Of a stretch of DNA of 64,000 nucleotides, positions 1-64,000 are shown one piece after another. The position numbers and the translations under genes are program-made. Every line of letters starts with the position of its first letter. Positions within the stretch are counted from its first letter, which is position 1. The notes below the pieces were generated by a model that saw nothing but the letters and a program-made list of their open reading frames with translations, had not been told where the DNA came from and ran no database searches. This DNA is from Candidatus Manganitrophus noduliformans (GTDB taxonomy: Bacteria; Nitrospirota; Nitrospiria; SBBL01; Manganitrophaceae), in the NCBI RefSeq assembly GCF_012184425.1, contig NZ_VTOW01000003.1:248001-312000 (forward strand). The letters run 5' to 3'.

Positions 1-1630
1 GGGCACTCTTTTTCTCGGCAGGGGCTTTTTCAGTGGGGGTGGGAGCGGCGGCGGTCGGTTCTTTCTCCAATGTCTTCTCCGTCTTTTTTTCGATGCGTGG
101 AAAGAGCGACTTTCCCTTGGCGATCGGCTGCTCGGCCGGCAGCCGGCCCCATTGCGCCGCCTCCTTCAGAGAGATCCCCTCGAAGAGAGAGGGAAGCCCC
201 ATCTGCCGCGCCATCTCCAAGGCTGTCGCCGGCATGAATGGAGAGACGAAGAGGGTGACGATGCGAAGCGCCTCGGCCGTATGGTAGAGGACCGTCTGCA
301 ACCGCTCCGCCTTGGCGGGATCTTTCGCCAGGACCCACGGCGCAGCCCCCTCGATATACCGGTTCGCCTGATTGACCGCGTCCCAGATCTCGATCAACAC
401 CTTCTGAAATTCCAGCCGCGCCAGCAGCACATCGACCCGCGCCGGCAGCGCCTCCATCTTTCGGCGCAGATCGAGATCTTCCGCCTGCTTCCCCTCGTGC
501 GCGGGGGGGGTGCGGCCGCCGGTGTAGCGCTCCAGCATCGTCAGCGTTCGCGAGAGGAGATTGCCGAGGTCGTTCGCGAGATCGCTGTTGATCCGGTTGA
601 TCAGCGCCGTCTCGGAGAAGTCGCCGTCTTGGCCGAAGGGAACTTCCCGGAAGAGAAAATAGCGGAACGGATCGACGCCGTACTTTTCGATGACGTCGCC
701 GGGATGAACGACGTTGCCGAGGCTCTTCGACATCTTCTGCGCATTGAGCGTCCACCAGCCGTGCGCGAAGAGGGTCTTCGGCAGCGGGAGGCCGAGCGCC
801 ATCAAGATTGTCGACCAGTAGACGGCGTGGGTCGTCAGGATATCTTTTCCGACGAGATGCAAATCGGCCGGCCACCATTTTTGAAAACGGGCCGGATCGG
901 TGGCGTAGCCGGGGATCGAGATGTAGTTGACGAGCGCGTCGATCCAGACGTAGGTGACATAGTTCGGATCGAACGGAAATTCGATTCCCCACGGGAGGCG
1001 GCTCTTGGGGCGCGAGATGGAGAGATCGGTGAGCGGTTTTTCCAAAAATCCCAAGACCTCGTTGCGGCGGCTCTCCGGACGGATGAAGTCGGGATGATCG
1101 CGAATGTATTGCCGGAGTCTGTCTTGGTATTGTCCCATCTTGAAGAAGTAGTTCTGCTCCGAAAGATGCTCCACCGGCCGGCCGCAGTCGGGGCACTTCC
1201 CGTCGACCAGATCTTTCTCGGTCCAGAACCGCTCGTCGGGGAGACAGTACCATCCCTCATAGCTGCCGGTGTAGAGTTCCTTCTTGTCTTGAAGTTCTTG
1301 GAGAACGGCCTGGACGACCCGCTTGTGCCGGTCTTCGGTTGTACGGACGAAATCGTCGTTGGAGATGCCGAGCTTCTTCCAGAGCGCTTGAAAGCGAACG
1401 ACCGTCTCGTCGGCATGCTGCTGCGGGGGGACGTTCCGCTTCGCCGCGGCCTGCGCCACCTTCTGCCCATGCTCGTCGGTGCCGGTGAGAAAGAAGACAT
1501 CATGTCCAAGCAGCCGGTGGTAGCGGGCGAGGACGTCGGCGGCGATCGTGGTGTAGGCATGGCCGATGTGGGGCTCGTCGTTCACATAATAGATCGGAGT
1601 GGTCAGGTAGAACTTTTCTTTCGAGGTCAT
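1..1630 (-). CDS. metG: methionyl-tRNA synthetase, 3' end outside window
   Basis: Charges tRNA-Met with methionine in the cytoplasm. Translating the minus strand from ATG 1630 gives about 543 residues that remain open at the window edge. The class I signature is PHIGH near residue 20, and the KMSKSLGN loop lies near residue 300. The zinc-knuckle region reads YCLPD...CPDCGRP, so one of the usual four cysteines is replaced. The last visible residues form an Ala/Pro/Glu/Lys-rich linker of the kind that precedes a C-terminal EMAP-II tRNA-binding domain in long MetG proteins, but that domain would lie outside the window. The start overlaps the stop of holB by 4 bp, which indicates one operon tmk-holB-metG. 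Confidence 0.95.
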   Translation of the reverse strand, partial: MTSKEKFYLTTPIYYVNDEPHIGHAYTTIAADVLARYHRLLGHDVFFLTGTDEHGQKVAQAAAKRNVPPQQHADETVVRFQALWKKLGISNDDFVRTTEDRHKRVVQAVLQELQDKKELYTGSYEGWYCLPDERFWTEKDLVDGKCPDCGRPVEHLSEQNYFFKMGQYQDRLRQYIRDHPDFIRPESRRNEVLGFLEKPLTDLSISRPKSRLPWGIEFPFDPNYVTYVWIDALVNYISIPGYATDPARFQKWWPADLHLVGKDILTTHAVYWSTILMALGLPLPKTLFAHGWWTLNAQKMSKSLGNVVHPGDVIEKYGVDPFRYFLFREVPFGQDGDFSETALINRINSDLANDLGNLLSRTLTMLERYTGGRTPPAHEGKQAEDLDLRRKMEALPARVDVLLARLEFQKVLIEIWDAVNQANRYIEGAAPWVLAKDPAKAERLQTVLYHTAEALRIVTLFVSPFMPATALEMARQMGLPSLFEGISLKEAAQWGRLPAEQPIAKGKSLFPRIEKKTEKTLEKEPTAAAPTPTEKAPAEKKSA

Positions 1631-2715
1631 CCGGAGGCCTTCTGTTTTTGGCTCAGCACTTTGTCTCTTAATTGCATCAGGAGGGTTTCGAGGGCGAGCT
1701 GGCGGTTGACGTTGCGGACCTGCGCCTGGTAAATCTCTTGAATGTCGGCCAGGAACGATCCGACTTCGTGTGAATTCATCCGCGTCGCCCATCGCCGGAT
1801 CTCCTCATGGCGCCAGCTGTAGACGAGCCAGGAGGGATCGAGGATTTCCGGGTTCGGGACCGATTGCAGCACCAGGACGTCGCGGAACCAGGCGGAGAGA
1901 TAGTGGAGCGATTGGGCCATGACCGCTTCATCCCGGGAATGGGCGGTGGCGGCATCGAAGAGCGCGTCATAATCGTTGAGGGTCGTCTCGGAGACGAGGG
2001 TGTAGAGCGCCGCTTCGAGCTCCCGCGCCCCTTCGATCTCCAGCGAGAGCGCTTCCCCCAGATCGCCGCCGGTGAGGGAAGCGATCAACCGGGCTTCCTG
2101 CGTCGAGCATCCTTTCCGCTCGGTCAAAAGGCGCTCCACCTGCGAGAGGGAGAGGGGATAGAAGGAAATTTTTTGGCAGCGGGAGAGGATCGTCTCCGGA
2201 AGGGAAAAAGGTTTCGAGGTGACCAAGATCAGGATGGCATGGCTCGGCGGCTCTTCCAAGGTTTTCAAAAGGCCGTTCGCGGCGGCGGCGTTCATCTTGT
2301 CGGCCGGGTCGATGATGACGATCCGCTTCGGCCCGTCGAGCGGCTTGTAAATGATTTTATCCTGCAGGGCGCGGACCTGCTCGATCTTAATCGAGGCTCC
2401 TTCCGGTTCGATGATCGTCAAGTCGGGATGGTTCTGCGCGGCGAATTTCTGGCAGGAGAGGCATCGATTGCACGGCTCGATCCACCCTTCCGATTCCCCC
2501 TCCGGCATCTGCCGCTCGTGGCAGAGGAGCGTCTGCGCGAAGGTGAGGGCGACGGTGCGCTTGCCGATCCCCGCCTCCCCCATAAAGAGGAGGGCATGGG
2601 GGACCTCCTCGGAGAGGAGCATCGATTGCAGAATATCGAGCGCCCGCGGGTGCCCGATAATATCACGAAAGCCACCCTGAAAAGCGGGCTTGTCAGGGGA
2701 CCCGGAAATAGTCAT
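1627..2715 (-). CDS. holB: DNA polymerase III delta' subunit
   Basis: Clamp-loader subunit of the replicative polymerase. The 362-residue protein has an AAA+ Walker A-like GEAGIGKR, four cysteines typical of the clamp-loader zinc module (one near residue 65, then CNRCLSC), and the SRC sensor motif LSRCQKI near residue 190. I chose ATG 2715 because AAGGAG lies 7 bases upstream; an in-frame start at 2754 would add 13 residues inside tmk and has no such site. The gene overlaps the end of tmk by 23 bases and the start of metG by 4, consistent with translational coupling in tmk-holB-metG. Confidence 0.92.
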   Translation of the reverse strand: MTISGSPDKPAFQGGFRDIIGHPRALDILQSMLLSEEVPHALLFMGEAGIGKRTVALTFAQTLLCHERQMPEGESEGWIEPCNRCLSCQKFAAQNHPDLTIIEPEGASIKIEQVRALQDKIIYKPLDGPKRIVIIDPADKMNAAAANGLLKTLEEPPSHAILILVTSKPFSLPETILSRCQKISFYPLSLSQVERLLTERKGCSTQEARLIASLTGGDLGEALSLEIEGARELEAALYTLVSETTLNDYDALFDAATAHSRDEAVMAQSLHYLSAWFRDVLVLQSVPNPEILDPSWLVYSWRHEEIRRWATRMNSHEVGSFLADIQEIYQAQVRNVNRQLALETLLMQLRDKVLSQKQKASG

Positions 2716-3319
2716 CCACCGCCTCCTTAATTTTTTTTGCGATCTCTTCGACACCGGCGTCGGTCCGGATCACCCGGATGCGGCGCGGATTTCTTTTGGC
2801 CAGATTGAGATAGCCTTTTCGGACCGATTCATGAAACTGAAGCGCTTCCTGGTCGAGCCGGTTGATTTCCTCTCGTCCCTTCAATCGGGCGAGACCTTTT
2901 TTGACATCGATATCGAGCAGCAGGGTCAGATCGGGGGAGAGCCCCCCCGTGACGAAGCGGCCGATCAGCTCGATCTCCCGCTTCGAAAGGCCCCGGCCGT
3001 ATCCCTGGTAGGCATAGGTGGCGTCGGCGAATCGATCGCAAAGGACGACCTTCCCCTCCGCCAGGGCGGGGAGAATCACCTCTTTCAGATGCTGCGCGCG
3101 GCTGGCGAGGTAGAGCAAGAACTCGGTTTTGGCGTCCATCATCTGATTTTTGGAGTCGAGAATGAGCGAGCGGATGGCGTCGCCGATCTTGGTGCCGCCC
3201 GGCTCGCGCGTCCGAACGACGGGGTATCCTCGTGTTTCGAGGGCGTGGCCGAGGATCGCCATTTGCGTGGTTTTCCCGCTCCCTTCGACCCCTTCGAATG
3301 TGATAAAATGCCCCTTCAT
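2693..3319 (-). CDS. tmk: thymidylate kinase
   Basis: Phosphorylates dTMP to dTDP for DNA precursor synthesis. The 208-residue length is normal for the family. The P-loop is GVEGSGKTT near residue 10, the DRX motif is DRFADATYAYQG near residue 95, and the dTMP-binding REPGGT lies near residue 38. It is the first gene of a tmk-holB-metG operon on the minus strand and overlaps holB. The upstream 150 bases carry A+T-rich direct and inverted copies of an AATTAGGAAT word (see separate entry). Confidence 0.95.
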   Translation of the reverse strand: MKGHFITFEGVEGSGKTTQMAILGHALETRGYPVVRTREPGGTKIGDAIRSLILDSKNQMMDAKTEFLLYLASRAQHLKEVILPALAEGKVVLCDRFADATYAYQGYGRGLSKREIELIGRFVTGGLSPDLTLLLDIDVKKGLARLKGREEINRLDQEALQFHESVRKGYLNLAKRNPRRIRVIRTDAGVEEIAKKIKEAVDDYFRVP

Positions 3320-3362
3320 ACAACCTCCGAAACAATCATCATAATGGAGGGGTCACTAAAAT

Positions 3363-3450
3363 GCAATTAGGAATTAGGAGTCGTTCAATTAGGAATCAAG
3401 AGCGAAACTTTTCTTCCTGAATTCGATTCCTCATTCCTAATTTTCAGATT
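3363..3450. repeat. short AATTAGGAAT direct/inverted repeats
   Basis: Between tmk and the divergent hydrolase gene, the word AATTAGGAAT occurs twice in direct orientation (around 3364 and 3389) and once inverted as ATTCCTAATT (around 3433). The stretch is much richer in A+T than its flanks. It could hold the divergent promoters or a degenerate repeat element; nothing more specific can be said. Confidence 0.4.
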
Positions 3451-3473
3451 CGTAATTGATTGTCGGGTATTTT

Positions 3474-4469
3474 ATGCAGCACGACAACTTTAACCCGGCC
3501 TGGTGGTGTCCCGGCCCGCATCTGCAGACCGTCTGGCGGCGGCTCTATGGGGAGATTCCGACCGTCACCCTCCGGCGGGAGCGGTGGGAGACCCCCGATG
3601 ATGACTTTCTCGATCTCGACTTCTTCGATCCCGATCCGGCGAAAGAAGGCGTCGGGCCGGTCCCGACCGTCTTGTGCCTCCATGGTCTGGAAGGCTCTTC
3701 CCGCGCGAAGTATATTCTCGGCATGCTCCGGGAGGCGAACCGGCTCGGCTGGCGGGGGGCGGCGCTGAATTTTCGGTCGTGCAGCGGGGAGATCAACCGG
3801 CAGCGGCGGTTTTACCATTCGGGGGAGACGACCGATATCGATTGGGTCGTCCGGCGGCTGATCGAACGCTTTCCGGGCTCTCCCTTCTTTCTGATCGGCT
3901 TCTCGCTCGGAGGAAACGTCCTCCTCAAATGGCTCGGCGAGCAGGGGGAGAAGGCCCCCGATCCGGTCCGGGGAGCGGCGGCGATCTCGGTGCCGTTCGA
4001 TCTTGCCGAGGCGGCGCGGAACATCGACCGCGGATTCAGCCGGATTTACGGCAAGGTCTTCTTAAGAACGCTCAAGGAGAAGGCGTTGATCAAAGAGCGG
4101 CAATATCCCGGCCTGGTCGATCCGGCGCGGCTGCGGCGGATCGCCTCCTTCGCCGCGTTCGACGATCAGGTGACCGCGCCGGTCCATGGATTCCGGGACG
4201 GCGTCGATTATTGGACGAGCACCAGCTCGAAAAAGTTTCTCGATGCGATCCGCCGGCCGGTCCTCCTCATCAACGCCCAGAACGATCCCTTCCTGCCGCG
4301 GGAGTGTCTTCCTTTCAAAGTCGTCGCGCAGTCGAAATGGCTCACGGCCGATTTTCCTCCTTCCGGCGGCCACACCGGTTTCGTCGGAGGTTCCTCGCCC
4401 TGGAAGGTCCGTTATTGGACTGAAGCGCGCGCGTTTGCTTTTCTCTCGGCGGTGCGGGATCGCTCGTAA
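3474..4469 (+). CDS. YheT-type alpha/beta-hydrolase
   Basis: Predicted cytoplasmic hydrolase of the YheT/ABHD1 family, usually annotated as an esterase of unknown physiological substrate. The nucleophile elbow GFSLGGN lies near residue 145, the acid is probably the Asp in NAQNDPFLP near residue 265, and the catalytic His is in SGGHTGFV near residue 300. The N-terminal NPAWWCPGPHLQT is the family's characteristic opening. Length (331 residues from ATG 3474) is typical. A TTG at 3456 is an alternative start, but neither has a strong ribosome binding site. It stands alone between tmk (divergent) and the PstS-like gene (convergent). Confidence 0.85.
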   Translation: MQHDNFNPAWWCPGPHLQTVWRRLYGEIPTVTLRRERWETPDDDFLDLDFFDPDPAKEGVGPVPTVLCLHGLEGSSRAKYILGMLREANRLGWRGAALNFRSCSGEINRQRRFYHSGETTDIDWVVRRLIERFPGSPFFLIGFSLGGNVLLKWLGEQGEKAPDPVRGAAAISVPFDLAEAARNIDRGFSRIYGKVFLRTLKEKALIKERQYPGLVDPARLRRIASFAAFDDQVTAPVHGFRDGVDYWTSTSSKKFLDAIRRPVLLINAQNDPFLPRECLPFKVVAQSKWLTADFPPSGGHTGFVGGSSPWKVRYWTEARAFAFLSAVRDRS

Positions 4470-4526
4470 CATCGGGGATCAATCGCGTAGGAGGGAGCGT
4501 TCGGGGGTTGTCCGGACAGGGGAGGC

Positions 4527-4958
4527 TTACTTCGTAATCTTCAGGACTTTGACTTTATCGACCGGGGCATTGGCCGAGACATAACCGACGGCGTCGGCGT
4601 TTTCCGCGACATAGGCTAGCACGTCGGCGTCGGATGATTTTTCGGGAGGGGGGACGTCGCGGCCGGAGAAGATCTTCTGCCGCCAGTAACTGTTGATTGC
4701 CGTCACCGATTTTTCATGGATTTCTTTGGAGAACTTTTCGCGGATCGTCGAGGCGGTGACCTGATCGACCGGGAGGGCCTTCCGCCCGTTTTCCCACTGT
4801 GTCACCTTTTTCAAGAACAGATCCGAGATCTGCTCCTTCGTCAGGGAAGAGATGCCGTTGGAAGGATTCACAACGATCTTGAATGAGGCGGTCTCTTGCG
4901 CCGAGGCGGCGCCGATCATCAAGAGGCGCATGACCAGCGCCAGAAGAACGATTTTCAT
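4527..4958 (-). CDS. small PstS-like periplasmic phosphate-binding-type protein
   Basis: A 143-residue exported protein with a signal peptide ending near ASAQ (residue 21). The motif VVNPSNGISSLTKEQISDLF is typical of the PstS-like PBP superfamily, and the C-terminus has the usual GYVSANAPVDKVKVLKI. It is about half the length of a canonical PstS, so it matches the short single-lobe group often found beside porins or sensors. It is transcribed in the same direction as the upstream porin gene, about 150 bases away, and may share its transcript. Ligand is not established; phosphate is only the family default. Confidence 0.75.
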   Translation of the reverse strand: MKIVLLALVMRLLMIGAASAQETASFKIVVNPSNGISSLTKEQISDLFLKKVTQWENGRKALPVDQVTASTIREKFSKEIHEKSVTAINSYWRQKIFSGRDVPPPEKSSDADVLAYVAENADAVGYVSANAPVDKVKVLKITK

Positions 4959-5104
4959 CGAAAGACGATCCCTTCGATCTTATGATGGAGGAGGAGATCG
5001 TCCATCGATCTCCCCCTCACCGACTCTCCAGGTTCAGACCCCCGGAATCATCCCTACCTTATCTAAAAAAGGCTCGCCTGTCAAAGGTGGAGCCGTTTCC
5101 ACGA

Positions 5105-6184
5105 TTAGAACAGAAAAGAGATGCTGGTGGCGTAAAGCCGCCATTCCTCTTCGGGGGAGGGGTTATCCGCCGCGGCGAGAAGGGCGGTGCCTTTGATAAA
5201 GTGGACATCCGCCTTCCAAACCAGAAAATGGGTCACGTTGTAGTTGAAGCCGACGGTGAGATCCTTTTGATAATCGGCGGCGGTGTTCACTTCGCGCCGG
5301 CGGGGATAATAGACATCATAACGGACCACCGGCATCAGGCGCTCTGCGATCATGTAGGTCGCTTCCACATAGTAGCCGAGCCGTCGGGGGTCTTTCGGGT
5401 TCTTCAGCTCACCCTGGTGGTAATGCAGGCCGAGCTCGCCGCGTATGTTCAGCCCGATGGGAGAGAAGTATTCGATCGACGGAATGTAGGTGGTCATCCG
5501 AATCCGCTGTCCGGCGGTCGCCCCGGTGTCGGGCATCTCGGTGCCGGAAAAGAGGCTCTGCCCGAAACGGAGGACACGGTTCGGTGAATTCAGCCAGAGA
5601 CGGGCGCCCGTCACAGATTCGTATCGACGGGTGTTTGTCGAGTGATTGAAGTAGCTCGTTCCCCCGAAGAGGTCGTATTCGATCTCCATTCCGAGGGCGG
5701 AGGTTCGGCCGCTGAGCCCCACCCCTTTGAAGGTCGCCGGGCTGAACTCGGTGGCCTCGGCATAGAAGGCGGGAAGGAGGGAGAGGGGCAACATCGGGTA
5801 GACGTCCCGCATCTCGTTATAGATCCCGATCGGCGCCGGGATTTTCCCGAACTTCAGATGGGCCTGATCGTTGAAGATATATTCGCCGAAAGCCCACTCC
5901 AGCATGATCATGTCGTCCAGCTGGGAGGAAGAGAACAACTCCAGCCAGACATGAAAACGCTCGGCCGGGTTTGCTTTGATCAAGAGGTTGTAGGCGCCGA
6001 AATCGAAGGTCCCCCTCGAATCGGTGCCGAGGAATTCGTTCTCGCTGGTTCTGAGATACCCTTGGGTTCCGAAGGCGTCGATCCGCAGCCGATCGTTGAC
6101 TTCGAAAGACCATCCCATCTTCGGAAGCGAAACAAAGAGCATTGCCGCTACGATCAGCTGTAACAGGAATTTCGGTGGTCGCAT
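5105..6184 (-). CDS. outer-membrane porin-like beta-barrel protein
   Basis: A 359-residue protein with a signal peptide (hydrophobic core LLQLIVAAMLFVSL, cleavage near GWS/F). After it come alternating aromatic and polar beta strands and a C-terminal Phe (ATSISFLF), as expected for an outer-membrane barrel. ATG 6184 is preceded by GGAGGAGAG, so I prefer it to an upstream in-frame ATG at 6196 that overlaps this site. It resembles the phosphate-selective porin-like proteins, and a small PstS-like gene follows it on the same strand. Transport substrate cannot be read from the sequence. Confidence 0.75.
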   Translation of the reverse strand: MRPPKFLLQLIVAAMLFVSLPKMGWSFEVNDRLRIDAFGTQGYLRTSENEFLGTDSRGTFDFGAYNLLIKANPAERFHVWLELFSSSQLDDMIMLEWAFGEYIFNDQAHLKFGKIPAPIGIYNEMRDVYPMLPLSLLPAFYAEATEFSPATFKGVGLSGRTSALGMEIEYDLFGGTSYFNHSTNTRRYESVTGARLWLNSPNRVLRFGQSLFSGTEMPDTGATAGQRIRMTTYIPSIEYFSPIGLNIRGELGLHYHQGELKNPKDPRRLGYYVEATYMIAERLMPVVRYDVYYPRRREVNTAADYQKDLTVGFNYNVTHFLVWKADVHFIKGTALLAAADNPSPEEEWRLYATSISFLF

Positions 6185-6588
6185 TCTCTCCTCCATTTCA
6201 GTTTGGATTGAATCGAAGGTCCGCGCTTTTCAAAGCCGGAGCCTATCCTGAGCTGGAATATACCGCTCAAGGGCCTGAGATAGCCGCTTGCGCGCTTGAC
6301 GCCATCCCGGCCGGAGATACCTAGGACGATACCTTAAAGCAATAGTGGTGCCAAGAATGGCGGATGTCGGATAGGTTCTTTTTCTTCAACAATTCCAATT
6401 GCGAAGGGAAGAATCGAACGGATGGCCGGGAGAAGGCCGGCAACCTTAGAAGTTTAAACTTGTGGAGGCGATTTCACAGCGAGTGACATTTTGGGGCAAA
6501 GGGGGAGTGGATGTTCCATAAAGAGGACGGAAGGCGACCCGGAGGGGTTCATCAATAAAACCGGGTTTTTTAAACCGGTTCACGCGTG
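6185..6588. other. gene-free stretch upstream of the porin gene
   Basis: About 400 bases without a credible coding frame. It should contain the porin promoter on the minus strand, but I could not find a convincing -35/-10 pair. At 6557-6580 there is a short hairpin AACCGG/CCGGTT around a T/A-rich loop that could act as a weak terminator. Confidence 0.4.
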
Positions 6589-6618
6589 GCTCACCGGCGC
6601 GTCGTCGCGCCGGTGAGC
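6589..6618. terminator. perfect 13-bp hairpin
   Basis: GCTCACCGGCGCG and its exact reverse complement are separated by the tetraloop TCGT. No T-run follows on either strand, so it is not a classical intrinsic terminator. Because it lies just past the stop of the small membrane-protein gene on the minus strand, it could stabilise or end that transcript. Confidence 0.5.
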
Positions 6619-6671
6619 GTCCGCATTGTTCGAAAAGAGGAGGAAAGGTGATCCGGTCCGCTCAAAGCGTT

Positions 6672-6905
6672 TTACGGAATGGGTTGAGCGACCGGCTTTC
6701 TGGCGGACAGTTGATGAAGCCGGGCCATCGGGAGGGCAGGGCGTCTTGTCACCTTTTTTATCATCAGCTTGGCCGATCTGGGCGCCCGTTTTTTTCTCAT
6801 CGTGCGGGGGGGAGGAGTGATGGCCGTGTCCCAAAACCAAACAAGGTTGCTGAAAAGAAAGGCCGCCAGGATGAACCATCCAAACCCAATCGATTGGAGC
6901 ATCAT
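6672..6905 (-). CDS. small single-pass membrane protein, unknown
   Basis: I do not recognise this 77-residue product. It has one hydrophobic segment (FGWFILAAFLFSNLVWFW, residues 8-25) followed by a strongly basic tail with many Arg, Lys and Pro residues, which predicts a single-pass inner-membrane protein with a cytoplasmic C-terminus. The evidence that it is real is the ribosome binding site: AAAGGAG lies a few bases before tandem ATGATG at 6905/6902. It has no close co-directional neighbour. Confidence 0.5.
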   Translation of the reverse strand: MMLQSIGFGWFILAAFLFSNLVWFWDTAITPPPRTMRKKRAPRSAKLMIKKVTRRPALPMARLHQLSARKPVAQPIP

Positions 6906-7102
6906 TTTCTCCTTTATTGAAAGTCTCGGTAAGAGTAACGGCATCGGGTCGGCCGGATTCCGGCAGATTGAAATTCGGTCCGATCGCGATGCCGGATCAC
7001 CCTATCAAATTTGATTTTTAAGGGATACGGGGTGTTTTCTAGATTGACTTTAAAAAAGTTACAAGCCGGAAGTGTTTTCGGAGGAATTCGAGAAGAGAGT
7101 TA

Positions 7103-7111
7103 TGGTACAAT
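7103..7111 (+). promoter_or_regulatory. extended -10 promoter of the amidohydrolase gene
   Basis: TGG-TACAAT fits an extended -10 element and would start transcription about 20 bases before the ATG at 7138. It is flanked by an imperfect inverted repeat, GAATTCGAG (around 7085) and CTCGGAATTC (around 7112), which could be an operator. No good -35 is present. Confidence 0.4.
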
Positions 7112-7137
7112 CTCGGAATTCTTAGGAGAAAGCAGCC

Positions 7138-7983
7138 ATGCGGGCGATCGACATGCATGTCCATCCCGGGACCAGGGAGTATCTGGTCGATGCCGGGGGG
7201 AAATATCTTTCCGACGCGCTTCACTATTTTCACCGGCACGACGCCGTCGTGAGCATCGAGGAGATGGCGGCGTATTATCGCCGGCTCGACATGATGGGGG
7301 TGTTGCTCGCCTGGGATGCGGAGACGCATACCGGCTTGCCGCCGGTGACCAACGACTATGTTGCCGGCATCGTTCAGAAGTATCCCGACGTCTTCATCGG
7401 CTTTGCCGGCGTCGATCCCTGGAAAGGGGCCCTGGCGGTTCGCGAGTTGGAGCGGGCGGTCAAGGCGCTCGGGCTGCGCGGATTAAAATGCCATCCGATC
7501 ATCCAGGCCTTTTATCCGAACGATCGGAAGTTTTATCCGCTCTGGGAATGCTGCGAAGGGCTGAAGATTCCGCTGCTCCTTCATACCGGGACGACCGGGG
7601 TCGGGGCGGGGGTCCCGGGGGGGAACGGCCTGAAGTTGAAATACGCCCGGCCGATTCCCTGCATCGACGATATCGCCGCCGATTTTCCCAACCTGACGAT
7701 CATCGGAGCGCATCCTTCGTGGCCCTGGCAGGAGGAGATGCTGGCGATCGCCGTTCATAAGACGAACGTTTACATCGACCTCTCCGGCTGGTCTCCGAAG
7801 TATTTTCCCCCTTCGCTGGTGCAGCATGCCAACAGTCTGCTTCAAGATCGGGTCCTCTTCGGTTCCGATTACCCTTTTCTGACCCCCGAACGCTGGATCG
7901 CCGATTTCGAGAAGGCAGGGTTTAAACCGGCGGTGTGGGAGAAAATTCTTTTTGGAAATGCGAAAAGGCTGCTTGGGTTGTAG
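7138..7983 (+). CDS. amidohydrolase family 2 protein
   Basis: Metal-dependent hydrolase of the ACMSD-like amidohydrolase-2 family, 281 residues. The metal ligands expected for this TIM-barrel fold are visible: DMHVHPG at residues 5-11, the histidine in LLLHTGTTG near residue 148, GAHPSWPW near 190, and GSDYPFLTP near 243. AGGAGA lies about 12 bases before the ATG. The gene stands alone with its own extended -10 promoter. The substrate cannot be inferred; decarboxylases and hydrolases share this fold. Confidence 0.85.
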   Translation: MRAIDMHVHPGTREYLVDAGGKYLSDALHYFHRHDAVVSIEEMAAYYRRLDMMGVLLAWDAETHTGLPPVTNDYVAGIVQKYPDVFIGFAGVDPWKGALAVRELERAVKALGLRGLKCHPIIQAFYPNDRKFYPLWECCEGLKIPLLLHTGTTGVGAGVPGGNGLKLKYARPIPCIDDIAADFPNLTIIGAHPSWPWQEEMLAIAVHKTNVYIDLSGWSPKYFPPSLVQHANSLLQDRVLFGSDYPFLTPERWIADFEKAGFKPAVWEKILFGNAKRLLGL

Positions 7984-8017
7984 GCGGCTTCCCTTTCCGA
8001 GTTCGGGGAAAAAAATA

Positions 8018-8047
8018 TTGCAAGCAGCCTGAAAAGTCAGGTATATT
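8018..8047 (+). promoter_or_regulatory. sigma70-like promoter before glmU
   Basis: TTGCAA (8018-8023) and TATATT (8042-8047) are separated by 18 bases. The pair lies about 95 bases before glmU and probably drives glmU-glmS. Confidence 0.5.
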
Positions 8048-8141
8048 GTCTCGTTTGCATCGATTGTATTACCCTGATGGTCCTTTGCATCCCGTTTTGA
8101 AGCCGATTTGAACGATTCTGAAGGTCTAAACTGATCCAGCC

Positions 8142-9626
8142 ATGAAAGACGGAAAGAAAAAGGGGGGGCATCACCCTTCAGCGCCGCGACGAAACAGCCG
8201 AAAGAGAGGAATCGCTGCGGGTAAACCTGGGGAATTTCCGCGTCCCTCGGGCGAACGGGCGGCGATTGTTCTGGCGGCCGGCCAGGGAAAACGGATGAAG
8301 TCGAAGCGGGCGAAGGTCCTTCATCCCCTCGCCGGGGTGCCGATGCTCTTCTACGTTCTCGATCTGGTCAAGCGGCTGGAGATTCAGCGGACCTTCGTCA
8401 TCATCGGCCATCGCGCGGAACAGGTCTCCGAGGCCGTTTCATCATGGGGAGTGACCTCCCTTCTTCAAGATCCCCCTCTGGGGACGGGGCATGCCGTTCT
8501 CCAGGCGAAGAAAGCGCTCGAAGACTTTTCCGGCTCGGTCTTGATCCTCAGCGGCGACACGCCGCTTCTGCGGCCGGAGACGGTGCAGCGGCTTTGGGAG
8601 GTTCATCAAAAGGAGCGGGCGACGATGACCCTTCTGACCACGCGCCTGGCGAACCCCCATGGGTACGGCCGCATCCTCCGAAAGAAAAACGGCGCGATCT
8701 CCAGGATCGTTGAAGAGAAAGATGCCACGCCGGCGGAGCGCTCGATCCAGGAGATCAACACCGGGGTCTACATCATCGAAGCGCCGTTTCTCTTCGATGG
8801 GCTCGGGGAAGTCCAGCCGAACAACCAGCAGAAGGAATACTATCTGACCGACCTGATCGGGATCGCCGCCCGCCGGGGGGAGCGGCTCGCGGGTGCTGCG
8901 GCCGATCCGGACGAGGTGATCGGGGTGAACAGCCGCGCCGATTTGGCGACGGCCGAGGGGACGCTCCGGAAGCGGATCGCCGCCCGCTGGATGGCCGAAG
9001 GGGTGACGATCCTCGATCCTTCCCACGTCCGGATCGACGCCTCGGTGGAGATCGGACGCGATGTGGTGATCCATCCCGGCGTCGCTTTGGAGGGGAAGAC
9101 GAAGATCGGTGAAGATTGCGTCCTGCACGCCTGCCGGATCGAGAACAGCCGCTTAGGAGAGCATGTCGTTGTGAAGGATTACAGCGTCATTGAAGAATCC
9201 GAGATCGAATCGGGCGCGTCGATCGGCCCCTTCGCCCATCTCCGGCCCGGAACGGTGCTTCGGAAGGGGGCCAAGGTCGGAAACTTCGTCGAGATCAAGA
9301 AGAGCGAGTTGGGGGAGGGTTCCAAGGCGAACCATCTCAGCTATATCGGGGACGCGGTGATCGGGAAAGAGGTCAACATCGGCGCGGGGACGATCACCTG
9401 CAACTACGACGGCGAAAAGAAATACCAGACGATCATCGAAGATGAAGTTTTTATCGGAAGCGACACGCAGCTGGTGGCGCCGGTCCGGGTCGGCGCTGGC
9501 GCGTTGATCGCCGCCGGCTCGACGATCACACGAGACGTCCCGCCGGAGGCGCTCGCGATTTCACGCATCCGGCAAGAAAATAAAGAAGGCTGGGTCCGTC
9601 GGAGAAGAAAAAAACGGGCGGAGTGA
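8142..9626 (+). CDS. glmU: bifunctional GlcNAc-1-P uridyltransferase / GlcN-1-P acetyltransferase
   Basis: Makes UDP-GlcNAc for peptidoglycan and LPS. The N-terminal pyrophosphorylase motif LAAGQGKRMKS sits at about residues 44-54. The C-terminal acetyltransferase is a left-handed beta-helix with hexapeptide repeats from about residue 290 and ends with the GAGTITCNYDG and GSDTQLVAPV motifs. It is 494 residues, about 40 longer than usual because of a basic, low-complexity N-terminal extension. No internal start close to the catalytic domain is obvious. It is followed 40 bases later by glmS, so the two UDP-GlcNAc pathway genes form a unit. Confidence 0.95.
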   Translation: MKDGKKKGGHHPSAPRRNSRKRGIAAGKPGEFPRPSGERAAIVLAAGQGKRMKSKRAKVLHPLAGVPMLFYVLDLVKRLEIQRTFVIIGHRAEQVSEAVSSWGVTSLLQDPPLGTGHAVLQAKKALEDFSGSVLILSGDTPLLRPETVQRLWEVHQKERATMTLLTTRLANPHGYGRILRKKNGAISRIVEEKDATPAERSIQEINTGVYIIEAPFLFDGLGEVQPNNQQKEYYLTDLIGIAARRGERLAGAAADPDEVIGVNSRADLATAEGTLRKRIAARWMAEGVTILDPSHVRIDASVEIGRDVVIHPGVALEGKTKIGEDCVLHACRIENSRLGEHVVVKDYSVIEESEIESGASIGPFAHLRPGTVLRKGAKVGNFVEIKKSELGEGSKANHLSYIGDAVIGKEVNIGAGTITCNYDGEKKYQTIIEDEVFIGSDTQLVAPVRVGAGALIAAGSTITRDVPPEALAISRIRQENKEGWVRRRRKKRAE

Positions 9627-9666
9627 GGCGGGAGCCTTCCGCCGTCCGTCATTTGGAGTCGTTCAT

Positions 9667-11496
9667 ATGTGCGGCATCATCGGTTATATCGGGGAGAAAA
9701 ACGTCGTGTCGATTCTGGTCGACGGGCTTCGGCGGTTGGAGTACCGGGGGTATGATTCGGCCGGGATCGCGTACTTCTCGGACGGGGCGTTGGAGGTGAA
9801 GCGGTCGGTCGGGAAACTCGCCGCGCTCGAATCGACCCTCTCGGGCATCCCGCCGAAGGGCTATTTAGGAATCGGCCACACCCGGTGGGCGACCCACGGA
9901 AAGCCCTCCGAGCAGAATGCCCATCCCCACCGGGCCGGCTCCTTGGTCGTGGTTCACAACGGAATTATCGAAAACTACCTCTCGTTGAAAAAGGGTTTGC
10001 AGTCCGAGGGGCGGGTTTTCACCTCCGATACCGATACCGAGGTGATCGTCCAGCTCGTCGATCACCTTTATCAAAAAGGAATGCCGCTGGAGCAGGCGGT
10101 CCGGACCGCCATTGAAAAGATGGTCGGAAGTTATGCGATCTGCCTGATCTCCGAGAAAGAGCCGGAGAAGATGATCGTTTTCCGGTCCGGCTGTCCGCTG
10201 GTGATCGGGGTGGGAGACAAAGAGTTTTTCGTCGCCTCCGATATCCCTGCTTTTTTGAGCCACACGCGCGAGGTGATCTTCTTGGAAGATGGGGAGCTGG
10301 CCGTCCTCTCCCGGAACGGCGCGGAGATCTCCGACCTCAAGGGAGCGCTCCTCTCAAAGAAGAGCCAGCATATCTCATGGGACCCGGTGATGGCCGAAAA
10401 GGGGGGCTATCGCCACTTCATGCAGAAAGAAATTCACGAGCAGCCGCGGGCGATCGTCGATACCATCCGCGGCCGCGTGGCGCAGGAGGCGGGGGAGGTT
10501 TACCTCGACGAGATCGGCTGGTCGGAGAGCGACCTTCAAAAATTCCGGCGGGCGATCCTCGTCGGTTGCGGCACCTCCTGGCATGCAGCGCTCGTCGGAA
10601 AATTTTTGATCGAATCGCTCTCCCATCTTCCGGTCGAGGTCGATATCGCGTCGGAGTTTCGCTACCGAAATCCCCGGCTCTTGGAGAACGATCTTCTGGT
10701 CGCGATCTCTCAATCGGGAGAGACGGCCGACACCCTGGCGGCGCTCAAGGAGGCGAAATCCAAAAAGGCCCGGACCCTCTCGATCTGCAACGTGGTCGGC
10801 AGCAGCATCAGCCGGGAGGCGGAGACCGTTTTCTACACCCATGCCGGTCCCGAAATCTCCGTCGCCTCGACGAAGGCTTTCACCACCCAATTGACCGCAT
10901 TGACCCTGTTGGCGATTTATCTCGGCCGTAAACGGGGAGTTCTTCCGGAAGAAGAAGGAAAGCGGTTGATCCATGCCCTCGTCCATCTTCCGAAGCAGAT
11001 CGAGGAACTCCTCCGGCACGAAGAGCGGATCGCGGCGATCGCGAAGCACTTCTTCCGGCACCGCGACTTCCTCTACCTCGGCCGGGGGATCCAGTACCCG
11101 GTCGCCTTGGAGGGGGCGCTCAAGTTGAAGGAGATTTCCTATATCCATGCGGAAGGCTATCCGGCGGGTGAGATGAAACATGGCCCGATCGCCCTGATCG
11201 ACGAGAACATGCCGGTGGTCATTCTGGCGCCGAAGGACGACGTTTACGATAAGATCGTCAACAACGTGATGGAGGTGAAGGCGCGCGGCGGGATCATCAT
11301 CGCTTTTGCGGAAGAAGGGGACAGCGAACTGGCCTCCCTGGCCGATGAGATTTTCTATGTCCCGAAGATTCATCCCCACGTCAGCCCGATTTTGATGACG
11401 ATCCCGCTCCAGTCGCTGGCGTATCATATCGCCGTGCTGCGGGGGAGCGACGTCGACCAGCCGAGAAATCTGGCGAAAAGCGTGACGGTGGAATAA
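9667..11496 (+). CDS. glmS: glutamine-fructose-6-phosphate aminotransferase
   Basis: Converts fructose-6-phosphate and glutamine to glucosamine-6-phosphate, the first step of hexosamine synthesis. The N-terminal nucleophile is Cys2 in MCGIIGYIG. The glutaminase domain spans about residues 1-225 and two SIS isomerase domains follow, with SQSGETADT near residue 350. The C-terminus DQPRNLAKSVTVE is the family's conserved tail, so the 609-residue protein is complete. It follows glmU closely on the same strand. Confidence 0.97.
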   Translation: MCGIIGYIGEKNVVSILVDGLRRLEYRGYDSAGIAYFSDGALEVKRSVGKLAALESTLSGIPPKGYLGIGHTRWATHGKPSEQNAHPHRAGSLVVVHNGIIENYLSLKKGLQSEGRVFTSDTDTEVIVQLVDHLYQKGMPLEQAVRTAIEKMVGSYAICLISEKEPEKMIVFRSGCPLVIGVGDKEFFVASDIPAFLSHTREVIFLEDGELAVLSRNGAEISDLKGALLSKKSQHISWDPVMAEKGGYRHFMQKEIHEQPRAIVDTIRGRVAQEAGEVYLDEIGWSESDLQKFRRAILVGCGTSWHAALVGKFLIESLSHLPVEVDIASEFRYRNPRLLENDLLVAISQSGETADTLAALKEAKSKKARTLSICNVVGSSISREAETVFYTHAGPEISVASTKAFTTQLTALTLLAIYLGRKRGVLPEEEGKRLIHALVHLPKQIEELLRHEERIAAIAKHFFRHRDFLYLGRGIQYPVALEGALKLKEISYIHAEGYPAGEMKHGPIALIDENMPVVILAPKDDVYDKIVNNVMEVKARGGIIIAFAEEGDSELASLADEIFYVPKIHPHVSPILMTIPLQSLAYHIAVLRGSDVDQPRNLAKSVTVE

Positions 11497-11504
11497 TATC
11501 CGGA

Positions 11505-11533
11505 TGTAGGGCGAACCTGTCTGTTCGCCCCGC
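11505..11533. repeat. GTAGGGGCGA-type palindrome, degenerate copy
   Basis: GTAGGGCGAACC...TTCGCCCC forms an imperfect palindrome between glmS and the helicase gene. It resembles the better copies at 16487 and 17969. Confidence 0.5.
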
Positions 11534-11561
11534 CTAGAATAAAGGACGAAAGGATTTTCGA

Positions 11562-13826
11562 TTGACTGATCTTCTCAGTGGTTTGAATCCAGAGCAGCGC
11601 GAAGCGGTCCGGCATACGGAAGGGCCGCTTCTTATTTTGGCCGGCGCCGGAAGCGGCAAGACCCGCGTGATCACCCACCGAATCGCTTATCTGGTCGAGC
11701 AGCGCGGCGTTTCGCCCTCCGCGATTCTCGGGGTGACCTTCACCAACAAAGCCTCCGAAGAGATGCGGGAGCGGATCGCGCAGCTGGTTTCGCCGGAGAA
11801 ATGCCGGCGGCTGACGATTTCGACCTTCCATGCGGCTTGTCTCAAGTTCCTTCGGCGCCACATCCATCTGCTCGGCTACAAGAACGACTTTTTGATCTAC
11901 GATGCCGGCGATCAACTCGCCCTGGTGAAGGGGTGCACCGAGGCGCTGTCGGTCAATGAAGATCTCTATCCGCCGCGGACTTTTTTGACCCGGATCAGCC
12001 AGCTGAAGCACCAGTTGATGAGCCCCGCCGAATTCGCGGAGAAGGGGGCCGACTACGGTCTGGACGACAAGCTCAAGAAAGTGTATGCCCTCTACCAGGA
12101 ACGGTTGATCGCCGCGCAGGGGCTCGATTTCGACGATCTGCTCGGGTTGACGATCCGGCTCTTCGAGTCGGTCCCGGAGGTCTGCCGGCGCTATCGGGAA
12201 CAGTACGAATATATTTTGGTCGACGAGTATCAAGACACCAACCCGGCCCAGTATCGGCTGATTCGGCTCCTCACCTCGGAGCGGCGAAATCTCTGCGTCG
12301 TCGGCGACGACGACCAGTCGATCTACGCCTTTCGCGGGGCCGACGTCGGAAACATCCTCAGCTTCGAGCGCGATTTCCCCGACACGAGGGTGGTGATCCT
12401 CAACCAGAATTACCGGTCGACCCGGACGATCCTGGCGGCGGCATCGGCGGTGATCGAGAACAACACCAAGCGAAAATCGAAACAGCTCTTCACCGAGAAC
12501 CCGACGGGGGAGCCGATCCTCTGGTCCCAGGTCGAAAGCGAGGAGGAAGAAGCGGGCTTCGTTCGCGACACGATCCGGGGCTTGGTCGATCGGGAAGGAC
12601 GAACCCTTTCCGACTTCTGCATTCTTTATCGGACGAACGCCCAGTCGCGCGTGATGGAAGAGGCCCTTCGCAACGCCGGCATTCCTTACTTCATCTTCGG
12701 CGGCCTTCGATTTTATGAGCGGAAGGAAATCAAGGATCTCATCGCCTATCTCCGGCTGACCGTCTATCCGGAAGACGCACTCAGCCTCCGGCGGGTGATC
12801 AATCTGCCGCAACGGGGGGTGGGGGCGACTTCTCTGGATCGGCTCGCGACCTATGCGGAGACACACGCCCTTTCGTTGTACGATGCCATCGGCCGAATTG
12901 TCTCTGGGAGCGACGCGATGCTTCCCGATCAAATCGAGCTGACCGGCGGGGCGAGACGGGGCCTCTCGGCTTTTTATCAGTTTATTGAGGCGATCCGAAT
13001 CGTCTCCGAGAGCCAACCGTTATCGCAGGTCGTCCGTTATCTCATCGAAGAGCTTCATTATCTCGATTATCTGAAGAAGGAATTCACGACGGAGGCCGAA
13101 GGGCGGATCGAAAACGTGATGGAGTTTATCGACGCGGCCGATCAGTTCCATCCGATCGTCGACGAGGAGGAGCTTTCCGGCGTGGCCGAAACCGAGCGTC
13201 CGACCGACCTGAAGGCCTTTCTCGACCAGATCGCATTGGTCTCGAATGGGGATGAACGGGACGCGAGCGGCGGCGGGGTGACGCTGATGACGCTCCACTC
13301 GGCGAAGGGGCTCGAATTTCCGGTCGTCTTTCTGATCGGGATGGAGGAGGGGCTCTTTCCCCACTCCCGGTCGCTCACCGATCTTCGGGAGATGGAAGAA
13401 GAGCGGCGACTCTGCTATGTTGGAATGACCCGTGCGATGGAGCGGCTCTACCTCGTCAGCGCCGCGCACCGGCGGCTCTACGGCAGCGCTCAGTGGAACG
13501 CGCCGTCCCGATTTATTCAAGAGCTGCCGAAGGAGGGGATCACGATCGTGAGCCGCCGGCCGGCCTTCCGTCCGGAGGCGGACGGCCGCCGCGCGCAGAG
13601 CTGGCGGGTCAAGAAAGAGTCGGACGATCCGGTCTATAACGACATCCAGGAAAGCGAGGCGGGGCTCTTCCCGGTCGGCGCGATGGTCCGCCATCCGCTC
13701 TTCGGAATCGGCCGCGTCCAGCGGTGCGAGGGAGAGGGAGAGGGGGCGAAAGTCACCGTCGCCTTCTCCTCGGCCGGGACGAAGAAATTGGCATTGAAAT
13801 ATGCTAGACTGGAAAAATGTTTGTAA
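11562..13826 (+). CDS. UvrD/PcrA-type DNA helicase
   Basis: Superfamily 1A 3'-5' helicase for repair and replication-fork maintenance. Motifs in order are AGAGSGKTR (Walker A, near residue 30), DEYQDTNPAQ (Walker B, near 222), GDDDQSIYAFRGA, QNYRST, TLHSAKGLEF and CYVGMTRA. A C-terminal Tudor-like RNA-polymerase-binding segment (MVRHPLFGIGRV) ends the protein, as in PcrA. The 754-residue length is typical. Translation starts at TTG 11562 with AAGGA 7 bases upstream. It precedes gatC by 30 bases. Confidence 0.93.
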   Translation: MTDLLSGLNPEQREAVRHTEGPLLILAGAGSGKTRVITHRIAYLVEQRGVSPSAILGVTFTNKASEEMRERIAQLVSPEKCRRLTISTFHAACLKFLRRHIHLLGYKNDFLIYDAGDQLALVKGCTEALSVNEDLYPPRTFLTRISQLKHQLMSPAEFAEKGADYGLDDKLKKVYALYQERLIAAQGLDFDDLLGLTIRLFESVPEVCRRYREQYEYILVDEYQDTNPAQYRLIRLLTSERRNLCVVGDDDQSIYAFRGADVGNILSFERDFPDTRVVILNQNYRSTRTILAAASAVIENNTKRKSKQLFTENPTGEPILWSQVESEEEEAGFVRDTIRGLVDREGRTLSDFCILYRTNAQSRVMEEALRNAGIPYFIFGGLRFYERKEIKDLIAYLRLTVYPEDALSLRRVINLPQRGVGATSLDRLATYAETHALSLYDAIGRIVSGSDAMLPDQIELTGGARRGLSAFYQFIEAIRIVSESQPLSQVVRYLIEELHYLDYLKKEFTTEAEGRIENVMEFIDAADQFHPIVDEEELSGVAETERPTDLKAFLDQIALVSNGDERDASGGGVTLMTLHSAKGLEFPVVFLIGMEEGLFPHSRSLTDLREMEEERRLCYVGMTRAMERLYLVSAAHRRLYGSAQWNAPSRFIQELPKEGITIVSRRPAFRPEADGRRAQSWRVKKESDDPVYNDIQESEAGLFPVGAMVRHPLFGIGRVQRCEGEGEGAKVTVAFSSAGTKKLALKYARLEKCL

Positions 13827-13856
13827 AAAATCAGCGGGTGATCGGGGGAAAATAAA

Positions 13857-14144
13857 GTGAAAATCAGTCGGGAAGAGGTGTTGCACGTCGCGAAGCTGGC
13901 GCGGCTGGAGTTGTCGTCTGAAGAGATCGAACGGTTGACCGATCAGCTCAGCAACATCCTCACCTATGTCGAGAAACTCAATCAACTCGACACAAAGGAG
14001 GTCGAACCCACGTCCCATGTCATGTCGATCTCGAACGTCTTTCGAGAGGATCGCGCGAGACCGTCGCTCCCGGTTGAAAAGGTCATGCAGAACGCTCCGG
14101 ATGCGGAGGGACCGTTCTTCCGCGTTCCGAAGATTATCGAGTAG
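13857..14144 (+). CDS. gatC: Asp/Glu-tRNA amidotransferase subunit C
   Basis: Small stabilising subunit of GatCAB, which converts Glu-tRNA-Gln and Asp-tRNA-Asn to Gln-tRNA and Asn-tRNA. The 95-residue protein shows the family pattern VLHVAKLARLELS near the start and DEAxP-like features later (EDRARPSL...NAPDAEGPFFRVPKIIE). It starts at GTG 13857. panD intervenes before gatA, and gatB lies two genes further on. Confidence 0.93.
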   Translation: MKISREEVLHVAKLARLELSSEEIERLTDQLSNILTYVEKLNQLDTKEVEPTSHVMSISNVFREDRARPSLPVEKVMQNAPDAEGPFFRVPKIIE

Positions 14145-14214
14145 TTGTTTCATAAATAATAACATCGGGATGGGTGAACGGTTTTAACGCCTATCCATTA
14201 TAAAGAGGAATTGG

Positions 14215-14576
14215 ATGTTAAGACAGATGTTACGATCCAAAATTCACCGGGCCACCATCACGGAGTCCGAGTTGGATTATGAGGGAAGCATTACCATCGA
14301 TCAGGGATTGATGGCGGCGGCGGGGATGCTCCCCTATGAGCAGGTGATGGTCTCCAATCTCAGCAACGGCGAACGGTTTGTGACCTATGCCCTGCCGGGA
14401 GTGAAAGGCTCCGGCACCATTTGTCTCAACGGGCCGACGGCCCGAAAGGGAGTGGTCGGGGACAAGGTGATCATCTTCTGTTATGCCGCTTATAACGAGG
14501 AAGAGCTCAAAGGGTATCAGCCGAAGGTGGTCAAGGTGGACGAAAAGAACCGAGTCGAAGCGATCAGGAGCGGGAT

Positions 14577-14580
<4 letters not shown>
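14215..14580 (+). CDS. panD: aspartate 1-decarboxylase
   Basis: Pyruvoyl-dependent enzyme that makes beta-alanine for pantothenate and CoA. The self-cleavage site is Gly24-Ser25 in DYEGSITI, and the catalytic Tyr and Asn regions ([20 protein letters not shown]) are intact. The 121-residue length is normal. ATG 14215 follows AAAGAGGAA. Its stop overlaps the gatA TTG start (TTGA), so the two are translationally coupled although they belong to different pathways. Confidence 0.96.
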
Positions 14581-16036
<1,456 letters not shown>

Positions 16037-16040
<4 letters not shown>

Positions 16041-16474
16041 TTTATTTTGCCTACGGATCCAACATGGATCATGAGCAGATGCAAACCCGCTGTCCCGGAC
16101 ACCGCGTGATCGGTACGGTACGGCTGCCGAATTACGCCCTCGCCTTTACGCGGTGGTCCCGATCGTGGAACAGCGGGACCGCCGATATCCTTCCGGAGCG
16201 GGGAAAGGAGATCTGCGGCGTCCTTTATGATTTGACGCTGGATGACCTGAAGCGGATGGATAAGTTCGCCGACTATCCGAATTCCTACATCCGCCAGGAT
16301 GTCTTCGTGGAGATGGATGGGGAGACCCTTCCGGCGCTGACCTATGTGGCGATCCGTCAAGGCGTTTTCCTTCCCTCCCGGTCCTACCTGAGTAAAATGA
16401 TCCAAGGGGCCGAGAAGAACAAAGTTTCGGAACGTTATCTCGGTTTTTTGAAATCGCTCCGAACGCATGATTGA
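16037..16474 (+). CDS. gamma-glutamylcyclotransferase-like (AIG2 fold) protein
   Basis: A 145-residue GGCT-fold protein. The N-terminal YFAYGSNMD is the substrate-loop signature, and the glutamate expected for acid/base catalysis is probably in the [21 protein letters not shown] region. It overlaps the gatA stop by 4 bases and is followed by gatB, so it is embedded in the gat operon. Members cleave gamma-glutamyl peptides or gamma-glutamylamines; which applies here cannot be told. Confidence 0.82.
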
Positions 16475-16486
16475 AATGAACCTGTA

Positions 16487-16514
16487 GTAGGGGCGACGCG
16501 TGCGTCGCCCCTAC
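16487..16514. repeat. perfect 13-bp REP-like palindrome
   Basis: GTAGGGGCGACGC and its exact reverse complement are separated by 2 bases between the GGCT gene and gatB. This is the best preserved copy of the palindrome that recurs at 11505 and 17969-18059. Confidence 0.7.
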
Positions 16515-16541
16515 GTCGTCATTTATAGTAGGATGATTTGA

Positions 16542-19360
<2,819 letters not shown>

Positions 19361-19415
19361 CGCGAGGCGTTCGGCGTCACCCCTCCCGTTATTTCGATCC
19401 AATAGGGGAGGCGGA

Positions 19416-20141
19416 ATGGGCGTCGCGGGGCGAGGCGGGGGTTGTGTAAGGTCGAGGGAAGGACGGTTATCGCACTTTCTTTTGTTGGTCTCGGGATTCT
19501 TTTTTCTGATCTGGGCGCAGGAAGCAAGGGCGGGGGTCATCGGAGAGCCGACCGCATCGGGGAAGCCGAACACCCTTTCCCAATTCAACCTCGAATATGA
19601 TCTGGTCCAGCGCGACATGGACGCCGGCCAAAACGGGTTCGGCGGGGAGGCGACGAGCGAGCGGATCCTCCTCCAAGGGGTCTACGGGCTGACCCATTTT
19701 GTCGATCTCTATCTTCGGGTCGGCGTCGCCGATCTGGAGACCGGTCCCCGGAATTTTCAAGGAGACTTCGGGATCGCCTTCGGAGGAGGGGGACGGTGGA
19801 CCCTCTTCCAAAAAGACAAACTCAAAATCGGCGCCGGAATTCAATTTCTCGAATTCTTCAGCCGGGACGGCGGGTCGGCGGCGCCGAAGGTCACCTGGAC
19901 CGAGATCGAATCGTTCCTGGGCGGATCGCTCCAGGGGATGGAGCAGTTCGTCCCCTACTTCGGTCTCCTGCTTTCGAAGGCGCAAGGGAAATTCGAAGGA
20001 GGCCCGACGATCCGATCGGACGACTTCATCGGTTTTTTCATCGGCGCTGAATTCAAGATTTACGGAAACTATTATTTCTCGAGCGAGGCGCGGATCATCA
20101 ACGAGAACTCCCTCACGCTTCGGCTGAACTATCACCTTTAA
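19416..20141 (+). CDS. outer-membrane beta-barrel protein, unknown
   Basis: A 241-residue exported protein with a signal segment (LLLVSGFFFLIWAQEARA, residues about 22-39). Amphipathic beta strands rich in Gly and aromatic residues follow, ending in LTLRLNYHL, as expected for a small outer-membrane barrel. GGGGAGG precedes ATG 19416. I cannot assign a family. It sits between eno and ftsB on the same strand, with intergenic gaps on both sides, so it may be transcribed alone. Confidence 0.65.
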   Translation: MGVAGRGGGCVRSREGRLSHFLLLVSGFFFLIWAQEARAGVIGEPTASGKPNTLSQFNLEYDLVQRDMDAGQNGFGGEATSERILLQGVYGLTHFVDLYLRVGVADLETGPRNFQGDFGIAFGGGGRWTLFQKDKLKIGAGIQFLEFFSRDGGSAAPKVTWTEIESFLGGSLQGMEQFVPYFGLLLSKAQGKFEGGPTIRSDDFIGFFIGAEFKIYGNYYFSSEARIINENSLTLRLNYHL

Positions 20142-20149
20142 AGGCGAAT

Positions 20150-20262
20150 AGACGTGAGGGGCGAGGCGTAAGGGGTCAAGTCGAAAGATTTAAAGACCTT
20201 CATCTTTTACCCCTCACGCTTCTAATGGCCGCTCCATTTTCTAGGCTACACGCCTAACACCT
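20150..20262. repeat. imperfect inverted repeat of CGTGAGGGG/CCCCTCACG words
   Basis: CGTGAGGGGCGAGGCGTAAGGGG is followed by TTTTACCCCTCACGCTTC and ACACGCCTAACACCTCACC. This is a low-complexity inverted repeat that could fold or act as a weak terminator before ftsB. Confidence 0.4.
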
Positions 20263-20279
20263 CACCTGTGCTCTCTCTT

Positions 20280-20597
20280 ATGAGGAACCGGACAAAAGGG
20301 GAAGTCGTGCATCGGCAGACCCGTCTGAAACGCCTCTTTTGCGCGATGGCCCTCGTCGCCAACGGCTATCTCCTCCTCTCCCTTCTTTTCGGCGAAATGG
20401 GGCTGCTGAAATTCATCAAGATGAAGCAGACCTATGCGCATTTTCGGAGAGAGAATGAAGCGCTCCGGGAGGAGAATGAAAGGCTCGGCCGGCGGATCAA
20501 GACATTAAAGACCGATTCCGATGCCATTGAGCGGATCGCCCGGGACCGTCTGGGGCTGGCAAAAGAGGGAGAGCTGATTTATGAATTTTTTGACTGA
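20280..20597 (+). CDS. ftsB: FtsB/DivIC-type septum formation initiator
   Basis: Cell-division protein of about 105 residues. It has a short basic cytoplasmic tail, one membrane segment (LFCAMALVANGYLLLSLLF, residues 20-38) and a periplasmic coiled coil rich in Glu/Arg/Leu heptads. The C-terminal DAIERIARDRLGLAKEGE matches the FtsB/DivIC consensus. eno-ftsB proximity is common in bacteria. ATG 20280 is chosen; a GTG at 20268 is possible, and neither has a strong ribosome binding site. Confidence 0.8.
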   Translation: MRNRTKGEVVHRQTRLKRLFCAMALVANGYLLLSLLFGEMGLLKFIKMKQTYAHFRRENEALREENERLGRRIKTLKTDSDAIERIARDRLGLAKEGELIYEFFD

Positions 20598-20667
20598 GGG
20601 GAATCCGATCTAAATCGGGTGACCGTTTTATGATTGAGGCGATCCGAAGGGTGGCCTCTTCTTTTTT

Positions 20668-21564
20668 GTGGTGATGTCGATGTCTTACCGTTCAGGATTT
20701 ATCGCGATTATCGGGCGTCCCAACGTCGGGAAGTCGACGCTGCTCAATCACCTCTTGGGTCAGAAGGTTTCGATCATCTCGGACAAGCCGCAGACGACCC
20801 GCAACCGAATCGTCGGCGTGAAGACCCTTCCCGAAGGGCAGATGGTCTTCTTTGATACCCCCGGAATTCATAAGGCCCGGAACAAGCTGAACCAGCGGAT
20901 GGTCCAAACGGCGATCGGATCGCTTCAGGAGGTTGACCTGATCTTTTTCATGGTCGAGCCCGATCCGGAGCCGGGGGAGGGGGACCGATTCATCGCCGAA
21001 CACTTGCAGCAGATCAAGACGCCGAAGGTATTGGTGATCAACAAAATCGATCTTGTGAAGAAAGATCGATTGATTCCGCTTCTTTCTTTTTACAACGAGC
21101 AGACCCAATTTTCGGAGATTTTCCCGATCTCCGCCCTTACCGGGGAGAACATCGACCGCTTGGTTCCCATCGCCCTCTCCTATCTCCCCGAAGGAGAGCC
21201 GATTTTTCCGGAGGATCTGGTCACCGATCAGCCGGTCCGTTTTTTGGCCGGCGAAATCATCCGCGAAAAGGTCTTCCAAAAGACCCACGAAGAAATCCCC
21301 TACGCCGTCGCCGTCTACATCGATACGTTCAAAGAGGAGGAAGAGAAGAATCTCATCACGATTCAGGCGACCCTTTTTGTGGAGCGGGACTCCCAGAAAG
21401 GCATTTTGATCGGGCAGAAGGGACAGATGCTGAAAGAAATCGGAAAACAGGCGAGGGAAGAGCTGGAAACCCTCCTCGGGACCCGCGTCTTCCTGGAGCT
21501 CTGGGTCAAGGTCAAGAAGGGGTGGGGCAAGAATGACGCCTTCTTGACCGAAATGGGATACTGA
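20668..21564 (+). CDS. era: GTPase Era
   Basis: GTPase that binds 16S rRNA and assists small-subunit maturation. G1 is GRPNVGKST, G3 is DTPGIHKA, G4 is NKIDLV and G5 is SALTGEN. The C-terminal KH domain has GQKGQMLKEIGKQAREELE near residue 250. The 298-residue length is typical. It starts at a GTG at 20668, and an ATG 6 bases further in is equally possible. Confidence 0.95.
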   Translation: MVMSMSYRSGFIAIIGRPNVGKSTLLNHLLGQKVSIISDKPQTTRNRIVGVKTLPEGQMVFFDTPGIHKARNKLNQRMVQTAIGSLQEVDLIFFMVEPDPEPGEGDRFIAEHLQQIKTPKVLVINKIDLVKKDRLIPLLSFYNEQTQFSEIFPISALTGENIDRLVPIALSYLPEGEPIFPEDLVTDQPVRFLAGEIIREKVFQKTHEEIPYAVAVYIDTFKEEEEKNLITIQATLFVERDSQKGILIGQKGQMLKEIGKQAREELETLLGTRVFLELWVKVKKGWGKNDAFLTEMGY

Positions 21565-21754
21565 AGGTTTTCTCCGCCAGACCCTCTCGGTCTTTATCCT
21601 CCTTTTTATAGGGTATTTTCTTATCAAAACTACGCTTCCTTCCGAATGCCGATGAGATCGTGATCTGTTATTCTTTCCTTTACGATCGGGCGGGTTCTCG
21701 ATGTCCTCCATCGACAGACGCTCCTATCCCATTTCGTCGGAAGGAAGAAAAATC

Positions 21755-22570
21755 ATGAAGAAACGTGTCGCCCCCCTCCTTTTTTTCTTGATCCTTTTTC
21801 CCGCCTTGACGCTGGAGAGGATCTCTCCCGGCGCATTCGGCGCCATCCCCCCCGTCTCATACCGCTCGCCGGTTCCCTTCGCCCCCGGCGAGCGGTTCGT
21901 TTACGATGTCCTGCTCAATGACGCCAAGGTGGGGAAGGCGGTCATGAAGGTGGAGGAAACGATCCTGCAGGGGAGGGCGGTCTACCACCTGATCTCCGAG
22001 GTGAAATCGAGCGGTTTTTTTTCCCTTCTCGTTCCGATCAACGATCGGGTGGAGTCCTACATGGATATGAAGGGCCTCTATTCGCACCGGATTGAAATCC
22101 GAAAGGAGCGGCGCAGAAAGACGGAAGAAAAGGTGGTGACCTTCGATCAGGTCGGCCATCGCGCGGTTCAGTGGAAGAACAATGAAGCGGAGACGTTCGA
22201 AATTCCTCCCCGGGTTCAAGATTCCTTGAGCTCGCTTTATTTTTTCAGAACGCAGCCGCTTCCGGAGGCCGGCGAGGAGATTTCCATCGATATCCATGAG
22301 AGCGAAAAGAACGGCAAGCTGGAGGTCCGGAGTTTATCCAGGCAGCTTGTCACGACACCCGCCGGGACCTTTCAAACGACGAAAGTCGAGACGGCCCTCC
22401 CGAAAGAAAGCCCCCTTTCAAGCAAAGGCCGCTTTTTTATCTGGTTTACGGAGGACGACAAGCGGGTTCCGGTCTTGATGCAGACCGAGAGCAAGCGGGG
22501 GGTGATCACGGTGCTTCTCTCCTCGCAACGGGAAGGGAAGGCGCCTTCTCTCACCGCCGAAGCCTTTTGA
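21755..22570 (+). CDS. DUF3108 domain exported protein
   Basis: A 271-residue protein with a signal peptide (VAPLLFFLILFPALTL) followed by the DUF3108 pattern PFAPGERFVYDVLLNDAKVG. It is predicted periplasmic, mostly beta. Function in the family is not established. GGAAGGAAG precedes ATG 21755; the in-frame ATG at 21701 would spoil the signal peptide. It converges with the tesA-type gene. Confidence 0.75.
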   Translation: MKKRVAPLLFFLILFPALTLERISPGAFGAIPPVSYRSPVPFAPGERFVYDVLLNDAKVGKAVMKVEETILQGRAVYHLISEVKSSGFFSLLVPINDRVESYMDMKGLYSHRIEIRKERRRKTEEKVVTFDQVGHRAVQWKNNEAETFEIPPRVQDSLSSLYFFRTQPLPEAGEEISIDIHESEKNGKLEVRSLSRQLVTTPAGTFQTTKVETALPKESPLSSKGRFFIWFTEDDKRVPVLMQTESKRGVITVLLSSQREGKAPSLTAEAF

Positions 22571-22598
22571 TCTCCCCTCCCCCTTTCTGGCCCTTCTC

Positions 22599-23249
22599 TT
22601 ATTTGTTCAGCAACGGTTTGATGATCGGCCAGATTCGATCGACGATGACGCGATAACCCTGCCCCGTCGGATGGATGCCGTCGGCCTGGTTGAGATTCGA
22701 TTGCGCGGCGACCCCGTCTAAGAAAAATGGGATCAATGTCAGTCGGTATCGCGCGGCGAGTCTCGGAAAAATCTTCTCAAACCCTTCCGTATACTCCTTC
22801 CCATAATTGGGCGGCATCTTCATCCCGGCTAAAATCACCTCCACCCCGGCTTCCTGGAGGCGCTCGATGATGCCGGCAAGGTTTTTTTCGGTTTGAATCA
22901 GGTCGAGCCCGCGCAGTCCGTCATTGGCGCCAAGCTCCAAAATGACGATCTCCGGCCGGCTTCGTAGGACCCAATCGACCCGGCGGAGTCCCCCCGCGGT
23001 CGTCTCCCCGCTCACCCCCGAATTGATGACCCGATAAGAAAAGCCGGCCTCTTTCAACTTTTCCTCCAGCACCGCCGGGTACCCTTCGCTCGCCGCGACC
23101 CCCAGGCCGGCCGTGAGGCTGTCGCCGAAGGCGACGATCACCCGCTCCCGTTCCTGCGCATGGGCCGCAAAGAAGGGGCTCCTTCCGGGATCATCCGCCG
23201 TCCCGAGAAGAAAAAAAACCAGTAAAAATAAAACGATCCCTTGCTTCAA
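22599..23249 (-). CDS. tesA: TesA-type SGNH lysophospholipase/thioesterase
   Basis: Periplasmic SGNH-family esterase (acyl-CoA thioesterase I / lysophospholipase L1 / arylesterase). A signal peptide ends near AHAQ. Block I is FGDSLTAGLG with the nucleophile Ser, block II is SGVSGETT, block III is GANDGLRG and block V is DGIHPTGQGY. Length is 216 residues. In E. coli tesA is divergent from ybbA. Here the same divergent orientation is kept, but a nine-gene chemosensory operon separates it from the ybbAP-type genes at 32.2 kb. Confidence 0.9.
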   Translation of the reverse strand: MKQGIVLFLLVFFLLGTADDPGRSPFFAAHAQERERVIVAFGDSLTAGLGVAASEGYPAVLEEKLKEAGFSYRVINSGVSGETTAGGLRRVDWVLRSRPEIVILELGANDGLRGLDLIQTEKNLAGIIERLQEAGVEVILAGMKMPPNYGKEYTEGFEKIFPRLAARYRLTLIPFFLDGVAAQSNLNQADGIHPTGQGYRVIVDRIWPIIKPLLNK

Positions 23250-23369
23250 CTCTCCTCCCTCTTTCCGAAACTTGCTTTTCTGCGACTTTCAAAAAATTAT
23301 TTTGTCATAAACAGGGCGATTGATCAAGTTTGTATCGGTAAGTGAATTCATGTTGTCTAATCGTATTCC

Positions 23370-23397
23370 TTGACGGAATGAAAAGATGTGCTAGATT
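23370..23397 (+). promoter_or_regulatory. sigma70-like promoter of the chemosensory operon
   Basis: TTGACG (23370-23375) and TAGATT (23392-23397) are separated by 16 bases, about 55 bases before cheY. It is the only good candidate in the tesA-cheY divergent gap. Confidence 0.45.
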
Positions 23398-23451
23398 TCA
23401 TTACTGTGACGATCGGAAAGTTGACTGCGGAGAGAAAAAGGGAGGGAGATC

Positions 23452-23823
23452 GTGGGACGAAAGAAGATTTTGTTGGTGGATGACGCCAGCACCATCCTGA
23501 TGATGGAGAAGATGATCCTGGCGAAGGGGGGATACGATCTGGTGACCGCCAAAGACGGCCGGGAGGCGGTCGAAAAAGCGGCGGCGGAGCGGCCCGATCT
23601 GATCCTCATGGATGTGATGATGCCGAATATGACCGGATTCGAGGCCTGTGTGCAGCTCCGGCAGAGTGATGCGACCCGATCGACCCCGATTATCCTGGTT
23701 ACGACGCGGGGGGAAGAAGGAAACGTCGAAAAAGGCTATCAAAGCGGGTGCACCGATTATGTGACGAAGCCGATCAACGGCGTCGAGTTGATGTCGAAGG
23801 TCAAGACATATCTGGGCGAGTAG
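23452..23823 (+). CDS. cheY: CheY-like single-domain response regulator
   Basis: Stand-alone receiver domain of 123 residues. Acidic pocket DD at residues 10-11, phospho-acceptor Asp54 in LILMDVMMPN, the conserved Thr in ILVTTRGEE and Lys in VTKPING are all present. It starts at GTG 23452 with GGAGG upstream. As the first gene of the chemosensory operon it is the probable phosphorylation target of the CheA encoded downstream. Whether its output is flagellar, pilus-based or other cannot be told, since no motility genes are in the window. Confidence 0.9.
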   Translation: MGRKKILLVDDASTILMMEKMILAKGGYDLVTAKDGREAVEKAAAERPDLILMDVMMPNMTGFEACVQLRQSDATRSTPIILVTTRGEEGNVEKGYQSGCTDYVTKPINGVELMSKVKTYLGE

Positions 23824-23839
23824 CGCAGGGAGGATTCGG

Positions 23840-24610
23840 ATGGGCGAAGAGGAGAAGGGTGGAGAGGGATATGTCTGGAAGGTTCATGAAGAAACGCGCC
23901 GTTTTGCCAAGGACCTTCTGACGGAGAACGAGCGGCTCCGCAACCTGGTGGCGGGGCTGCAAAAAGAGAGGCGGGATTCCGAGGAGGCGCTTTCGACGAT
24001 GCGGGCCGAGATCGAGCATCGTCGAAGGGAAGAAGAGGCCCTGAAGCGTCAAATGGCCGAGATTCGGGAGGAGAACCACAGCTTTTCCCAAAAATACCTG
24101 GAGGTCGAGGTTCAGAATTCCAACCTCGCCAATCTCTATGTGGCCAGTTACCGCCTGCATGGGACGTTGGACCGGAGGGAGATTCTCAGCTCCGTCCAGG
24201 AGATCATCATCAATCTGGTCGGTTGCGAGGAATTTGCGATCTTCGACCTGGATGACGGGGGAATGCTTACGTTGACCGCCTCGATGGGGATTGATACGGC
24301 GCGCTACGGGCGCATTCCGGTCGGGGAGGGGAAGATCGGCGAGACGGTCAGGGCCGGGGAAATTTATCTCGCCAAGGAGAACGGGGCGGACCCCGCTGCC
24401 TCCGACCGGACCCCGCTGATCGCCTGCATTCCGTTAAAGGTGGAGGGAAAGGTGACCGGCGTGATCGCTATTTTCAGGCTGCTCCAACATAAAACGGCGT
24501 TGGAAGCGATCGATCAGGAGATGTTCGATCTTCTGGCAACCCACGCCGCCATGTCCCTCTATTGCGCGGGCCTTCACGCGCGAGTGGCCGCGGGGGTGAG
24601 GGGGGCGTGA
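23840..24610 (+). CDS. coiled-coil GAF-domain protein
   Basis: A 256-residue cytoplasmic protein with an N-terminal coiled coil (about residues 15-90, Glu/Arg heptads) and one GAF domain (about 105-245, LDRREILSSVQEIIINLVG to DLLATHAAMSLY). No catalytic output domain is visible. GGGAGG precedes ATG 23840, and the gene lies 16 bases after cheY. Its stop overlaps the cheD GTG (GTGA). The position suggests a soluble ligand sensor or scaffold for the CheA/CheD array, but that is inference. Confidence 0.75.
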   Translation: MGEEEKGGEGYVWKVHEETRRFAKDLLTENERLRNLVAGLQKERRDSEEALSTMRAEIEHRRREEEALKRQMAEIREENHSFSQKYLEVEVQNSNLANLYVASYRLHGTLDRREILSSVQEIIINLVGCEEFAIFDLDDGGMLTLTASMGIDTARYGRIPVGEGKIGETVRAGEIYLAKENGADPAASDRTPLIACIPLKVEGKVTGVIAIFRLLQHKTALEAIDQEMFDLLATHAAMSLYCAGLHARVAAGVRGA

Positions 24611-25104
24611 GTGGAAGCGCCGGCCGCCCCGCCGGCAGAGAGGCGCAGGGCGGGCGCTTGAAGGTCTATCTCCATCCCGGACAGTTTCGTGTCTCCTCCG
24701 AGCCGGCTGCGGTGACGACGATTTTGGGATCATGCGTGGCGGTCTGTCTCTGGGATCCTCTGTTGAAGGTCGGCGGAATCAACCATTATCTCCTCCCCCA
24801 CTGGGCGGGGGGTGTCGCCGCGTCGTTTCGATACGGCAATGTGGCGGTGCAGTGCCTCATTGAAAGTCTGCTCTCCCTCGGATGCGTGAAGGAGCGGCTG
24901 GTGGCCAAGCTCTTCGGAGGGGCTTGCGTCATCGAGGCTTTTAAAGAGGGTGAGAACCATCTCGGAATGAAGAACGTCGGGGTCGCCCGAAGGCTTTTAG
25001 AAGAAGCGGGGATAGGAATCATCGGGGAAGATGTGGGGGGGCGGTATGGCCGCAAATTGATCTTCCAGACCGATGACGGCGTTGTCTGGGTGAAATCGCT
25101 ATAA
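24607..25104 (+). CDS. cheD: chemoreceptor glutamine deamidase CheD
   Basis: Deamidates or demethylates receptor glutamines and tunes CheA signalling. The catalytic set Thr37, Cys43 and His60 is present in VTTILGSCVAVCLWD and GGINHYLLP, with the same 17-residue Cys-His and 6-residue Thr-Cys spacing as Thermotoga CheD. I chose GTG 24607, which overlaps the stop of the GAF gene, over an earlier ATG that lies deep inside that gene. Length is 165 residues. No cheC partner is in the cluster. Confidence 0.88.
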   Translation: MSGSAGRPAGREAQGGRLKVYLHPGQFRVSSEPAAVTTILGSCVAVCLWDPLLKVGGINHYLLPHWAGGVAASFRYGNVAVQCLIESLLSLGCVKERLVAKLFGGACVIEAFKEGENHLGMKNVGVARRLLEEAGIGIIGEDVGGRYGRKLIFQTDDGVVWVKSL

Positions 25105-25113
25105 GAGGGATCG

Positions 25114-26790
25114 ATGGAACGAGAGCCGAAAGAGATGAGTCCCGAGGATATCACCCTGGAAATGGTTCTGAAGACCTTTCTGGTCGAGGCGGAGGAGAAT
25201 CTCTCCAAGATGGAGGAGTTGTTGATCACGCTCGAAACGGAGCCGGAGAATGACGAACTCTTTCACACGATCTTTCGGATGGCGCACACATTGAAGGGGA
25301 ATGCGTCAAGCCTCGGCTTCGTCCAGACGGCCGAGTCGGCTCACGTCGTCGAGGATCTTCTTCAGCGGTTGAGAAACCGGACGCTTCCAGTCCATGATCG
25401 GCTGATCAGTCTGCTGCTGCAAGCCGTTGATTATCTCCGGCGGATCGTCATCGAGGAAACCGAAGCCGGAACGGTCTCTTCGGCGGCCCTCAATTTTTTT
25501 CGGCGACTTCCATTGGCGGCCGTGGAAGGAGAAGAGATCCCTGTCGACGCTCCGACGCAGGATCGCCGCAAGGAGCCGGGAAGAAGGGAAGGGGATCGCC
25601 ATTTTACGAATGAACGGACCAAGACCCTCCGAATCGACATCGATCGATTAGACCGGCTGTTGAATCTTGCCGGCGAGGTTGCGATTGCCCAGGGACGCCT
25701 CGGACAGTTGCTGGAATGGAAAGGGAGAAGAGAGGATCTCCTGGAAGCGCATCAGGAGGCGAACCGCCTTTTCATCGACCTGCAGGAGCAGGTGATGAAG
25801 ATTCGAATGGTTCCGGTCGGCCCGATCTTTCGACCGCATCTGAGGACTGTCCGGGATGTCGCCAGAGCCCATGGGAAAAGCGCCCGCCTCAGCCTGGAAG
25901 GGGAGGAGGTGGAGGTCGACACCACCGTGATCGAGCATTTGAAAGATCCGCTGGTTCACATGATCCGGAACGCCCTCGACCATGGGATTGAGCCGCCCGA
26001 CCGGAGAAAAGCGCTCGGAAAAGATCCATGCGGCCGCCTGGTCCTTCGCGCCTTCCATGACGCGGGAAGCATCGTGATCCAACTCGAAGACGACGGGGCG
26101 GGACTCAACCGGCGGCGGATCATCGAGAAGGCCCTCTCGAAAGGGATGATCGCGAGCGCGGAGGGGCTGTCGGACGAGGAGGTTTACCGGTTCATCTTCG
26201 AGCCCGGGTTCTCCACCGCGGAAGCGGTGACCGATCTCTCCGGACGGGGGGTCGGGATGGATGTCGTCAAACGAAACATTGATGCCTTGCGCGGATCGAT
26301 CTCGGTCGAGAGCAACGAGGGGAAGGGGACGACGATTACCTTTCGGCTCCCGCTGACCCTGGCGATCATCGAAGGGTTCGCGGTGGGGGTCGGCTCCGAG
26401 ACCTATATCCTTCCCCTCGAGGCGGTCACGGAATGTGTGGAGCTGCCGAGGGAGGAGAGCGTCCATCCGAACGGCGACGGCGTGATCTCCCTTCGCGGGA
26501 GGCCGCTTCCCTATCTGCATCTTCGGAGTCTGTTCCATCTGGGGGGAAGCCCTCCCCGCCGGCAGAGCGTGGTGGTTGTGAATTCGGGAGGGAAGGAGGC
26601 CGGTTTGGTGGTCGATCTCCTCCACGGCGAGATGCAGGCGGTGATCAAATCGTTGGGAAAACTTTTTCATGGCCTTCCGGGGATCTCCGGCTCGACGATT
26701 TTAGGAGACGGACGGGTGGCGCTGATTTTGGATGTGCCGGGATTGCTGCGTGAGGCGGTGAAACGCCGACCGGAGAGAATCGCCGGGTAA
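25114..26790 (+). CDS. cheA: chemotaxis histidine kinase CheA lacking P2
   Basis: Central kinase of the chemosensory array, 558 residues. P1 carries the phospho-accepting His58 in MAHTLKGNASS. P3 dimerisation starts near residue 178 (IDRLDRLLNLAGEVAI), P4 ATPase follows with HMIRNALDHGIE, EDDGAGL and GRGVGMDVV, and P5 is a CheW-like domain (about 420-555). Only a basic linker of roughly 45 residues separates P1 from P3, so the CheY/CheB-binding P2 domain is absent. It lies 9 bases after cheD. Confidence 0.93.
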   Translation: MEREPKEMSPEDITLEMVLKTFLVEAEENLSKMEELLITLETEPENDELFHTIFRMAHTLKGNASSLGFVQTAESAHVVEDLLQRLRNRTLPVHDRLISLLLQAVDYLRRIVIEETEAGTVSSAALNFFRRLPLAAVEGEEIPVDAPTQDRRKEPGRREGDRHFTNERTKTLRIDIDRLDRLLNLAGEVAIAQGRLGQLLEWKGRREDLLEAHQEANRLFIDLQEQVMKIRMVPVGPIFRPHLRTVRDVARAHGKSARLSLEGEEVEVDTTVIEHLKDPLVHMIRNALDHGIEPPDRRKALGKDPCGRLVLRAFHDAGSIVIQLEDDGAGLNRRRIIEKALSKGMIASAEGLSDEEVYRFIFEPGFSTAEAVTDLSGRGVGMDVVKRNIDALRGSISVESNEGKGTTITFRLPLTLAIIEGFAVGVGSETYILPLEAVTECVELPREESVHPNGDGVISLRGRPLPYLHLRSLFHLGGSPPRRQSVVVVNSGGKEAGLVVDLLHGEMQAVIKSLGKLFHGLPGISGSTILGDGRVALILDVPGLLREAVKRRPERIAG

Positions 26791-27038
26791 GTGAACACGC
26801 ACGCGCGTCGCATTCCCCGCCCCCTGGGGGCGAGGGTTAGACGCGCGAATACAAATAGAATTTTCTCCTTTCGGTCGAAGATGGCTTCGCGATGTGAGTA
26901 GAAGTACTTCGTACCCGATTTATAACTGCACATTCCCCGCTGCTTGCGGCGGGGAGCTTCAATGGAGGTGGCTCCGGGCCGCTGATGAACGGTCTTCCGT
27001 TGTACGGTTTTTCTTAACGCCCTTTGCAGGAGGTAGAG
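26791..27038. other. intergenic region with two hairpins inside the che operon
   Basis: About 250 bases without a gene between cheA and the MCP gene. It carries CCCCGCCCCCTGGGGGCGAGG (around 26817-26837) and a CCCCGCTGC/GCGGCGGGG stem (26935-26954), both looking like small repeat units rather than genes. They could reduce read-through or mRNA decay, giving the receptor a different level from CheA. Confidence 0.5.
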
Positions 27039-28691
27039 ATGTTTAAAGATATGACGGTGAAATCGAAAGTGATCCTTTTGCCCATCCTGGCGACCGTCGC
27101 TTTTGTCATCATGATTCTTGTCGTCCTCTTCATGGGGAACAAGAACAGAGCGCTGTTTGATCGAATCGAGACCGGCTACTATCCCGCATTGCGATTGAGC
27201 CAGGAGCTGCAGAAGTCGTTTGGCGCGCTTCATCTCGTCTTGGAAGAGGTCGTCACGGCCGGAAAAATCGAGGAGCTCAAAACCGCCGAAGCGATTCAAG
27301 ATGAATTGATCAAGAAGCTGGAGAGCGGGAAGCAAAATCGGGAGATCGCGGCGTCCGAGATAGAACGGATGATCGGGATGTTCCAGGACTATTATTCCGA
27401 AGCGCGACAGGCCGCGCTGCAAGGGAGGGGAAGGGGCGCTTTCCCCGACGCGGTCAAGGCAAAATACGACGACCTGGCCGAGAAACTAAACACCGTCATC
27501 CGCCAGAATGAATCGGTCATCTCCGCCGCGTTCGTTCAGGCCGACAATAATGAGCGGATGTTGATGGTGATCATCGCCATCATCAGCTTCGTCTGCGTGG
27601 TCTGTCTGGCGGGACTGTCGATCGCCCTCATCATCTCTTTTACCACCCCCCTCGGCCGGGCGGTGGATGTCGCCAATCAGGTGGCCCAGGGCGAGATGAC
27701 GGCCCGAATCGACGTCACCTCGAAAGACGAGGTCGGGCAGCTCCTGCTTGCCTTGGATGTCATGATTTCGAAATTCAGACAGATCATCACGCAGGTCCGG
27801 AGTCAAGCCGATTCCCTGACCTCCGCCTCGTCGCAGGTCTCCGCTTCGTCGCAGGGGGTGTCGAAGGGGACGAGCGAGCAGGCCGCGTCGGTGGAAGAGG
27901 TCACTTCCAGTCTGGAGGAGATGAGCGCCTCCATCACGCAGAACGCCGACAACTCCCGGCAGATGGAGCAGATGGCGGTCAAAGGGGCGAAGGATGCCGA
28001 GGAGAGCGGAAAGGCGGTGACGGAAACGGTCGACGCGATGAAGGAGATCGCGGAGAAGGTCTCGGTGATCGAAGAGATCGCTTATCAGACGAACCTGCTT
28101 GCCCTGAATGCGGCGATCGAGGCGGCGCGGGTCGGAGAGCATGGAAGAGGGTTCGCCGTGGTGGCGACCGAGGTCAGAAAGCTGGCGGAGCGAAGCCAGA
28201 CGGCGGCGGAGGAGATCGGGAAGGTGGCCGGCTCCAGCGTCAAGATGGCGGAGCGCGCGGGAGAGATGCTCTCCGCGCTGGTTCCTTTGATCCGGAAAAC
28301 GGCGGAGTTGGTCCAAGAGGTGGCGGCGGCCTCCCGGGAGCAATCGTCGGGGGTGATGCAGATCAACAAGGCGATGGGACAGGTCGACCAGGTGACCCAG
28401 CGCAATGCCGCGGCGGCGGAGGAGCTTTCGAGCACGGCGGAGGAGATGTCTTCTCAGGCGATTGCATTGCAACAGCTGATGGCCTACTTCCGGTTCGGAA
28501 AAGACGAGATGGGGGAACAACGCCAGGATCTCATCGAAACGGCTCCGGCGCATGAGAGGGAGGAGCTCCTGTTACAGGAAGCGAAGGACAGGGCCGCTTC
28601 ACTCGCGGGGGTGAAGGAGGGAAGGCGAAGCGAGGAGGGAAACGGTGCGACCCCTGCGGAAGAGCACGATCATGAATTCAAGCGTTTCTAA
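27039..28691 (+). CDS. methyl-accepting chemotaxis protein
   Basis: Inner-membrane chemoreceptor of 550 residues. TM1 is about residues 9-31 ([20 protein letters not shown]). A helical periplasmic sensor of the four-helix-bundle type follows to about 182, then TM2 ([20 protein letters not shown]), a HAMP domain and the MA signalling domain. The hairpin tip reads [17 protein letters not shown] then [11 protein letters not shown], where His replaces the usual Gln. No CheR-tethering NWETF-like pentapeptide is present. GGAGGT precedes ATG 27039. Confidence 0.92.
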
Positions 28692-28732
28692 TAAAGGAAG
28701 TGCGGTAACAACACCAAGCAAGGAGGTATGAA

Positions 28733-29542
28733 ATGTTAAACACAGGGATGAATATGGCCATGACGAGCAGCTACGACATGCTGCTGGTCGTTCTTTCAAT
28801 TGTCGTTGCCATCGTGGCATCGTACACGGCGTTGAACCTCGCCGGGCGGGTCACGGCGGCGCAGGGAGGGTCGCGCACCGTATGGTTGCTGGGAGGGGCC
28901 ACTGCGATGGGAATCGGCATCTGGTCGATGCATTTCATCGGCATGCTTGCCTTCAGCCTTCCGGTTCCGATTTCGTATGACATCGGAATTACGATCTTTT
29001 CGATGATCGCGGCGATCATCGCCTCGGCGATCGCCCTCTTTATCGTCAGCCGCAATGAGATGGGGCTTACCCAGTTGCTGCTCGGCGGGGTTTTGATGGG
29101 GGTCGGAATCGGGGTCATGCACTACTCCGGGATGTGGGCGGTGCGGGTCGATGCGACCGTTTCGTATGATCCGGTTTTTTTCCTTCTCTCCGTCGTCATC
29201 GCCGTGGTGGTGTCGGTTGTCGCCCTCTGGCTCTCTTTCCATCTGCGTAACGAGACGGGGGGGATCGGGTTGCTTCAAAAGGGAATCAGCGCCTTCGTGA
29301 TGGGGGGGGCGATCGTCGGACTCCATTATACGGCGATGATGGCGTCGAATTTCATGCCGACCGCCTCCTCGGCGACCGCGTCGGCGGCCTCCGCGACGGG
29401 GATGAACAGCTCCTCGCTGGCATGGGGGGTCGGCATTGCGACCCTGCTTGTCCTCGGGCTGGCGTTGATCAGCTCCATGATGAGCCAGCGAATGTCGGTC
29501 GGCCCGGTCGGCATTCCGAAAGAAGCCCGGCCGGCCCGTTAA
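28733..29542 (+). CDS. MHYT-domain membrane protein
   Basis: A 269-residue integral membrane protein with about seven transmembrane segments and the three characteristic repeats: WSMHFIGM near residue 65, GVMHYSGM near 127 and GLHYTAMM near 200. MHYT domains have been proposed to bind copper and sense O2, CO or NO, and are normally fused to GGDEF/EAL or kinase outputs. Here the domain stands alone with only a short hydrophilic tail. The ribosome binding site is a perfect AAGGAGGT. It sits between the MCP and cheW, so a role as accessory redox/gas sensor for the array is plausible but inferred. Confidence 0.85.
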   Translation: MLNTGMNMAMTSSYDMLLVVLSIVVAIVASYTALNLAGRVTAAQGGSRTVWLLGGATAMGIGIWSMHFIGMLAFSLPVPISYDIGITIFSMIAAIIASAIALFIVSRNEMGLTQLLLGGVLMGVGIGVMHYSGMWAVRVDATVSYDPVFFLLSVVIAVVVSVVALWLSFHLRNETGGIGLLQKGISAFVMGGAIVGLHYTAMMASNFMPTASSATASAASATGMNSSSLAWGVGIATLLVLGLALISSMMSQRMSVGPVGIPKEARPAR

Positions 29543-29569
29543 CACTTTCTGGCGAGGAAGGACAAAATC

Positions 29570-30097
29570 GTGAATCAGATGACCCATCAGATGCAGTACC
29601 TGACCTTCCATCTGTCCGGAGAGGAATATGCGATCGATATTCTCCAGGTGAAGGAGATTATCGAATATGACGCTCTGACGAAGGTTCCGATGACCCCTCC
29701 CTGGGTGCGGGGGGTCATCAACCTTCGGGGGAGCGTGGCGGCGGTGATCGACCTGGCGGTGAAGTTCGGACACCCGGAGAGCCCGGTCGGCAAGCGGACC
29801 TGTATCGTGATCGTCGAGGTCGATCTGGGAGGGGAGCGTTCGGTCATGGGGATCATGGCCGATGCCGTCAGCCAGGTGATGGCGTTCTCTCCCGAGCAGG
29901 TGACCCCGCCGCCGGCCTTCGGAACCAAGATCCGAACCGATTATTTGAAAGGGATGGGGAAGGCCGGGAAGAAATTCGTTTTGATTTTGGATGCCGACCG
30001 CGTTTTATCCGCCGACGAGCTGCAGGTGGTGGCGTCGCTCCAGGAAGCGGCCGGGTCCGATCCGCGTCCTGCTGAAGAGCGCGAGCCGGGACGGTGA
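29570..30097 (+). CDS. cheW: chemotaxis coupling protein CheW
   Basis: Adaptor linking CheA to receptors, 175 residues. The CheW fold is evident from QYLTFHLSGEEYAIDILQVKEI, RGVINLRGSVAAVIDL and FVLILDADRVLS. It starts at GTG 29570 with AAGGA upstream. Its TGA stop shares one base with the cheR ATG, so cheR is coupled. Confidence 0.93.
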   Translation: MNQMTHQMQYLTFHLSGEEYAIDILQVKEIIEYDALTKVPMTPPWVRGVINLRGSVAAVIDLAVKFGHPESPVGKRTCIVIVEVDLGGERSVMGIMADAVSQVMAFSPEQVTPPPAFGTKIRTDYLKGMGKAGKKFVLILDADRVLSADELQVVASLQEAAGSDPRPAEEREPGR

Positions 30098-31002
30098 TGA
30101 AAGAGGAAGAGAGGCCGGCGCGGGAGCGGATCGCTCTTCGGCCGATGACGGATCGGGAATTTTCTCTCTTTCAGGAGCTGATTTACAAAGAGGCCGGCAT
30201 TTACCTCTCTTCAGTCAAAAACACGCTGCTGGCCGGTCGATTGACCCGCCGGCTCCGGGAGCTCGGCCTCCCCTCCTTCGAGGCTTACTACCGCTTCGTC
30301 CTTCAAGAGGGGGAAGCGGAGCGAATTCTCCTTCTCGACGCCGTCACCACCAACGAGACCCATTTCTTCCGCGAGCCGGGACAATTCGAGTTTCTCGAAC
30401 GGCGGCTTCTGCCGGAGTGGTCCCGCGAGGGGGAGTCGGGACGGCGGCCCCGAAAGATCCGGGTTTGGAGCGCCGGCTGCTCCACCGGGGAGGAACCCTA
30501 CTCCCTCGCGATGAGTCTGCTGCTTCAATTCCCGTTCACTTCCGGGTGGCGGATCGAAGTCTTGGCGACCGATCTCTCCACCCGCGCGCTGGAGCGGGCC
30601 CGGAAGGGGGTCTGGCCGATCGAAAAGGCGAAGGAGATCCCGCCCCGCTATCTTCAACCCTTTATGTTGAGGGGGACCGGAAGCCAAGAGGGGAAAATCA
30701 AAGCCGGCCCGGAGATCCGCTCCATCGTTCAATTCGAGCGGCTCAATCTCAACGAAGAAGTCTATCCCACCTCAGGACCGCTGGACCTCATTTTTTGCCG
30801 GAACGTTCTCATCTATTTTGACGCCGAATCGAAACGCCGCGTCATCGACCGCTTGCTCCGCGCGCTCTCGCCGACGGGGTATCTCTTTATCGGTCATGCG
30901 GAGAGCCTCACCGGACTGGCCGATCGCGTCCGGAGCGTCCTCCCGACGGTCTACGTGAAGGGGGGAGGTCGGGGGAATGCCGAATGGAGCCGAAAACCAT
31001 GA
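30097..31002 (+). CDS. cheR: chemoreceptor methyltransferase CheR
   Basis: SAM-dependent glutamate methyltransferase of receptors, about 301 residues. The N-terminal helical domain ([20 protein letters not shown]) and the SAM-binding [15 protein letters not shown] near residue 125 are intact, as is CRNVLIYFD near 230. It overlaps cheW by one base and cheB by 19 bases. Confidence 0.95.
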
Positions 31003-32084
31003 CGATGGAAAACGGAGCGGGGCGTTTTTTGAATGTGTTGGTGGTGGATGATTCCGCCGTCGTCCGCCAGACGATGATCGCCCTGCTCTCGCGGGAGAAG
31101 GACATCCACGTCGTCACCGCGGCCGATCCGTTGATCGCCATCGGCAAGATGCAGCAGACCCGGCCCGATGTGATCCTCCTCGACCTCGAAATGCCCCGGA
31201 TGGACGGTTTAACCTTTCTCAAAAAGATCATGGCCGAAGATCCGATTCCGGTCGTGATCTGCTCCAGCCTTGCCGAAGAAGGGTCGGAAGCGGCGCTTCG
31301 GGCGATGGAAGAGGGAGCGGTCGAGATCATCACCAAGCCGAAAATGGGGGTCAAAGATTTTCTTTCCGAATCGGCCCGCGCTTTGACGGAGATGGTGCGG
31401 GGGGCGGCCCATGCGCGCCTCCGGCCTTCTGCGTCGCCCCTCCGATCGTCGGGAAAGAAACAAAACGCCGATGTCATCCTCCCGCCGGGGAGCAGGCGTC
31501 CGCTGACCTTTACAACCGACAAGATCGTCGCGATCGGCGCCTCCACCGGGGGAACCGAAGCGCTCCGGGAGTGCCTCGAAGCGATGCCCCCCGACGCCCC
31601 CGGGATCGTCATCGTCCAACATATGCCGGAGGGTTTCACCAAAGCGTTCGCCAATCGCCTCAACCAACGCTGCGGGATCGAGGTCAAGGAGGCGGCGCAC
31701 GGGGATCGGGTGATCCCCGGCCGGGCTTTGATCGCGCCGGGGAACCATCATATGCTCCTCACCTGCGACGGCGCTCATTACGCCGTGGAGATCGTCGACG
31801 GCCCGCCGGTTTCCCGCCACCGTCCGAGTGTCGATGTCCTCTTCCGCTCGGTTGCCAAGGCGGCGGGGCCGAACGCGGTCGGCGTCATCATGACCGGGAT
31901 GGGAGACGACGGGGCGGCGGGCCTCCTGGAGATGAAACAGGCGGGGGCGACGACTGTTGCCCAGGACGAGGCGACCTGCATCGTCTTCGGCATGCCGAAG
32001 GAGGCGATCGCCCGGGGGGCCGTCGATGAGGTTCTCCCTCTTCCTTTGATATCCACCTTCCTCCTTAAGAAGTTGGCTCGATAA
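30984..32084 (+). CDS. cheB: chemoreceptor methylesterase CheB
   Basis: Response-regulated methylesterase/deamidase of receptors, 366 residues. The receiver domain has phospho-acceptor Asp67 in [11 protein letters not shown], and the esterase catalytic triad is Ser187 in GASTGG, His in QHMPEGF and Asp in GMGDDGAAG. The C-terminal CheR/CheA-interaction tail is short. It overlaps cheR by 19 bases and is the last gene of the operon; a promoter-like TATAAT for the next unit follows. Confidence 0.95.
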
Positions 32085-32125
32085 GCGAATCTCTTCCGCT
32101 TCTGTTCCTTCCTTTCCGCCTGGTG

Positions 32126-32131
32126 TATAAT
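32126..32131 (+). promoter_or_regulatory. TATAAT -10 before the ABC exporter genes
   Basis: A perfect TATAAT lies 32 bases before the ABC ATPase ATG in the 78-base gap after cheB. A matching -35 is not obvious. It suggests the ABC genes have their own promoter. Confidence 0.4.
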
Positions 32132-32162
32132 ACGAGCTTGTGTTTGAGGACGAGGAGCGCCC

Positions 32163-32843
32163 ATGATTGAAATTTCCAATCTCACGATGCAACTCACCAG
32201 CGGCGGAAGGACCGTCACCATTTTAGACGGGATCGATCTTTCCGTTCCCGCCAAGCAGTTCCTTGCCGTGGTCGGCCCTTCCGGGAGCGGCAAGTCGACC
32301 CTGCTCGGGCTGATCGCCGGACTCGACCGGCCGACCTCCGGGTCGATCCGGATCGACGGCGTCTCCCTCTCCGCGTTGAGCGAAGATGATCTCGCGCGCC
32401 TCCGCCGGGAAAAGGTCGGAATGATCTTCCAGTCGTTCCATCTCATCCCGACGCTGACCGCCCTGGAGAACGTCCAGGTCCCGCTGGAGCTTCGGGGAGA
32501 GGGGTCCGCCGACCGGGAAGCGATCCGTCTTCTCGATGCGGTGGGGCTGGGCGATCGGAAACATCATTATCCGGTCCAGCTTTCGGGCGGGGAGCAGCAG
32601 CGGGTCGCCGTCGCCCGGGCTTATTCGGCGAAGCCGGCCCTTCTCCTCGCCGATGAGCCGACCGGCAATCTCGATTCCGCCAACGGCGCCCGCGTCATCG
32701 ATCTCCTTCTTCAGCTTCACCGCGATCAGGGGAGCACGCTGATTTTGGTCACCCACGATCCGTCGCTGGCGGCCCGGGCCGAGCGGGTCCTCTCGCTGCG
32801 CGACGGGAAGGTCGTGGGGGATGAGTTAAGGAACGAAGGATAA
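32163..32843 (+). CDS. ybbA: YbbA/LolD-type ABC transporter ATPase
   Basis: ATP-binding subunit of a MacB/LolD-type ABC exporter, 226 residues. Walker A is GPSGSGKST near residue 40, the signature is LSGGEQQR, and Walker B is LLLADEPTG. The next gene encodes the matching long permease 12 bases downstream. In E. coli the orthologous pair ybbA-ybbP lies directly divergent from tesA, here 9 kb away. Confidence 0.88.
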   Translation: MIEISNLTMQLTSGGRTVTILDGIDLSVPAKQFLAVVGPSGSGKSTLLGLIAGLDRPTSGSIRIDGVSLSALSEDDLARLRREKVGMIFQSFHLIPTLTALENVQVPLELRGEGSADREAIRLLDAVGLGDRKHHYPVQLSGGEQQRVAVARAYSAKPALLLADEPTGNLDSANGARVIDLLLQLHRDQGSTLILVTHDPSLAARAERVLSLRDGKVVGDELRNEG

Positions 32844-32855
32844 CGGAAGTCTGAC

Positions 32856-35450
32856 ATGGCCTTTTTTATTTTCAAAATGATTTGGCGCGAAGCGCGCGGC
32901 TCCCTCCGGCATTTCCTCTCGTTTCTCTTCTCGATCGCCCTCGGCGTCGGATCGATCGTGGCGGTCGGCATCATCGCGGCCAATCTGGAAGAGATGACCT
33001 TCCATGAGGCGCGCAATCTCCTCACGGCCGATCTGGAGGCGCGGTTAAGGCAGCCGTTGTCGCCGGAGGGGGAGGCGGCGCTGGCCGATTTGACCGGCCA
33101 AGGAATTCGACTGGTCCGGATCACCGAAATGATCGGCATGGCCGCCACCGACCCCTCCTCTCAAGACGCGCCGCAAGGGTATCAGTCGCAGCTCGTGGAG
33201 TTAAAGGCGGTCGAGCCGGGCTATCCTTTCTACGGGCGGTTTGCCGTCGATCCGCCGACCTCCGACCCGTTTCAAGATCCCGAAGCGGCCTGGGTTCAGG
33301 AAGGGCTGTTGATTCGGCTTGGCCTTCAGGTGGGCGACCGGCTCAAGCTGGGGGAGGCCGCCTTCACGATCAAGGGGGTCATCCGCAGAGAGCCCGACCG
33401 GGCCGTCGGAACGTTTACCCTGGGGCCGCGCGTCATGTTGTCTCAGGAGGGATTGGCGCGGACGAAGCTGGTCCAAACCGGGAGCCGGATCAACCGGCGA
33501 ATTCTCTTTCAGACCCCGGAGCCCTGGAACGCCGACTCCCTCAAAACCGAATTAGAGGAGCGGTGGGCGAGCGAATCGGTCCGGCTGAAGACCTACCGGG
33601 AGTCTCAGCCCCGTCTCGGGCGGTTTCTTGAGAATTTCACCACCTACCTCGGTCTCGTCGGCCTGATTACCTTGATGATCGGGGGGATCGCCGTGGCGAG
33701 CAACATCCATGCTTTTTTGACCGAGCGGATCGGGACGATCGCCATTCTCAAATCGCTCGGGAGTCCCGCTTTTTCCGTCCTTCTGATCTATCTTCTCCTG
33801 GCCGCTTTTCTCGGGGCCGTCGGCAGCCTCCTCGGCGTCGGCCTGGGGGTGGCGATGTATCAATCGCTCCTCGGGCTTCTCACCCGATTTCTCCCCCCCG
33901 GTTTCGCTTTCGAGATGTCTTTCCTTCCGATTTTCCGGGGCGTGGCCATGGGGGTGGGAACGACCATCCTCTTCTCCCTCTGGCCGCTTCAAAAAGTCTG
34001 GCGGATCGCGCCGTCGCGGGTCTTCCGGCAGGAGGTGGAAGATTCTTTTGGGGAGCCCGGGAGAGGGAGGGAGGCGATCGGGGAGAACTCCAAAAGGTTC
34101 TTCTCTTTTTTCTCATCCCGCTCCTTCGCGCTGGGCCTCCTCATTGTCCTCGGATGGGCCGGGCTCTCGATCTGGCAAGCGGGGTCGTGGCGATTGGGTA
34201 GCTGGGTGATCGGCGGGGTGGCGTCGGCGGTCGTCCTTCTGCTCGGGGCGACCTGGGGGGCGTTACGATTGATCCGCATCTTCGGCCGCCCCCGGCCGCT
34301 GATTTTCCGCTACGGGATCGGCAACCTCACCCGCCCCGGACGGCAGATCATGACGGTGGTCCTTTCGATCGGGATCGGCGTGTTGATTCTCCTCACGCTG
34401 TTGCAGGTGGAGAAGAATCTCCTGGCCAATCTTCAGCAGAATATTCCGGACGATGCGCCGAGTCTCTTTTTTATCGACCTTCAGCCCGACCAAAAAGAGC
34501 CGTTCGAGAAGATCATGGCGAAGTGGGATCTAAAAAAGCCGGTCGAGCTGACCCCGCTGGTCCGCTCGCGGCTTTTCGATTTAAACGGCCAAAAGGTCTC
34601 CGAGATTCAGGTCGAGGAGCGTCCCGACGGATGGTACTTCACCCGGGAGTATGTTCTGACCTACCAACAGGGTCTTCCGAAGCACAATACGATCCGCAAG
34701 GGCGAATGGTGGGAAGGGGGGAATCCCAACGGCGCGGTTGCCCGGATCTCGGCGGAGGCGGAGGCGGCGCGGCATCTCGGGATCGGGATCGGCTCGAAGG
34801 TCACCTTTGATATCCAAGGGGTTCCGATCGAGGGGGAGGTGACGAGCATCCGTGATGTCGATTGGGGAAGCCTCTCGACGAACTTCTTCTTCATCTTCGA
34901 GCCGGGGGCGCTCGACGGCGCGCCGATTACCTATGTGGCGACCGCAACGACGACCCCCGCGGAGGACCTTCCGATCCAGAACGCCGTCATTCGCGCCTTT
35001 CCGAATGTCACCGTCATCCATCTGCGGGAAATCCTGGAGACGATCGCCGGAATCCTCAGAGAGATCACCCGGACGGTCCGGTTCATGGCCCTTTTCGGCT
35101 TTGCCGTCGGGCTGATCGTCCTCTCCGGCGCGATTGCGGCGACCCGCGCCCGCCGGCTTCACGAAATGACCCTCTTCAAAACCCTCGGGGCGACCCGGCC
35201 GACGCTGCTTGCGATCATGGCGGTGGAGTACGGCCTTCTCGGCCTTCTTGCCGCCGCCGTCGGCGGCCTCCTCTCGATCGGGCTTTCCTGGGGGATCGTC
35301 CATTTCTTTCTCGATCTGCCGTGGCGGTTTGACGGCGTCTCCCTCTTGCAAGGGGTGATCGCGACCCTTCTTCTGACCCTCCTGACCGGTTTCTTGATGA
35401 CCTACCGGATCTTGGGACAAAAGCCGCTGGCGATTCTCCGCGCCGAGTAA
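32856..35450 (+). CDS. ybbP: YbbP-type ABC transporter permease with two FtsX domains
   Basis: Inner-membrane permease of 864 residues. Membrane segments cluster near residue 20, at 260-375, around 425-510 and at 735-855. The first and last clusters are FtsX-like (ASNIHAFLTERIGTIAILKSLG; RRLHEMTLFKTLGATRPTLL). Large periplasmic segments lie between. This architecture and length match YbbP rather than the shorter LolC/E. It forms a unit with the ATPase gene just upstream. Substrate is unknown; lipid or lipoprotein-related export is assumed for the family. Confidence 0.86.
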   Translation: MAFFIFKMIWREARGSLRHFLSFLFSIALGVGSIVAVGIIAANLEEMTFHEARNLLTADLEARLRQPLSPEGEAALADLTGQGIRLVRITEMIGMAATDPSSQDAPQGYQSQLVELKAVEPGYPFYGRFAVDPPTSDPFQDPEAAWVQEGLLIRLGLQVGDRLKLGEAAFTIKGVIRREPDRAVGTFTLGPRVMLSQEGLARTKLVQTGSRINRRILFQTPEPWNADSLKTELEERWASESVRLKTYRESQPRLGRFLENFTTYLGLVGLITLMIGGIAVASNIHAFLTERIGTIAILKSLGSPAFSVLLIYLLLAAFLGAVGSLLGVGLGVAMYQSLLGLLTRFLPPGFAFEMSFLPIFRGVAMGVGTTILFSLWPLQKVWRIAPSRVFRQEVEDSFGEPGRGREAIGENSKRFFSFFSSRSFALGLLIVLGWAGLSIWQAGSWRLGSWVIGGVASAVVLLLGATWGALRLIRIFGRPRPLIFRYGIGNLTRPGRQIMTVVLSIGIGVLILLTLLQVEKNLLANLQQNIPDDAPSLFFIDLQPDQKEPFEKIMAKWDLKKPVELTPLVRSRLFDLNGQKVSEIQVEERPDGWYFTREYVLTYQQGLPKHNTIRKGEWWEGGNPNGAVARISAEAEAARHLGIGIGSKVTFDIQGVPIEGEVTSIRDVDWGSLSTNFFFIFEPGALDGAPITYVATATTTPAEDLPIQNAVIRAFPNVTVIHLREILETIAGILREITRTVRFMALFGFAVGLIVLSGAIAATRARRLHEMTLFKTLGATRPTLLAIMAVEYGLLGLLAAAVGGLLSIGLSWGIVHFFLDLPWRFDGVSLLQGVIATLLLTLLTGFLMTYRILGQKPLAILRAE

Positions 35451-35473
35451 ATTCCCCCTTCCCTGTCATCCTA

Positions 35474-35502
35474 TTGAACGACCCTCTTTAATGCCGTAGA
35501 AT
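35474..35502 (+). promoter_or_regulatory. sigma70-like promoter of the first AcoR-type kinase
   Basis: TTGAAC (35474-35479), a 17-base spacer and TAGAAT (35497-35502). The same TTGAAC-17-TAxxAT arrangement precedes the paralogous kinase gene. Confidence 0.6.
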
Positions 35503-35557
35503 AAATAAAGAGTATCTACATAATAACCACAGCTCAGACACATCCGGGAATTGATGA

Positions 35558-38338
35558 ATGGATCGCGATCGGGAAGGCATCCGAACGAGCAAGACCCAGT
35601 CAAAATTAAAGAACCCCATCGAAAAAAATCGGATCGGCAAGCGCTCTCCGTCGAAAAAAGGGGGTGAAGCGCCATTTGAATCGATCCATCTCCAGTGGAA
35701 GCGGTTTCTTCAAGGGCTTCCGCCCGAGGGGCCGCTGCGAAATGTGATCCTGGAGTCGTGGCGGCGGAGCCGCGCCGACGGCATCGATCCGGCACCGTCT
35801 CAACTTTCCCCCCGTCGCATTACAGAAGATGATCTTCAGGCTCGGCTCGACACGAACCGAGAGTTGGTCGATATCGCCGCCCTTCATCTGGATTGGATCT
35901 CCTCTTCATTGGCGCAGATCCTTCATGCCGTCTTTTTGGTCGATCGGGACGGCATCGTCCTTTATGCGACCGGAAACGATTCCCGCATGAGAGAGTCGTT
36001 CCATGTGGAACCGGGATATGATTGGTCCGAACGGAAAATGGGGACCAATGCGGTCGGAACGGCCCTGGCGGGGAACCAGGCGATCGCGGTCTCGGGGCCG
36101 GAGCATTTCATTCAACTGTTTCATCATTATGCCTGCACAGGGGTTCCGATCCATGCAAATGGCCAGGTCGTCGGCGCGATCGGCATCGGGACCCCCGTTG
36201 CGGACGGCCATCCGGAGCGGATGATCCTGACCTCCCACACGGCCTATGTCATCGAGCAGGAGTTGATGCATCGGCAGACCGCAAGCCAAGCGGAGTCGAT
36301 CAAAGCCGAGGCGATGATGCTCCTGTCCAACTCGCTCGATTATAAAACCATCCTTTCCATCATTGCGCGCCTGGTTGTCCCTCGGTTAGCCGATTGGTGC
36401 ATCATCGATATGGTCGAAGAGAATCAGTTAATTGTTCGATGTGCGGTGGCGCATGCCGATCCTTCCAAAAGCACCCTCGCACATGATCTTCGGCATCAGT
36501 CGCTCAATCCGGATGTGCCTTATGGCGCTCCTCGGGTGACACGGACCGGTCGATCGGAGCTCTACCCTGAAATTTCCGATTTGGCCAAGAAGGAAGGGGC
36601 CTCGGATGAGAGGCACTTTCGCTTGATCCAGCAAATGAATGCGATCTCAGGTATGGTGGTGCCGATTCCGGGTCGGGGTCGGGTGATGGGGGCGATCACC
36701 TTCATCTCGGCAGAATCGGGCCGGCGTTATAACCGGGTCGATCTGGCTCTCGCGGAAGATCTCGCCCGCCGGGCAGGGCTTGCTATTGAGAACGCGCAGC
36801 TCTATCGCGCGGCCCAAGAAGAAATCGCGGAGCGAAAGCGGACGCAAGAGGCGCTGCGTCGAAGTGAGGAGCGGTTTCGCCAGGTGAGCGAGAGCGGCAT
36901 CGTGAGCCTCGCCTTCTTCGATCTAACCGGGCGGATTACCGATGCCAATGATGCGTTTCTCAAAATGATCGACTTTACACGGGAGGAACTCCTCGAAGGG
37001 AAAGTGCGTTGGGATCAACTGACGCCGCCGGAATGGATGGAGCGGACACGGCAAGCGGTCCAAGAATTTAAGACGCGAGGCCGGTGCACCCCTTATGAGA
37101 AAGAATATTTCCGAAAAGACGGCACCCGGTTCTGGGGTCTGTTCGGCGGCGCCATGCTTGAAAGTGGAGCGGAGGGGGTTGCCTTTGTGGTCGATATCAC
37201 CGAGCGCAAGCGGGCGGAGGCGGCGCTTCGGAACAGCCGGGAACAGCTCCAGGCGATTCTCGATAATACGACGGCCGTGGTTTATCTGATGAGCATCGAT
37301 CATCGGTTCATGATGGTCAACCGGCAATTTGAAAGGCTCTTTGATTTAAAGAAAGCAGAGGTGGACGGCAAATCAATCGATGACCTCTTCCCTAAAGAGG
37401 TGGCCGATGCTTTCCGCGCCAATAATGAAAACGTGCTGGAAGCCGAACACGCTTTGGAATTCGAAGAGGAGGTTCCGCTGGTGGACGGCGTCCACGTTTA
37501 CCTTTCCATGAAGGTTCCTCTCTTCGATCAAACCGGGAAACCGTATGCGATCTGCGGCATCTCCAGCGACATCACCGATCGAAAGCGGATGGAGGAGACC
37601 CTCAGGCAAAAGACCCGCGAGGCGGAGGAGGCGAGCCGGGCCAAATCACAGTTTGTGTCGATTATCTCGCATGAGCTGCGAACGCCGCTCAACGCCATCA
37701 TCGGTTACTCCGGTCTCCTGAAGCGTCCCGAATTTACCGAACGGCCGGGCAAGCGGTCGGAGATGAACGACCGTATTTACTACAACGCCCACATTCTTTT
37801 GGAGCTGATCAACAATCTTCTGAACCTCAACCGGATGGAGGCGGGGCAGATGCCGGTGGAGGCGGAGACGGTGTTTCTCGCCGACGTGGTCGGCGGCATT
37901 GTCGAGAATCTCAGGCCGATGGGAGAGGAGAAGGGGCTGAAGGTGGCGTTCATCAATGAAGACGGCCCGCTGCCGATTCACTCCGACTCCAAGAAGATCG
38001 AGCAGATCGTCACCAACCTCATCTCCAACGCCATCAAATTCACCGATCACGGCGCGGTGACGGTGCGGCTGTCGGACCGCTCGGCCGAGCAGCGGGCCGT
38101 CATCGAAGTGTCGGACACCGGCATCGGGATCGGCGAGGGGGATCTTCCGCGTCTTTTTGAGCCGTTCTACCAGGCCGATCCTTCCGATACCCGATCTTAT
38201 GAGGGGACCGGATTGGGGCTCTCCATCGTGAAGAAATTTACCGAACTGCTCGGAGGGACCGTCCGGGTGGCGAGCACGTTGGGGGCCGGGGCGACCTTCA
38301 CCCTCTCCCTCCCCTATGAACGGAAGCCTCCGTCGTAA
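35558..38338 (+). CDS. cytoplasmic histidine kinase with AcoR-type N-terminus
   Basis: A 926-residue soluble sensor kinase with no membrane segment. Residues about 50-230 resemble the sensory part of AcoR/DhaR sigma54 activators (NVILESWRRSRADGIDP, then a GAF-like region with WSERKMGTNAVGTAL). A second GAF (about 245-425) and two PAS domains (about 440-550, 560-680) follow. Next come HisKA with His705 in [15 protein letters not shown] and a HATPase with TNLISNAIKF, DTGIGIG and GTGLGLSIV. No receiver domain is attached and no cognate regulator lies beside it. A tandem paralog follows. Confidence 0.88.
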   Translation: MDRDREGIRTSKTQSKLKNPIEKNRIGKRSPSKKGGEAPFESIHLQWKRFLQGLPPEGPLRNVILESWRRSRADGIDPAPSQLSPRRITEDDLQARLDTNRELVDIAALHLDWISSSLAQILHAVFLVDRDGIVLYATGNDSRMRESFHVEPGYDWSERKMGTNAVGTALAGNQAIAVSGPEHFIQLFHHYACTGVPIHANGQVVGAIGIGTPVADGHPERMILTSHTAYVIEQELMHRQTASQAESIKAEAMMLLSNSLDYKTILSIIARLVVPRLADWCIIDMVEENQLIVRCAVAHADPSKSTLAHDLRHQSLNPDVPYGAPRVTRTGRSELYPEISDLAKKEGASDERHFRLIQQMNAISGMVVPIPGRGRVMGAITFISAESGRRYNRVDLALAEDLARRAGLAIENAQLYRAAQEEIAERKRTQEALRRSEERFRQVSESGIVSLAFFDLTGRITDANDAFLKMIDFTREELLEGKVRWDQLTPPEWMERTRQAVQEFKTRGRCTPYEKEYFRKDGTRFWGLFGGAMLESGAEGVAFVVDITERKRAEAALRNSREQLQAILDNTTAVVYLMSIDHRFMMVNRQFERLFDLKKAEVDGKSIDDLFPKEVADAFRANNENVLEAEHALEFEEEVPLVDGVHVYLSMKVPLFDQTGKPYAICGISSDITDRKRMEETLRQKTREAEEASRAKSQFVSIISHELRTPLNAIIGYSGLLKRPEFTERPGKRSEMNDRIYYNAHILLELINNLLNLNRMEAGQMPVEAETVFLADVVGGIVENLRPMGEEKGLKVAFINEDGPLPIHSDSKKIEQIVTNLISNAIKFTDHGAVTVRLSDRSAEQRAVIEVSDTGIGIGEGDLPRLFEPFYQADPSDTRSYEGTGLGLSIVKKFTELLGGTVRVASTLGAGATFTLSLPYERKPPS

Positions 38339-38357
38339 ATCTCCGTTTTCCCTCCTC

Positions 38358-38386
38358 TTGAACCGTTATTTTTGTAGGCGTAAGAT
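38358..38386 (+). promoter_or_regulatory. sigma70-like promoter of the second AcoR-type kinase
   Basis: TTGAAC (38358-38363), a 17-base spacer and TAAGAT (38381-38386). It matches the promoter of the upstream paralog in sequence and spacing, as expected if gene and promoter were duplicated together. Confidence 0.6.
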
Positions 38387-38420
38387 AGATAGAGTGAACA
38401 GGCTTACATTCAAGAGATGA

Positions 38421-38438
38421 GCTTGGGTCATCCCAAGC
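38421..38438 (+). promoter_or_regulatory. 5'-UTR hairpin at the ribosome binding site
   Basis: GCTTGGG and CCCAAGC form a perfect 7-bp stem with loop TCAT, directly before the GAGGA ribosome binding site of the second kinase gene. It may affect translation; the paralog upstream lacks it. Confidence 0.45.
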
Positions 38439-38448
38439 GAGGATGAAG

Positions 38449-40893
38449 ATGGATCGCGATCTAGAAAAGCTGCGGTCGAGGAAAACATCTCGAAGTCAAG
38501 AGACCGCAGAGCAAACGAGAAAAGGGATTGGAAAGTCTTTCCCATCGGCACACATCAAGATGAATCAAGAAAACCCCATCCATCAACAGTGGAAACAATT
38601 TATGGAAGGGGTTCCCCCCGAGGGGGGGCGAGGCGTCATCCTGGAATCGTGGCAGCGATGTCGCGCCCAAGGCGTCAATCCGGAGCAGGTTTTATTCCAA
38701 CGTATTGCGGAGGAGACCCTTCAGCGTCGACTCGAATCGAATCGTGAGCTGATCGAGATCGCCGCCCTCCACCTCGATTGGATCTCCTCGTCATGGACCC
38801 GTCTCCCGCACGTTTTGTTTTTGATCGACCGCGACGGCATCGTCCTCTACGTCACCGGGAACGATTCCGAACTTCGGGAAAAACTCCACCTGATTCCGGG
38901 CTACGATTGGTCCGAGCGGCAGGTGGGGACCAACGGCGCAGGAACGGCTTTATCGGCAGATCAGGCGATTTCGATCATCGAGATGGAGCATTTCGCCCGG
39001 CCTTTCCACGCCTATACCTGCACCGGCGCGCCGATTCATCTGAACGGAAACGGCATCGGCGCGATCGGCTTCGGGACCCCCGGGGCCGACGACAATCCGG
39101 AGCGGGTGATTCTGACGGCGCATACGGCGTATGTCATCGAACAGGAGCTGACGCATCGGCGGACAGCGCGTCAAGCGGAGTTGATGAAGGCCGAGGCGAC
39201 GGCGCTCCTGGCGAACTCGCTCGACTATAAAACCACCCTCTCCAGCGTGGCCCATCTTGTCGTTCCCCGCTTTGCCGACTGGTGCTTGATCGATATGGTT
39301 GAAGAAGACCAGTCGCTTCTCCGTTTGGCCGTGGCGCAAGCCGACCCTTCCAAGAACCTCCTCGCGCGCGACCTGCAACGTCAATCGCTTAATCAGAATG
39401 TGGGGGTCGGCGCCCCGCAGGTCATACGGATCGGTCAATCGGAACTCTACCCGGAGGTTTCCGATCCTCTCTTGCGGCAAGCCGCTTCGGATGAGAGGCA
39501 CTTAACGCTGATCCGGGGGATTCATCCAAAGTCGGTGATGGTGGTTCCGATCGCGGGCCGCGATCGGATTTTGGGCGCAATTACCTTTATCTCGGCGGAA
39601 TCGGGGAGGCGATATAACCCGACCGATCTCGCCTTGGCGGAAGACCTCGCCCGCCGGGCCGCGCTGGCCATCGAGAACGCGCGACTCTACCGCGCCGCTC
39701 AAGAAGAAATTGCGGAGCGCAAGCGGGTGGAAGGATCTCTGCGGCAGTCGGAAGAAAAATACCGGAACCTGTTCGAGACGATGGCGCAGGGGGTCGTTTA
39801 TCACAATGCGTGGGGAAAAATCATCTCGGTCAATCCGGCGGCGGAGCGGATCTTGGGGCTGACGTTGGATCAGATGCCGGGGAGGACCTCGTTTGATCTC
39901 TCCTGGCGGGCGATTCACGAGGATGGATCTCACTTTCCGGAAGAAAGCCATCCGGCGATCGTCGCGCTGAAGACCGGAAAAGCGGTGCGAAACGTGGTGA
40001 TGGGAATCTTTCATCCTCGGGAGGAGGCCTATCGTTGGATTAATATCAATGCCGTCCCGCAGTTCCATCCGGGGGAAGAGAAACCCTATCAGGTTTATAC
40101 CACTTTTGACGACATTACGGAACGAAAGCGGGGGGAAGAGGACCTCAAGCAAAAGACGCGGGAGGCCGAGGAGGCGAACCGGGCCAAATCGCACTTTGTG
40201 TCGATTATCTCGCACGAGCTGAGGACGCCGCTCAATGCGATCATCGGCTACTCCGGCCTTCTGAAGCGTCCGAATGTCGCTGAAGATCCCGCGAAGGGAG
40301 CGGAACGGATCGACCGGATCTACTACAATGCCCACATTCTTTTGGAGCTGATCAACAATCTTCTGAACCTCAACCGGATGGAGGCGGGACAGATGCCGGT
40401 GGAGGCGGAGACGGTGTTTCTTGCCGATGTGGTCGGCGGGATTGTCGAGAATCTCAGACCGATGGGAGAGGAGAAAGGCTTAACGGTGGCGTTCATCAAT
40501 GAAGACGGCCCGCTGCCGATTCACTCCGATTCGAAAAAGATCGAGCAGATCGTCACCAACTTGATTACGAACGCCATCAAATTCACCGACCACGGCTCGG
40601 TGACGATTCGGCTCTCGGATCATTCGACGGAACAGCGCGCTTGCATCGAAGTCTCCGACACCGGGATCGGCATCGGCGAGTCCGATCTGCCGCATCTCTT
40701 CGAGCCGTTCTACCAGGCCGATCCTTCCGATACCCGATCTTATGAGGGGACGGGATTGGGGCTCTCGATTGTCAAAAAGTTCACCGAGCTGCTCGGGGGG
40801 ACGGTCCGGGTGGCGAGCGCATTGGGGGCCGGGGCGACCTTCAAGGCGATTCTTCCTTACAAGATGCCCCACTTGAGATCGAAGGCCGCTTAA
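38449..40893 (+). CDS. cytoplasmic histidine kinase, paralog of the preceding gene
   Basis: An 814-residue soluble kinase with the same plan as its upstream neighbour but one PAS domain fewer: AcoR-like sensory region ([16 protein letters not shown]), GAF, one PAS (about 430-555), HisKA with His589 and HATPase. The kinase-core DNA is almost identical to that of the neighbour, while the N-terminal half has diverged. ATG 38449 is chosen because the paralog also begins MDRD; ATG 38443 is possible. The P450 gene begins only about 16 bases after the stop and may be cotranscribed. Confidence 0.88.
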
Positions 40894-40908
40894 GGTATCC
40901 TCTACCGC

Positions 40909-42252
40909 ATGACTCCGAAACATCCCAACATGCCGCCGGGCCCGGCGGGAACGCCGCTGGTCGGGCAGCTTTTTCCTTTTCGACGCGATCCGATCGATTT
41001 CCTGATGCGGCTTGCCCGCGAGTACGGGGATATCGCCCGCTTCAAGATCGGATCGCAAGAGCTGTTTCTTTTCAACCATCCCGATCTCATCAAAAACGTC
41101 TTAACGGTCGATCACCGCAGCTTTATCAAGGGGCGGGGACTTCAGTGGGCGAAGCGCCTTCTGGGTGAAGGGCTTTTGACCAGCGAGGGGGAGTTCCACC
41201 GCCGCCAGCGGCGGATCGCGCAGCCGGCCTTCCACCGGCAACGGATCGGGGCCTACGGCGAGATGATGACCGGCTACGGCGTCCGGACGCGGGAGCGCTG
41301 GGAGGAGGAGAAACCGTTCGATGTCTTAAAGGAGATGATGCACCTGACGATGATGGTTGCGGCGAAGACCCTCTTCGATACCGAGGCCGAGTCGGAGGCG
41401 AAGGAGATCGGGGAGGCGCTGTCGGTCTCGGTCGAATTTTTCAACCGGTTTACCCTTCCCTTCGCCGATCTTTTGGCGGAGCTGCCGGTGCCGAGCACCC
41501 TCAAATTTCGAAAAGCAAAGCGCCGCCTGGATGAAACAGTCTACCGGATGATCGCCGAGCGGCGGGCGAGCAAAGAAGACCGAGGCGATCTTCTCTCGAT
41601 GCTCCTTCACGCCACCGACGAGGAAGGGGGGACCGGCGGGATGACCGACCAACAGCTTCGGGATGAAGCGATGACGATCTTCCTGGCGGGACATGAGACG
41701 ACCGCGAACGCGCTGACCTGGACCTGGTATCTGCTGTCGCAACATCCCGACGCGGAGACGCAACTCCACGCCGAGATCGACGCGCTGGGAGGAAGGCTCC
41801 CGGCGGTCGACGATCTGCCGAAGTTGACCTATACCGAGAAGCTGCTGGCCGAATCGATGCGGCTATATCCCCCCGCGTGGCTGCTCGGATATCGCGCGAT
41901 CCGGGATTACCCGGTCGGCCGGTATGTCGTTCCGAAGGGGGGGATCGTCCTGATGAGCCAATATGTGATGCATCACGATCCCCGTTATTATCCCGATCCT
42001 TTCCGGTTCGACCCGGAGCGTTGGGAGCCGGCGGCGAAGGCGGTCCGTCCGAAGTTTTCGTATTTCCCTTTCGGCGGCGGCCCCCGCGTCTGCATCGGCG
42101 AATCGTTCGCCTGGATGGAGGGGATTCTCCTGATTGCGACCCTCGCCCAACGCTGGCGGCTGCGGTTGGTTCCGGGCCATCCGGTGGTGCTTCAACCGCT
42201 GATCACGCTGCGGCCCAAACACGGAATGATGGTAACGGCGGAGCGGCGTTAG
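40909..42252 (+). CDS. cytochrome P450
   Basis: Heme-thiolate monooxygenase of 447 residues. The I-helix motif AGHETTA is near residue 260, the K-helix ExxR is ESMR near 313, and the heme ligand is Cys395 in [11 protein letters not shown]-terminal [14 protein letters not shown] matches the proline-rich hinge of soluble bacterial fatty-acid-type P450s; no membrane anchor is seen. No ferredoxin or reductase gene is adjacent, so the redox partner is elsewhere. It follows two soluble kinases closely, and its stop overlaps the convergent trmJ stop. Confidence 0.93.
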
Positions 42253-43016
42253 TTCGATTTCTTTTTTCCCGCCGCCCGGAGCATCTGCCGGAACATCGCC
42301 CGCAACAGCTTTGCCTCTTCCGAATCAACCTCCGCCCGCATCAAAATTTCCCTCAGCCTTCTTATCGTTTTTTTCTTTGCAGGCGGTTTCAAAAAGCCGA
42401 TTTCTTCCAGCGTCCGTTCCATCTCATGAAAGAAAGATTCCGTTTCGGCAACAGAGGCGATCCCTGGCGCGGGCCGGCCGTTCGGATCCGAGGAGGGAGA
42501 GGGGGCGAGGGAACTTGCCCGGTGGAGGGCGGCGGCGACCAGCAAGACCGCCTGGGCGAGATTCAGCGAGGAGAAACGGGGGCCGGTCGGGATGAAGGCG
42601 GTTCGGTGGCAGCGGGAGAGGGCTTCGTTGGAGAGGCCGGTTCCTTCCGAACCGAAGAGCAGCGTGATCTTTTGACGGCCGGCCCGCTCCCAGATCTCCG
42701 CGGCCAGCGTCTCGATCGATTCAACCCCGGCCCCTCTTCTCTTTCGCCCGCTGATGCCGACGACCCACTCCGTTTCGGAGAGGGCCGCGGAGAGATCGGG
42801 AAACAGCCGGGCTTCATTGAGAATCTCGCGGGAGCGGTAGGCCATCCGGATCGATTCCTCGCCGCGCGGGTCGGTAGGGGAGACGAGCGCCAAGCGGCTG
42901 AATCCCATGTTCTTGAGGGCACGGGCCGCGCTTCCGATGTTGCCGGGGCTTTCGGGTGAGACAAGACAAAAGGTGATCCGGTCGATGCGTGATGAAGGAG
43001 GGGGCGCGCTGTCCAC
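42249..43016 (-). CDS. trmJ: TrmJ-type tRNA/rRNA 2'-O-methyltransferase
   Basis: SPOUT-class RNA methyltransferase of the TrmH/TrmJ group, 255 residues. Motif 1 is SPESPGNIGSAARALKNMG (residues 20-38), motif 2 includes LLFGSEGTGLSNEAL and motif 3 is SSLNLAQAVLL. A C-terminal helical extension of about 80 residues fits TrmJ, which methylates position 32 of tRNAs. It is on the same strand as the stressosome operon and follows its last gene by 7 bases, so it may be cotranscribed by position only. Confidence 0.87.
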   Translation of the reverse strand: MDSAPPPSSRIDRITFCLVSPESPGNIGSAARALKNMGFSRLALVSPTDPRGEESIRMAYRSREILNEARLFPDLSAALSETEWVVGISGRKRRGAGVESIETLAAEIWERAGRQKITLLFGSEGTGLSNEALSRCHRTAFIPTGPRFSSLNLAQAVLLVAAALHRASSLAPSPSSDPNGRPAPGIASVAETESFFHEMERTLEEIGFLKPPAKKKTIRRLREILMRAEVDSEEAKLLRAMFRQMLRAAGKKKSN

Positions 43017-43023
43017 GATCGAT

Positions 43024-44649
43024 TCAACCGGCCGGATCGCACTGTTGAGGGAGCCAGAGGGTAAATTGCGTTCCGGCCCCCGGCGTGCTCTTCACCTTGA
43101 TCTTTCCGCGCAGCCGTTGAACGATGTGGTGGACGATCGTCAGGCCGATCCCGCTCCCTTCATATCCCGACGCGTGGCTGAACGTGTCGAAAATGCGGGC
43201 CAGCCGGTCGGCCTCGATGCCGATCCCGGTGTCCGTCACGACGATTTGAGCCCCCTCTTCTTCTTTCTCCTTCGCCTTCCGAACCCGGATCTGGATGCTT
43301 CCGGTGGGGGTGAACTTGGCCGCGTTGGACAGGAGATTCGAGAGGATATGTTTGATCAGGTCCGGGTCGGAGACGCGGATGCGCACCCCCGGCTCGATCC
43401 GGCTCTCCGCCTCCACCTCCTTCCCGAAGAGGAGGGGAATCAGCTCGTTTTGGATCTGCTCCCGGACCAGCTCGCTCAGATCGACCTCGGCCGCCTCGGT
43501 TGCTTTGGAGCGGAACTGGTCGAGCCCCTTTTCGAGCATCCGGAGAAGGTCTTTCGAATTGGTGAGGATCCGCTCGACCGCCGATTTCTTTTTTTCGTCA
43601 TCCATGTTCGCGTCCCGAAGGAGCGAGGCAAATCCGATGATGGCGTTTAACGGCGTTTTCAGATCGTGAGAGGTGTAGGAGACGGAGGTTTGGTGCTGCA
43701 TCGCCTCTTCTCGAAGTTTCAGGTTGGTCCGGGAGAGGACCTCGTTCGTCCGGTGAAGATATTGGTAGGCCTCCCGGTTCAGCAGTCCGGCGGTCATTCG
43801 GGAGGAGAGAATCTCAATGGGATCTTCCTCCTCGGGGGAGAGGAGCGGCCTGCGAAGGGCGATCAGCAGCACCCCCTTGGTGTACGTTTGGTAGGAGAGC
43901 GGCGAGAGGACCAATCCCTCCAACTCCTTTCCGGCCAAGATTCTTCCAAGAGAAGGATCGGCCGCGACCTCGGCGCGGGAGAGAACCGTCCGCCGCTGCT
44001 TTGAGAGCACCTGCGCCAGCAGCCCTTGGGTTTCCCCCGTGAGCGCGTCGGGGTCGCTCTCCAGCCCCGCAAAAATACCGCCGGTCATCGTCCAGCGGAA
44101 GTGCCCCTCCGACCGGTCTCGAAAGAGGACGGCGGCTCCCGCCGCGTCGAACATCTGCATGATCTTCGTCGCGATCTCGGAAGGGAAGGGACCGCTTGAG
44201 ACGGAGGCGAAGAGAAGATTCCCGACTTCGGTCATCCGCTTGAAACGCTCCGCATCTTTGACCGCCCGGTCATAATAGTATTTTGACCGGAGGTTGCTGT
44301 GGACGCGGGCCAACAGCTCCCCCTTGTTGACCGGCTGGGTCAAATAGTCGATCGCCCCCAGCTCGATGCCGCGGACGCGGCTTTCGAGATCGTAATAGGT
44401 GGCGGAGATGATGATGACCGGGATCACCTCGGTCTGTCGATTTTTTTTGAGGCGCCGGCAAACTTCGAACCCGTCCATGTCGGGCATATTGATGTCGAGG
44501 AGGATCAGGTCGGGCCGCTCCTCGGCGGCGCGGGCCAGGGTTTGGGCGCCGTTTTCGGCGGAGATGACCTGGAAGCCCTCGGTCTTTAAAATTTTCTCCA
44601 GGATATACCGGTTGGTTTCGGTATCATCCACGACTAAAACGGTCGGCAT
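43024..44649 (-). CDS. receiver-GAF-histidine kinase fusion protein
   Basis: A 541-residue soluble protein with an N-terminal receiver (Asp52 in LLDINMPDMDG), a central GAF-like region (about 135-290), HisKA with His328 in [15 protein letters not shown] and a HATPase (NLLSNAAKF, DTGIGIE, GSGIGLTIV). ATG 44649 has GGAGG upstream and gives the standard receiver N-terminus; ATG 44700 is an alternative adding 17 residues. It is the last gene of the stressosome operon, so a receiver-controlled kinase is the terminal step of the pathway as encoded here. No DNA-binding output is present. Confidence 0.85.
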   Translation of the reverse strand: MPTVLVVDDTETNRYILEKILKTEGFQVISAENGAQTLARAAEERPDLILLDINMPDMDGFEVCRRLKKNRQTEVIPVIIISATYYDLESRVRGIELGAIDYLTQPVNKGELLARVHSNLRSKYYYDRAVKDAERFKRMTEVGNLLFASVSSGPFPSEIATKIMQMFDAAGAAVLFRDRSEGHFRWTMTGGIFAGLESDPDALTGETQGLLAQVLSKQRRTVLSRAEVAADPSLGRILAGKELEGLVLSPLSYQTYTKGVLLIALRRPLLSPEEEDPIEILSSRMTAGLLNREAYQYLHRTNEVLSRTNLKLREEAMQHQTSVSYTSHDLKTPLNAIIGFASLLRDANMDDEKKKSAVERILTNSKDLLRMLEKGLDQFRSKATEAAEVDLSELVREQIQNELIPLLFGKEVEAESRIEPGVRIRVSDPDLIKHILSNLLSNAAKFTPTGSIQIRVRKAKEKEEEGAQIVVTDTGIGIEADRLARIFDTFSHASGYEGSGIGLTIVHHIVQRLRGKIKVKSTPGAGTQFTLWLPQQCDPAG

Positions 44650-44719
44650 ATTCTCTCTTCCTCCTTCAAAATATGGGTTGATTGAATCGGCTTGGCTCAT
44701 TTCCGTCGGCTCACCTTTC

Positions 44720-45109
44720 TTAAGCGCTTGCGGTCGATCGATTGTCGCCGTCCTTGATAATTCGATAGACCGCGTCGATCACTTCCCGGTATTTGATCGG
44801 CTTGGAAAAATAATCGGCGCATCCGAGGTTCAGGCACCACTCCCGGTCTCCCGGCAGGGCGTCGGCGGTGACGGCAATGATCGGAAGCGAGGGGATCTTC
44901 TTGTGGAGGAGGGTCACCGCTTCGTACCCGCTCATGCCGGGAAGACGCATGTCCATCAGGACGATATCGGGTTTTTCCTTTTCGGCTTTGCGGACCGCCT
45001 CTTTCCCGTCGGTCGCCTCCAGCACCTCGAATCCTTCCTTGTTGAAGACGCGCTGAAGGACATACATGTTCACCGGCGTGTCTTCGACCAGTAAAATCCG
45101 TATCGGCAT
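44720..45109 (-). CDS. single-domain response regulator
   Basis: A 129-residue stand-alone receiver with DD-like acidic pocket ED at residues 9-10, Asp53 in VLMDMRLPGMSG, the conserved Thr/Ala in AVTADAL and Lys in FSKPIKY. It follows the RsbT-kinase gene by 3 bases and precedes the receiver-kinase gene, so it is the likely substrate of one or both kinases. DivK/Spo0F-type receivers of this kind pass phosphate to another protein rather than bind DNA. Confidence 0.9.
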   Translation of the reverse strand: MPIRILLVEDTPVNMYVLQRVFNKEGFEVLEATDGKEAVRKAEKEKPDIVLMDMRLPGMSGYEAVTLLHKKIPSLPIIAVTADALPGDREWCLNLGCADYFSKPIKYREVIDAVYRIIKDGDNRSTASA

Positions 45110-45112
45110 CGA

Positions 45113-46465
45113 TCACTCCTGAAACTTCGCGCCGACCCCTGTTTTGGCCATCGGAAGGGTGAAGGTGAAGGTCGATCCTTCTCCCTCGCTGCTGTTGGCC
45201 CAGATCCTTCCCCCCATCAGCTCCACCAGCTGTTTGGAGATCGAGAGTCCCAAGCCGGTCCCGCCGTATTTACGGGCGGGGGTGTTGTCGATTTGATGGA
45301 ACGGCTCGAAGATGTAAACCAAGTTTTTCTGGGCGATTCCGATCCCGGTGTCTTGAACCGACACGGCGATTTCCCGTTCCTCCTTCACGGGCAGGGCCAA
45401 GCTCACGAGAATCGAGCCGGCGGGGGTGAATTTCACCGCATTGCTCAAGAAATTGAGAAGGATCTGCCGCACGCGCGCTTCATCGGCAAAGACCTGAGGA
45501 AGGGAGTCGGGGGCGACGAAGCGCAAGGTCAGCCCTTTTTTCTTCGCCAAAGGCTCCATGCTGGTGATCGCCTCTTGCGCCACCTTGCGTAGATCGATCC
45601 ACATCTTCTCGATCCGGACCTTTCCCGCCTCGATCCGGGAGAGATCGAGGATATCGTTGATCAGCTGAAGGAGCCGCTCGCCCGAGTCTTGAATCATCGT
45701 TACCTGTTTTTCCTGTTCGCCGGAAAGATCGCCGTCGATCCGGTCGAGGAGGATCTGGCTGAGGGCCAGGATCGAGTTGAGGGGGGTTCTCAGCTCGTGA
45801 GACATGCTGGCCAGGAACGACGACTTCATCTGATTGGCGCGGGAGAGCTCGACGTTTTTTTCATCGATCTCGCGATAGAGGGCGATGATCCCTTCGTTGG
45901 TGACGTTGAGCTCATTGTTCAATTGTTCGATCAATTGCTCTTTTTCGCGAAGGGAGGTGACGAGCTCTTCGATGTCGGGCTGCTGGGCGAGGGTCTCGTG
46001 CAGGCGCGCCATCCGCCCTTCATCGAGCCCTTGCGCATAGAGATGCCCGACCTCTATCCGGCCGCACGCCTGGGTCCCTTTTCCCAAGACGGTCTGCATC
46101 TCGAATTCATCCAAGAGGCGTTTGGCCGAAGCGATTCCAAAGCCCCGCCCCGGCGCGAAGCGGTAGGCCCCTTGCAGGATCTCGTCGAGATGGGCGATGC
46201 CGGGGCCTTTGTCGGAGAGAACGAAGGCGATCGACCAGGTTGATCCCTCTTGAACGGCAGACAGGGTCATCTCCCCCGACTTGGCATACTGAATGGTGTT
46301 GCGCATCAGCTCCGAGAGGGCGATGATCAGCCGGTTCTGCTCCCGGCGCGGGATCTCCAGGTGATCGAGAACCGTCCGGATTTTGTTCCGAACGGTCAAG
46401 AGCCGGCTCTGTTTTCCGATTGAGAGCGATAAAACTTTCTTTTCCGTGAGGGAACCCATCATCAT
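45113..46465 (-). CDS. RsbT-like ATPase fused to a histidine kinase
   Basis: A 450-residue fusion. Residues about 10-130 form an RsbT/RsbW-type GHKL module (ALSELMRNTIQYAKSGE, SDKGPGIAHLDE, GRGFGIASAKRLLDEFE). A coiled coil (about 165-210) leads to HisKA with His223 in [12 protein letters not shown] and a second, canonical kinase HATPase ([25 protein letters not shown]). The start ATGATGATG overlaps the stop of the upstream phosphatase gene, indicating coupling. The RsbT-like module beside rsbR/rsbS suggests that the kinase docks on, or is released from, the stressosome. That is an inference from domain order. Confidence 0.85.
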   Translation of the reverse strand: MMMGSLTEKKVLSLSIGKQSRLLTVRNKIRTVLDHLEIPRREQNRLIIALSELMRNTIQYAKSGEMTLSAVQEGSTWSIAFVLSDKGPGIAHLDEILQGAYRFAPGRGFGIASAKRLLDEFEMQTVLGKGTQACGRIEVGHLYAQGLDEGRMARLHETLAQQPDIEELVTSLREKEQLIEQLNNELNVTNEGIIALYREIDEKNVELSRANQMKSSFLASMSHELRTPLNSILALSQILLDRIDGDLSGEQEKQVTMIQDSGERLLQLINDILDLSRIEAGKVRIEKMWIDLRKVAQEAITSMEPLAKKKGLTLRFVAPDSLPQVFADEARVRQILLNFLSNAVKFTPAGSILVSLALPVKEEREIAVSVQDTGIGIAQKNLVYIFEPFHQIDNTPARKYGGTGLGLSISKQLVELMGGRIWANSSEGEGSTFTFTLPMAKTGVGAKFQE

Positions 46466-47490
46466 CCAATTCGTCCGACGACCACCGTGGCGTCGTCTTT
46501 CGGGCGGCTGTGGTCTCTCAACAGGAGAGAGCCGAGGAGAAGGGGAGACGCCGAGGCCGATTTGCCATAATCGGCCGGATCCCACTTGGTTGAAATCCCG
46601 TCGCTCGTAAGAACAAAAACGTCCCCCTTTTCGAAGGGAAACGACTCTTCACGAAATCGCGGCGTGACCACCCCGAGCGAGCCGTTCATTGAAATCGGTC
46701 TGGCCGGGTGCGGCCCGTAAATCCGGCAATCGATGTTGCCGACCCCGGCGTAGACCGCCCGTCCTTCTTTCAGGTCGATCCGGAGAATCCCGACGACCGC
46801 TCCCTGCGTCCGCTGGAGCGCGCGATGAAGCCGGTCGAGAACGGCGTCGAGGGGGAGCCGGCCGGTTCCATTGAGCCCCTCCCGCGCCGCTTGGGCCGCC
46901 TTTTTTGCCCCCAGGCCGTGTCCCAGGCCGTCGATGACCGCCACCTGCAGAGAATCGCCGCTTTGCCCGAACCAGACCCCGTCACCGTTATCGATCTCTC
47001 CCGGCTTCGGCCGGGTGAGCGCTTCGCAGTCGAACAGGTTGTCGGAAGAGGGGCCGTTGCTCCAGATCCGCGAGACAACGACCGTTCCGGGGAAGCCTCC
47101 CCTCGGACGCGTCGTCTCGGAGTAAATCGCGAAGTCATCCGAGAGGCGCCGGATGGCGCCGAGCCCCCCTCCCAATGTTCCTGCCGTCGAATAATGGTCT
47201 CGAAGCGCCTGCTCCGGATGAGGGATGCCGGGGCCCCGGTCTTCCGAGATCATGAGAAGGCTTCGGCCGCGCAGATCCGATTCGGTCACGCCGTACCGGA
47301 TGACCGGCAAGACGGCGCGGTGTTTTTCCAGATTGGTCGCCATCTCCGTGGCGACCAGGGCGACATCCGAACATTTCTCCTCGGAGAAGCCGACCGATTC
47401 CGCCAGGCGGACCAATCGGCGCCGGATCTCGCCTGCCCATGCCGCTCCTTCGGGAACAATCACACAGAGCTCCGTTGCTTTCAGCGCCAT
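46462..47490 (-). CDS. RsbT-like ATPase fused to SpoIIE/RsbX-type phosphatase
   Basis: A 342-residue protein. The N-terminal GHKL module (about 1-140; VALVATEMATNLEKH, SEDRGPGIPHPEQ, GGGLGAIRRLSDDF) is RsbT-like. The C-terminal PP2C/SpoIIE domain (about 165-342) has VIDGLGHGLGA and TSDGIS with metal-binding Asp residues, and resembles RsbX, which dephosphorylates RsbR and RsbS to reset the stressosome. It overlaps rsbT by 10 bases and the next gene by 4. Confidence 0.87.
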   Translation of the reverse strand: MALKATELCVIVPEGAAWAGEIRRRLVRLAESVGFSEEKCSDVALVATEMATNLEKHRAVLPVIRYGVTESDLRGRSLLMISEDRGPGIPHPEQALRDHYSTAGTLGGGLGAIRRLSDDFAIYSETTRPRGGFPGTVVVSRIWSNGPSSDNLFDCEALTRPKPGEIDNGDGVWFGQSGDSLQVAVIDGLGHGLGAKKAAQAAREGLNGTGRLPLDAVLDRLHRALQRTQGAVVGILRIDLKEGRAVYAGVGNIDCRIYGPHPARPISMNGSLGVVTPRFREESFPFEKGDVFVLTSDGISTKWDPADYGKSASASPLLLGSLLLRDHSRPKDDATVVVGRIG

Positions 47491-47888
47491 TTCGAAATCG
47501 TCACCCGCGTCCCTTTCCCGACTTCCGACCAGATGTCGAATTCGTCCACCAGCCGTTTCGTTCCCGGCAGGCCGTATCCCAACCCGTTGCTGGTCGAATA
47601 ACCTTCCTTCATCGCCAGGCCGATGTCAGGAATTCCGGGGCCCTTGTCGTGACAAATAATCCGAAGGCCGATGCGGACCCCATTCCGGACCCCCTCGATC
47701 TCCATCGTTCCGCCGCCGGCATATTTCATCATGTTCCGGATCAGCTCGCTGACCGCCGTGGTGATGCGCGTTTGATCGACCAGGCTGAACCCGAGCGCCT
47801 GCGCCTGAACGCGGACCTCCTGGCGGGCCCTGACCAGATCGACTTCATTCGAAATCGAGAGGCGGGTTGCCCGGCTAACCGTGACCAT
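47481..47888 (-). CDS. rsbT: stressosome kinase RsbT
   Basis: A 135-residue serine/threonine kinase of the GHKL family that phosphorylates RsbS and RsbR and is then released to activate a partner. Boxes are ELIRNMMKYAGGG (N box), HDKGPGIPDIGLA (G1) and LGYGLPGTKRLVDEF (G2). I chose ATG 47888, preceded by GAGGAG, over an in-frame ATG at 47948 that lies inside rsbS. It overlaps rsbS by 14 bases. The classical partner phosphatase RsbU is not encoded here. Confidence 0.9.
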   Translation of the reverse strand: MVTVSRATRLSISNEVDLVRARQEVRVQAQALGFSLVDQTRITTAVSELIRNMMKYAGGGTMEIEGVRNGVRIGLRIICHDKGPGIPDIGLAMKEGYSTSNGLGYGLPGTKRLVDEFDIWSEVGKGTRVTISKWR

Positions 47889-48312
47889 TGCGCGCGCGCT
47901 CCTCTTCCCGACCGAGCTCCCTCGATTCCGCGCCGTCTGCGACGGCATGATCCTCCCATGCGATCCTCTCCCGCAGAAGCTGCAGGCCCCGTTCGACGTT
48001 CAATGCGGTCGGAATCTGTTTTAGCTCCAAACCGAGCTCGACCAGGGTGATGGCGACGGAGGGCTGTATCCCGACCACCACCACCACCGCGTTCATGATC
48101 CGCGCCATCGAGGCGGTGTCGGAAAGGACACGGCCCAGGAACGAATCGACGATATCGACGACCGAGATATCGATGATCACCCCGCGGGCGGAGGTCTGCT
48201 CGATCCTGCCGAGGAGATCGGTCTGCATTGTCATGGCGACCTGGTCCTGAAGATCGGTTTGAATCGAGACGAGAAGGGTGTCGCCGACTTTGATGATCGG
48301 AATTTTTTCCAT
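47875..48312 (-). CDS. rsbS: stressosome scaffold RsbS
   Basis: Single STAS-domain antagonist that sequesters RsbT in the stressosome. Ser57 in VDSFLGRVL corresponds to the RsbT-phosphorylated Ser59 of Bacillus RsbS. Length is 145 residues; the last 20 or so are charged and extend beyond the usual domain. The gene directly abuts rsbR upstream and overlaps rsbT downstream. Confidence 0.92.
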   Translation of the reverse strand: MEKIPIIKVGDTLLVSIQTDLQDQVAMTMQTDLLGRIEQTSARGVIIDISVVDIVDSFLGRVLSDTASMARIMNAVVVVVGIQPSVAITLVELGLELKQIPTALNVERGLQLLRERIAWEDHAVADGAESRELGREEERARNGHG

Positions 48313-49224
48313 TTAGCTCCGTCCCTTCCGGGCCTGCGCCGTCTGGGCCGCTGCAATTCCCTTCTCCAGCAGGTTCACCCCGTTCCGGGCCTCCTCGGTC
48401 ATTTGTTGTTTGGTCATCCGGAGCGCCAGCTTCAACCCCTCCGCCATGGTCGCCCGCGTTTGAATTCCGGAAAGATCGACCCCCAGGTGAACGATCGTCT
48501 GCGCGATGGCAGGCGAGACCCCGGTGATGATCACCTCCGCGCCCAACAGTCGGGTCGCCGCGACCGTTTTCATGATGTGATTGGCCACCAGGGTGTCTAC
48601 GGTTGGGACGCCGGTGATGTCGAGGATCGCCACGGTGGCCGTGGTATCGACGATTTTCTGAAGAAGTTTTTCCATGACGGTCATCGTCCGTCTGGAATCG
48701 AGGGTTCCGATGAGCGGCAGGGCGAGAATCCCCTCCCAAATCTTGACGACCGGGGTGGAGAGCTCGGTCATGTCGAGCTGTTGTCGAGCGATGACCTCTT
48801 CGCGGTTGTTCAGGTATTGCTCGAAGGTGAGCAATCCCATCTGGTCGAGAAGAAGAGAGAGCGGCATTACTTCGCTGGAGAAGGTCTCCTCATTCTTGGC
48901 AAGCGGTTGGAGCATCGGGAGGACTATTTCTTTGAGACTGAAAATGAAGACGGCCGTTTCGGTCGGAGAGAATCCTCTCATGACCCGATCCCGCGAGACC
49001 TCCTTGAGGAATTCGACGATCGGCGCCGTTTTCGGATCATCCGGACTGGAGGCCCCGCTCTGTATCACGTTTTCGAGCAGGTCGAGGAACTCGACGCATT
49101 GGCGCCGAAGCTCATCCGAAGTGACCCCTCCCTTGCCTGCCAGAGGAAGTTGCCGCTTCACCCAGTTCTCCAGGATTTCGTCTTTTCGCTTTCGCAAGAT
49201 TTCCAGAAATTTTTGTCCCTTCAT
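48313..49224 (-). CDS. rsbR: stressosome sensor RsbR
   Basis: Co-antagonist that forms the stressosome shell with RsbS. The 303-residue protein has a helical N-terminal domain (about 1-145) of the RsbRD type (FLEILRKRKDEILENWVK, GFSPTETAVFIFSLKEIV) rather than a globin-fold or PAS sensor. The C-terminal STAS domain (about 155-275) has LDITGVPTVDTLVANH. Thr211 aligns with the RsbS phosphosite, and Thr243 in AQTIVHLG is a candidate second site. It is the first gene of the operon, with a promoter-like pair about 60-90 bases upstream. Confidence 0.9.
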   Translation of the reverse strand: MKGQKFLEILRKRKDEILENWVKRQLPLAGKGGVTSDELRRQCVEFLDLLENVIQSGASSPDDPKTAPIVEFLKEVSRDRVMRGFSPTETAVFIFSLKEIVLPMLQPLAKNEETFSSEVMPLSLLLDQMGLLTFEQYLNNREEVIARQQLDMTELSTPVVKIWEGILALPLIGTLDSRRTMTVMEKLLQKIVDTTATVAILDITGVPTVDTLVANHIMKTVAATRLLGAEVIITGVSPAIAQTIVHLGVDLSGIQTRATMAEGLKLALRMTKQQMTEEARNGVNLLEKGIAAAQTAQARKGRS

Positions 49225-49283
49225 GGGTCGGCTCCATTGTGAAGTTGATTCGCAGACGTCGGATCGGCTTCCGCTTATACCTT

Positions 49284-49312
49284 AGAATAGAATTGAAATG
49301 GATTAAAATCAA
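49284..49312 (-). promoter_or_regulatory. promoter-like pair before rsbR
   Basis: On the minus strand TTGATT (49312-49307), a 17-base spacer and TATTCT (49289-49284) precede the rsbR start by about 60 bases. No sigma-B type motif was recognised. Confidence 0.35.
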
Positions 49313-49482
49313 AGGTTGGAAAAACATTTCTTAGAATACGCAGAGCCCTTAAGGAAGTCAATCCCCTGCCTTTCCATCATACCGTTCAGGCAGAGTTTTA
49401 GACTGTAAGGGAGATGACAAAACGATCCGAACGGGGTAAAGTAGCGATGATTTATCATTCCACTCCACCGACGCGAGAAATT

Positions 49483-50733
49483 ATGAATCTCTATCTTCAA
49501 GTCTTCAGCAACCGGCGGGTCGCCGTGTTGCTGCTGCTCGGTTTTTCTTCGGGCCTGCCGCTGGCGCTCACCTTCGGCACCTTGCAGGCCTGGATGAAGG
49601 ATGCGGGGGTCGATCTCGCCGCCATCGGCGCAATTACCTTAGTGGGGTTGCCGTATACGGTGAAATATCTCTGGGCGCCCCTCATGGACCGCTATACTCC
49701 CCCTTTTCTGGGACGGCGGCGGGGCTGGCTGGTGGTGACGCAGCTAACCCTCATGGCGGCGATCGTCTTCATGGGAAGTTTGAATCCGGTTTCACAGCCC
49801 TGGCTCCTGGCGGTGACGGCGGTGCTCGTTTCGTTTCTCTCCGCGAGCCAGGACATCGTGGTCGACGCCTACCGGGCGGACGTTCTCAGAGAGGAAGAGC
49901 TCGGCGCGGGGGCGGCGGTCTCGGTGCTCGGCTACCGCCTGGGAATGCTCTCCTCCGGGGCGATGGCGCTGATCCTGGCCGACCACTTGCCCTGGGCGGC
50001 GGTCTATCGGATCATGGCGGGGCTGATGCTGGTCGGCGTGGCCGCCGCGTTGTGGGGAACCGAGCCGAAGAGCGGCGGCAGCCCCCGCAGCCTGGCGGAG
50101 GCGGTGGCGCTCCCCTTCAGGGCTTTTTTCAGCCGCGATGCCGCGCTTGTTCTGCTCCTTTTTATCATTCTTTATAAACTCCCGGACGCCGTTGCCGGGG
50201 CGATGACGACCCCCTTCTTGCTCGATGTCGGTTTCTCCAAAACCGAGATCGGGGCGGTGAACAAAGGATTCGGGCTGGTCGCCACGATCTTCGGCGCCGT
50301 CGCCGCCGGCGGCCTCATCGCGCGCCTCGGGATTTACCGTTCGCTCTGGGCCTTCGGCATCCTCCAGGCGGTCACCAATTTGACTTACATGGGGGTCGCC
50401 CTGGCGGGGCAGAACAAGGCCGCGCTGATTCTGGCGGTCGGCGTCGACAACCTCTCCGGCGGCATGGGAACGGCGGCGTTCGTCGCCTTCTTGATGAGCC
50501 TTACCGAAAAGCGCTACAGCGCCACCCAGTATGCTCTCCTCTCCAGCCTGATGGCGATCACCCCGAAAATCGCCGGCGCGCCGACCGGCCTCCTGGCGGC
50601 CGGGTTGGGGTGGCCGATGTTTTTCGCCGCCAGCGTATTGGGGGCGGTTCCGGGACTGGCGGTGTTGTGGTGGCTGATGCGGCGCGGGGCGATCGGGGGG
50701 AGAGTGGCGTCGCCGCCAGTGGCGGCGGATTAG
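49483..50733 (+). CDS. AmpG-type muropeptide MFS transporter
   Basis: Inner-membrane permease of the major facilitator superfamily, 416 residues with about 12 membrane segments. The opening VFSNRRVAVLLLLGFSSGLPLALTFGTL and the SASQDIVVDAYRADVL motif near residue 125 match AmpG, which imports anhydro-muropeptides for cell-wall recycling. I prefer ATG 49483, which places the hydrophobic core as in AmpG. ATGs at 49414 and 49447 are alternatives, and none has a clear ribosome binding site. Transcribed divergently from rsbR. Confidence 0.85.
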   Translation: MNLYLQVFSNRRVAVLLLLGFSSGLPLALTFGTLQAWMKDAGVDLAAIGAITLVGLPYTVKYLWAPLMDRYTPPFLGRRRGWLVVTQLTLMAAIVFMGSLNPVSQPWLLAVTAVLVSFLSASQDIVVDAYRADVLREEELGAGAAVSVLGYRLGMLSSGAMALILADHLPWAAVYRIMAGLMLVGVAAALWGTEPKSGGSPRSLAEAVALPFRAFFSRDAALVLLLFIILYKLPDAVAGAMTTPFLLDVGFSKTEIGAVNKGFGLVATIFGAVAAGGLIARLGIYRSLWAFGILQAVTNLTYMGVALAGQNKAALILAVGVDNLSGGMGTAAFVAFLMSLTEKRYSATQYALLSSLMAITPKIAGAPTGLLAAGLGWPMFFAASVLGAVPGLAVLWWLMRRGAIGGRVASPPVAAD

Positions 50734-50812
50734 ATCTCACTCGTTTGATTTCTTGGAATAATATGATATGATCGCGGGCAAATGATGAACTTTTTCCGGA
50801 AGGGGGCGAAGA

Positions 50813-51406
50813 ATGGATCCTGAATTCAAGAAGGCGGTCGATTTTCATCGGCATCTTTGTTTGGATATTGCGGTCGGTTATCGGGCCGCAAAAGTCTTGA
50901 TGCGGGAGATGGGGGACCAGATGAAGAACATGAAGGAGCTGGTCGCTCTGGTCGGGAATGAGACCTGCGCGCTCGATGCGATTCAAGAGATCACCGGCTG
51001 CACCTTCGGCAAGCGGAACCTTTATCTCACCCAGGTCGGCAAGCCGGTTTATATTCTCCAGAACACCAAAACCGGAAAGGCGGTCCGGGCCTACTGCACC
51101 TATTGGGACACCTTCGATCATGCGCAGCTGCGAAAGCTGCGGAAGGAGGCGACCGCCCCCAACGCCACGGCGGAGAACAAGGCGGCTTTCCAAAAGCTGA
51201 CCGACGACAAGATCAATGAGATCCTAAACGCGCCTGACGCAGCCCTCTTTAAAATTGAGCATGTGACCCTTCCCCCGCCGCCGAAGAGCGGTAAATATGA
51301 CGCCGAGCCGTGCGGAAATTGCGGCGAGCAGACGAACGTCGCCCTCCTGTTGGAGGAGGGGGGAAAGAAGCTTTGCAAGGAGTGTCTTCAGGTCGGCGTG
51401 CACTAA
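50813..51406 (+). CDS. FmdE-family protein with C-terminal zinc finger
   Basis: A 197-residue cytoplasmic protein. FHRHLCLDIAVGYRAAK at residues 11-27 and the CALDAIQEITGCTFGKRNL region are the FmdE signature, with conserved His and Cys likely to bind metal. The C-terminus adds a treble-clef-like CGNCGEQ...CKECLQ finger. FmdE is named from methanogen formylmethanofuran dehydrogenase operons, but bacterial members are widespread and their role is unknown. No methanofuran or molybdopterin genes are near. Confidence 0.8.
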   Translation: MDPEFKKAVDFHRHLCLDIAVGYRAAKVLMREMGDQMKNMKELVALVGNETCALDAIQEITGCTFGKRNLYLTQVGKPVYILQNTKTGKAVRAYCTYWDTFDHAQLRKLRKEATAPNATAENKAAFQKLTDDKINEILNAPDAALFKIEHVTLPPPPKSGKYDAEPCGNCGEQTNVALLLEEGGKKLCKECLQVGVH

Positions 51407-51418
51407 CAGCTTTAATCC

Positions 51419-51497
51419 GTCATTCCCGAACGTTTCATCGGGAATCCAGTGCACTTAAATCAAAGACCGCTGGATTCCCGCTTGCGCGGGAATGACG
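51419..51497. repeat. CGTCATTCCCG / CGGGAATGACG repeat element
   Basis: Two hairpins, CATTCCCGA...TCGGGAATCCAG (51421-51449) and CTGGATTCCCGCTTGCGCGGGAATGACG (51470-51497), face each other so the whole 79 bases is an inverted repeat. This is a very common bacterial intergenic repeat type. It fills the gap before aroC. Confidence 0.7.
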
Positions 51498-51546
51498 CTT
51501 GGTGTCAGGGCGGGTCGATGACCCGCCCGGTTTTTTGGGAGAGGGG

Positions 51547-52605
51547 ATGTCGGGAAGCAGCTTCGGACAGATTTTTCGGGTGACCACCTTCGGCGAGAGC
51601 CACGGCATCGCGCTCGGCGCGGTCGTCGACGGCTGCCCCGCCGGGTTGTCCCTCTCGGAAGAGGATCTTCAGAAAGACCTCGACCGGAGAAAGCCGGGCC
51701 AGAGCAAGCTCGTCACACAGCGGAAGGAGTCCGATGCGGTGAAGATCCTCTCCGGGATCTTCGAGGGGCGGACGACCGGGACGCCGATCGGCCTGATCGT
51801 CTACAACGAAGATGCCAAGTCGAAAGATTACGAATCGATCAAAGATCTTTTCCGCCCCGGCCATGCCGATTACACCTACTTCAAGAAATACGGTTTTCGC
51901 GATTACCGCGGCGGCGGACGCTCTTCCGCGCGCGAGACGGTGGCGCGGGTGGCGGCGGGGGCGATCGCCCGGAAGGTCCTGGCGCGCGAGGGGATTGAGA
52001 TTGTCGGCTATGTCGCGCAGGTCGGTCCCGTGAAAATTAAAAAGATCGACTATGCACAAATCCGGCAGAACCCCCTCTTCTGCCCCGACCCCGATGCGGT
52101 GGAGGCGATGACGCGGGTGATCCAGGAGGCGCAGTCGGAAAAAGATTCGGTGGGGGCGATGGTGGAGGTGGTCGCGAAGGGGGTCCCCGCCGGGCTCGGA
52201 GAGCCGGTCTTCGATAAGCTCGACGCGGCGCTCGCGGGGGCGATGATGTCGATCAACGCCGTGAAGGGGGTCGAAATCGGGGCCGGATTTAAAGTGGTCG
52301 AGATGCGGGGGAGCGAGAATTGCGACCCGATCACGCCGGCCGGTTTCAAATCAAACAATGCCGGCGGCATCCTCGGCGGGATCTCCAACGGGGACGAGAT
52401 CGTCGTGCGGCTGGCGGTGAAGCCGACCTCTTCGATCGCCATCGAGCAGGAGACGATCGATATTCACGGCCGTCCGGCGAAGATCGCCACCAAAGGGCGG
52501 CACGATCCCTGCGTCGGCCTGCGCGCCGTTCCGATCGCCGAGGCGATGATGGCGCTGGTTCTGGTCGATCATTTCCTCAGAAACAAACTTTCCAGATTAG
52601 GCTGA
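51547..52605 (+). CDS. aroC: chorismate synthase
   Basis: Last step of the shikimate pathway, converting EPSP to chorismate with reduced FMN. The 352-residue protein has [14 protein letters not shown] at the N-terminus, [15 protein letters not shown] and [19 protein letters not shown] near residue 120, and [16 protein letters not shown] near 275, all family signatures. ATG 51547 follows GGGAGAGGGG; an in-frame ATG-less extension upstream is not family-like. It is convergent with the DUF4124 gene. Confidence 0.97.
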
Positions 52606-52609
52606 CCGG

Positions 52610-53161
52610 CTATTCGCCCATCAGCGACTCCATCGCCGCTTCTTTTTTCTTCTGGGCCTCTTCCATCTTTTTTACGGCTTCTTTGGCCTGGTGAATCGGC
52701 CGGGGGGTGGGGAGGAACGGCTCGGCCGCTTTCTGAAGCGCGGCCGGGGTGATCGCCTTGTCTTGTGCGGAGAGAACGCTGTAGATCGCGGCGCCGAGAA
52801 ATCCGACGAAAAGGAGTTTCATGACGAGTCCGAGCAGGAAGCTCTTTGTCCTCCGTTGGACGTAAAACATGGCGATGGAAAGAAGAATAAAGCCGAAGGC
52901 GTACTTGGCGAGGGGATGATCGATCCAGCGTTCATATTCCTGGCGGGCGAACTCCTGCGCGGGGGGAGGAACCGATTCAGAGAGGGCCGGAGGGATCTCC
53001 GGCTCGATCTTTTCGATTTGAGAGCGCAGCGCCTCCGGGACATTCTCGATATTATCGGTAAAGGCGACCGCGCCGTTTTCGTCGATATACTTTAAAACCT
53101 CGGCGCGGCCGAGGGTCGGCTGAAGGATGAAAACGATCATGAGGAAGAGTCCGGCGCGCAT
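52610..53161 (-). CDS. DUF4124-domain exported/membrane protein
   Basis: A 183-residue protein with a signal peptide (RAGLFLMIVFILQPTLGRA), then a short DUF4124 segment (VLKYIDENGAVAFTDNIENVP) known only as a periplasmic domain. Two membrane segments (YAFGFILLSIAMFYV and LGLVMKLLFVGFLGAAIYSVL) and a Lys/Glu-rich C-terminal coiled coil follow. ATG 53161 has GGAGGTGA just upstream. Function is unknown. Confidence 0.75.
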   Translation of the reverse strand: MRAGLFLMIVFILQPTLGRAEVLKYIDENGAVAFTDNIENVPEALRSQIEKIEPEIPPALSESVPPPAQEFARQEYERWIDHPLAKYAFGFILLSIAMFYVQRRTKSFLLGLVMKLLFVGFLGAAIYSVLSAQDKAITPAALQKAAEPFLPTPRPIHQAKEAVKKMEEAQKKKEAAMESLMGE

Positions 53162-53218
53162 CGTCACCTCCAATGGTTTCTACTTTAGCCGGTCGGTTCC
53201 GTTCTGTCAATTAAGGGA

Positions 53219-53698
53219 ATGGTCGTGCGGCCCACGGTTCGGATTGCCGAGAAACAAGAAGATTTCTTTCGATTGATCCGCCTTCGGGAAGAAGTCTTCG
53301 TGATCGAGCAGGGGGTTCCGCTTGAGATCGAGCTCGATGACGCGGATGACCGTGCGATCCACTTCGTCGCAATCTTAGGAGGGGAGGTCATCGGCACGGC
53401 GCGCCTGGTCGTGAAAGGAAAAACGGGCCAGAGAAAATCGGGAAAGATCGGCCGGATGGCGGTCCGGAAAGATTGGCGCGGAAAGGGGGTTGGGACCGCC
53501 CTGATTGATTTCATCAAGAAGACTTTTGGGAAGAAGAAGCGGGTCGGACTTTATCTCCACGCGCAGGAATCGGCCTTATCCTTCTATGAAGCGCTCGGAT
53601 TTACCGCGGAAGGGGAGCGCTTTTACGAGGCGGGCATTCCGCATCGAAAGATGGTTTTAAATGACGGCAGGCGGAAAATCGACAAAAGGGGGGGATGA
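53219..53698 (+). CDS. GNAT-family N-acetyltransferase (ElaA/YjcF-like)
   Basis: A 159-residue acetyl-CoA-dependent acyltransferase. FRLIRLREEVFVIEQGVP at residues 17-34 is typical of the ElaA/YjcF branch, and the acetyl-CoA loop is VRKDWRGKGVGTALI near residue 82-96. ALSFYEALGFTAEGERF closes the fold. Substrate unknown. It stands between a divergent DUF4124 gene and icd. Confidence 0.85.
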   Translation: MVVRPTVRIAEKQEDFFRLIRLREEVFVIEQGVPLEIELDDADDRAIHFVAILGGEVIGTARLVVKGKTGQRKSGKIGRMAVRKDWRGKGVGTALIDFIKKTFGKKKRVGLYLHAQESALSFYEALGFTAEGERFYEAGIPHRKMVLNDGRRKIDKRGG

Positions 53699-53723
53699 GC
53701 ATTATAAATGCAACAAATTTTAC

Positions 53724-53752
53724 TTGACGTGGCGTTTCTCTTTGCATTTAAA
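53724..53752 (+). promoter_or_regulatory. candidate icd promoter
   Basis: TTGACG at 53724-53729 is a good -35. The -10 is weak (TTTAAA or TTAAAT, 17-18 bases downstream). It lies about 100 bases before the icd start in a locally A+T-rich gap. Confidence 0.35.
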
Positions 53753-53790
53753 TAGGGACTTAGATCGCGCGGAATTATATGTTGAAATAG

Positions 53791-56150
<2,360 letters not shown>

Positions 56151-56364
56151 GAGCGCCGTGATGCTGTGACCAAACACATTTCTAATTTGCCCTATCTGTT
56201 TCGGCTTTATCTTGATACCGTTAGAGGCGTATTTAAATGTTTCCTGCTTTACGCTCTTTCCCTGAAGCGTTTGACAACATGTCGTTTTCGGCGTATATCT
56301 AAAAACCAATCGTAAAAAAGCGGCTTCTTGGGCCTGGCGACCCGAATCTTATATAAGAGGACCC

Positions 56365-56625
56365 ATGCCAATCATTTCAACGTTTTTTGGGATTATCATC
56401 CGAATGTATTTCGGGGATCATAATCCTCCACACTTCCATGCCGAATTTCAGGGGGAGAAGGCAACATTCAATTTCGAGGGCAGACTCCTTGCTGGGAGTA
56501 TTTCCTCCGGAACGGCGCGGAAATTGGTGCGTGACTGGGCCCGTCGTCACAAACTCGAGCTTATGATAAACTGGAGAAACATCGAGAGGGGACGGCCACT
56601 CAATCGAATTAAGCCCTTGGAGTAA
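56365..56625 (+). CDS. DUF4160 protein
   Basis: An 86-residue DUF4160 protein (MPIISTFFGIIIRMYFGDHNPPHFHAEF is the family opening, residues 1-28). The partner DUF2442 gene begins 4 bases after its stop. Such DUF4160-DUF2442 pairs recur in accessory regions and have been suspected to be toxin-antitoxin-like, which is not demonstrated. AGAGGA precedes the ATG. Base composition is lower in G+C than the flanking chromosome. Confidence 0.82.
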   Translation: MPIISTFFGIIIRMYFGDHNPPHFHAEFQGEKATFNFEGRLLAGSISSGTARKLVRDWARRHKLELMINWRNIERGRPLNRIKPLE

Positions 56626-56629
56626 TTTT

Positions 56630-56923
56630 ATGAATTATTTGCCACAGGTAATCGCAGCGCGCCATATAAGCGGATTTATCGTTTCAACTCGTTTCGATGA
56701 CGGAACTGAGAAACACATTGATCTTTCTCAATGGTTCAAAGGCCCGGTTTTTGAGCCTCTCAAGGATCCAAAGCTGTTTAAAAAGTTCTTCATAGAAGGG
56801 GGAACACTCGCTTGGCCAAACGGCGTCGATATCGCTCCTGAAGCCTTGTACGCCGCGCGTGACTTAGAAAAAAAGCACCACAAAAAAATGGAGCGGATAC
56901 GGAAAACACCCCGCTCATCTTAA
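56630..56923 (+). CDS. DUF2442 protein
   Basis: A 97-residue DUF2442 protein (LPQVIAARHISGF, RFDDGTEKHIDLSQW, LAWPNGVDIAPEALY). The C-terminal tail is basic (KKHHKKMERIRK), compatible with nucleic-acid binding. It is paired with the DUF4160 gene 4 bases upstream and both lie between duplicated icd 3' ends. Confidence 0.82.
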   Translation: MNYLPQVIAARHISGFIVSTRFDDGTEKHIDLSQWFKGPVFEPLKDPKLFKKFFIEGGTLAWPNGVDIAPEALYAARDLEKKHHKKMERIRKTPRSS

Positions 56924-56983
56924 ACATTCAGTACGCGAAGCATCGCCGAACAATTGCTGAAAGAGCCTAAGCGAAAGACGCTA

Positions 56984-57008
56984 AACTAAGTATAGTGTCC
57001 CCAGATTT
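56984..57008 (+). repeat. degenerate GTGTCCCC repeat arm
   Basis: AACTAAGTATAGTGTCCCCAGATTT is a degenerate copy of the 23-bp terminal arm of the element at 57139-57253. It abuts the second icd 3'-end copy directly. Confidence 0.6.
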
Positions 57009-57103
57009 CGACGTTGAACGCGATCGTCGACGCGATTAAATAGAATCTCAGAAGCTTTTAGAAGAAAGCCTGAGGCGGAGTGATTCTGCCTCAGGCTTTC
57101 TTC
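57009..57103 (+). repeat. second copy of the icd 3' end and terminator
   Basis: The bases encode [11 protein letters not shown]-stop in the icd frame, then the post-stop sequence and hairpin. No upstream icd sequence accompanies them, so this is a fragment, not a gene. Its hairpin has a perfect 16-bp stem (57061-57076 with 57088-57103) but only a poor T-run. Confidence 0.8.
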
Positions 57104-57138
57104 TTGAGAGGAAAAACCGTCTGTCTTAAAGCATTAAG

Positions 57139-57253
57139 TTCCGGGGACACCATACATAATTATTGACCCTCCTTCCTTAAGAGGAATTGGTTGTGTTCTT
57201 CATCGTCAAAGACCAGGACCTAACCAACTGAATTAAGTATGGTGTCCCCGGAA
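57139..57253. mobile_element. MITE-like element with 23-bp terminal inverted repeats
   Basis: TTCCGGGGACACCATACATAATT (57139-57161) and AATTAAGTATGGTGTCCCCGGAA (57231-57253) are inverted copies with one mismatch around a 69-base core without coding capacity. GTGTCCCCGGAATT arms of this kind are, to my knowledge, often seen near REP-associated (Y1) transposases, but no transposase is present here. Confidence 0.6.
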
Positions 57254-57300
57254 TTCCTAGAGTTAATTGGCAGTCACTGTGGATTTCACTTCTGAATATT

Positions 57301-58017
57301 ATGAAGCAGAGAATGAGCCGTATACTTCTATTTATGATGATATTGTTTTTGAACCTCTTTTTTCTGGTTTCAGCTTGCAGCAATAATTCTCCCTCGACGG
57401 AAGCAGATCCGGTGCGTATCAAGATAGGCACCAGAGAAATCTCATATGAAAAGCTTGCACTTATCGGGAAGGTGCTTATTTTTGGAACGGATAATCCTCA
57501 ATTTGGAAAAAGTGAGACTCCTATCGGAAAGGGACGATGCTCCCTCTGTCACAGACTATTGCCTGAGCAACATGCCGATCGAGCCCCCTTTCTTCTTGGA
57601 GTCGAGGCGCTTTCACATAAACGGGTTAAGGAAGAGCGATATCAAATGTTTGTTGATAGGTACAGCGCAGATGGGGATCCTGAAACCGGAACCAAACCTC
57701 ACGCAAAGACAGGAGGAGAATATCTGATTGAGTCGTTGTACTGCCCTAGATGCTACGTGGCCAAGGATCATGGGATAAAAGGGACCAATGATCTAGAAAG
57801 CGGCATGCCCGTTATAACCCGATCTCCTGTGAACTTGACCGACTTTGAGATTGTTGCCGTAGTAGCTTACCTTCAATCAAAAGATACACCAGGAGATTAC
57901 TCAAAGGTGACAGCCATCGAAGATTGGGAAAGCTACTTTGGGAAAAAAATTACCTTCACTCCCGAAGAGGCGAGCATTAATAAGTACATGCCTGCCGAGC
58001 CTGAGCCAAATAAGTAG
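57301..58017 (+). CDS. c-type cytochrome lipoprotein
   Basis: A 238-residue protein with a lipoprotein signal (hydrophobic core, lipobox LVSAC, Cys near residue 26). The heme motif CSLCH lies near residue 80 and a second motif CPRCY near 149 has Tyr where a heme ligand His is expected. The fold after CSLCH is not recognisable, but NLTDFEIVAVVAYLQS near residue 180 is the C-terminal helix of class I cytochromes. Predicted to be membrane-anchored and periplasm-facing. No ribosome binding site is obvious, and codon use is A+T-richer than in neighbours. Confidence 0.75.
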   Translation: MKQRMSRILLFMMILFLNLFFLVSACSNNSPSTEADPVRIKIGTREISYEKLALIGKVLIFGTDNPQFGKSETPIGKGRCSLCHRLLPEQHADRAPFLLGVEALSHKRVKEERYQMFVDRYSADGDPETGTKPHAKTGGEYLIESLYCPRCYVAKDHGIKGTNDLESGMPVITRSPVNLTDFEIVAVVAYLQSKDTPGDYSKVTAIEDWESYFGKKITFTPEEASINKYMPAEPEPNK

Positions 58018-58117
58018 TCATAGTTCAGAGTCGAATAGGGCTTTGAATATACTTACGATATGATCGGAAGTCGCCCAAGTGTGACCTGCCCCCCCATGTG
58101 GCCCAGTTTCAAAAATC

Positions 58118-59086
58118 CTATTTGGACCTCAAAAGTTTTTCACGCAGGTAGAGCACATTAAATTTTAGTAGTATATAGGCTTCGCTTGTTAGCGCGACCT
58201 TTTTTTTGTTTTCCACCTCATTAATAAGATCATTTAGATCAGTAATCGCGGCCGCATTGTTATTGGCCGTCAGGCTTGCTTTCACCAGATCAAGCTTGGC
58301 ATCGAGCGCGGGGATAATGCTCGGCTGAGTGATCCAGAGGTGGGTTTCGGCTTGGCGGCGAAGACTGATTAAGTAGTTGATAAAATCAAGCGCTACGAAG
58401 TTCTTTTGTGGAGATGTTGGTCCGATAGTCGTGATCCGGATCGAGGTTTCATCCCGCACAACTTTATTAATCGCAACCACTTGCTCTTCCGTCATCTCTT
58501 CGGGGGGAGTCGTTTGATAAGCTTTATTAAATGCCTCCTCTAATAGTTTTGCGAAGGGAACGGAAACATATAATCTGACAATCCGAATCCCAGGAAGACC
58601 GTAGCTCGTTAATTCAAAACCATCTTTTGTCTCACCTGGGCGGATTAAATGTCGGCTCTCACCGAAAGGTGTCGTTGCTGCCCAGGAGACGGATAAGCTC
58701 ATTGTAGGTACTGCAACCCAATTATCTGGTGGATGAAATCCAACTGGGATGATTGATTGCATCAATCCAGGAAAGCCTTTGGATTTTAAAGTCCAGTAGT
58801 TCTCATATTCGGTCTGAGTCCCATTACGTTCAATTATCATCAGGCCCTGGTTTGGCAGGTTCTTGCTTCCAGTTGGCTTTTCAATATCGATATCAATAAT
58901 CTGGATATTATAGGTATTATTTATATCGCTTGAGACTGAGTATTGGTATTTATAAATTTCTGTTTCTTTCGAGAAAGCCACGTTCGCATTGACCACAGCA
59001 TCTAATTGAACGGCATTTGTAGGGGGTATAAACAAAACTACGTTTGCAGATAATAAAAATATTATTTTGAAAAGTTTTGCTGACAC
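58118..59086 (-). CDS. exported hypothetical protein
   Basis: I do not recognise a named family. The 322-residue product has a signal peptide (IIFLLSANVVLFIPPTNA), a mainly beta N-terminal two thirds, and a helical C-terminal region (about 255-320, LDAKLDLVKASLTANNNAAAITDLNDL) of the type found at the end of many secreted bacterial proteins. It is visibly A+T-rich compared with the rest of the window, suggesting acquisition. It stands alone and converges with the cytochrome gene. Confidence 0.6.
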   Translation of the reverse strand: MSAKLFKIIFLLSANVVLFIPPTNAVQLDAVVNANVAFSKETEIYKYQYSVSSDINNTYNIQIIDIDIEKPTGSKNLPNQGLMIIERNGTQTEYENYWTLKSKGFPGLMQSIIPVGFHPPDNWVAVPTMSLSVSWAATTPFGESRHLIRPGETKDGFELTSYGLPGIRIVRLYVSVPFAKLLEEAFNKAYQTTPPEEMTEEQVVAINKVVRDETSIRITTIGPTSPQKNFVALDFINYLISLRRQAETHLWITQPSIIPALDAKLDLVKASLTANNNAAAITDLNDLINEVENKKKVALTSEAYILLKFNVLYLREKLLRSK

Positions 59087-59447
59087 AATCTACCACGATA
59101 AAGATTGTAATAAAAGCCTACACTCATTTTTAGTATATCAGACGTTCCGACCACAACCTAAAAAATGACGCGATCGGCATGTTAGGAATGAAGCTTTCCA
59201 CTGGACTGATTATTTAGCAGAAAACTTGCATTTTATAGAATGCTCGCGGTTATTTATTCCAGGAAGGAGAAACTACTGGCAGTAATCCAGCCATGCAAAA
59301 ATATTAACATGGCCTGAAACAAGTTAACAGACCCGCGGGGGTCGCATCTTTACTTTTGATTGTTTTCTTTTTGACTCTCTCCTAATAGTCAGAAATCAAA
59401 ACGCGCCCCCCTGAACTCACTCACGGATCTTTTTACCTGAAGGAGTG
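59087..59447. other. A+T-rich gene-free stretch
   Basis: About 360 bases without a credible gene. It should contain the promoter of the exported hypothetical protein on the minus strand. I see no repeat or conserved RNA structure. Confidence 0.5.
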
Positions 59448-59684
59448 TTATTTTTTCTTCTGCAAGACTTCGAAGACCTGCTCGACGCTTGCATTCGGAA
59501 GGACCTCACCATCAATGATCAACGTCGGACTTTTGCTTTGACCCGACTTCTCTTCGACCTCCCTTTTGAAATCCGGGTTCTGGGTCATATCTCTTTCCTC
59601 AAACGGAATATCTTGCGCTTTCAGAAATGCCGCGACGGCCGCCGCCCAAGGGCATCCCGTCTTTTTATAAATGGCAATGTTCAT
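59448..59684 (-). CDS. glutaredoxin-like protein with single active-site Cys
   Basis: A 78-residue thioredoxin-fold protein. The active site reads TGCPWAAA, so only the first cysteine of the usual CPxC is present (monothiol type). The cis-proline is in KSPTLIIDGEV and helps bind glutathione or another thiol. It could reduce mixed disulfides or carry Fe-S clusters; monothiol forms commonly do the latter, but the usual CGFS is absent. GGAGGAG lies upstream of the ATG. Confidence 0.8.
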   Translation of the reverse strand: MNIAIYKKTGCPWAAAVAAFLKAQDIPFEERDMTQNPDFKREVEEKSGQSKSPTLIIDGEVLPNASVEQVFEVLQKKK

Positions 59685-59786
59685 CTTCTGATCTCCTCCT
59701 GGCGCTGCTCACAAACATAAAAAACCGACATACTTCAATGTTAGCACACGCGAGGATGCCGATACTATCTGCCGGCGGACTTAGAC

Positions 59787-59833
59787 AAAAGCCTGAGGCA
59801 GGAAAACACATTCTGCTTCAGGCTTTTTGTTTT
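59787..59833. terminator. third copy of the GCCTGAGGCAG terminator hairpin
   Basis: AAAAGCCTGAGGCAG pairs with CTGCTTCAGGCTTTTT (one G-T pair). It lies after the stop of the minus-strand kinase gene at 59881, where it can serve as terminator, and shares about 22 bases of flank (TTAGAxAAAAGCC...) with the icd copy. Confidence 0.75.
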
Positions 59834-59880
59834 GAAGAAGTATGAAGGGCGATCAGAGGATCACCCTTAACCCCAGATCA

Positions 59881-61980
59881 TTATTCCTTGTCTTGCCTTA
59901 TTTGTTTCGTTTCATTCAATTGAACGGGTAAAAAAACGGTAAAGGTCGATCCTTCCCCATGGCTGCTCTCGACGCGGATCTCTCCCTGAAGGAGGTGGAC
60001 CAAATCTTTCACGATTCTTAAGCCCAAACCGACGCCCCCATAGGCGCGCGTCAATTCGGCATCGGCTTGATGAAATGCGTTGAATAGTTTAGGCATCTCT
60101 TCCGCCTTAATGCCGATGCCGGTATCCTGAATGGCGATCTCAATCCCTTTTCTCTCCGGCAGATTTTTTCCGGTGACCGTAATACTCCCCTTGGACGTAA
60201 ATTTGACGGCGTTGGAGAAGAGATTGGTGAAAATCTGCTTGATCTTCCCGGCATCCGATTCAATCGGGGGAAAACGATCCAACCCCTTCCATTGAATCTG
60301 AATCGGTTTCTGATCCAAAAGGGGTTTCATCCCGATGATGATTCCTTTGAGTAAGTCGGGGAGATTCAGCGCTTCGATATGAATGAGCACTTTTCCCGCT
60401 TCGATTTTGGATAGATCCAGGACATCATTGACCAGGGCGAGGAGATCACGGGCGTTCCTCACCACGCCGTCCAGAGGGGCCTTTTGCTCGTCGCCGACCG
60501 GGCCGTACGTTTCATCCAACAAAAGAGAAGCGTAGCCGAGAATCGAATTGATCGGCGTCCTCAATTCGTGGGAAACGTTCGAGACAAATTGTGATTTAAG
60601 GCGGCTGGCTTCTTGCGCTTCGATCGTCCGCTGTTTGAGGGATTCTTCCGCTTCCTTCCGTTGGGTAATATCGCGCAGATAGCCGGTGAACAGGGGGGGG
60701 CCGTCCAAGGGAATGCGGGTGACGGCAAGCTCGACCGGAAATTCGGTTCCATCCGCCCGAATCGCGGTCATCTCAATCCGCTTTCCCAAAATGGGTCCGT
60801 TTTCGGTGGCGAGGTAACGCGTCAAGCCTTCGCGATGTTTCTCTCGCAGGGCGGGGGGGATAATGAGCTCCGCCATCTCCTTCCCGATCACCTCATCCCG
60901 CCGGAAGCCGAAGGTCCTCTCCGACGCCGGGTTGAACTCGATGACTCTCCCCTGGTGATCCATCGTAATAATACAATCCAACGCCGACTCCAAGACAGCC
61001 GTTTTGCGGGCCTCACTTTCTTGCACCGCTCTCTCCGCCTGTTTTCGTTCGATGAACTGCCCGATCGAGCTTCCGATACTGGCCATCAACTGAAGGACGT
61101 CCGCATCCGGTTCTCGGATCTGATGGCTGAAGAATTCAATGACCCCCAAGAGATCTGTCCCGCCCCGGATCGGGAATCCAAACGCCGCATGCAGCCCTTC
61201 ATCGATTGCGATTCCCTCTCTCGGGAAGTTCGCGTCTTCGACGACGTCGGAAATCCAGGCCGGCTCCCCGTTGGCCCAAATCCGTCCCGGCAGCCCTTCG
61301 CCGACCAGGAAGGTCTTTTTTCGGCAGACCTCTTCGAAAGCGGCAAGCGCCTCGGAAGGCTTGTGCCATATCTCGACGTACCGCAGCCGGTACCGCTCCT
61401 TGTCCACGAGCCAAATCACGCCAAGTTCCCATGTTAAGCTGTCGCAGATGGCCTGAATGATTTTAGGGGCGGCTTGATTTAAAGTCGTCGATTCCGCCAG
61501 GACGCGCGTCACGGCATATTGAGCCGACAGGCGTCTTCGCGCGGCCTCGACGTTCAGACGCTCTTTTTGCTCTTGCAGTAGCTTCCGGTTCTTTTTATAT
61601 AAATCGACAAAGACGGAGACTTTAGACCTTAGAATGAGCGGGTTGAACGGCTTGAGGACATAATCGACCGCGCCGATGGAGTACCCTTCGAATAGCTGTT
61701 TCTCATCCTGCTGGAGTGCGGTGAGAAAAATAATCGGAATATGTTTTGATTGTTCCCTTTGTTTAATGAGCTTGGCGGTCTCCAATCCGTCGAGGTCCGG
61801 CATCCGGACATCGAGCAGAATGAGGGCGAAATCTTCTTTGAGAAGATGTTTGAGGGCTTCTTTTCCTGAATGGGCCTTGACCAAATGATAATCGGGGGAG
61901 TCGAGGAGCGCTTCCAGCGAAAGAAGGTTTTGAGGATGGTCGTCTACCAATAATATATTTATTTTTTCCTGAGGATTCAT
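59881..61980 (-). CDS. receiver-GAF-PAS-histidine kinase
   Basis: A 699-residue soluble sensor kinase. The N-terminal receiver has Asp57 in LLDVRMPDLDG. A GAF domain (about 155-315), a PAS domain (about 325-440, ECIITMDHQG-like with FNPASERTFGF), HisKA with His471 in VSHELRTPINSILG and a HATPase (NLFSNAVKF, DTGIGIK, GVGLGLRIV) follow. No transmembrane segment or DNA-binding output is seen. The receiver at the front suggests that it is itself controlled by another kinase. Transcribed alone, with a terminator just downstream. Confidence 0.88.
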   Translation of the reverse strand: MNPQEKINILLVDDHPQNLLSLEALLDSPDYHLVKAHSGKEALKHLLKEDFALILLDVRMPDLDGLETAKLIKQREQSKHIPIIFLTALQQDEKQLFEGYSIGAVDYVLKPFNPLILRSKVSVFVDLYKKNRKLLQEQKERLNVEAARRRLSAQYAVTRVLAESTTLNQAAPKIIQAICDSLTWELGVIWLVDKERYRLRYVEIWHKPSEALAAFEEVCRKKTFLVGEGLPGRIWANGEPAWISDVVEDANFPREGIAIDEGLHAAFGFPIRGGTDLLGVIEFFSHQIREPDADVLQLMASIGSSIGQFIERKQAERAVQESEARKTAVLESALDCIITMDHQGRVIEFNPASERTFGFRRDEVIGKEMAELIIPPALREKHREGLTRYLATENGPILGKRIEMTAIRADGTEFPVELAVTRIPLDGPPLFTGYLRDITQRKEAEESLKQRTIEAQEASRLKSQFVSNVSHELRTPINSILGYASLLLDETYGPVGDEQKAPLDGVVRNARDLLALVNDVLDLSKIEAGKVLIHIEALNLPDLLKGIIIGMKPLLDQKPIQIQWKGLDRFPPIESDAGKIKQIFTNLFSNAVKFTSKGSITVTGKNLPERKGIEIAIQDTGIGIKAEEMPKLFNAFHQADAELTRAYGGVGLGLRIVKDLVHLLQGEIRVESSHGEGSTFTVFLPVQLNETKQIRQDKE

Positions 61981-62098
61981 TTTTCCGGAATGTGTCGATT
62001 GGATAAATAGATAAAATCTTTAGTATCCTATCATAAACATAAATCCAATTCATAGGGACTCTCCGGCGGGTCGTCTCCGCTGCGATTCGCCTGTTTCC

Positions 62099-62896
62099 TT
62101 AAAAAAATCCCGCCAGTTCCATCCCGACGAAAATCAGAAAGATCCCAAACGCCCGGCTCAGATAGGCCGGGTGGAAGCGATTGGCGATGGTTGCTCCGAC
62201 CGGCGCCGTCAGCGTGCTGGTGATTGCAATCAGGAGGGCCGCCTTCGGTGAGACAAATCCCCAGGCGTCGGGGGGAAGGGCGGAATGTTCCCAGCCTTGA
62301 TAAACGAAACCGGCGGTTCCGAAGAGCGCAATCACCACCCCTTGCGCGCCGGCAGTCCCGATCGCGATCTTGATCGGCCGGTCGAGAAGGTAGACGAGGA
62401 GGGGAACGGTGAGGGTCCCTCCGCCGATGCCGAAGAGGGAAGAGACGGCGCCGATGGTCAGTCCGCCGACCGGGTAGATCCGTCCGGTTGAGACCGGTTT
62501 CCCGCCGGGCTTCGGCGCCGCGACGATGAGCATTCGAGCCGCGATCATCAATTCAAATAAACCGAAGAGGCGCTTGAGGGTGATTCCATGAAGCGTCCCC
62601 GCCAGAAGGGCCCCGATCTGTGTCCCGATCACGATGAAGAGCGACATCCCCCGGACCGCGCCCCAATCGACGTTTCGATTCTGATGATGGGTCCAAGCGC
62701 TGGATGAGCCGGTGAAGAGGATGGTCGCGAGGCTGGTTCCGACGGCGAGCTGGGTGACGATCTCCGGCGCGGTCCCGCGCGACTGAAAAAGAAAAATCAA
62801 CGCCGGGACCAGAATGACGCCGCCGCCGATGCCGAGCAGGCCGGCCATTACGCCGGCGGCCGCGCCGATCGCTCCGAGGAGGAGCGCCTCGGTCAT
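62099..62896 (-). CDS. TauE/SafE-family membrane exporter
   Basis: A 265-residue inner-membrane protein with about eight hydrophobic segments in two repeats, each containing the family signature (GLLGIGGGVILVPAL near residue 20, SLFGIGGGTLTVPLL near 158). The family exports sulfite, sulfoacetate or other organosulfur anions. Its ATG overlaps the stop of the SUMF1-domain gene (ATGA), so they are coupled. Confidence 0.88.
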   Translation of the reverse strand: MTEALLLGAIGAAAGVMAGLLGIGGGVILVPALIFLFQSRGTAPEIVTQLAVGTSLATILFTGSSSAWTHHQNRNVDWGAVRGMSLFIVIGTQIGALLAGTLHGITLKRLFGLFELMIAARMLIVAAPKPGGKPVSTGRIYPVGGLTIGAVSSLFGIGGGTLTVPLLVYLLDRPIKIAIGTAGAQGVVIALFGTAGFVYQGWEHSALPPDAWGFVSPKAALLIAITSTLTAPVGATIANRFHPAYLSRAFGIFLIFVGMELAGFF

Positions 62897-63693
62897 CGGC
62901 GCTTCTCGTCTTTCGGATTGGATGATGGCGGATCGGCCGGCGGGGCCGAGAGGGCGCAGCGGAAACCGTTGTCGGGGCCGAAGACGTCGGGGCGGTTGTA
63001 ATTGCGAAACGTGACCTGGGTGAACATCTCGTCGGCGAAGTGCCGGTCCGAATTAAACGAGCCCCCCCGGACGACCTTGTGAAGAATGCCGTAGTCGGAC
63101 GAGTTGTATTTGTTGCCGGGATAGGGCTGATACCAGCTGTCGGTCCATTCCGACACGTTCCCCCCCATGTCGAGAACGCCGTAGGGGCTTTTGTCTTGCG
63201 GCATGGCGCCGACCGGCATCGGAAATTTTCCGACGTTCGTTTTTTGCGGATCGAACCCCTCTCCCCAGACGTAGGCGCGGCCGTCTGTCCCGCGCGCCGC
63301 CTTTTCCCACTCCGCCTCGGTCGGAAGCCGTTTGCCGACCGCCCGGCAGTAGCGGTCGGCCTCGAACCAGTTGACGTCGGTGACCGGAAAGGTCTCGGTC
63401 CGGCCCGGTATCCTCAGGCTGGGATCGACTTTTTTGTAGTCGCCGTAGGTCACCTCCGTCCGGTCGATGTAAAAGGCGGGAAGATTCACCTCATGTTTCG
63501 GCTTGGCGTCTTCCTGGCCCCAGGGGGTGTCGGGGGGGAGTTTGTCGAGCCCCATCCAGAACGGTCCGGCGGGGATCAGGACCATCCCGGACCGGGACTC
63601 TTTTTCCGGCTTTGCGGAAAGAGCCGGCGGGTTGTGCAAGACCCAGCCGACGACAAGCGTGAGTCCGATGATGATCCATTTTCTGATTTTCAT
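62893..63693 (-). CDS. SUMF1-domain exported protein (FGE-like, likely non-catalytic)
   Basis: A 266-residue protein with an N-terminal signal or anchor (IRKWIIIGLTLVVGWVL) and a formylglycine-generating-enzyme-sulfatase fold: MVLIPAGPFWMG, RTEVTYGDYKK, PTEAEWEKAARG, GGNVSEW, RGGSF and GFRCAL. The cysteines of true FGE active sites are missing, so it is probably a binding-type or NirV-like paralog. ATG 63693 is chosen over a TTG at 63729. It is coupled to the downstream exporter gene. Confidence 0.85.
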   Translation of the reverse strand: MKIRKWIIIGLTLVVGWVLHNPPALSAKPEKESRSGMVLIPAGPFWMGLDKLPPDTPWGQEDAKPKHEVNLPAFYIDRTEVTYGDYKKVDPSLRIPGRTETFPVTDVNWFEADRYCRAVGKRLPTEAEWEKAARGTDGRAYVWGEGFDPQKTNVGKFPMPVGAMPQDKSPYGVLDMGGNVSEWTDSWYQPYPGNKYNSSDYGILHKVVRGGSFNSDRHFADEMFTQVTFRNYNRPDVFGPDNGFRCALSAPPADPPSSNPKDEKRR

Positions 63694-63842
63694 GGGGCCG
63701 ATTGTAGGGCGCAATGCAAACGGTGTCAAGTAGCCGATGGGGTTTTACCGACGAAAAAAGACGGCCCCGGAAAAGGGCTGGACCGCTCCTATTCGAAAGG
63801 GATAAAATGCGGTTAATCGATTCTGAAGGAGCAAGGCTTGTC

Positions 63843-63871
63843 TTTACAAGTCGAGGATGAGGCCGTATAAT
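63843..63871 (+). promoter_or_regulatory. strong sigma70-like promoter
   Basis: TTTACA (63843-63848), a 17-base spacer and a consensus TATAAT (63866-63871), 24 bases before the last gene's ATG. The best promoter match in the window. Confidence 0.7.
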
Positions 63872-63895
63872 TCGGAAAGAATCTGGAGAAAAGCG

Positions 63896-64000
63896 ATGGA
63901 AAACAAGGCTCTTCCCACCTACGACGATCCGACGGTTCAGAAAATGATCGAGATTTTTTTTGACGGTAACGAGGCGGCCCGGGTTTATGCCGATGAATGC
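63896..64000 (+). CDS. start of an unidentified gene, truncated by the window edge
   Basis: The frame from ATG 63896 stays open for 35 codons to the end of the window (MENKALPTYDDPTVQKMIEI then FFDGNEAARVYADEC). GGAGAAAAG lies before the ATG and a strong promoter lies just upstream, so it is very probably real. Nothing in the visible residues identifies a family. Confidence 0.7.
   Translation, partial: MENKALPTYDDPTVQKMIEIFFDGNEAARVYADEC

Follow-up and report, generated by a model that had tools for sequence, protein, structure and literature searches.

Gene Content and Organization of the Operon

The window (64,000 nucleotides; contig NZ_VTOW01000003.1, positions 248,001 to 312,000) belongs to a 5.17 Mb genome from the genus Candidatus Manganitrophus (Nitrospirota). 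It was found to contain seven packed genes on the minus strand, from nucleotide 43024 to 49224, encoding RsbR, RsbS, RsbT, a phosphatase, a histidine kinase, a single receiver and a receiver-kinase. The open reading frames and Pfam domains bore out the genes, order and strand given by the sequence-only reading. The features, in window coordinates, were as follows.

49333..49361 (-), promoter-like TTGACT-17-TATTCT upstream of rsbR, a consensus match only
48313..49224 (-), rsbR, RsbRD_N sensor domain and STAS
47875..48312 (-), rsbS, single STAS
47481..47888 (-), rsbT, switch kinase, HATPase_c/HATPase_c_2; the frame can open at 47948
46462..47490 (-), phosphatase, RsbT-like domain (about residues 1-140) and RsbX-type PP2C domain (about residues 141-342)
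45113..46465 (-), histidine kinase, RsbT-like domain, conserved linker and HisKA-HATPase; the frame can open at 46585
45863..45919 (-), linker core of the kinase, NNELNVTNEGIIALYREID, joining the RsbT-like domain to HisKA
44720..45109 (-), single-domain receiver, Response_reg
43024..44649 (-), last gene, receiver, GAF-like, HisKA and HATPase; the frame can open at 44700
42249..43016 (-), TrmJ/YjtD-family RNA methyltransferase, 7 bp downstream of the last operon gene

The rsbR and rsbS genes abut, rsbT and the phosphatase gene overlap by 10 bp, and 3 bp separate the kinase and receiver genes. The most likely starts of rsbT (47888) and the kinase gene (46465) give overlaps of 14 bp for rsbS/rsbT and 4 bp for phosphatase/kinase. 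All three overlaps noted earlier were thus present; with the longest open reading frames these two would measure 74 and 124 bp. For the last gene 44649 is the probable start, with AAGGAGG ahead of it. No DNA-binding output and no dedicated output gene was encoded in the operon. The TrmJ-family gene was found directly 3' of the last operon gene in all four genus relatives examined, and it may be the eighth and last gene of the transcription unit. Its position could reflect a tie of stress signalling to RNA modification, or mere co-transcription.

The Stressosome Core and the RsbX-Type Phosphatase

RsbR contained an RsbRD_N domain (81.5 bits) followed by a C-terminal STAS domain in Pfam, and it matched Listeria RsbR (7b0u) over almost its full length. 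The conserved threonines in its VDTLVAN and IAQTIV motifs, which correspond to B. subtilis T171 and T205, are the acceptors expected of a stressosome protein. RsbS, a single STAS domain, matched solved RsbS chains (6jhk, E 3e-35) and carried the conserved acceptor serine in IVDSFLGR, which corresponds to B. subtilis S59. RsbT shared 52% identity with the ORF that takes the place of RsbT in the Listeria sigB operon; this record is unannotated there, and order and similarity served to identify its genes. The three RsbT-like domains of the window scored 120, 57 and 43 bits against Listeria RsbT, and at best 8 bits against the RsbW-position ORF; RsbT is a GHKL switch kinase distinct from RsbW. The N-box, G1 and G2 (GHKL boxes) were intact in all three.

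The phosphatase showed HATPase_c_2 and SpoIIE matches in Pfam, so the RsbT/SpoIIE domains described earlier were present. RsbX had not been mentioned, yet the PP2C domain matched B. subtilis RsbX (3w40) as well as 3zt9; within the Listeria sigB operon it matched the RsbX-position ORF (49 bits) and not the RsbU-position ORF. From this similarity the phosphatase is RsbX-like, with a predicted role in feedback. An RsbX-type PP2C directly after RsbT is the arrangement of RSTX modules, and from the R, S, T and RsbX-type matches the operon therefore holds the full minimal R-S-T-X set, its X carrying an extra RsbT-like domain. A contig search with the phosphatase as query returned two close relatives only.

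The Histidine Kinase and Its Linker

The histidine kinase contained HATPase_c_2, HisKA and HATPase_c matches in Pfam. The linker ELxxTNxGxxALYxELxEKA was found between its RsbT-like domain and HisKA. A profile built from eight such linkers gave seven strong matches (E<=1.4e-20; next best 5e-4) in 396 Nitrospirota genomes, which include some of the source genomes, and all seven were kinases of the same operon slot. Among 72,556 plasmids the profile had 17 matches, every one a slot kinase; 15 came from D. radiodurans strains, and therefore represent few independent events.

The linker was kept in the slot kinases of Variovorax and Halobaculum, both without an RsbT domain, and in those of G193 and Caballeronia, where the RsbT-like domain has decayed with loss of the N-box and G1 residues. 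These four cases rule out a constant need of the kinase for an RsbT domain, and the domain is therefore not essential to the module. The linker was absent from an RsbU_N kinase of another Nitrospirota class (G089, below) and from the Paraburkholderia, Alloyangia and Phaeobacter kinases, and so is not universal. It could possibly act as a generic signalling helix. AlphaFold2 models of the kinase (mean pLDDT 52) and the last protein (36), made from 2-3 sequences, were too poor for use.

Receivers and the Last Protein

The residues of two-component proteins (HisKA His, N/G boxes and receiver Asp) were present in the operon. By reading, the single receiver contained intact Asp and Lys boxes. The last protein showed Response_reg, HisKA and HATPase_c in Pfam, which agrees with the receiver and kinase domains assigned to it before; the GAF domain was only marginal, at 17.4 bits against a cut-off of 28.6, and this score was repeated in a second family member. 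In its receiver the Asp was kept and the switch Lys was substituted by Gln. The corresponding receiver-kinases of other families and phyla contained Glu or His in place of the switch Lys; the G089 protein was unlike them.

Conservation of the Gene Order

The operon was kept in four other genomes of the genus, and this order is therefore not due to chance. In G005 (L070, CP114561.1, 3953000-3967000) the last kinase gene, a P450 gene and an AmpG-like gene were each split over frames, which suggests sequencing errors in this MAG. In the window, nucleotides 35558-40893 of the plus strand contain two tandem paralogous histidine kinases, whose kinase ends are nearly identical, and after them a cytochrome P450; this P450 and one of the two kinases were also found near the operon in relatives.

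An RsbT-like match to the kinase N-terminus at E<=1e-15 was found in 12 of the 396 Nitrospirota genomes. Five genomes of another family of the same class (f5: G023, G120, G193, G214 and G343) contained the order R-S-T-(T+X)-(T-HK-REC-REC)-(REC...HK-REC), the first operon genes of G023 being lost at a contig end. In G089, which belongs to the same phylum and another class, the kinase slot was occupied by RsbU_N-HisKA-HATPase, followed by REC and REC-HATPase. RsbU_N is the receptor of RsbT. The two slots are equivalent, which we counted in favour of an RsbT-controlled kinase.

On plasmids, the core R-S-T-(T+X)-HK was found in D. radiodurans MP1, Deinococcus sp. KNUC1210, Sphingomonas aliaeris, Paraburkholderia, Alloyangia, Caballeronia, Variovorax and Phaeobacter, and in the archaeon Halobaculum a REC followed, as R-S-T-(T+X)-HK-REC. 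The genes concerned in D. radiodurans R1 are DR_RS15570-15595 of MP1. No relative was found in the viral contigs searched. The genome search proposed with the sequence-only reading, for rsbR-rsbS-rsbT together with a GHKL-HisKA fusion, thus found this co-occurrence in other Nitrospirota, D. radiodurans, Phaeobacter, Sphingomonas and Burkholderiales. The suggestion that the exact chain is singular did not hold and was dropped, since the same order recurs in other Nitrospirota, Deinococcota and Proteobacteria (Sphingomonas, Phaeobacter and Burkholderiales).

Relationships of the RsbT-Like Domains

A tree was built from 53 RsbT-like domains. The phosphatase-borne domains formed one side of a branch with support of 99/95, and the kinase-borne domains one side of a branch with 93/82 (not starred). 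The stand-alone RsbT proteins needed two changes, and a single clade for them was not rejected (p 0.36). The branches of this tree were long and the exact placement is therefore unsure. Judged from these sequences, the phosphatase-borne, kinase-borne and stand-alone domains are separate groups across phyla. The ATP-binding boxes of the fused domains were intact in most members, all Manganitrophus included.

Search for a Sigma-B Route

A sigma-B/RsbU system elsewhere in the genome, as the target of RsbT, had been named as one finding that would overturn a two-component output, and none appeared. RsbU_N had no match genome-wide, the control being positive only in B. subtilis. SpoIIE of Pfam gave three matches in the genome, the operon phosphatase and two others that were read as Stp/PrpC-like PP2C and rejected as RsbU; a protein combining RsbU_N and PP2C, as in the SigB cascade, was not found in the genome. 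No sigma factor of the SigB/F/G class was found in the genome, where four sigma factors scored far below the model cut-off (best 134 bits against 234). By reading, the sigma factors comprised RpoD, two RpoD/RpoS/RpoH-like proteins, one FliA-like protein and ECFs.

Three of the four best HATPase_c_2 matches in the genome were in the operon and of the RsbT type. The others, classified in part for an RsbW-type anti-sigma kinase, included many with a kinase H-box or long frames. The STAS matches were RsbR, RsbS, a 579-aa frame for a probable SulP transporter, and a pair of small stand-alone proteins (L035 and L036, G000:C1). These two are mutually similar and contain a Lys and a Ser, respectively one each, at the acceptor position; no cognate kinase was found for them among the HATPase_c_2 matches classified. 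A 150-aa frame (L109, G000:C1:597978-598268 -) matched RsbRD_N at 36 bits; its length leaves no room for an additional STAS domain.

The lack of matches to RsbU_N, to another RsbU/RsbX-type phosphatase and to a SigB/F/G-class sigma factor in the genome makes two-component proteins, with no SigB route, a well-supported predicted output of RsbRST. That the operon may be 'hard-wired' to two-component signalling, as first worded, we infer from the sequence.

Discussion

Previous studies reported RSTX modules with two-component outputs among eleven downstream architectures, HisKA/REC phosphorelays included (PMC9237108), and the V. vulnificus stressosome has been studied in vivo (PMC10014275). The V. 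vulnificus RSTX module with D1/D2 is alike in having RsbR-RsbS-RsbT-RsbX, then histidine kinase and receiver genes, and no SigB (PMC9237108, PMC10014275). The sensor of Vibrio RsbR is a globin, whereas that of Manganitrophus RsbR is RsbRD_N. In a Vibrio relative RsbX is a single-domain protein and the kinase is PAS-HisKA-REC-REC-Hpt without an RsbT-like match; in Manganitrophus both are fused to RsbT-like domains. A stressosome with two-component output is a real, conserved variant of a kind already published for Vibrio.

RsbU_N histidine kinases occur in stressosome operons of Proteobacteria (Heinz 2022, PMC9237108; PMC12143880), and RsbT activates RsbU by ordering a coiled-coil linker, an action whose extension to kinases has been proposed (PMC12143880). 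In such operons, as predicted for ours, a histidine kinase is the direct target of RsbT, and the RsbU_N form also occurs in Nitrospirota G089; they differ in having the receptor RsbU_N where the Manganitrophus kinase has an RsbT-like domain. Papers that cite the Moorella thermoacetica stressosome (PMC4976288, PMC12143880) give it a diguanylate cyclase output, which is likewise a non-sigma output of RsbRST, with a cyclase there and a histidine kinase in Manganitrophus. The Bacillus/Listeria system (RsbRST-RsbU-RsbV-RsbW-SigB-RsbX) shares RsbR, RsbS, RsbT, an RsbX-type phosphatase and the same acceptor residues; Manganitrophus differs in lacking RsbU and a SigB-class factor, and no RsbV/RsbW pair was found among the matches classified in its genome. 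No description of the RsbT-kinase fusion, the RsbT-RsbX fusion or the linker was found in the open-access papers searched; earlier stressosome papers may hold them. The novelty lies in the RsbT-domain kinase with its linker, which can be tested.

We consider it probable (about 0.6) that the operon encodes a minimal stressosome, with an RsbR/RsbS shell, RsbT as switch kinase and an RsbX-type reset phosphatase, whose direct client would be the histidine kinase. At rest, RsbT and probably also the RsbT-like domain of the kinase would be held on the shell. When RsbRD_N senses a signal, RsbT would phosphorylate RsbR (Thr) and RsbS (Ser), and the RsbT-type domains would be freed. The freed domains may act on the helical linker that precedes HisKA, by binding or reordering it, and turn the kinase on (or off). 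Its phosphate would go to the single receiver, to the receiver domain of the last protein, or to both. The RsbT-RsbX fusion, which its RsbT-like domain would direct to the shell, would dephosphorylate RsbR and RsbS and reset the complex. In this scheme we infer every interaction, which way the switch turns, the partners in phosphotransfer and what the output finally is.

It is rather unlikely that the operon follows a plain Vibrio-type arrangement, in which RsbT alone would act on the kinase, perhaps through Ser/Thr phosphorylation, and the fused RsbT-like domains would serve as passive tags for docking on the shell. The work of Heinz et al. and the slot kinases in which the RsbT domain is absent or decayed fit such a role; the maintenance of both fused domains as separate groups across phyla, and their mostly intact ATP-binding boxes, argue against it. 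In V. vulnificus itself no contact between RsbT and the kinase could be demonstrated (PMC9237108).

Two further readings appear much less probable. The RsbT-like domain of the kinase could be an output switch of its own that phosphorylates an unlinked STAS protein, the histidine kinase half being a parallel input; the two small stand-alone STAS proteins would offer a substrate, L036 having by reading its Ser at an RsbV-like position. They are unlinked, however, and neither an RsbW-type partner, among the HATPase_c_2 matches classified, nor a cognate sigma factor in the genome was found, which makes this switch improbable. The genes could also be neighbours for historical reasons, with kinases that respond to signals other than those of RsbRST, as the interaction between RsbRST and the kinases is a predicted one; set against the same order in several phyla, the overlapping genes and the RsbU_N domain on the G089 slot kinase, this is likewise improbable.

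The minimal stressosome with a kinase client may, more tentatively, stand for a recurrent class of output: the RsbT switch domain would have been grafted onto both the reset phosphatase and the effector kinase, with the conserved helical linker as control point. Partner switching would then have become a direct, partly intramolecular control of a kinase in several phyla, a generalization that we put forward as possible rather than probable. Partner switching on Ser/Thr and two-component signalling on His/Asp come together here within one operon. The kinase with its RsbT-like domain occurs in the laboratory models D. radiodurans, where it also has the signature linker, and Phaeobacter inhibens, so the step from stressosome to kinase, by which Gram-negative stressosomes without SigB may relay their signal, is directly testable.
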